From Trogon surrucura (taxonomy: Eukaryota > Chordata > Aves > Trogoniformes > Trogonidae): a DNA stretch of 64,000 nt. Each line of letters starts with the position of its first letter. Positions within the stretch are counted from its first letter, which is position 1. Made by a program: the position numbers and the translations under genes. Below the pieces are notes generated by a model, which made no database searches, was not told where the DNA came from, and saw nothing but the letters and a program-made list of their open reading frames with translations. The stretch lies in assembly GCA_020746105.1 (NCBI GenBank), contig CM036628.1, positions 20,789,191 to 20,853,190 of the forward strand, written 5' to 3'. Below, in pieces: positions 1-64,000 of the stretch.

Positions 1-2600
1 GCCTCAAGCTGGACACTGCAGGAACAGGAGCTGTGATTAACCCTCGGGTCTTACGGCTGTTACTCACCTCTGCTGATTTCTTTCCATCCCTCAGCTGAAG
101 ATCCCCATAAGGACAACCCCTGTTATTATTATGTGTCATCCTGAGGGCATTGTGGTACTGCTGGACGTCCCCGGAAATAAAGAAGAGCAGAAACGTGAGG
201 GTTTTTCCTTTAACAGGAGCGTTTACTCGTATTTGTGTGTTGCGGTGTGACAGCGTGGGCAGCGCTCACCCCAAAGGTCAAAGCAACATCCCCCAAATCT
301 TTACAGGTGTTGACCAACAGCTGAGCCCTCAGGCATCGGCCTCATCCTGTGCGTTCTCATTTCACAGCTTTCTTTGTGAAGAGCACAAGTAAAAAGCAGG
401 TGGAAGTGCTGAGCCGGCCCGAGCTGCTGCAATCCGGGGCTGTAGGGAAGAAATATCCCAACGTGTTCTTGGCCACAGAGGCGTCCTTCCTTCCTCCAAA
501 ACACTTACCTCATTACTAACAGCTTGTTGCCCTTGCTCAGGTTATCCTCCTAAAATAAGTTACGCAGCACCCTTCAGTGAGTAAAGAAATAAAAGGAAGA
601 AGAAATAAAACAAACTGCACAAGCAATGCTTGAGGTTGAAAGAGTCGGTGAAAATCACTCGCCTTTCTCCACACTTGGTCGTCTGCAGAAGCGGGATGGG
701 CAGGGAACGATCGCATTCACACCAGCATCGCCCTTCTCAAACCCAAATTAAAAGTCAAGCAGTAACCCAGAGGAGGCTTCTCCCAGCAAACCTGGTTCTC
801 GCCATGTTTCATGCGGAAGGGTGGTTTTCCTCTGCGCACGGGCCATCCCCAGAGCCGCCTCTCCCCTGTCAGTTCCCAGACCAGAAAGTGGAAGAATTCT
901 TGCCGTGGAGAAGTCAGCTCTGGGGAGTCTCATCTCCGGAGAGACGGATAAACAAAAAGCCACAAGACATGGGGGACAAATGGCTAATGACAGGGAAGTC
1001 AAGGAGGTAGAGCTGTCACATTAACAGGGCTGGTGGGGCGGAGGGTAATGACAGCAGCCCGGAGAGCGCCAAGGGCGAAACTGGGGCCAAAGAAACGTGG
1101 GAGCAAGCGTCTGAAGGGCTGACGCCCTCGGTTCCAGGGGTGCTGGGTTGGTTCAGGGCTGGCTGCTCGAGCTAGCCCAGGCTGGGGGAAGAGGCTCCAT
1201 GCTCCCCTGACACCCTCTTGCCGCCTTTGCTGCCCAAATGGGGGGAGAGAGAGAAAATGCAACTGCTCGGAGGGATCCCCACCGTCCTCCCTCCCGCCGG
1301 CCTGACTCTTTGCACCCTTCGGCTAATTACAGGACCCAAACGGAGCCCACGGTCCCCCTCAGGGCCAGCTGATCCCTCTGGTCCTTCCCCAGCTCTTCCC
1401 AGTCAGGTGTGCGGTGTTGATGCAGGGAGGAAGGAGAGGACCCTGCATATTCAGCACTTGACCCTGGTTTTCCCAGGCAGAAATTCAAATGGGACCTCTC
1501 TAGGAGGGGATCACAACAGCTCCCCGGGGCATTCCTCACTATTGTGGCTCCTCTCCTCCGCCCCAGGCCATGTGTGTTTGTAGTTACCAAATGCAAATCA
1601 CATTTCCCACCCTCCTGGCTGAATCTCTCACTCCCCAAGATCTTTCCCCTGCTTGCTTTTTTTTTTTGTTTTGTTTCCCCCCTCACCAGCTCGTTTGGCA
1701 ACGCTCTGCAGAGTTCACAGCCTCTCCCGGTTTCACCTTCCTCTGATCTGGCGATGCACAGCGAGGGGACTACAGAGAAGGTATTTAAGCAATCCCCCTG
1801 ATTAAGTGCCTGCATCCCCTCGCTGGACACAGAAACTGCAGCCTAGCAGCTGAAGACTCCTTTTTTTTTATTTTTTTTTCTTTTTCTGAGGAATGCTGGT
1901 GACTAACCTCTAATTGCATTTTAAAATGAGAACCCGAGATAGCTTTTTGGCCTTCCGCAGCTGTGACGGAAGCCTCACAGCTGTGGCTTTACTGTCAGTC
2001 AGGGAAGGCTACATGTCAGCAGCCAGATGGAGTCAACAGCGCCTTAACAACTGGTAACGGTAGTTAACTCACTTGGTTAACGATGTTAACTACGCTTCAC
2101 CGCTGAGCATTTCAACTTCCAAACCACCTTTGACTTCTCACTTTCTTATTTCACTGCGAATACAGAAACCTGGAGCGTGTTAAGTGGAGGGGACAGTTTA
2201 CAACAAAAGCTCGTGAATTGATTCCGTGACCCAGCGGAGGCTATTTTAAGGAAAAATAAAAAAAAAAATAAATAGATGATTGAATGACTATGGAAATGAG
2301 TAATCGTACAGCTGGACTCGGGGCTGAACGTGGCCAACCCCATTCAATGCAAACCACAAACGAAGCGACGCGCACGCCAAGCTGCCGGGGTCTCTGGGTC
2401 GTGGTGGGAGCTGCGGGAAATTGCCCCGGGTAGCTGAGGCTGACGGATATCTGTGATTAAAAACAAACCTGGGCCAGCGAGCAGCAGAAAGAGTTAAACC
2501 GACCCGGCCTCTGTGGTGTTTGAGGGTGCAGACCCACTGCGTGGGCAGCTCAGGAGCTGGAGGAAGGCGGCTGTCCTAGGAACCGCATCACAGAGAGGGG
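1..2600. other. Region downstream of WNT11B, no gene recognised
   Basis: No open frame here resembles a protein I know, and no splice-flanked exon stands out on either strand. The sequence is mixed GC with short A-rich tracts near 580-610 and 2255-2275. A cluster of GTTAAC/TAACGG motifs lies at 2044-2090 (see findings). The stretch is most likely intergenic DNA beyond the WNT11B poly(A) site. Confidence 0.5.
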
Positions 2601-2612
2601 CAGCATCACACA

Positions 2613-2618
2613 TTTATT
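2613..2618 (-). terminator. WNT11B: Candidate WNT11B poly(A) signal
   Basis: On the minus strand this reads AATAAA, about 0.8 kb downstream of the WNT11B stop codon, and is followed on that strand by a GT-rich stretch (TGTGTGATGCTG). That arrangement fits cleavage and polyadenylation and would give a 3' UTR covering roughly 2595-3431. It is the first AATAAA I noticed downstream of the stop; no transcript evidence is available. Confidence 0.5.
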
Positions 2619-3431
2619 TAAAAAACGCACACCACAGTCCCACTTACATTAAAATTAAAGGTTCGTTCTTAGTTCCCAGGGGCTCCAGAGTTGTGTCCTC
2701 TCTCCAGGCCAGAGTGCCCGGTGTGAAAGGGATGGAAGGAGTGGCCTGAAGACCTGGGCTAAAAGGAGGGGCAGGAAGGACAAGCCATAAGAACACCACA
2801 CGTTGAGTGGGCTTCCACCTCCAGCACGAGCCCAGAGGGGCAGAAACCACAGCGCTGCCACGGCTGCCTCATTAACACAAGGCTGCAAGGTGCATTTTTG
2901 CCACATGGCTCTGCTTCCACAGCCTCCGATCCTTCATTTTGGATGCTGCAGAGGGCACTGGGCCAGCATTACCCCTGAGGAGGAAGGTTCAGTGGTGAAC
3001 TCAGGGCAGAAACCTTCCCCAGAGGAGCTGCCCGTGACCCCCTCACCGGCAGCCTTCTCCCAGCAGACAGCTCTCTGCCCCCCTTCCCATCCATCATTCC
3101 TGGCTTTGAGGCCATGTCAGAAACTTCCTGCAAAGAGACAATGGCAGCCCAGCATCCCCCATTCCCCCCTGGAGGAAAGGGCCTGCGCGTGGCGAGTGAC
3201 AAATGGTTTGTCCCCAGCTGGGGACAGAGGGCTGGGCGCTCCCCGACGGAGCAGAGGGCGGCCTCCGCTCGGAGGCTTCTCTCAGTCTGAGGTCTTCCGT
3301 GGTGATGCGAGAGTCCGGGCTTCCCACTCAGCCCTTTTTCTTGCCGTGGCTCGGAGCGTCATCCCTCGCCGTTCGCTCCCCGGCCGTGCCCCGGAGGGGG
3401 ACCCCAGCGCGAGAGTCCTCCCGCCGCAGCG

Positions 3432-3606
3432 TCATTTACAGACGTGTCTCTCCACCTTCCGCCGACACTTCTTGCACACCACGTAGCAGCACCAGTGGTA
3501 CTTGCAGCGGCAGCGCTCCGCCACCTCCTCCGTGTAGGTGTTGTAGCCGCGGCCACAGCACATCAGGTCACAGCCGTCGCTGCCCGAGGAAGTCTTGTTG
3601 CACGGC
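3432..3606 (-). CDS. WNT11B: WNT11B exon 5 (terminal coding exon)
   Basis: It encodes residues 293-350, from [22 protein letters not shown] to the end (twelve-cysteine region, Wnt C-terminal domain). The acceptor is ctcgacag|G, entering in phase 2 to complete an AGG codon begun in exon 4. The stop is TGA at 3434-3432. Confidence 0.95.
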
Positions 3607-6236
3607 CTGTCGAGAGGAGGATGCGCAAGTGGGAGCCCACGGCGGTGGGGGTGACCACGGCCACCCGCCCGGGCCTCTCCCAGAGCTGACATGCCCTTAG
3701 CAGCGAGGAGCACGTGGCTCTTTGCAACCAGGGGTTTGGTGTCACCTCATGTGACCATGACGGAGCGGCTGTGGCCGAGGTTGGGCACGCTCTCTCCTGT
3801 TATCGCGCCTCAGGCAGGAATTTCCCACAGAAGGGCAGATGGGCTGGGACTGGGAATCTGTGCTACTGCTAAATCTAACAGGGACTGCAAGCCATGGCCC
3901 CGAGGCAGCGCTGGCTCCTCATCCCTCTGAAAACTCACCCCTGCCCTGCCATGGCTCCAGAGAGGAGCCGGCTGGGAAGCACCGCAGAGCCCGAGGGCTG
4001 CATTACGGGCAGGCAGCACCCAAAGGCTTGCCGGGAGAGGTGGGGTTTCCCTTTCTGACCCCTCCCTGGATGGATCCCATCCTGGAGAGCAGAGCCGATG
4101 GGCTCTCCCTTGCTTTTCCACCCGCATAGCTTGGCAAGAATGCCATCTGCCTTCCTGACCTCCTTGGGATATTAACAGCAAAGATTTTGCAGTGATCCCT
4201 GGGGTGCTCCCATCCAGCTGGGAACTGCCCATCCACCCCAGCTCATGAAATTAGAGGCCAAGTTAGAGCCTATTTGCAGCAGTTTCTCACCTATCCTGTG
4301 TCCCCAGAGACCCCAGGTGGAGGTTTGAGGTGCAGTAGTCGGGAGAGTTGATGAGATACACCAGATCTGTGTCTCTCACCGGCCTGGCGTCCAGTTCTTT
4401 GGGCATCAGCTGCTTCCTGGGCCCCACGAGCCGGTGGGTCACCCTGATGGCTGCCAGGTACTTGGACTTGAGGTCCGAAGCAATTTCATCCAGGTCTGGC
4501 AGTCCCTTCCAACAGGTCTTCACCGAGCAGGAGCCTGAAACCCCGTGGCATTTACACTTGGTGTCCAGGGAGTCACTCAGCACCTGCAGAGGACGGGAAA
4601 ACAGATGAATTTGCTTCTGCTTTTGCCCCGTGCCCACCCTACTGCTTTGCAAGAGCCTCCACGGGAAGTTTCCAGAGCTGAAAGAGCTCAGCTGCTTGCT
4701 GCCACCTTTAAATGGATATAATGGGGCAAAGAAGGACTCTGTTTCGTTCCCCTTGTGATAAGAACCTAACCTCGGGGAGCTCTTTGCTGCAGCTCCAGCT
4801 GGAGCTGGTGGCTTCCCGAGCTGACGCGCGTGCACGACAGCCACGTCCTCATCTGGGGAACACGAAAGTGCAAAACCCCACGGCTGTGGGCAGCGCTGGG
4901 GAGCCCAGCGGGCCTCTGCTTCCCACGGGAGGGGTGGAAATAAATATTAAAAGCGTGAAGTGGCAGATCCCTTGTGCCGGGGATGTTTGGGAGGTGGAGA
5001 GCAGTGGGGGGGATGTCTCTGCAAACACACTGACTCTGCTTTAACCGTTTCGTTACCTCCTGACTTTAAGCACAGCATGCAACCTGGAGCCTGCCACCTC
5101 GCATTTAAAGCGCCTCTGCCCCCCCAAGCTGAGGCGAGGGTGGGCTCCGTACCCACCTGCCTGCCCGCCGCGTTGTTGTGCAGATTCATCGCCTTGAGCG
5201 CTTGCGTCGCCACCGGCTTGCTGGATTTTAAGGGGCTGTCAGCGAAAGCGGCACCGAGCTGGAGGCCGTAGCCCAGGTTGTCCCCGCAGCCGCCCCACCT
5301 GAACTCCGGGCCGGGGACCTCGGAGGGGACGGAGCCGCAGGAGCAGAGGGGCAGCTCCCCCGAGGCGCAGGCTCGGGCGATGGAGCGCGCAGCGGCGGCG
5401 GCGGCCAGGGCGTGCACGAAGGCGGATTCGCGGGTTCCTGGGAAGAAGAGGGGGAGATGTCCTTCCTCCCTGCCCAGCCAAACACTCCTCTCAAAGACCT
5501 CACCGGGCAAATATGTCTGGTTTTCTTTTTCTTTTTTCTTGCAACATAATAAACCCAAGGACCACCATTTTTCTCGCACTGTGTTTTTAACCCGTGCCAC
5601 CCATTATATTACACTGCCAGCATACACCCTGTGTCCCCATCTCTCCTCCTTTTTTTTTTTTTATTTTGGAGCTTCTAGCAGCTGCTTTTGTTTGAATTGC
5701 AAGTTACCGCCTGCCATCTCCTGCAGGTCTGAGCTGCACAGGATTAATGCTGGCAAGCTTTCCCTAAAATGTGTATTTAAGGCAAAACTAGCATTAAAGT
5801 GCTGCTCCGTGGGGCAGAAAGGAGCACGGGCACTGTGGGATGAAGCATCTTTTACCTTTCAGCAGGTCAGGGCCCAAGCTGGGGGCTCGCTGGACGGAGG
5901 AGCAGTTCCACCTCATGTCTGCAAAGGTTTTCTGGCAGATGCTCTTGGTCTGACGGGCGGCCCGGACGATGCTCGCCATGACCTCCAAGTTCCTCCGGCA
6001 CATCTGGAACTGGTCCGGCACGAGCCCAGCGAGCAGGCGGCAGTGGTGGCTTTCATTCCAGGCCACCCCGCTGCCGGTGTCCGCCAGCCCGCTGCAGGGA
6101 GAGGATGGGTGTCAGGGGAGGCACCAGGGAGGGGGTGCATCCCCCCCAAACCCCGGGCCGTTACTCACAGCCACTGGATGGCCACGGAGAGCCCAAGGTG
6201 GCAGAGCAGGACGGCAGCGGCGATGGGGCAGCCCAT
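3432..6236 (-). CDS. WNT11B: WNT11B, secreted Wnt ligand (complete, 5 exons)
   Basis: Exons in transcript order are 6236-6169, 6091-5856, 5437-5157, 4583-4291 and 3606-3432. All junctions are GT-AG with matching phases (2,1,0,2). The product is 350 residues, close to the usual 354 of WNT11. A signal peptide (about 1-19, cleavage after SVA) precedes IQWLGL. The mature part has all 24 Wnt cysteines, the acylated hairpin CHGVSGSC with Ser211 as the expected palmitoleoylated residue, and a C-terminal cysteine-rich domain ending HVCK. N-glycosylation sequons are at N35, N85 and N296. The text [24 protein letters not shown] and the SPDYC and NLHNN segments match frog Wnt11b far better than WNT11, so I call the B paralogue. 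Family role: non-canonical (planar polarity, convergent extension) and maternal Wnt signalling through Frizzled. An alanine run (about residues 113-118) is unusual. Confidence 0.95.
4291..4583 (-). CDS. WNT11B: WNT11B exon 4
   Basis: It encodes residues 196-292, including [17 protein letters not shown], the lipid-acceptor hairpin, and the linker to the C-terminal domain. The acceptor is ctctgcag|GTG (phase 0) and the donor GATAG|GTGAGA leaves phase 2. Confidence 0.95.
5157..5437 (-). CDS. WNT11B: WNT11B exon 3
   Basis: It encodes residues 102-195, beginning [11 protein letters not shown], a near-invariant Wnt block, then the [12 protein letters not shown] segment, ending NNAAGRQ. The acceptor is ttcccag|GA and the donor CAG|GTGGGT. 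The ALAAAAAAR stretch replaces the less alanine-rich helix of other WNT11 proteins. Confidence 0.95.
5856..6091 (-). CDS. WNT11B: WNT11B exon 2
   Basis: It encodes residues 23-101 with the first four mature cysteines and the Wnt signature DMRWNCSS. The acceptor is ccctgcag|C (completing CTC) and the donor AAAG|GTAAAA leaves phase 1. The intron to exon 1 is only 77 bp. Confidence 0.95.
6169..6236 (-). CDS. WNT11B: WNT11B exon 1, signal peptide
   Basis: It encodes residues 1-22 ([19 protein letters not shown] then IQW), a hydrophobic signal peptide. The donor is CT|GTGAGT. ATG at 6236-6234 has a good context (GCC ATG G). A second in-frame ATG lies 12 codons upstream at 6272-6270, within a few bases of the expected cap site, so I prefer the downstream start. 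Confidence 0.88.
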
Positions 6237-6301
6237 GGCTGGGACTGGGACCAGTACAGGGTCTGGGAACATGACTGGGACTGCTCGGCTCGGCTGCCCC
6301 C

Positions 6302-6309
6302 CTTTTATA
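6302..6309 (-). promoter_or_regulatory. WNT11B: WNT11B TATA box
   Basis: On the minus strand this reads TATAAAAG, preceded by a C and followed by GGGG. It is about 65-70 bp upstream of the chosen ATG. Standard spacing puts transcription start near 6279 and gives a leader of about 43 nt. The surrounding DNA is GC-rich. Confidence 0.75.
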
Positions 6310-9300
6310 GCCTCGGGCAGCAGGGTCCTGCCCCCCGGGGAGGGGAACAAAGGCGGTTTCGGTGTCATTCACAGCGAGTTAGGGCCGGCCAGGGGGGAGC
6401 AGAGGGGGTGTACGGCTGTTATTTAGCAGCCGCCATCCCCAAAACAGCACTGGGGGAGTGATGAGGGGACAGTGAGCAGCTCCGTGCAGCGGGGAGCTGG
6501 AAGGCATCGAGGCTGCAACAGCAGAAAGGGAGGACATTAAGAAAGGACAGGAGGGGTTGGCACGGGCCAGTATAATTTTTTGCCCTTTTTTCTTATTTTC
6601 TTTGCAAGAAGCTGTAAAAAATACATTTTCCTTGACCCAGAAAGAATGAAAGTCTCAGCTGTCTGCCGCCTCTGCCTTCGGAGCCCCACGAGGACAGCTG
6701 GGATTCCGCAACAACCAAGACTCCTGCTGTCCGTGTGCCTGTCAGGGGTGCGCACGCTGGTCTCGCCAGCCTGGAGAGGACCCAGCCCAAGGCTGTGCTG
6801 GCACCGAATCCAACGGAACGTGGAGAAATCCTGTCCCTAAACACCGACGTGGCAGGGCTCTCGGCACACAGCCTGCCAGCGCGTTTCAAAGCCATCAGGT
6901 TAAACTGGGCCCAGTGCTTTGCAAGGACCAGATCCCAGCTGGCAGAAATGATGCAGCAACGCAAACGGGCAAGGCCTGGCTCGGTGTGACCTTTCTGTGG
7001 CTTGCACGTGCTCGTCACGTCCCTTCCCCAAGTAGAAAACCAAAAGTGCAACCTTGCCACTGTGAAAACCTTCAGGAACCAGGTAGGCTGATGCTTTCCT
7101 GCCGTGGGAAGTGATATTTGAGGCACAAGCCCAGCTGACACCAGGTTTTTTTTTTGGAAACGGCCACAAGGTTGAAGACCTCTGCTCTGGGCTTCCACTT
7201 TCTCCCTTGCTGTGCAACTTCCCTGCTCACTGGAAGGTGCTTCCCCTTTACAGGGCATCACGGGGGTTGGTTTGTATCCCCTCCCCGCCCCATGACCTCC
7301 CTTTGACTTGATGTCATGTGCATCAAAAACTAGGACACACAGCTTGAATGGGTGACCTTCCCCAGCGAAAACTCCCTTGGGTTGAAAAGGCCAAGGTGCA
7401 TTGTGCTGGAGCGATGGCCCGTGAGGAAGGGTCCTGCTAGGAAAGTGTCGAGGTCACTCCCAAATCCCAAGCAGATTTACAAGGGGCTTAATTAAAAGGC
7501 AGAGAGAAAAAGAAAGAGACACTTTGTTCAGTGTCCCTGGCTCTGGTCCCGTTAACCTCCCTCTTCCCCATGCCTGTGGACTGGCACCAAAGGGCTCCAG
7601 AGCTGCAGCAAACTCTTTGAAAATTGTCCCCGAGTATTTGAGGGCGAGAAATGCTTTCCCGGTGGCAGCGAGCAGAGTCCATGCCAGAGAGGACAAGGGA
7701 TAACTCAAGTCCCTAAACATCAAACTCCACGTTTTGGTTTCTGCCTCTAAAAGGACCGAGCTGAACAAATTAACAACCACCTGCCTATTTTTTATGGGAT
7801 ACAATGAAACAAGAAGGTAGGGGCAGGCACATCCTCTCCTGTAGACAAGAAAGAATGAAAGAATAAAGAATGAAAGAAAGGAAGCGAGCTGCTGTTTGTT
7901 TTGCTCCGGTGGTACCTGAGGTCCAGCACTGCCGTCCCACGTAGGATCAAACTCCGTGGCTCCGATCCCGGGCGGCACACAGCAGAGAGGAACACGATCT
8001 CTGAACCCAGCCTGCTCCTCCCCAGGGCTCTGCAATGAGACGGACCCTGCTCAGCCCCTGGAGGGATGGATTTTGCTCCCACACATCACAGGACCCCGAG
8101 GGTGGGGGTCAGGCTGGTGTCACTGCGGCAGTGCGGTTCAGCTTTCGCTTTTCCTGAGTCGGCTCTGTCCTGCGGGTACTCGCTGCCAGCTGGGAGGCCC
8201 TGACATTTCTTTGATATCTCACCTGTCCAAGAAGGATTTGCAGATCCCTCTCTTACCATGTAGGGTGTCCATGCTTCTCCCTTGTGCTCCTTTCCCTCTA
8301 ACCCCTGAGGCTATGAAATCATATTACCCATAAGTTCCCTTTTCAGCCTTGGGCTCTGAGGGGGACATCGCGGGGAAATCTGAACAGCTTCTGGAGGGAT
8401 CAGGAATTTTCTGACCAGGAAAAGCTGCATTTGGCACCATCAGGAGATGCCTGGGTGCTTTTTTGGGGGCATCACATGCTTGGCAGGCAGAGGGAGGGCA
8501 GTGGCTCATCCACCGAGCATGTGCAAGGCAGAAAAAGGGACCATGGGCACAACCAGACCCTGGGACACAGGGTTTCAGACAAGAGGTGGACATGAGGGAT
8601 GGCTGACCACCCGGGTGGGACACAGAGCATTGTCCTGCCATTGGCCAAGCTGTTCGGCCCAACAGAGGTTCTGAGCTTCCAAACCAACACGGATCCATCC
8701 TGGCACAACAGGCTGACCCCTTCTCTGCTCTGCAGCATCAGTCCCCGAAAGGGAGAGGGGATATTGCCACCTTCTGGCCAGTGGTTTTGCTTTTAAAGGC
8801 CACCATCTCCCTTTTGGGCCCCTGGAGAACCTGCTTTCACCACCACGTTGGCGCTGGGAGGTCTCACCTTGCAGCAAGGAATTGCTCCCCCCCATTAACC
8901 ATACTGCTTTCAGGCAAACTCCTCAAGGTGTGGATGGTGTCTTCTTCTGGGACCTGGAGGATCTCAAATGGGACGCCATAGCCATGGGGGGGATGGCAGC
9001 TGGGTTCCCAGGGGTTTCAGGAGAAGCCACGAGCAACAGGCGGGAAATCTGCCAGAGAGCAGAAATGCAGAGGACACTCTGGTGGATGGAGGCATCTCAT
9101 AGCTTCAGAGGTGCTGGGGCAGAGGGGCTCAGCACTAGCCTGTCCCCTTCCTTGGGATGTGTGGAGCCGGGCAGGGGCACAAGAAGCCAGCGCCAGGAAC
9201 AGCAATTTCTGCCACCAGCCTCCTGCCACCTCCTACGAAAGGCGATTTGTACCAAACCCTCTTTGCAGGAAAGTTTTGCAACGGCTGAGCGGTGGTGGTG

Positions 9301-12300
9301 GTGGAGATAAATAAATGAAAGGCTTCCTTTTAAAGCAAAAGTGATCCTTCACTCGATGTCAGTTCCTCTTCTTAGCTCAACCCTCGAAACAACTGTAGGG
9401 CAAGTGCTAAAAATACCCCCTTTCCCTTCCGCGTCAGGCTCTCTCTGGGGGAAGGAGGGCAGGAGGGGATTCCCAGCTCCAAGAAAGGCTTCCCTTCCCC
9501 AGCCGGCCCGCACTGAGAGCCACCGCGGGGCCAAGGGCTGCTGGGGCAACTCAGAGGAGGGCAAGGAGATGACCTGATGCTGGGTCAGGGCTTGCCTGCA
9601 CACGGAGCTCTGCTGGCATTCAGCTAATTAGCAGAGAAACATTGTTGTCCTGAATGGCCAAGGGTTTGTGTCCCCCCACCTCCAGGACTTGGGCAGGGGC
9701 CAAAGTGAACACCCGTGAGGAGCCTGTGACCTGTATGAGCACCCAGGGACATCCCACCCCCAGCTTGCAACAGCTCGTGGCTTCCAGCATCAGGAGAGGC
9801 AGGTCTGTAGCAGGGGATCCCCTGCCACCAAAGTGCCCCTCAAGCCCTCGGTGACCTCAGCACGCCCCCACCCCATGCTCACCTACCGACCGACCGCATG
9901 AGGAGCCACATCCTTTTGCCTGGGCGAGGCTGTGACATCGCCGGGCCGTGGTGATGCGGGTGGCGGTGGCACACTGTCATGTGGTGCTGCTATCTCAGCC
10001 GGGAGGAGAGGTCATGCTCCCCGGCCAGCTCCCACCACGTCCTGGAGGTCATGGATGAGATCCCTGGTGCAGGCGGGTGCCTGGGAGCGCCCTGTCCCCT
10101 CCGGAGCTGGGGATGCTGGCGAGAGTCACCCTGGGTGCTGCACCCATCCTGCTGCAGAGGGCTGCTCGCCTTCAGTGGAACCGTCCTCCTTCCTCTTTCT
10201 AATGTAGTGGTGGAGGCAGTGACCTCATCACCGCGAGGATTTGCTCCTGGCAGCCCATCTCCTCCAGAGCCGCTTGCGCACGATGCTGCCTTCTGGCCTC
10301 ACCCAGTCCCAGGGTCTTCCAAGTGTCCTAAAGCTGGGACCATGGCTCTACACGTGCTCGTGCATTCACGCCGTAAGGAGACGGAGCACCTGGGGACACC
10401 TCATGTGCTGCTGCAGCGTCGCTGTGGCAGCGTCCCTTCGCTGTGGCAGTGTCCCGTTGTGGGCAGCACGCCGTGTCCCCAGTGCCCCGGCACAGCTGGA
10501 TTGAGGGGATCCAGCTGCAGAACATGTGTCAGCAGCTGCATCCCCTCCCCAGCAGCCCCGGGCGGAGCGATGCTGCGGAAGGATTTTGCAAGATGCTGGG
10601 AGCCGCGTTCCCCATCCGGCAGCTGCCAGGTCTGGGTGGTGGGAGCCGGTGGCAGGTCCCAGCCCAGCCAGAGCTCCCCCAGAGAGGAAGAAAGTGTCAT
10701 GAATAACACGCCCGACCTCGCTGCCGAGGCTAAAAGTAGCTGCCAGGGGAGTTTTGTTGAATCACGCAGAAGAGGCTGTGGCAGCGAGCGATAATGGAAA
10801 GCAGCGACGGCACGGCCCTACGGACGGGAGGGACGCGCGGGCTCACGTCCCCGAGGTGACACATGGGGACCAGCCAGTGCCAGCAGCCTCCTGGCCCACC
10901 CCAAAACCACAGAGAGCAAACGCCACATTTGTGAGGAGCACGTAAAAGCCACCCGGCCAGGGCTGTGGCAAGAGGAGGGTGGTTCAGGAGATCAACCACA
11001 TGTAGAAATGGCACATTGCAGCATTATTAGCCAAAAAAAAGAAAAGAAATGACACCGTCAGCAGCTGTCCTGGTGCTGTCTGTGCATGGAAATGTGACTT
11101 ACCCCAGTGATACCTGCCAGGCAGTGACCAGGACATTTTTCAGCTCTTGAGGCAGATGAAGCTCTGGCTCTCATCTCCGTGGAGAGGAAAAAAAAGAATA
11201 ATAGAAAAGAAGTCCTCTAATTCAAGTTAGCTGCAGACAAGGTAATTTCCGCATGAGTTAGCAGAACAGCCAGTTGGAAATTTTTGATAAAAATCTATTT
11301 TTTTTCTTTGAAAATGCAGATTCAGAGAAATGTGAAAGCTTTCCACTGGAAAGAATGAGTTTTGCTGGATTTCTCAACTGGTTCTCTAGAAAATTTGTAA
11401 ACGGCCACAACATTCTAACCGCCCCTGCTATTTTTTTTTTCCAGACCAAAATTTACACTCCTGCTGCCTTACAGCTCACCAGGAGAGCACAACATTTCTG
11501 GCACCGCTGCTTTATACGGTCGAAGCACGCGGACATCGATAAAGCTAACGACCCGACGCGCCATTTCCCTGGCTCAGCTTCTCTCTTCTCAACCCTCCTT
11601 CATCCTCAGGGGTTCTCCAAGATTTCTTGTCTCTTTTTAAAGCTTCCCCTGCTCCTCCCTTGGGCTCCAGTATCCCTCTTCCACCCCACTCCCCCTAAGC
11701 TTTGTTTTGGGACCCTGTCCTGCAAGGTAAAACCAGCACCAGCATTTTTCTCTTATTTTTAGGACGTGATGCTAAAATCACAGGATAAACTTTCCCCCGT
11801 GATGCCCCAGGCACCGGCACAGCCAGTGATGAGATGCAGAGCACCGGATCAAAGGGAAACTGAGGCAGAGGGATGGAGACTTGTGGCCATCAAAGGTACT
11901 GGGGAGGTCCCTCAGGAACTGGGTGCCCACCAAAGGCCAGGAAGTTGCAGCCCTGGTGGCAGCGAGGGGAAGGCATGGCTTACAGCAAAAAATGCCCTTT
12001 GCTTCACAGTAAAAACCACAATAAACTTGAAAAAGACATAATTAAGTAATTGGGATTTTAAGTGATTTCCAAGCCCTTCTGCTCTCCCAGCCTGTAACCC
12101 AACAGGTGTGGGAACAAATAGGTGGCCGGGGCCAGTCCGGGACTCTCAAGGTGGAACCGAAAGAGATGTGATAAAAGGTTTAATTGCAGCCTTAGCCTGG
12201 GCCCAGTCCTTCAGGTACTCATCAGACACCCGGCTGCTGGTGCTGGGGCTGAAGCGCCCTGGGAAGAAGGACACAGCGCAGCCAGGACAGACAGACAGAC

Positions 12301-12890
12301 AGCTGGGACAGCTCACCAGCAGCATCACACCCATCACCACGCCGTGACCAGAGCCAGCCTGCACCGTCGGGGCAGTTCACTGTCCCACCTAGCACCTTCT
12401 CCTGCTGCCCGCTCCTGTTAAACACGTGGACCAGATGCTTGGGGGGTGCCAGACGCCCCCAGGACCCCAGATCTGCCAGCACTTACCCCTGGGATGGAGC
12501 CACCAACAAGCACGAACCACCACCCACTCCTCGCTGGGCTGGGAAATGCTTTGGGAGGAGGAGCAGGTATTTAACCCGGCAATTAAACCTACTTAAAAGG
12601 CAGATGGTGACTGCTGCGGGAGCTGTGAAACACTCAGGTGGTACCTATGGAGATAATTCCTTTCCCACAGCCAGCACGTGATGGGTTCAGCTGGGGACAG
12701 ATCGATCCAACCAGCCCAGGCCTTGGTTTCTTGTCCTGGGTGACAGGACTGTACAATGGCAGGGTAGAAAACCCACCCACAAATACCTACAGATCATTTA
12801 ATTTCTTGCAGGGAACGGAGCAGATGGGGGAACCTTCCTTCTCGAGAGGGGGAGCTGGCCCAAAGACCACAGCTCAGCACCAACCACGTT
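6310..12890. other. Intergenic region between WNT11B and the LRRC32-like gene
   Basis: No gene is recognised in this 6.6 kb. Long frames such as 9979-10794 (+) lack any family signature, splice support or homology I can recall, and the region is GC-rich, so chance openness is expected. Small simple repeats occur at 7846-7880 (GAAA/GAAT type) and 12288-12302 (GACA type). This stretch is the natural place for the WNT11B upstream regulatory elements. Confidence 0.5.
7846..7880. repeat. (GAAA/GAAT)n simple repeat
   Basis: Alternating AGAAAGAATG, AATAAAGAATG and AAAGAAAGG motifs make a short degenerate purine-rich microsatellite. Confidence 0.7.
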
Positions 12891-12893
12891 CTC

Positions 12894-12899
12894 TTTATT
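12894..12899 (-). terminator. LRRC32-like gene poly(A) signal
   Basis: On the minus strand this reads AATAAA (context ACTCAATAAAGAGAACG), 108 bp past the TAG stop of the LRRC32-like gene. It gives a short 3' UTR of about 130 nt that contains an (ATT)n microsatellite. Confidence 0.75.
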
Positions 12900-12943
12900 G
12901 AGTTTGCAAAACACACGGGGCACTGGTGAGGAGGTCCAAAATA

Positions 12944-12963
12944 CAATAATAATAATAATAATT
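12944..12963. repeat. (AAT)n microsatellite in the 3' UTR of the LRRC32-like gene
   Basis: Six consecutive AAT units plus a partial unit, between the stop codon and the poly(A) signal. Confidence 0.85.
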
Positions 12964-13007
12964 AGCGTTCTGACCAATTGCTACAGTTCCTGTTCCCCAG
13001 GGCTGGG

Positions 13008-14984
13008 CTACACTTTGGTGATGCTGTCTGCTGGCTTCGCCTCGGCTGGCTCCTCTCTTGGGGGACTGTGGGGGAAGACCCTCACCCTTCTGAGTCCCCC
13101 ACACCCCGGCACCTTCTGCCCTTTCTTCAGAAGGCAGCAAGCCGCCACGCTGAGAAAGAAAAGGCTCATCACAACCACGAGCAGAGCCAGCAAGCCGGCG
13201 TCCTTGGGACGTGGGCAAAGCCACCGAGGGCTCTCAGCGATCTTGGCCGAGAAGTTCCTGCTCTCGTCGCGGTGGGTGCAGACGGCTTCGTCCAGGTCCC
13301 GCACGCCCACGCCGGCCGCCCGCAGCGCATCCAGCCAGGCCAGCGAGCAGCAGCCGAAGGGGTTTCCAGCGATGGACACGTCCTTCAGGCTGCCCGACCA
13401 GCTCGCCGGCCCCTCCAAGGCCAGCAGGTTGTTACTGCGGACGTCCAGGCTCTCCAGCGGCGAGCAGAGAAGACCCGCGGGCAAAAAGCTCAAACGATTG
13501 CCCGAGAGGTCCAAGATTTTGAGCGTGGTCAGGCACGGGAGCTCTGCCTCGCTGTCGTTCATCTGGTTGTCCCTCAGAGAGAGTTTCTGCAGGGAGGACT
13601 CCAAGCCCGCCAGGGCTTCCTTGGGCAGGAGCAAGTCCTTGTTCCCCGACAGGTCTAGGGAGAGCAGCGAGGTGCGGTTGAAGGCATAGGGCTGCAGCCT
13701 GGAGATGTTGTTCTTGCAAAGACTGAGGTGCTTCAGGTGAGGCACGTTGTAGAAGGGGGTGCAGGCACCTTCCGGGGCTGGCAGGCGAGAGACCCCTCCT
13801 GTACCGCCTCCCTGATCACTCCCCTGGCTCTCGCAAGGCTGGAGGCTGTTGGAGCCCAGATCCACTGTTTCCAGCTGAGGCAGAGAATTGAAAAACCAGC
13901 GTGGCAGCACGCGGAGGGCGTTGTCGTGGAGGTCCAGCGAGCGCACGGAGAGCACAGCACGCTCCTGGGCTTCCTGGACATCGCTGGGCTCCGTGCCGCC
14001 AGCGAGAGCCTCCCCGGCCACCTCCTGGAGACAGTTCCCAGCCAGGCTGAGGCTGTGCAGAGAGCCCAGGCTGTGGAAGAAGGCGAACGGGAACCACTGC
14101 AGGTGATTGTTGCTGAGATCCAAGTCGGTAACACGCGTCAGCCCGGCTGCGGCGTGCCGGGTCCTGTTAAACCTTGTCATCTCCTTGTAGGGCAGCACGA
14201 ACTCCCCCAGCTGGTGTGAGCCTGAGAGCAGGGAAGCTATGAGGTTGTGGGAGAGGTTTAGGTGTGTGAGATAATGGGCTTTGGGGAGCTCTGGGACAGA
14301 GAGGAGTCTGTTATGGCTCAAGTCGAGCACTTGAAGCAGGTAGGGCTCCGCTCCCTCCTCCTCCAAGAAGAAGAGCTCCAGGGCATTGTGGCTGAGGTTT
14401 AAAACTCGCAGCTGCGTGAGGCTGAAGCCTGAGATACAGTGGAGGGAATTCAAAGCCAAGCTCACCACCTCCAGCTCTTCCAAATCCTCAAAAGCTCCCT
14501 CCTCGATTTCCATGATGTAGTTGTCGCTGAGGTCGAGCTGGCGCAGCCGCGGCGTGCTCCTGAAGATGCCCGCCGGCAGGCTGGTCACCTTGTTTTTGGA
14601 GAGATCCAGCACCCTCAGCCTGGTGAGGTTGCTGACGTACCAGCCTGCCACGTGGCTCTCCAGGTTGTTTGCCGACAGGTCCAGGACCTCTATATTGCGG
14701 AGCAAGCGGAGGGCTTGCCCGTTAGCGTGGTAATTACGGTCCAAGCGGTTGGATCCCAGCAGGAGAGAGCGCAGCCCGGGCAGCTGGGCCAGGGTCGTGT
14801 CCGACACGGCTTCCAGCTGGTTGAAGCGCACGTCCAGGTACTCGAGCTGCCCAAACCCTGGCAGGTAGGTTCCCGACAGGTTTTGGATGAAGTTGTTGGA
14901 GAGCTCGAGGTACTTAACTCCTTGGCTGAGCTCCTTCGGGAACTTGCGCAGGCCGGCTCCTTTGCAAGACACCTTGGTGGGGCT
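13008..14984 (-). CDS. LRRC32-like exon 2 (ectodomain, membrane helix, tail)
   Basis: A single long exon encodes residues 41-698, beginning SPTKVSCKGAGLRKFPKEL and ending ITKV with TAG at 13010-13008. The frame is open without interruption. Nine or more N-X-S/T sequons lie in the ectodomain. A Gly/Ser-rich loop (about residues 424-448) interrupts the repeat array before the C-terminal block of repeats. Confidence 0.93.
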   Translation of the reverse strand, partial: SPTKVSCKGAGLRKFPKELSQGVKYLELSNNFIQNLSGTYLPGFGQLEYLDVRFNQLEAVSDTTLAQLPGLRSLLLGSNRLDRNYHANGQALRLLRNIEVLDLSANNLESHVAGWYVSNLTRLRVLDLSKNKVTSLPAGIFRSTPRLRQLDLSDNYIMEIEEGAFEDLEELEVVSLALNSLHCISGFSLTQLRVLNLSHNALELFFLEEEGAEPYLLQVLDLSHNRLLSVPELPKAHYLTHLNLSHNLIASLLSGSHQLGEFVLPYKEMTRFNRTRHAAAGLTRVTDLDLSNNHLQWFPFAFFHSLGSLHSLSLAGNCLQEVAGEALAGGTEPSDVQEAQERAVLSVRSLDLHDNALRVLPRWFFNSLPQLETVDLGSNSLQPCESQGSDQGGGTGGVSRLPAPEGACTPFYNVPHLKHLSLCKNNISRLQPYAFNRTSLLSLDLSGNKDLLLPKEALAGLESSLQKLSLRDNQMNDSEAELPCLTTLKILDLSGNRLSFLPAGLLCSPLESLDVRSNNLLALEGPASWSGSLKDVSIAGNPFGCCSLAWLDALRAAGVGVRDLDEAVCTHRDESRNFSAKIAESPRWLCPRPKDAGLLALLVVVMSLFFLSVAACCLLKKGQKVPGCGGLRRVRVFPHSPPREEPAEAKPADSITKV

Positions 14985-15838
14985 CTAGAGAGAGACAGGA
15001 GAAGCCGTCAGCACGGAAGGGGCTGCAAACCACAGCTCCAGCCAAGCCAGCTGCTGCCCAAGATAGACATGAGCAACATGAACACCTCTTCGCCTTCCCA
15101 AGCCCGGGATGGGAAGGAGTCAGACCACCAGAGCCACTGCTCAGACACAAGAAGTTTGACCCCAGGGTTAAAGTGGCCTCTCCGAGATGCTGCTAAGCTG
15201 TTTCTGATGGTCCAAGGAGAAGGCTCGGCCTCTGGCAAGCAAGCAAGCAAGCAAACTAGTGTAAGCCCTAAAGAGATGCAGCAGGCTGGTGGGGCAGACC
15301 CAGCTTCTGAGGGCGCTGGGACAAGCCAGGGACAGGTCTGGAGCATCCCTGTCCTGCCTGGGCAGAGGAAGGGCACCGTCCTGGTGGGCTCCACCTTCCC
15401 CCTCCCTCCAAACTGGCTTCCTCTGCCTTATTAACACCCGTGACATCTCCCTGAATCCCCAGGAGATGACCCCTGCGCTCCATCCTGCTTCTTAGCAAGC
15501 ATCTCGAGCTGCCACCCCTGTGGCAGGGACCGCTGGAAGGTGCCAGCAGCCTGGCAGAGACGTGGGAGCAGCTGGGTGCTGGGTGCCAGCTCGGAGACAA
15601 GAAAGGAGAGAACAGATCAAAGCTGGGAAGGTGAAAGAGATGGAGGTTGGAGGGAGACGAGAGCCGTGGGGAGGAGAAGATGCGCCCAGCCCGGGGGCTC
15701 CTCAGACAGCAGCCTTACCCGCTGGCACGGCGGGGGCCTGGCCTTCGCCTCCCCGCTTGACTGGGCTCTGAGAATGGAGGGGAGCAGCCAGAGCAGCAAG
15801 CATCCTCTTTCGGCCAGCCGATACTCAAACAAGAGCAT
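13008..15838 (-). CDS. LRRC32 (GARP)-like leucine-rich-repeat transmembrane protein
   Basis: There are two coding exons, 15838-15719 (40 codons) and 14984-13008, joined in phase 0 by a GTAAGG donor and a tctctag acceptor. The protein is 698 residues: signal peptide 1-25, N-cap PPCQRSPTKVSC (C38, C47), about 20 leucine-rich repeats to about 580, a C-cap starting NPFGCC (C585, C586, C609, C630), a membrane helix at about 637-659 and a 39-residue tail. LRRC32 loads latent TGF-beta at the cell surface. Cys223 (HCISGFSLTQLRVL) and Cys358 (AGNCLQ) align with GARP C211 and C350, which make disulfides with the TGF-beta propeptide; their spacing is 135 here against 139. The TLR-related LRRC33 is the alternative family member, but the CIS.FSL.QLRVL and LE.SL..L segments favour LRRC32. 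The orthologous LRRC32 itself is expected elsewhere, near WNT11. Confidence 0.9.
15237..15256. repeat. (CAAG)n microsatellite in the LRRC32-like intron
   Basis: Five tandem GCAA-type tetranucleotides in the 734-bp intron between the two coding exons. Confidence 0.7.
15719..15838 (-). CDS. LRRC32-like exon 1, signal peptide and N-cap start
   Basis: ATG at 15838-15836 (context CCAAC ATG C) opens MLLFEYRLAERGCLLLWLLP, a signal peptide, then SILRAQSSGEAKARPPPCQR. The donor is CGG|GTAAGG. The join gives PPPCQR-SPTKVSC, which matches the LRRC32 pattern of two N-cap cysteines about nine residues apart. No other ATG lies between this one and the TATA-like element in this frame. Confidence 0.85.
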
Positions 15839-15914
15839 GTTGGGCTGCGGGAGCTGCCGGCCCCGTCCCGCTGCTCCAGCGCTCTCCAGCAAACTGGGCA
15901 GGAGCCAGGGTCTG

Positions 15915-15922
15915 TATAAATA
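15915..15922 (-). promoter_or_regulatory. Candidate TATA box of the LRRC32-like gene
   Basis: The minus strand reads TATTTATA in context CCTATTTATACAG, about 77 bp upstream of the ATG. With normal spacing, transcription would start near 15892 and give a leader of about 54 nt. The element is nearly symmetric, so orientation rests on the neighbouring gene. Confidence 0.5.
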
Positions 15923-15924
15923 GG

Positions 15925-18345
15925 TTTCAGGATGGGACGGGGGAAGGAGATAAAGGCATGTGGGTGTTCATACTAGGGAAGTGGGAAAAGAAAGACCCAA
16001 GATTGCAAGAGGGGGAAAAACAGTGCAGAAAGCCACAAGGAAGGGAAAGAGAAACGGCGGGACGGGGAGGAGGCAGGGCTCAGGTGATCGGCTGCACCCG
16101 CTGCCAAATGCCAGGAGGCAGAGCTGGTACCTGGGAAAGCTGAGGGCTTTCGGGGGAGTTCCACCGCGCAGACCTGCTCTTCCTCTGCCCCGTGCCCCAG
16201 GGGACACTCCCGCAGCACCTGCCCCTCCTCGAGGAACCAACGTCTCCCCGGGGTTTACCATCTGCTCCCACTGGGATGTGCAGAGCTGGCCTTGTCCTCC
16301 TCCTCCTCTTCTTCCTCCTCAGGGCTGCTCGCTGCCAGGTCCCCACGGCCCTGCCAGACGCAGATGATGGCTGCTGGGTCACCTCCTCCCCCAGGGCAGA
16401 AACGGGCCGGGTGGTCCCGGGGCACGCAGAGCTGCACCCCACCCACGGGGCTTTTACTGCAGTGACATCTCGGGTCCCTGAGGGACACGCTGCTCCTGGC
16501 ACGCTTCACGGGGCGTCCTGCAAAACGCGAGTTTTGGGTGTATTTTTCTCTGCTCACTGTGACCGATTTCCTTTCCATCCGAAGGAACCCCTCCAGGCTG
16601 CCACACGGTTCGCCCAGGATGCGTTTCGCTGTGCTTTCAGCTGCAGAGCTGCTCCATAGATGTGACTGGTGAGAAAAAAAAATAAATCAGAATTATATAT
16701 ACAAAATATATGCATGCACACACGTACAGCCTGGCTGCTGCTGCCCCTCGCCCTCCCAGCAGCTGGCATGGCAGGGAGCAATTTGTCACCTCCGGGATGT
16801 GGTTCAGCCTCGAGCTACACCACCATCAGCAGCCCGGAGACCGGTGACGGTGTTTCAGGCTGACGTCCTCTCCACCGTGGACCCGGGCTCCTGTGGCAGC
16901 TGCGGCCAGAGGCAGCTGTGGTTTTGGGAGACCGCATCTGGGCAGATGTGGAACCCTGCAGGGGAACACCGACCTCGGGATGAACCTTCATCTCCAGCCT
17001 CCCTCATCTGCCATCGAGGGCCGCGCCCCAAAAGCAGAAGGTGACAGAGGGGAGGAACCGCTCCGGCCCCCGGCACCGCCTCGCCCCGGGGAACCCCGGC
17101 CCTCTCCTTGCCGCTGCCCCGATTGCCGGGCGTGGGTCCGCAGGGTGGCGAGCATGGCCGGTGAAATCAGCTGAGAAGTCCCCGTTTTTCCCATCAGGGA
17201 CTTCCACGGAGAATCCCTGGGTGCTTTGCACCCCCCGAGGCTGTGAACTGCCCCTTCTGCAGGACCCGGAGCTGCCCGAGCCAATTGCCGAGAGGCTCCT
17301 CATGCACCCCGTGAATGGCAAAGGAATTGCTCCCAGTCTCCAGGCTGGCTCCCGAGTGCTCTGCTCGAGACGCTCAGGAGCGAGCAGCGGCAGGGACGGA
17401 AAGCAAATGCTGAGCAGCGTGAAGCCCCGTGCCCCTCGCTCCAGCCACGCATCCGACGCTTTTCCCGCATCCCATTGCGTGACCACAGTCCCATGTACCT
17501 CCCATGGAAACTCCTGGTGCGGCTGGGGAAGGGACGTCCCATCAAGAATGCCAACGTCGGGGGGGGAAAAAAGCTTCATTTGCAAAGAAAATATTTCACA
17601 ATTTACATCAACTTACACCTTAGTTTATACACCTTATGTGTATTTTATATACAGGTACTGTCTTGAATAAAGATGTCGAAGCACAAAACGGCATCAGCAG
17701 TATCACCCCGCAGCTCTGACACCTCTCACTGGGAAGAGGGGAGGAAACGCAACCTGCAGGGGAAGGACAATGCCAGTTCCCCAGCGGGGACAGGGCGGGG
17801 CAGGGAGACCACAACCACTTACCTGGGTGAGACAGGCACTGGAGGGGAGCAGGGGAAGCCTCCACCGAAGGGAACCCTTCCCTCAAAAGGAGCCCCGGAG
17901 GTGACAGCTGGCCTGGCTTCCCCAGACATTGCCTCCGTAGAGAGAAGGGCTTGGCAGGGAGAAGCTTTATATATCAGTCAGCTGCTTGCCATGTTTCTGC
18001 AGCTGGAATCCAGCTGAAAGTTGGGCAGCAGAGCCAAGACATGTAGGTAGGAGCATGGCCAGCACCGCCGGAGAGGAAGGCTGGCACGCGGGAAGGCAGC
18101 GGTGACCGGGAAGCCCACCGCCTTGGGTACAAAGGCGCTTGTCTATGAACAAAGCAGCTCCTCAGCAAGCCTAGGAACCGAGATACACCACATTTCAAAG
18201 CTCCTCTGAGCTTCCAGGCATTTTCAGCTCCAGTTTGGGTGAAGAGGCACCAGAGAGGGTGGGACACCACCCAAGAGAAGCTTCACATAGAAGCAGCTCT
18301 ACTACAGCCTCGGCAACCTGCGCTGTGATACCTCATTAACGAGAA
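15925..18345. other. GC-rich intergenic region, no gene recognised
   Basis: The long frames on both strands around 17004-17670 look like chance openness in GC-rich DNA. An AATAAA on the plus strand at 17666-17671 follows an AT-rich 80-bp stretch and could mark the end of a plus-strand transcript, but no coding exon supports it. Confidence 0.4.
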
Positions 18346-18349
18346 CTTA

Positions 18350-18640
18350 GAGTCACGGAATGATTTGGGCTGGGAGGGACCTCAAACATCATGTAGTTCC
18401 AACCTCAAAGACCACGTAGTTCCAACCCCTCTGCCACGGCAGGGCCATCTCCCACTAGATCAGGTTGCTCAAGGCTCCATCCAGCCTGGCCTTGAACCCT
18501 TCCAGGGATGGAGCATCCACAGCCTCCCTGGGCAACCTGCGCCAGTGCCTCAGCACTCTCAGGGTAAAGAACTTCTTCCTTAGATCTCGCCTAAACCCAT
18601 GCTCTTCCAGCTTCCAACTTGTTGCTAGAGAGCTATTCTC
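18350..18640 (-). mobile_element. CR1 LINE 3' fragment
   Basis: In reverse orientation the stretch matches the avian CR1 3' end (GGGAGGGACCTCAAACATCATG, then ACTAGATCAGGTTGCTCAAGG and GGCCTTGAACCCTTCCAGGG). The minus frame still reads RT C-terminal text such as LRHWRRLPREAVDAPSLEGF. A short internal duplication of GTAGTTCCAACC occurs near its 3' end. It is 5'-truncated, as most CR1 copies are. Confidence 0.9.
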
Positions 18641-18644
18641 TGCT

Positions 18645-19945
18645 CTCCAGCTCCACGTCTCCAACACAAGTGTCAGGACGAGCTCATTGACCCCGTCCAA
18701 GGCAGGAACCGCTCCATTCTGCTCTCCCCCCGCCAGGCAGGGACCCCGACAGCGATGCCACAGGGCTTCCACGGAGAGCAGCAGCTCTCCCTCCGCCTCC
18801 TCCCGCCCGCAGCCACAGTCGGGAGCAAATCGCAGACCCTGCCGGTGGGGGACAAAGAATGCAACCTCCGTCCATCGCGCTTTTTTATGCGTTATTTATG
18901 CTTGCCCCTAAGTCTTGCTGTCCGGGCTGTATTCTAAAGCAATTCTGTTAATGATTTGCTTAATGTTCTCACTACACGCAGCTGTCCCGATTCATTCTTG
19001 TCAGAGGAACATGTCCTCCCTAATCCATTTTAAAGGAAATAAACCACAAAGACCAGTTAAGTGCCCCTAAGGCTCTCGCTAGTCCAACATGTGAAGGCTA
19101 GAAAGGAGGAGAACATATTGAAAAAGAAATAGCAGGCCATTTTTCATGCAGTTATTTTACAAACTGCACGGCTCCTGTGAATAGCGAGGCCATAGCCAAA
19201 GCCGGGTGCCCCCGAGAAATATTTATCTCCCAATAACTGCAATACTTGGCAAGTGAGATCACTCACTACGGATGGGGGAAAAGCCACGGAGCCAAGAATG
19301 CTTCAGCCAGGGTGGACCCTGCTGCGGTCAGACCGGGCGCTCCAGCGCGGTGCCCAGACACGTCTCACCCCGCAGGTGACCACGGCTCGGCTCGGTGACC
19401 ACCGTCACCTCTGCCTGGAGACGGGGGTCACCGCCGAGATGTCAGCGCGGGTCTCGTCCCGTTAGGCTTCGCTACCCTCTTCAAAGAAAAAACACGCTCC
19501 GGAAAAAAAAATACAAAACCAAACAACCCAACGCGACCAAGCGGCGACACAAAAGAGCAATTAGCGCTTCAGCCTCTTCCTCAGCTCGAGCCCATCGTAC
19601 AGCTTCGGGTCTCCCCAGTTGAGGGGAGGTAACGGGAGAGAGTTGCTCAAGAAGCCAAAAGAAACAATAGCATCCCGGCTCTTCTGTTAGTCCCCAGAAA
19701 TCGAGTTATGACTAGACTCAGCAGGGCTCAGAGAAAAGAAAGAGTGGTGACTTCATGCTGGACCAGACTCTTTAAATACAAATGGTTTCTTTGCTAGAGA
19801 CTCCATCACCACTTATTAGAGTGTTTTAGGTAGGAGGGTGCCAAAAGGAAAGGGGTGTGAGGGGGAGGAAGGATAAAAACCACATCTAAAAGCAGGACGG
19901 TTGTTATTAAAACAGAAAAAAAAATAATTAAAAATTCCTGTTTGA
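18645..19945. other. Region downstream of EDA, AT-rich candidate conserved element
   Basis: No gene is seen. Bases about 18880-19260 change sharply to AT-rich, CpG-poor sequence with TTATTTATG, TTAATGATTTGC, AACCACA and ATTTTACAAAC motifs, the texture of vertebrate conserved non-coding DNA. This is texture only; conservation was not tested. Confidence 0.3.
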
Positions 19946-19949
19946 ATAT

Positions 19950-19955
19950 TTTATT
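19950..19955 (-). terminator. EDA: Candidate EDA poly(A) signal
   Basis: The minus strand reads AATAAA (context TTAAGAATAAAATATTC) 1.06 kb after the EDA stop. EDA 3' UTRs in mammals are several kilobases, so this could be an internal or wrong site. Confidence 0.35.
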
Positions 19956-20781
19956 CTTAAACATGACAAACTTCTTCAGAGTGTTTTCACAAGTACTTGT
20001 GTCTGCTCTACGTGGCTCTCGGTGAAGCCTGTAGAAATGTGTTCTGCTTTGCAAAATATTAATTAAAAAGACCAAAAAAAAAAAAACCAAAAACAAAACC
20101 CCACCAAAACAACAACAACAAAAAAGAACCACCCCAACAAAACACGACTTGCTGTAACAGCAGCAGTACTTTAAGGCAGCCCCCGCTGGGGCAAGGTACA
20201 CCCTGGGGCAATGGCAGGAGCTGAAAGTTAGCGGAGGCGCTGGGACCGGTACTCGGCATTTTCCTTTGGGAATTTTTTTTTGGTGATTTCTGGAATGTGG
20301 AGGCAGTTTCCTACCGGCTAAGCCTGCTCTCTGAAGTCCTGGTCTTCCTCTCGCACTGACTGCTTCGGCAGCTCTAGGCAGAGGCGCTTCGCCACCTTCT
20401 TCGCTCGCTCTCCTGAGGATGCACGTAAACGCCACCGGCCCCGTCTTATTCACCTCCCCTCGCGCCCCACGGCCGCTCCAGTTGCAACTGGGAAGGTAGA
20501 AAACCAGAACCCCCCTTCTTTTCTTTCTCTCTGTTTCTCGCTCTCGTTAGCGCGCAGAAGGAGGAGTGCCCGGGTAGGACAATTGGGACATTTACGGTCT
20601 GTCTTCTCCCGCTCCCGCCTGGGATGCTCTTGCTAGTGCAACATAAAAGCAGAGACCCACACCACTCTCGACAAGCCTCGTGTGAAGATCACAGAGCAGA
20701 GTATCAGTGCAGTAATACTTGAAATACTGAGACAAGGCAGACGCCACGGCCCTCCTTCCTCACAACGCTTTTTCAACTAGC

Positions 20782-20818
20782 TTTTTTTTTTTTTTTTGCC
20801 TTTTTTTTTTTTTTTTTT
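20782..20818. repeat. Poly(T) tracts in the EDA 3' UTR
   Basis: T16, then GCC, then T18 on the plus strand (A-runs in the EDA transcript), about 0.2 kb past the stop codon. Internal A-runs of this kind can misprime oligo-dT cDNA and make false 3' ends. Confidence 0.9.
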
Positions 20819-21012
20819 GGTGTGTGTGATCCAAGTCTCCATGCAAGTCACGGAAGGCGATCGCGCTTCCTGCATTCACATATAGGAATAAATAGCTCTG
20901 GATCAGTTTTCTTTATGGCCGGATTACAGAACCCCCTGAAATACTGATACGCTTAGGAACAGCAGCACTGTGCAGTTCCGCGAGTCTCCTTGGACCTGGT
21001 GCCAAGTTCATC

Positions 21013-44226
<23,214 letters not shown>

Positions 44227-44760
44227 CTGGAAGGAGAAGGACAAGTTTAAGCATCTTTGGCAAGGACGGCTTAGCCGAGCGGAGGGACCGGAGCGTCAAT
44301 GCCAAAGCCTTTCCGTCGGGGACGGCTCGGCTGAGCCAAGGAGGAGAACCAAGGGAGACGTGAGGTGGGATGCTCAGCTCTTCCCACAAGGAGCTGGTCC
44401 CTTTGGAAGCAGTCTAGGACTTGGAAAAACTCAACCCAAAGGGTTTTGGTAGGGAGGAGTATCCCCCGGGCGCGGGGGGCTGCAGGGACAGCGCCAGGGG
44501 AGATCTATAGCTGGAAGTAATCAAACGCCCCGAACGCCGATGCGATCGTTTCTAATTACTCTCTGCAAAAACTTGCTCAATCCGGGAGCTCTTTCACCAG
44601 CATTACTCACTGCCAGTAAGTTTTTCCTCTCTCAAGCTCTCTTCTGCAAGCCTCATTAGCTACACTGCGATTCAAAGGTCTTCAGGGACCTTTAAACCCA
44701 ATTCAGCACACCACATAAATTAACGCTTTAAACCTAGAGCGAGTACATCTTTATAACGCG

Positions 44761-44782
44761 ATTTTTGCCAAGAGGCAAAAAT
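44761..44782. other. Short perfect inverted repeat
   Basis: ATTTTTGCC, a four-base loop AAGA, then GGCAAAAAT: a 9-bp stem in AT-rich sequence about 0.5 kb upstream of EDA exon 2. Function unknown. Confidence 0.5.
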
Positions 44783-45751
44783 TTTATGCAGTGACCTCTT
44801 ATTCATGAAAAAATACGCGTCGCATTAAAAGCTCTTTGACACTTATTAAGTCAACATCCCTACCCAGAAACTGGGATTTCGGTTTAGAAACCTCACCAGT
44901 CCTCCCAGCGACCCCGGGGCGCGGCGGCTCATCCCCAGCGGCGTTTTCCCCAGCTACTTCCACTCCTTAAAGCAAGGAATTTCACCAAAGATTAATTTGG
45001 GGCCAAATACTTTTATTTTTAAATTTTTGTTTGTTTTAAGCCACCCATCGAAACCAAGCTGAAACACTGCAGAACTAACTGAGGGAACAAATCGCAGTAT
45101 AATTCAGGTTAGAACTTCAACGAAATCCTCAGCACAGCTTTGGAACGCTGGTATTACTTGGCTCTGATTGGAGCTTTCCAAAACCAAATAAAAGTACAAC
45201 CTTAACTGTGTCCAAACTTTCCCTTTCCCTGCTGTTACAGTTTTTACACAGCTTCCACAATTCTGAACAAGCCACAGCGTAACGTTAAGGTCGCCACCTC
45301 TTTCCGCGCATCTGGGAGCCGACGCGGAGAACAGCAATAAACACACAAAATACACAAAAAAATAGGATTTCTTTTCCGGCCAGGTACAAGCTGGATCCTC
45401 CCACCCACGCTGTGAAGCAACAGAATTACTGGAGGGTTTGGAATAATTCAGAGAGGAGAAAACCATCAGGATTCGGACAGGCTGAAGCAGTCCGATGTCT
45501 CGTTTGGATTGACGGGTTTTGTCGTTTTCAGTGAAACAATAAAAAATTACCTCAGGGACTCAAAAGCTTTCCACGATCTGAGCAAAACCATTTTGGTCTG
45601 GTCTCAGAAGGGGAAACACAAGAGATTGACACAGTATGTGTATTTTCCTGGATGGCTGATCAAAAGAACCTTTCTAGTCACAAAACTCCGGTAACGGAGC
45701 TCTATGCACGCTTTGGTCAGCATTAATAGCAATGGGAAATCTTCGCTGGAC

Positions 45752-45773
45752 AAAAAAAAAAAAAAAAAAAAAA
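45752..45773. repeat. Poly(A) tract, 22 bases
   Basis: Uninterrupted A22 on the plus strand. No retroposon body was recognised next to it. Confidence 0.9.
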
Positions 45774-45854
45774 TTTAAAGAAAGAGAATAAAACACAACC
45801 TCAAATTCAGGCTACCAAAGCGGATCACCCACAAACACACACAAAACCTCCCAC

Positions 45855-45985
45855 CTGAGCAGGCTGCTCCAAACTCCCGTCCAACCTCGCCCTGGACACT
45901 TCCCAGGGATGGGGCTTCCACAACTTCCCCAGGCAACGTGTTCCAGTGTCTCACCCACCTTGTCATCAAGTTTTTTCCCTCATGT
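45855..45985 (-). mobile_element. CR1 fragment
   Basis: In reverse orientation it reads CACTTCCCAGGGATGGGGCT, then TCCACAACTTCCCCAGGCAA and GTTCCAGTGTCTCACCCACC, the CR1 3' region without its terminal tail. Confidence 0.8.
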
Positions 45986-46068
45986 CCAGCCCCACACAGA
46001 TGAGGAATAATAATAAAAATAGCCGTGACTACCCGAGCTATGAGCACACACTGCTCCAGCACCGAAGC

Positions 46069-46264
46069 AGAGCTCAGGGGTTCAAAGAGCCCCAAGTCAG
46101 GATGAAGCGACCTGCTCAGGATCACTCTCCAGAGCTCAGGGGTTGAAAGAGGTCCCCCACAGGATGGAAGCAGCTGTTCGGGATCGCTCTCCAGAGCTCA
46201 GGGGTTGAAAGAGGTCCCCCACAGGATGGAAGCAGCTGCTCGGGATCGCTCTCCGAGCTCAGGG
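46069..46264. repeat. 62-bp tandem repeat, about three copies
   Basis: Units begin AGAGCTCAGGGGTT at 46069, 46131 and 46193, with a partial unit at 46255. Units two and three are nearly identical; unit one is diverged. The array starts about 80 bp after the CR1 fragment. Confidence 0.9.
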
Positions 46265-46991
46265 GCAGGGCAAAGGGTGGCCAAGCCGGGTGCAGAGCAC
46301 AGCCGAGCCCCCCTTGGCCGCCAGCTCCCCACGTTGATGAAGGAGAAGCTTCTCCTGAGGGGTTCCTTGTTCCAGGGGCTGCAGGTGCACAAGGTTAGAA
46401 GAGCCAGCGATGCTTTTTACGCTCCCCACTTGCAGCTCTGAGACTCCAGCTTTTGGTCCGGACATGCACGTCGCCGTGCCTTGAATTAAACTCATCTACT
46501 CGCCGTTATTCGGTGCGGCTGCAATGAGGGGGAGGATTTGCAGAGCGGAACGAGCAGATATTTGCCACCCGTCCAGCAAGACATGACGCAGCCACACAGA
46601 CAGATGAGGAAGGAGAAATAACCTGCTTATTACTGCCCTGGTCCAGCCTTGCGCTGAAACTCCTCATCCTCAACATCACAGAGAATTGATTCTCTCGGTG
46701 CTTGTAGAGTCAGAGGGAGCCAGGAGAGGAAAAATCCCAGGGGAAATCATACCTCAAAATAACCCGGGAGACAATAGTAAAGGCACGCGTCACCAGAAGG
46801 AATCGGTTCTACTTTGTTTTTTTCTCATTAGAAGAAAGAAAAACAAAGGCAGGCGTGCAAATGGGCTGAACCCGCTAAGGTGCCCCCAAAATAACATGGC
46901 CGGTGGTCACACAGAAACTCATCTGGCTTGTAAGGACAGATGTTCCACACTCTGCAGAAGCAACAATGAAGATATAGAGACAGAGATATAG

Positions 46992-47034
46992 TCCGATAGA
47001 CAGTCTGATAGACAGACAGACAGACAGACAGATA
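46992..47034. repeat. (GACA)n microsatellite
   Basis: An interrupted GATA/GACA run with a core of about five pure GACA units, flanked by GATA variants. Confidence 0.9.
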
Positions 47035-50000
47035 CTTCTTTTAAGGTACCATAAAATAGGAAGCTTTCTTCAGGCTGCGAAACCCAAACACACCAGACTT
47101 ACGACAGGTTGTACAAACCACAAGCAAACACAGAACCCGTGCTGGGATGCCGAGATAACCCTTAAGGTTTGCGTATTTAACTGCATCCCTCTGCAAATGT
47201 CTCGAATCAGGAACACGTTATAGGAATGAAGATCCACCGGACATCATAAAGGAATGTACTTCCAACAGTCAAACAGCTTGAAAACAAGAGACGTGGAAAA
47301 ATATAACCCAACCTATGCAATTATTCACAGAAGGCTTATTTTTTCCCTTAGGCAAAGCCAAGTGGGTAGGAAGAACTGGTGTCTTCCTCCTGATTAATGG
47401 CATTATTGGGAAGAGCAGGCAAGCACTCAGGTGCAGGAGCTCTTTTCAGTGAAAAGTGCATTCTTGCAGAGCCTCTCGAAGCATATTTATCAGGGGCAAA
47501 ACCCCCAAAGAATTCTCTGCACGCTGCATTACAAAGTTGGCTTCCAATCAATCCTGGGGGAAGCTAGACCAGCTTTAGATCTGATCAATAAAGCCCACGC
47601 TCTCCTGCAGCACAATGTCTTAAAGCACCAGAGGAATAAAAAAGAAAAAAGGCATGAAATCATCCTCTTGCATTATTGTTTAATAGTATTGTTAAAGCCA
47701 AACTCCCTCATCATTTTCAATTTTGGAGATCATTAGTGCGAGAAGACCAATAGCCAGACTAAGCATTCTTAGCAAGCAAGGCTGTTGTTTTTCTGGTGCT
47801 CTGAAGCTCAGCCGTCGGAGGCTGCGGTTCAGAGCAGCAGCTACTTGAATATCAGCCCCATTGTCCTCCATCAGAAATTCGCCTCTGGTAACACGTGGTG
47901 AAAAAAAAAATAAATGTAAGTAGATTATTTTCAAACAGACTAGAAAGAAGCTTGGGGAGTAGCTCTGCTTTACTGAGAAACCCCGAACCATTCGACATAT
48001 TCTGAGTCTTGTTTTTGTCATCGTTACTTCTTCCTCATAAAAATGCAAGAAGCGAAAGAGTAAACAATTCCCATTTCGACACGGCAAAAACTTACACGCG
48101 AGGGCTCGTCTCGCAGCCCTGAATGCCACAAACCCTTGCAATGTGATACACACCCTGAGCCAGGGATCACGGCGGAGGGAGTAGGGACCACACCTTCCCC
48201 AAACCAGAATTCTCAAAACCCATCCTGCTCTCTCAAACCTGGAGTTTTCAGCCCGGCTCGCCTGCGAGCATCCCTTCCATGGTCACAGCCCACCCTCTGC
48301 AAACGCACCCACTGCGTGAAAAGCTCCAGTAGGGTCCTTTCCTTCAAGACTGCCCAGAACTCTTCTTGTCCCTATTGCTCTCCCTGTCATCCTCACTGAG
48401 GCTTTTCGACCCAACGGCAATCTTTAAAGGCTTTTTCCACCCAAAGCTATGAGACAAAGCAATTCTACAACCTAGAGAATAAAAGCAGAACCCATACTGA
48501 TGAGGAGCTCCATAACGAGTGACCATCAGGGAGCTGAGTGAGGATTTGGCCGCTGGGAAGCAGAAATAATGACCTTGATCTCACTGATGGAGGTGGACCA
48601 GGTGACACCGTGGGGCAGCGGCACGGCCAGCGGGCAGGAGCACCCAGCTCGCTAAATCTCGACGTGCCACCACCCCTTTTAAGAAGTGGATCTGAGACAT
48701 CTCCCATCTGTTGAGCTTTTTTGCGCTTGGGTTGAAAACCGACTGCGCAATCCCGGTTTTGCAGAAGGCCAGTGAGTCACGCTCCTGGGTCTTCGAGGCA
48801 CTGCGGTAACAGAAAATCATTAGAGAACAATAAAAGAGGAGGGAGCATATTTTCCTAAGTTTTTATTGGCATTTTGACTTCATTACCCAGGAAAGCCACT
48901 GTATTTTTTGGCCCAGCACATTAAATCAGATCGCCAGTTACCGGTTCGAGCCTCACGACAAAGCGACGAGCACAGAGGATTAATTGCCACCGACGGGTCG
49001 GACGCAGCCATCCTTCGGAACCGAAATGCAAGGCACCGAGTATTTGTCATTTCCACCTCTGAGTCCTCCCTACTCTTCCAGCTGTCAGCTGTTCTTTGTG
49101 AAGGATCAGAGCAGCTTCAGCTCTGCTCCCTCCGTGTATTTCCGCGTTAATCACAGACCGCACACGCGAAAAGGGGATTACAGAGCAACAACGTGCTTGA
49201 GGTCCTCCAGGCTGGAGCCCAGCCATCGCAGCAAGCAAGTCTGTTCTCCATGATCAGTGGCCCACCTAAACTATGCTCCCAAATTAGAAACACCTAAATA
49301 GTTACCATTTGATACCAAACCAGCATCGGCTCAAGCTTAGAGGACCGCGATCCGGTTGATGAGGTTGGTTGCCCAACTGCTCAGTCTCAGGACACCCTTT
49401 CGTGGAGCCACTGAAGTCTGGAGGTGGTGGCTCCCGTGAGAACGTTGGATGGAGCCGTGATGCCGCTGCACCGGCACGACCTCGGCTGAGATTTCGAACC
49501 CATCACACCTGCCTGCAAAGGAAAAGCGAAAAATGCAACCCAGATGTGAGGGAGAACAAGGCCGGAGTTGAGTCGAACACCATATATGAAGACACCTGTA
49601 GTAAATTTTCTTACTGGTAGCAAGAGGAAGAGATTCCTGCTGCAAGGTTCCCTGTCTGGTCACAGCAGACCTGCGGGATCCGAGCTGAAAAGTATCAATG
49701 TCAGCACAAGGTGAGGAACTTAAATCAGTTCCTTTTGTCTCCCAAGGAAATCAAATTTAGCTGTGAACCAGCACCAGACAGAGATCTGCCGTCTATTAGC
49801 AGGAATTCTCAGTTTTTCACATTTTAATTAGCCCTCGTAGTCTTTTTCAGTCTCGTCTCCAGCCAGCTGGGCTATGTCCCCTCCATATGGAGGTCACGGT
49901 TTCTTCTTCTGCATACCAACAGCGACTCTTTTCTTATTTTAGCATTTGTGTCACCAAAGCATTCGTGCACTCTGAAAAGCGCCGTGTCTGCTGGCTTTGG

Positions 50001-50953
50001 GGGGAAAGCCGGTAAGCCGGAGTGACTCACTATTAGCCAAATTTCCTCCTTTTTGCCCGTTTCTCCATCTGTGCCTTTGCTCATGGTTTCTCACAACCTG
50101 GATCTTCTCCAGAACATCCAGGACAGCATGAGGTCAATAGCACAATCCTCCTCGAAGCCATAATACCTCTTAATAAAACCTCCCGAAACCAGGCACTGCT
50201 CCAGCCAAGAGCTTCAGGGCTCTGCTGCTCTACTTCGGTGCCCTGTGAAGTAAAGAACCGGGCTCTCTCCAGCCTTCAAAGGCTCGTCTTCAGCCACCCA
50301 TGGGTCTCCTCCTTGGGAGAAAGTTTCCTTTGCCCATGTTTGAAACATTTTTGAGACTATCCAGCATGTTCTGTTCGCCATGACCAAAATCTCACTTGGC
50401 TTCCACAACCAATACATTACATGAACCATAACCAGATGGAGAGACCATTCCCAGCAGAGTGGTCGCTGGGCTCCACCGAGTGTGCTTCTCTTCCAGCCAA
50501 CGCCTTCAGTTTGTACCACACTTCTGGATGTTTCTTATGAGACAGAAGCACTGAAGTCCCAACATCTGAGAAGAAAAGCTTCTTGAGTGGTCATCTCTTT
50601 TTTTGAGCCCATCTCCAAGGCAGACATACCCTCCAGGTGATAAAGCCACCTCGTCTTGCGAGACCAAGCAGCAGAAGAGACAGAACCAGATCCTGCTCTG
50701 GAGCTTTCCATAGAGAATACGGCTGTAGTGCCTGAATTTCTCAGGACTTTAGTTCTCTGGTATCAATCCGTTCATCTTGCAAAGTTCTACGTAAAACCCA
50801 TCGCTCGAGACGGGACTAGGTGCATCTACGAGCGAGTTTGGATTCACTCACTGAGGTGATTCCCACAGCAGAAAGCTGCAGGAGAACATGATTATCTGTC
50901 AGACATTGGAACTGACAAGCGTAATCCCGCCCTTGCTATCAGACATCCACTCC

Positions 50954-50973
50954 TTTTTTTTTTTTTTTTTTTT
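50954..50973. repeat. Poly(T) tract, 20 bases
   Basis: Uninterrupted T20 in EDA intron 1. Confidence 0.9.
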
Positions 50974-53900
50974 GGAAATCTTCACGAAAACTTGGTCATT
51001 CTGAAATCTTTTTGCTGTTCAGAAAGAGAAAAGTTTCAAAAACTCCCTTTTCCTCGCTCCAGAACAAACCAAGGACTTCCTGTGAGAGCGCATTCTTCCT
51101 TTCAGCACAAGAGTTTTAATATCCTATTTTCTAAATCTGGATGTTAAAATTGCCCTTCAGCTATGATTAATTTTTATGACATTTTACTGGAAGGAGAAAA
51201 CCGGAAGGGAAGGAAACAGGAGGAGGGAAACAAGTTGTCCAAACCGACTAGTGTTGCCGTTAAAAGAAAACCAAACCCACTCCAAACGCAACACCCGTGA
51301 AACAACGCATCCGATCTAAGGATAAAAAGCCCATTACAGCGCCTGGGAAATAATCTCAAATTATTACCCACATCTTTAAAATAAGTTCACAGCCTCAGAT
51401 CTGAATGGCTTTTATAAGGACATCTGCTCCGACAGCGAAGGTTTTAACGCCCATTCCCAAACCCACAAAGACGTGGGAGACGGTGGTTTAATTCCAGAAA
51501 ATTAACTCATTCAGAATAAATCATGTACAAAATAAATCACATTGCCTAATTAATCAGATCCACTGCAATGCATTTTGGGGCATGGCAATGCGAACAAGTT
51601 GCCGCAAGGCTGGGGTGTCAAAAATTGAAATTATGCAGGAGGTAGCGTGTAGGAACGCCGAGAAAATTCAGAGTGCAGCGGGAGGGACACAGAACCGTTG
51701 AATGGAAAAGCGTTGCCTTCCTTTTGGCGCTGAGCGCCTGGGGGAATTTGAATTTTTCCATCAGAAACCATCTCCCACGGTTGATCCCGAGTCCCGGAAG
51801 CATGCGCATCCCCAGCCATGCTCCAAGGCTGAGCTTTGGGGCTACCGAACCACCCGGCCCCGCTCACTGCTGCCTGGAGCAGATGGATTCCTGATGGGAA
51901 AAACATTCCCCGTTTGCTCTCCCCACCCCGCAGCAGCAGGACTGATTTCACCCAAACAAAACTGCACCAAACCACCTCAACCATCCGAGCAGCCGGCACC
52001 GGACCAGCAAGTGCGGTTTGAAGCCGAGCGAAGGAATTGCACTATTTTTGTTCAGCAAATTGCCCTCGATTATGCCGCTCGGTCTCTGGCTGGGGAGCGA
52101 GAGATGTGGCAGCATCAGACAAGAAAGGAGGTGTCGGGCTTTGTGCAAGCCAAGCCTTTCTGCTCCGGACTTTGAAGATGTTGCGCGCGGCAGCAGTCGG
52201 CGCAGCGAGGGTCCTCACGGTGTCACAGCATCCAGATGTTGCCAGCCCCCGCGCCGGGCCAGCTGTTGCGCAGCTGCCGCAGGTTGGGCTGCGGGAGGAG
52301 AGCGCCCGCCGGCTCGCTTACGGGGTCCCTGCTTTCTGACACAGAAAGAAAACGCTTTTGCATAGTCCCGCTTGTCTGTCAAGAGGAGTTGAAGGATTTA
52401 AAGTGTTATTTTATGCGGGTGGATGTTGTTTGTGCTGCTGCAGTAGCTGCTTTCTCCGTCACACCGGCACTGCAAACCAAAAGATGGACTTTCCAGAAGC
52501 TGCACAAACAGTTCTGTCCATGCCCAGTTCCCAAAACGAGGAGCAAGCTGACTGTAGGGTTTGCAAACTGGCTCTACAAGCCCTTCCACAATCCCTCTGC
52601 TTGCTCCCCATCATTTCAAGCTCACCACCGAGGTGTAAGTGCACAAGGGGATTCCCAACCTGCTGCTCGGAATCTGACCCCACCGACTTGCCCAGAAAAA
52701 TCTAACCTTGCCACTCTTTTTTCTTTTTTTACAGTCATTCGTTTTATCATTATCCTCTACTTTTCACCCAGAAAAACGCATTTGTGGAGATGCAGGTTCC
52801 TCATCCCGTCGACACCAGGAGAATTCCTCGGCTGCTGGAGCCGGTTGGCAGATTTTGCCCGGTTTTCGGTACTGAGGAACAAGGCAACAGGTCCAGCAGC
52901 GGAGGATGGGGAATTCAGTGCTGTACTCCCACGGATCACCAGCTGGAGTTTTGGTACCCACCAGGGCTCTCCGCTGGGCACCCTGCACGCTCGCCCTTAA
53001 CGGGAAACACTGCCAAAGTGGAGAAAAATGAGGAAAAAAAACAACCCAGCCCTGCAGCCGGTGAGGATTTTCCTCCTTTTCTGGGTGAGATGAACAGCTA
53101 CATGGCTTGGGGGCTCAGTATAAGGGAAAAATAAATAAATACTGTTTACAGACAGAATTTTGCAACTTCTCCAAATGTCACCCCAGGTCACGTTTTACCC
53201 ACGGTGGGGATGCAAAACCTGAGAAAACTCTGAAGCTCGGGAAGCCCCACACATGCACCGTGGGGCCGCGAGTCCGGACGGGGACGAGCAGCAAAGAAGG
53301 ATCCGCAAACCTTCCGAAGGCTTAAAACCGAAGGAGGAGGATGGAAACTGTTTAACTTTTGCCAGGAAAAAGTATCAAATATATCCTCACTGGGTTTTTC
53401 AGGCAGTTTGGTTGGGGTTCGTTTGTTGTTGGTTGGGTTGGTTTGTTTGGTTTTTTTTTTTCTTTTCCTAAAGCTGCAACCGGCTTTCTAAATCCCCCTA
53501 GACAAACAAACAAATAGGGACATCACATTGATTTAATACCCAAACAAAAATGATTCCACTGGCCAGGTTTTGCTACAAATTCAGCGTACTGAAACCTTGA
53601 TTTTTCCTGTTGTAAATCTGCTAAGAGCTGCTCCTCAATGCAGCCAGGCCAGGTCAAGGGCAGGATCTGGCTAAAATCGCATTCCTGAGGAGCAAAACCC
53701 CCCTTCGGGTCACACGGGGGCTCTTGGGCTCATCCCAGCATCACGAGGTTTTACTCCCCCTGGGACCAGCCAAATTGGGAAAGGCTTCCAAAGGAAAAGG
53801 ATATTTTACCGTCATCTTAAATGAACCAAAAGCAGAGGAGACGAGACGCTGCCGGGAACTACAAAGGGCGACTGTAAACACACGAGCAGATAAAGCAGAT

Positions 53901-54024
53901 GGATGGTTTAAACAATCACACGTGGGGTACGTCCCCGTGCCAGAGGGGAACAAGTTCACGGCAGCCAGAGAGCTTGGTTCGCGTGCAAATTTCAACTTAC
54001 GAGCACTGAAAAGCCGTGTATTTA

Positions 54025-54128
54025 AAAGCCGTGTCGCTGCGGTGCTCAGGGACGTGCACCTGGAAGCGCCGGGTTAACGGCTGGACTCGATCTTCAAGGT
54101 CTTTCCCAACCTAAGAGGTTCTACGATT
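54025..54128 (+). mobile_element. CR1 3' end fragment
   Basis: It reads GCGGTGCTCAGGGACGTGCA, then GGCTGGACTCGATCTTCAAGG and CTAAGAGGTTCTACGATT, an old CR1 terminus. Confidence 0.75.
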
Positions 54129-57100
54129 ACCCTGAAAAAACCCACAGATAAAATCCAAGACAACAGAAACACTTAATATTGCAATGAGAAAAACAACCAA
54201 ACAAAGCCAGGCAAGAAATGATTGAGGAAGCCACATGGAGAGAAGGATGCTGGAAACCCTGACTGAAAGGTCCCCAAAGGGAAAAAGAGTTTTGGTGGTT
54301 TTATCACATCAGAGATTCGAGGCTCCACGGGCAGAAGGAGAGGGAGGTGCAAAGAATAGAAACTACCAGTAAAGGGGATTATTTTGGAATTACACCGACG
54401 TTTAGGTGAGGGTATTTTGGAAGCAGCAGCCCACAGGATGCATACGTCTAGAGAGGGTCGCTCCTGCTCCCCCAGCACCACCCACAGCTGCATTTTGAAA
54501 TTTTAATTCAATTTTAACTTTAAATTTTTCAAATTTTTAATTGGAAAAAACCCTGCTGCCTAATTGATAAGGCTCAGGGCACTGCCTTGGGCCCTCACCC
54601 TCAGCTGCTTCTCTCGGATCCACGAAATCCGTGGTGCAGAAGCAGCACCAGGCAAGGGAAATATTTAACTGGACCTGGGCTAAGCTTTTTAAAATATAAC
54701 CCTGCGTCTTCCTGCCGTGACCTCTCGCTGTGTTGGCACTCGGTGGGTTGACAACCAATGCCTCGCCCAGCTCAGAGTTGACCTGAATCCTGTCTCTCGG
54801 GAGCGACCTACGAGCGTCCTACGGAAGAACAAACCCAGCGAAAGGTAGCTGGGGGCTTTAAGGAAAAGTCTTGATGCCAAGGTGTCAGAGCAATCCCAAA
54901 AAGAAGGCAAGGCTTAAAAAAAAAAAAACCCAAACCACCCCACGTGCTGTGCCAAGCCCAGGCTGAGCTCACTTCTGGTGTCTCCAGCAGCGAGATGAGA
55001 TGCAGCCGCCTCCAAAAAGCCCCCGAGACAAGCCCAGGGAGGCAGGAGGAGACCGGATCGCTTCAGATCAGAGGCGAACTCGAAAAATTTGGACTAATTC
55101 CTTAGCGAGACTCCCAAAAGGGCACGTTCACCACTCAGTTCATGCTCGCAGCTTGGTCCAAACAGGGAACACTCTGTCAGTACGGCGATGCCGGGGGGCG
55201 ACCCTGGAACACAGGCGTGATCTCCGTCACGAAAACTTGCAAAAACGAAACGATCAACCTCCCGTGTTCCCAGATGCTCACATATATCACTCGGCGGGGA
55301 GAGCAGAAGGGCGGACAACTTTACGCGGCGAGGTCAGCATTCAAAAGGAGGAGAAGCCCGAGCCCTCTTTCAACTTTTAGAGCCGAGCAAAAGGAGGAAG
55401 AACATCTGAGAGGGACGAAACCCGTGCAGCACCCCAGAAGCACGAAACGCCACCCCTGAAGGGTGCTAAGAAGCCCAGGACACCTTGACCGAACGTGCAA
55501 AAACCACCTCAACTCGCTTTCTTCTGGGCTGCTGTCAGTTTTCCATTAGCGGGAGAGAGACGGAGAGGAGGGATTTACGAACCAGCTGCTGCCGTGCAGA
55601 CCCGACACCCGGCAGCGTGTCCCAACACCTGCCCCCTCGCTCCTGGCTCCAGCTCCTCACCCACGCCCCGTGAGCGGTTCTTTGTCGGGCACCCCGGTGT
55701 TGACACATCCCGTTCGGGGGAATTATGAAAAATGGAAAGCAACCAAAGAAAAAAAAACAAACCATAAAAAAAGGCTCGGCTGTGTGCGTTTCTGTGGATT
55801 AGCTGCTCTCACCCTGCTAGCCAGGAGCAGAACTTGTCCCGGGCACTTGTCGGCGGGATGCCCTTCCCCAGCAACGCTTCGAAGCCCCACAACAAACAGC
55901 CGTTGCCCTAGCGAGCCCGGAGAAGTAACTTCTAAGTAAGAGTGACAGAAAATCAGGAAAAAACCCAACCCCACGCGTCTCGCATCCAAGCCGCCAGCTC
56001 GCCGTGTTCCCCCAAAACCCTCTAATTGCAAGTTTTTAGAACCAAACCCAAATCACAATTAGGGAGCTGTAGGCGTTAAACCTCGTGTCTTCACTAATTT
56101 CACAACTTCCCTTTGTCCTAACAACTGATTAAGAAGCTTAAAGTGCAACCCCCCAGAACAAGGCCCTGCACGGCCCATTACACTGAAAAGAAACCCAAAC
56201 CAAAGGAGAGGGGAAAAGCTCTATTCCTGCTCCCGGAGCAGCAGCTCGGGCACGACAAATCCCTCCCAAAACAGCAAAAAGGGCTCTGTGAGCAGGCACC
56301 GTCACAGTGAGCAAAGACGCTCCTTCTTTCCACTTCACCCTAAGCCAACTTGTGCAAAATCAATTCCTATTTTTTGCAGAGCAAAGGCTCAGAAGCTCCA
56401 TTACCCAATGTCTGACGGGTTGGCTTCCTCCTCGCAAATCAGCAAAAAAGAAAAGAAGACTTAAACAAGACACAAAACATGAGCTTTTATATCGCTTGGG
56501 GTCATCTTTGTCTTTCTTCTGGTAGCGGGACAATGCTCATCTCAAGTGTTTTGGGTGGCCGGGGCGTGCACAGATAAAATTGAGAGGGAAGGAGATGTTT
56601 TATTATAATGAACATAAAAATAAAAACCCCAAAGATTCATATTGGGAGGAAAAAAAACCAAACAACAACCTAAGCTCACACCAACGGAAGCGCGGGGCTC
56701 CAGCCCCTCTTTGCAATCCCCACCACAGCCATCTGGGGGTGAGAAGGAATCACTAGCTGCGTTTAACCAATTTTAATTAACGCCCCCCCCAGGGGCTGCC
56801 AGGAGGGCTGCTCGCTCGGTTTTCAGCCCAGGCGAGGGAGCTTCGAGAATCGTTTCAAACAGCCCCAACGAAAACACGCACCCGGGGTCGAGAAGCATTT
56901 CGCCAGCTTGAAGTCATATGTTGCCTTAAGAGACTTTACAATATAATCTGGAGAAAGAACAGCACATAAACACGGTGCCTACATAAGCAAAGAGCCTTGG
57001 GTAAAAAAAAGGAAACAAAAATAAAAAGAGAAGAAAGGTTACCAAATCCTCTGGCAGGGTTTGAAAGAGATTCCGTATCAGCTGACAATCCTTCCAGATC

Positions 57101-58079
57101 AACACAGATAACGCACCGGTACTTGAACTTTTGAAGACTTATTTTGCAAAGAGTGAGAAGCGACCATTGGATGGAGGAGGAGTTGGATCTAAAAATAAAA
57201 ATCCTTAAAAAGAGAGAGAACAAGCCAACATGGAAAACTACCTGCTGCAGAGGGACAGAAACTTAAATTTTTTTTAAAAAAACAACATTATAAAACTTAG
57301 TTTGTGCATGACCTGCCCAAGAAAATACAACTTCCACCACTGCTCCTTGAGGCATCGATGCATGATAGGGTTTTTTTCTTTTTACTTGCTTTTAGTTCAG
57401 CTGCTCTCAGCTTTGCACAACGCCTGCCCAAGCATCACAGAGGACCCGAGGAGTCACACCAACACGCTATGCTCTACCTTTTTTGACTTTTTTATTTTTC
57501 TGACTACCACAACTTTCTGCCGGGCAGACCCCGGGGTTTCTCCGAGCCATAAATCACGGCAGCCCTGACCCTGGGGAACACGTACTCACCCATTTGCCTC
57601 TGCAGCATCTCACATGGACAACTCAGAGCCTTGGTCCCAGACGGTACAAATTAGTTCTAACTATGCAAATCACAGCCATAAAAAAAAAAAAAATTAATAT
57701 TCAAGACAATAGAAGAGAATCCAAACCTTACCAAGAAACCATTTTCTCGCAACATAATTTTTTTGTCTAAAGCTCGCTCCATAAATCAAGAGCAGAAGCA
57801 GCCCGGGTTTGACAACTTCATTTGAGGACAAACACGCTGAAGCCTCTTTGAGTGAGGAGAGAAAGAAAAAAAAAAAAAGAGGGCGATTTTTCCAGAACGA
57901 CCTTAGGTGCTCTGCAGCAGGAGGAGGAGGTTTACCGACGGCAGGCACGTGGCCACAGTTCCAATTCCTGCTGCAAGGGGAAGCTGGGCTCCTCCTGGGG
58001 CTGCTACGGCAGTTTGGGACTCCTCTTTTCCATTAAATCACTCGTTTTGAGCGGAGAGCTTTCCGTAAATTTAATTTGA

Positions 58080-58300
58080 GCTAATCACTTTCTTGCCAAA
58101 GGAGAAAAACAAATCAAAGGTTTATTTTAACGCTATCGAATTCAATGCCTGTAAATTTAATTTCTATCTGGGCTTTTGTTTAAACATTTTACAGCGTTAA
58201 TTACAACAAGTAATGCAAATTAGTCTTCCAGTGTAATAAAAGGCCTGTTACAACGCAGATAATAAACAGCTTTGAACCGTAAGCTCATTAAGATGCTGCT
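58080..58300. promoter_or_regulatory. Candidate AT-rich enhancer in EDA intron 1
   Basis: A 220-bp CpG-poor block carries a TCF/LEF-type site ATCAAAGG (58113-58120), an octamer ATGCAAAT (58213-58220), TTAATTAC (58198-58205) and several TTTAATTT homeodomain-type cores. Its texture differs from the GC-richer flanks. Binding and conservation are inferred only from motif content. Confidence 0.3.
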
Positions 58301-59655
58301 GAAGCGCGGGCTCTGACTCACAGGTTAAGACCAAAACCTTCATCCTAAAACCAGGACAAGGATCTTGGCGGCAATGTGGAGCTGCGAGCGCTGACGCAGA
58401 ACGCCGCGTTCTTTCCAAAGGAAGGTCCTGGAGCGAGCAGAGGGTCTGAAACCAAAGACACGGAGACCAAAAACCTCCACGTCTGGACTCAGGACTCCCG
58501 CCAAGCTCGTTTGGACAGGTACCACGAAGCGCTGCTCACTCCTTCTTCCTACCCGTGACTTTTTAAACGCCAAGCCTGGGGCAAACAAATAATTTCTTGA
58601 GTCGAATAATGGACGTCCTCCAAGCCATGCTACCCAATCTCCTTTCTTAGGTCTGCAGGGGAAAACAGTTGAACTGTTAAATACATTCATTTCTTGCAGT
58701 ATCTGCAGCACAAGCTCATCAACTTTCTGCTCTTCCATGTGGATGCAATAAGGTCTGTAAGAAGCAGAGATCCGAAATCATCCTGTCTTCATGGGACCTT
58801 GGAGAGATTTCGGCAGACCTGGAGCCGAGCAGCCAAGTTCTCCTCAATGGGCTCCAGGCTGGTGGCAGGATACGCAGGATTTTGAGGACATCTGGTTGAT
58901 CCTCCCCTCCGTGATCCAAAAAGCCTGAGAAAGAAGAAGGTTGCCTGCCAACGCGCTTACATGCCTGATAATATTATGGTCACGGAGCCAGAGAAGACTT
59001 AGCCCTTCCAACGAGGAGCAGGTGACGTGCCGGTATGAAACGCGGCAGGGCTGACCACCCCTCGAAACCAAAAGCTGTATTTGCAGCTAAAAAGGAAAAA
59101 GTCTTGACCACATCCCTATAGTACAGAACATAATCACCACGTGCAAGAAAGAGGAAGGAGCTGAGGCTTGGAGGGACAAAGAAAATGAGGCTGAACCCAA
59201 AGAAAAGGCAACGTTGAAGACGTTGGGTCCTTTGGGGGCCAGGCAAAAGGTCTGGAGAAGGTCGGGACAGTTCAACCCCAGGGTGAGCGGAGAGGCGAGA
59301 TGCCTCCAGCTCACAGTTCTGGAAACATAAGCCTCGTTTATTCTTCCTGGAAAAGCATGGGCAGCTAGAGAGAGGGAGCTGGTAGGTTTACGCTATAAAA
59401 AGAGAATGGCACAACACAGACGAGAAGGAATTTTCCATTCAGAATTAATTTGTTTTCATTAGCACCCAATTCCATCGCTGGCTATTAGAAGAAAAGCTCT
59501 TTTGTTAACATTTCTAGGGGCTGGAAAGGCCAAGGAAGGGCTGAAAACGCTCCTCCCCGTGACAACTGGCTCGCTACACCAGACTGCCCACAGAACTAAG
59601 CAATATCTGTCTCCATATTCCTGAGGTTAGAAAGTGTAGGGAGGCCACTTAAAAG

Positions 59656-59724
59656 CATATATATATACATACATTTTTTATACATATACACACATTTTAT
59701 ATATATATATATACATATATATAA
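59656..59724. repeat. (TA)n-rich microsatellite
   Basis: Alternating TATATATA and TACATACA blocks over about 70 bp. Confidence 0.9.
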
Positions 59725-60094
59725 ACAATAAACAAGCAGCAAGGTGACTCTGCCTCTGCCTTTCTTCCCTAAAGGCTAACATTCCAAAAAGCGAAGCGAA
59801 ACAAATGCTGAAGGTAAAAAGAGGACTAAAAGTCACTTTGCACATTGCAAAAGAAGGTGGTTTGGTGGGGGTTTTTTCAGGTTTTTCTTTTTTTTTTGGA
59901 AACAAGCATATGTTTTACAGAGAAGAAATTTAATACTGTGATCTTCTACACAGTTGATGAGAAATCTCTGGGAAACCCAGAATCAACTGCAAATATAAAG
60001 ATGTTTAAACAAGTGAAAGGAGATTTTCCCAAGGAGTAAAATTCCACAGAGCTGGAGGATGTGCCTTAATAAAGCTCTAGAAAACCTACACATA

Positions 60095-60303
60095 AAACAC
60101 TACGAGCCAGGACAAGAAGAAATGGCCTCAAGTTGCACGGTTTAGACTGGATATTAGGAAAAACTTCTTCACTCAAAAGGTTGTCAAGCCCTGGCACCAA
60201 AAGCCGGTTGATGTGGTGCTCAGGGACATGGGTCAGTGGTGGCCCTGGCAGCGCTGGATGATCTTGAAGGTCTTTTCCAACCCCAAACGATCCTACGATT
60301 TGA
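60095..60303 (+). mobile_element. CR1 3' fragment, first of three in a row
   Basis: It begins near GAGCCAGGACAAGAAGAAAT, continues TTTAGACTGGATATTAGG and CTTTTCCAACCCCAAACG, and ends ATCCTACGATTTGATG. Confidence 0.9.
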
Positions 60304-60314
60304 TGATTTCCAAC

Positions 60315-60527
60315 CCAGGTTATGGTTCCTTAGACTGGATATCAGGAAAAATTTCGTGACTGTGAGAGTGGTGGAGCACTGGAACTGCCCAAGGAGGCAG
60401 CGGAGTCACCATCCCTGGAGGTGTCCAAAACACATGGCCGTGGCACTTTGGGACGTGGTTTTGTGGCTGGGTTGATGGTTGGTCTTGACGATCTTGGAGA
60501 TCTTCTCCAACCTTCACGACTCTACAA
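60315..60527 (+). mobile_element. CR1 3' fragment, second of three
   Basis: It repeats the same segment (TTAGACTGGATATCAGGAAA, AGTGGTGGAGCACTGGAAC) and ends CTCCAACCTTCACGACTC. It differs enough from the first copy to be an independent insertion. Confidence 0.9.
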
Positions 60528-60529
60528 GT

Positions 60530-60937
60530 GAAGCATCTCCCTTATGAGGAAAGGTTGAGGGAGCTGAGGCTCTTTAGAGAAGAGGAGACCGAGGGGTGAC
60601 CTCATTAATGTTTATAAATATATAAAGAGTGAGTGTCACGAGGATGGAGCCAGGCTCTTCTCGGTGACAACCACTGATAGGACAAGGGGTAATGGGCTGA
60701 AACTGGAACATAAGAGGTTCCGCTTAAACTCGAGAAGAAACTTCTTCTCAGTGAGGGTGACGGAGCACTGGAACAGGCTGCCCAGGGAGGTTGTGGAGTC
60801 TCCTTCTCTGGAGACATTCAAGACCCGCCTGGACACGTTCCTATGTCGCATTATCGAGGCGTTCCTGCTCTGGCAGGGGGATTGGACTTGATGATCTTTC
60901 GAGGTCCCTTCCAATCCCTGACATTCTGTGATTCTGC
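60530..60937 (+). mobile_element. CR1 3' fragment, third of three (young copy)
   Basis: It runs from GAAGCATCTCCCTTATGAGG to the tail CTGACATTCTGTGATTCTG. It is nearly identical to the end of the copy at 41750-42447, including more than 100 bp without a difference, so both are recent members of one subfamily. Confidence 0.93.
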
Positions 60938-60949
60938 TCTTCCCCAGAG

Positions 60950-61627
60950 CTCCACTCCCGGCAGCAAGCTCGGACAGGAGCAAAAGAGGAACTTTAACGG
61001 CAACACAGGGCAACAAAAAGCCAAAAGGAAGCAGCGAGGGGATGCTGACACCCCTCCCCGAGGGGCAAAGCCCCCATGAGCCCACAGCTACCTGGGGGGC
61101 TGGAAGACGCGAAGCCTCGCTGAGCATCCCTCGCCCCCGCCTCGTCCGGGCTGAGAAAGGCCAGGGCCGCGGAACGGAGGGTTTCCCGGAGCGGGCGCGG
61201 AGACAAGGCGGCTTTGCTGGAGACCGTTGTTTCCACATCGTCCCACAGCTACGAGCTCGGCTGCCGCAGCCCAGTCACGTCCCGCGAGCTGGCAGCACCG
61301 GCCCCCCCCGGACCCCAGCTTTTAGGGGGGCACCCGGTGCCCCCCGACCCGCCGGGCACGCGGCTCCCTCCCACGTATCCGCGCGCTTTGCTCCTGCCCT
61401 GCTGTACAGTCCGAGTTCTGCTTTGTTACCATTTATTTTTTTCTGGTGGTTTTCTTTTTCTTTTTTTTTTCCTAATACTATGTTTAAAGTCGCACATTGT
61501 TCCAAAGTTTCCTTGTTTCATGTCATTGTTTGTTACTGTGTTTGAAAGTTGGCACATATTTGTTCAATTAAGGATTTATTTGCACTATTTGTTGAATAAA
61601 GATTATTCTTGCTAAAAGCTAAATAAA
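60950..61627 (+). other. CpG-rich block followed by a 3'-UTR-like tail
   Basis: About 61080-61400 is rich in C, G and CpG; it then switches to T-rich sequence with AATAAA on the plus strand at 61595-61600 and 61622-61627. This could be the 3' end of a plus-strand transcript or a retroposed gene end. No coding sequence was recognised, and no EDA exon 1 is present on the other strand. Confidence 0.25.
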
Positions 61628-62427
61628 GTTTCACAAAAACTCACACGTCCCATAAACAAAAATACAATGTCCTCTCCAAAAAACCGTTGCACAAAAACAT
61701 TTCAAAATCACTCAATTCATTATACAATAAATCCACACACAAAATAACAAGACCTTGCCAGAATACATAATAAAACCTCATTACAACACTTTCAGACCCG
61801 AGCTTCAAAGCGGGAACACAAAGCCTCTATGAACCCCTTGGCCTTAAAAAAAATAAAATTAAAAAAAATTTTAAAAATCATTGGTGGCGTGGCCGGGGAG
61901 ACTCCCCCCGGTCCCTCCACACCTCCATCAGCACCCTTGGGTGACAGATCCCAGCTCTTTGGTTGCCACCAGGGGGGTTCTACCCCCTGCCCACCACACA
62001 TCTCCTCACAGCTGGAGCAGGAGATGCTCCCTCCTGGCCCGAGCGTCGATGGAAGCGCTTGCCGGCCCCGGGAGCTGAGCCCCGAAAGCAGAGCCCCTGC
62101 TCTTCATTAAACCCACGGGCGGAGCATCGAAAAAACCACGGATCCTTCCAGAGCCCGGCGCATCAATAATCAGGTTGATGACGGTTACGGGTTGGCTTTC
62201 CAAAGCTCAGCGAGCTGAGAAACAAAAAAAAAACCAAACCCCAAAAACCAAAACAACAACCAACCCCAATAAAAAAAAAAAAAAGAGCCCTTGAAGTTGG
62301 CGAAGAGGGTCGGGGCGGAAAGCCGTGTTGCAATCACGCTTAGGGAATCCCAGCCATGCAAGAGCATCCCTTCTGCTGCCAGCACCAGCTGCAGTGGGGT
62401 GGCCGGTGGCACCTCTCGCACCCCCAA

Positions 62428-62585
62428 CCGGTTTCACAGAATGCTTTGGGGTGGAGGGGACCTTACAGCTCATCTGGTCCAATGCCACGAGCGGGGACAT
62501 CTTCAACTAGATCAGGTTGCTCGGAGCTCCATCCAATCTGACCTCGAATGTCTCCAAGGATGGAGCATCTACCACCTCTCTGGCG
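62428..62585 (-). mobile_element. CR1 fragment
   Basis: In reverse orientation it reads TTTCACAGAATGCTTTGGGG, then CTTCAACTAGATCAGGTTGC and GATGGAGCATCTACCACCTC, a CR1 3' end in the same layout as the copy at 18350. Confidence 0.85.
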
Positions 62586-64000
62586 GACAAACGTTAACGT
62601 TGAGCACAGCAAGGGCGCAGGCAGCGACGTCCCCCCTGTGCTCTAGCGCCCTGAGGGCATCTCCACCCATCACAGAAGATGAAAGCGGTGTTTCCTACTC
62701 AACCACTATTGCTACCTGCTCTGGTTACACCACAGCAGGTCTCAGCTAGACCTTCTCCGAGCCCAAACCCGAGAAGCCGTGATGCTGCGTGTCCTTGGGT
62801 CAGCTCACAGCACCATCGAGGGTCTCCACCCCTGAGCGACCCTCCCCATCCCAGCGCACGGTGATACCCGCCTGCAAAAAACCAGCCCTGCTCCTTTACA
62901 ACTCCAGAACCTCTCTGATTCTCCTCGCCAACCAGAATTTGGATGCTGGAAAGGGGTTTTAGATGTAAGAAGAGCTCCCCCAGGACGGGCGACCGCCGTG
63001 CACCAGCGGCTCCAGCCGCGCCACGCTCCCTCCGGCACGAAATCTCATGGATGCGCTCGGCTACCCCCCTCCGAGCAGCAGCTGCCCATGTGGATCCAGT
63101 TATCTGGGAGCAGCTACTCCTCCGGAACGCCGCTCGAGAGAAACCCCCTGCGCGGAGAAACCCTCGGCGAATATCAAAGAGCGAAGAGACGCAGGACGGA
63201 TCACGAAAGCCGATGGCAACGCCTGGCGTGCCGGAGCTCCCGAGCTGTGCCAAGCAAGAAAAAACAAACTCTGGAAGAACGTTAGGAAAAGCCAGCTGAG
63301 AAGGATGAGGCGACGGAAGAGATTTCCAAGAAAATTGGAAGTGGAGCTGGTAGAAAAGCAGCAGAAGGCAGAGCAAAGACCCCTCTCCGGACACATTTTC
63401 CACCTGGATAAGCCCCTTTATTAAAATGAGCTGTCACAGGTTGGGGGACTGGGGGAAACTGCAGCCAAAGGACAGAGGCCCCTGAAAGGGTCCTTGGGGA
63501 GAAGACCTGAGCAACACAGAGGTCACCCCCACTCTGGCGTGGGGGTGAAAAGCTGAGATTTTCCCCGTGTTAGTTGCCTCCTCCCTCTCAGTTCTTTGCT
63601 GAGTATGTTGTCTCACCAGGCAGAGGAGGATGAACTCATCGTGGTTTCCCAATCCTGACCAGGGGCTCTGTGAGCTACTGGCAATACATATAATAAGTTA
63701 TTATGCAAATAAAAACTGGACTCGGCCAAGTGAAATATGCTGGCTCTTAAAGTCCCATCTGCATCACAGCAAGGATCTCAATGAACTTTAAAATACTTAT
63801 TGTCACCACAATGGGCAATATTATATTCTAGTTTGGATCTGTTTCTTCAGAGCATTAGCTCTCATTTGTAGATATTTTTAGATTTTCCTATCCCACTCCT
63901 CATTATGAAACACTGAGCTGCAGATTGATTTATTTCTTAAAAGCAAGTTGCTGTTTTCCCAATAACAGATTTAACAAATTTGTTCCACCTGTTCAGTTAT

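Follow-up and report, generated by a model that had tools for sequence, protein, structure and literature searches.

Whether a leucine-rich repeat (LRR) gene of the bird Trogon surrucura encodes a further tether for latent TGF-beta is the question raised by a 64,000-nucleotide stretch of contig C15 (the window). In PMC9411592 two membrane LRR proteins, GARP (LRRC32) and LRRC33 (NRROS), are named as anchors of latent TGF-beta, and PMC2235866 names Lrrc33 as the paralogue of Lrrc32. The gene lies on the reverse strand, with the following features (window positions):

15719..15838, reverse strand: coding exon A (40 residues, phase 0, donor GTAAGG), holding the start codon, the signal peptide (by eye) and the first part of the N-cap
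13008..14984, reverse strand: coding exon B (658 residues and the stop), holding the LRR ectodomain with C223 and C358, the C-cap, the transmembrane helix, the cytoplasmic tail and the stop codon
13011..13130, reverse strand: tail after the transmembrane helix, 40 residues, ending in SITKV
12894..12899, reverse strand: AATAAA, a plausible polyadenylation signal about 110 bases 3' of the stop

The acceptor end of exon B reads CTCTCTAG and supplies the AG acceptor of a phase 0 intron with a GT donor. Joined, the two exons encode 698 residues in an intact frame with no internal stops. The LRR content is recognized by Pfam LRR_8 (192 bits), a signal peptide is predicted by eye at the N-terminus from exon A, and hydropathy peaks at residues 641-659 (value 2.85), indicating a single C-terminal transmembrane helix. 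From its sequence, the predicted product is most likely a type I membrane protein. The AATAAA hexamer is weak on its own, since the window contains 79 of them.

A search of the T. surrucura genome with the window protein returns 71 matches, LRR genes being common. After the protein itself, the best are a gene at C1:1819610 (285.8 bits, 35% identity) and one at C12:18157998 (111.6 bits, 37%, in pieces), and the next gene scores 55.8 bits. Comparison with solved structures identifies the C1 gene as the GARP ortholog (500 bits to human GARP, 248 to LRRC33) and the C12 gene as the LRRC33 ortholog (604 bits to LRRC33, 252 to human GARP). The window protein scores 242-249 bits to six GARP sequences and 208 to LRRC33; these seven (208-249 bits) head the best 60 of 175 solved-protein matches, and the next scores 110 bits. 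Because the same genome holds separate GARP and LRRC33 orthologs, the window gene is a paralogue and not GARP, in agreement with the preliminary description of this DNA, which had called it LRRC32-like. In a six-sequence alignment that includes the window protein, the T. surrucura GARP and LRRC33, human GARP and the GARP chain 8rex_E, the three paralogues of this genome are mutually 34.0, 31.7 and 30.8% identical and thus nearly equidistant. A maximum likelihood tree of 540 gap-free columns, unrooted and without an outgroup, recovers a bird and mammal GARP clade (support 99.2/100) and a bird and mammal LRRC33 clade (100/100), both of which exclude the window protein. The split therefore predates the divergence of T. 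surrucura from mammals.

The genomic neighborhood points to the same early origin. The neighbors of the LRR gene within the window are:

4290..4946, reverse strand: WNT11-like exon in an open frame, probably WNT11B; downstream neighbor on the same strand as the LRR gene, across a gap of about 8 kb
21016..21336, reverse strand: TNF-domain exon of EDA (ectodysplasin A) in an open frame; upstream neighbor, 180 bits to solved ectodysplasin A
22997..23329, reverse strand: probable EDA middle frame, by eye, without a Pfam match
26947..27267, reverse strand: collagen-repeat exon in an open frame, probably of the same EDA gene

The EDA exon at 21016..21336 matches Pfam TNF at 20.7 bits, below the cut-off of 23. 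The best other genome match of the WNT11-like exon is at C1:2151095 (73%; next 59%), 330 kb from the GARP ortholog, and order and strand are the same on C1 and C15, with the LRR gene first and the WNT11-like gene after it. The DLG-specific domain PF10608, which we take to mark DLG genes, is matched only on C12, C1 and C15, the contigs of LRRC33, GARP and the window gene, at distances of 3.9, 5.9 and 8.7 Mb, respectively. The C15 match, at E 8e-4 and with one stop inside its frame, is weak, and the co-occurrence with GARP on C1 says less because that contig spans 222 Mb (C12, 27 Mb; C15, 22 Mb). As background we likewise take WNT11B and DLG1-3 as the gene names, and 3q29, 11q and Xq13 as the positions in human. 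The parallel duplication looked for in a 2R ohnologue is thus found in a WNT11-like pair on C1 and C15 and in DLG-type matches on C1, C12 and C15 (the last weak). The window gene is very probably a third early-vertebrate ohnologue of LRRC32 and LRRC33, beside WNT11B. Mammals, to judge from WNT11B, probably have no counterpart, having lost it together with that gene.

Elsewhere in the window, open frames resembling remnants of a CR1-type LINE reverse transcriptase were seen by eye at 41723-42392 (forward strand), and short tandem peptide repeats, probably minisatellites, at 27414-27927 (reverse strand) and 39001-39360 (forward strand).

The case for tethering is carried by two cysteines of the ectodomain:

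14436..14438, reverse strand: TGT codon of C223, by alignment the equivalent of LRRC33 Cys201 and GARP C211
14031..14033, reverse strand: TGT codon of C358, by alignment the equivalent of LRRC33 Cys345 and GARP C350

We take the linker cysteines of human GARP to be C211 and C350. Those of LRRC33 are numbered C201 and C345 (PMC9411592). In the alignment, C223 (context NSLHCISGFSLTQLRVL) and C358 (SLAGNCLQEV) fall opposite the cysteines of CISDFSLQQLRVL and SRNCLRTF, respectively, in human GARP; alignment and codons place both exactly at the GARP linker positions, where they had been put before. Their spacing had been called nearly that of GARP, and it is: 135 residues, versus 139 in human GARP, 140 in the T. 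surrucura GARP and 144 in LRRC33. Between the N-cap and the C-cap, 24 alignment columns hold a cysteine in any of the six family sequences. Eight are cysteine throughout, namely six cap or insert positions and the two linkers (each 6/6), and the remaining 16 vary. One of the varying columns is that of window C524, a cysteine common to the window protein and three GARP sequences, while the last C-cap cysteine, window C630, is out of register with that of the other sequences. Judging by position, the six invariant cap and insert cysteines presumably have a structural disulfide role. When a 35-residue peptide around C223 is searched genome-wide with an E limit of 10, four places match. Three are the window and the loci of GARP and LRRC33; the fourth match is partial (E 0.72).

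The weight of the cysteine evidence rests on this six-sequence pattern, because the chance of keeping both cysteines from 34% identity alone is about 0.12 (hand calculation). The preliminary description had stressed their survival in a diverged paralogue. Both are indeed kept at about 34% identity, but this is nothing special, as neither varies among the three family members. The window gene therefore adds a third member to the known membrane LRR kind; it is a further gene of the anchor family, but not the fourth, new type of milieu molecule that had been proposed.

The docking surface offers contact-residue evidence that is mixed. In LRRC33, changing Tyr174 to Arg drastically reduces complex formation (PMC9411592). 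This position is Tyr in the window protein and in the T. surrucura LRRC33, and Val or Ile in GARP. The Phe196 and Tyr217 positions are Leu and His in the window protein, Tyr and Ser in the T. surrucura LRRC33, and Arg and Cys in human GARP. The window protein therefore keeps one of the three LRRC33 contact residues, and human GARP, a proven anchor, keeps none. Invariant columns number 106 of 597 in five sequences (8rex GARP left out). A permutation test for conserved patches found its densest stretches (255-284, 227-271 and 223-282) not significant (p 0.58, 0.16 and 0.21), and the same holds with Leu and Asn removed (p 0.33-0.45). Single-sequence structure prediction of the ectodomain reached a mean pLDDT of 50.1 (637 residues) and 53.5 (334 residues), too poor for use.

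With regard to cargo, the T. surrucura TGFB2 (LSTCSTLD) and TGFB3 (LSSCTTLD) retain the N-terminal prodomain cysteine. A six-frame screen for [ST]CxTxD covered 15 prodomain loci (some of the genome's 26 prodomain exon matches lie outside these 15) and found the motif within a prodomain in TGFB2 and TGFB3 only; a further match, in locus L021, falls outside any prodomain reading. TGFB1 was not found in the genome with a typed human prodomain fragment, which gave two matches (TGFB3-like on C10 and TGFB2-like on C2, 53-54% identical), nor with a typed mature domain, for which the same TGFB2 and TGFB3 loci were best (68-74%), followed by relatives at 30-45%. The gene may be absent from the assembly or may have been missed, and no gene loss is claimed; it is only because TGFB1 was not found in the assembly that TGFB2 and TGFB3 are named here as partners. 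Among the human anchors, LRRC33 presents TGF-beta1 only and GARP all three isoforms (PMC9411592). A myostatin-like prodomain exon at C8:41278100-41279000 has two cysteines near its N-terminus (CNAC), is without the TGFB-type motif, and is a possible alternative cargo.

Two alternatives to the tethering model are highly improbable. The window gene could be a diverged bird GARP ortholog, as might be read from GARP being the best match of its product among solved structures. However, the tree leaves the protein out of the GARP clade, and the gene at C1:1819610 is a closer GARP ortholog. It has a WNT11-like gene nearby, which is the setting of chicken LRRC32 (chromosome 1, 195-196 Mb, with WNT11, UVRAG and THAP12; gene list in PMC10976558). 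The C1 ortholog and the tree rule this reading out, barring a misassembled C1 locus, and we regard it as very improbable. That C223 and C358 pair with each other is next to inconceivable, and no evidence in its favor was found. Pattern matching assigns them to LRR units that begin at residues 211 and 349, a distance of five rungs; at the usual LRR rung spacing of about 5 angstrom, this amounts to some 25 angstrom, which makes an internal disulfide implausible. Moreover, in the LRRC33 complex the equivalent Cys201 and Cys345 bond Cys4 of the two prodomains (PMC9411592). Nor is burial of the two cysteines an argument against tethering, although it had been put forward as a refutation: in the same complex, one prodomain chain sends its N-terminal region into the hydrophobic core, and this helps form the bond to Cys201 (PMC9411592).

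Two further alternatives weigh more. The fold and the cysteines may have been kept for a different cargo, either another TGF-beta superfamily member or a secreted protein of no relation to it whose N-terminal cysteine is free. The non-covalent contact residues of the window protein differ from those of both GARP and LRRC33, and it is in the non-covalent surface that the specificity of LRRC33 resides (PMC9411592); the number of prodomain exon matches in the genome and the near-N-terminal cysteines of the myostatin-like exon add to this. Against it stands the restriction of the prodomain [ST]CxTxD motif to TGFB2 and TGFB3 among the loci screened, and we consider another cargo unlikely, though a serious contender. 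The protein may instead be an inherited relic, a folded LRR membrane protein whose cysteines have no partner and which is kept for another role, such as adhesion or trafficking. This would fit the lack of enrichment for a docking patch, as well as a tail that is longer than, and unlike, those of GARP and LRRC33. However, outside the caps and the insert the cysteine columns of this family mostly vary (16 columns), and the two linkers do not; we rate a relic quite unlikely.

The tethering model, that of a third GARP/LRRC33-family member whose product holds a TGF-beta-family proprotein at the cell surface, is therefore the reading that we favor, and on the sequence evidence it is likely to be correct. 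The gene is intact and keeps both tether cysteines, so some cells probably carry a TGF-beta precursor tethered by its product. We infer the following course of events. The LRR solenoid would dock a dimeric TGF-beta-family proprotein in the secretory pathway, C223 and C358 would each become disulfide-linked to the N-terminal cysteine of one of the two prodomains, and the latent cytokine would then stay at the cell surface until integrins activate it. This scheme is putative in its covalent docking, in its partner, and in its steps of surface display and activation.

The tail of the window protein, unlike the short GARP tail, ends in ITKV, which resembles a class I PDZ ligand; by a rough estimate, a few per cent of proteins would have an end of this kind by chance. 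It is speculation that ITKV links the tail to the cell cortex. In the most extended version of the model, a third receptor, which birds retained and mammals lost along with WNT11B, would covalently present latent TGF-beta2 or TGF-beta3, and its ITKV tail would tie the load to the cortex, so that the cell would resist integrin pulling, unlike with GARP or LRRC33. Taken as a whole, this version is a long shot.

If a third anchor does exist, the ancestral vertebrate set was larger than the present mammalian one, and mammals probably lost one member. TGF-beta presentation in birds, and perhaps in frogs and fish, could then not be read from mammals. Among the papers listed in a literature search with scant coverage of subscription journals, none, judged by title and abstract opening, described a third gene of the LRRC32 family; the databases may well contain an automatic 'LRRC32-like' entry for the window gene.

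Compared with the known anchors, the window protein shares with GARP the LRR ectodomain, both linkers, the cap and insert cysteines and the transmembrane helix, and its gene likewise has a WNT11-family gene downstream on the same strand. It differs from GARP in sequence (34-36% identity), in its separate locus and in its tail, which has about 40 residues versus about 15 (by eye) in the T. surrucura GARP. Of the lone cysteines in human GARP it is missing four, at the columns of window 239, 350, 369 and 527, and it has Tyr at the Tyr174 position where GARP has Val or Ile. With LRRC33 it shares both linker cysteines and that same Tyr, whereas overall identity is 32-34%, Phe196 and Tyr217 are changed, and the LRRC33 gene lies on another contig, also with a DLG-type match. 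LTBP1-type tethers of latent TGF-beta are matrix proteins of unrelated fold. With LTBP1, which tethers latent TGF-beta through disulfides (PMC9411592), the window protein has nothing in common but this proposed function, and there is no family relation. Set beside GARP and LRRC33, the window protein would represent a natural comparison for isoform specificity, with the same cysteines on a different non-covalent surface.
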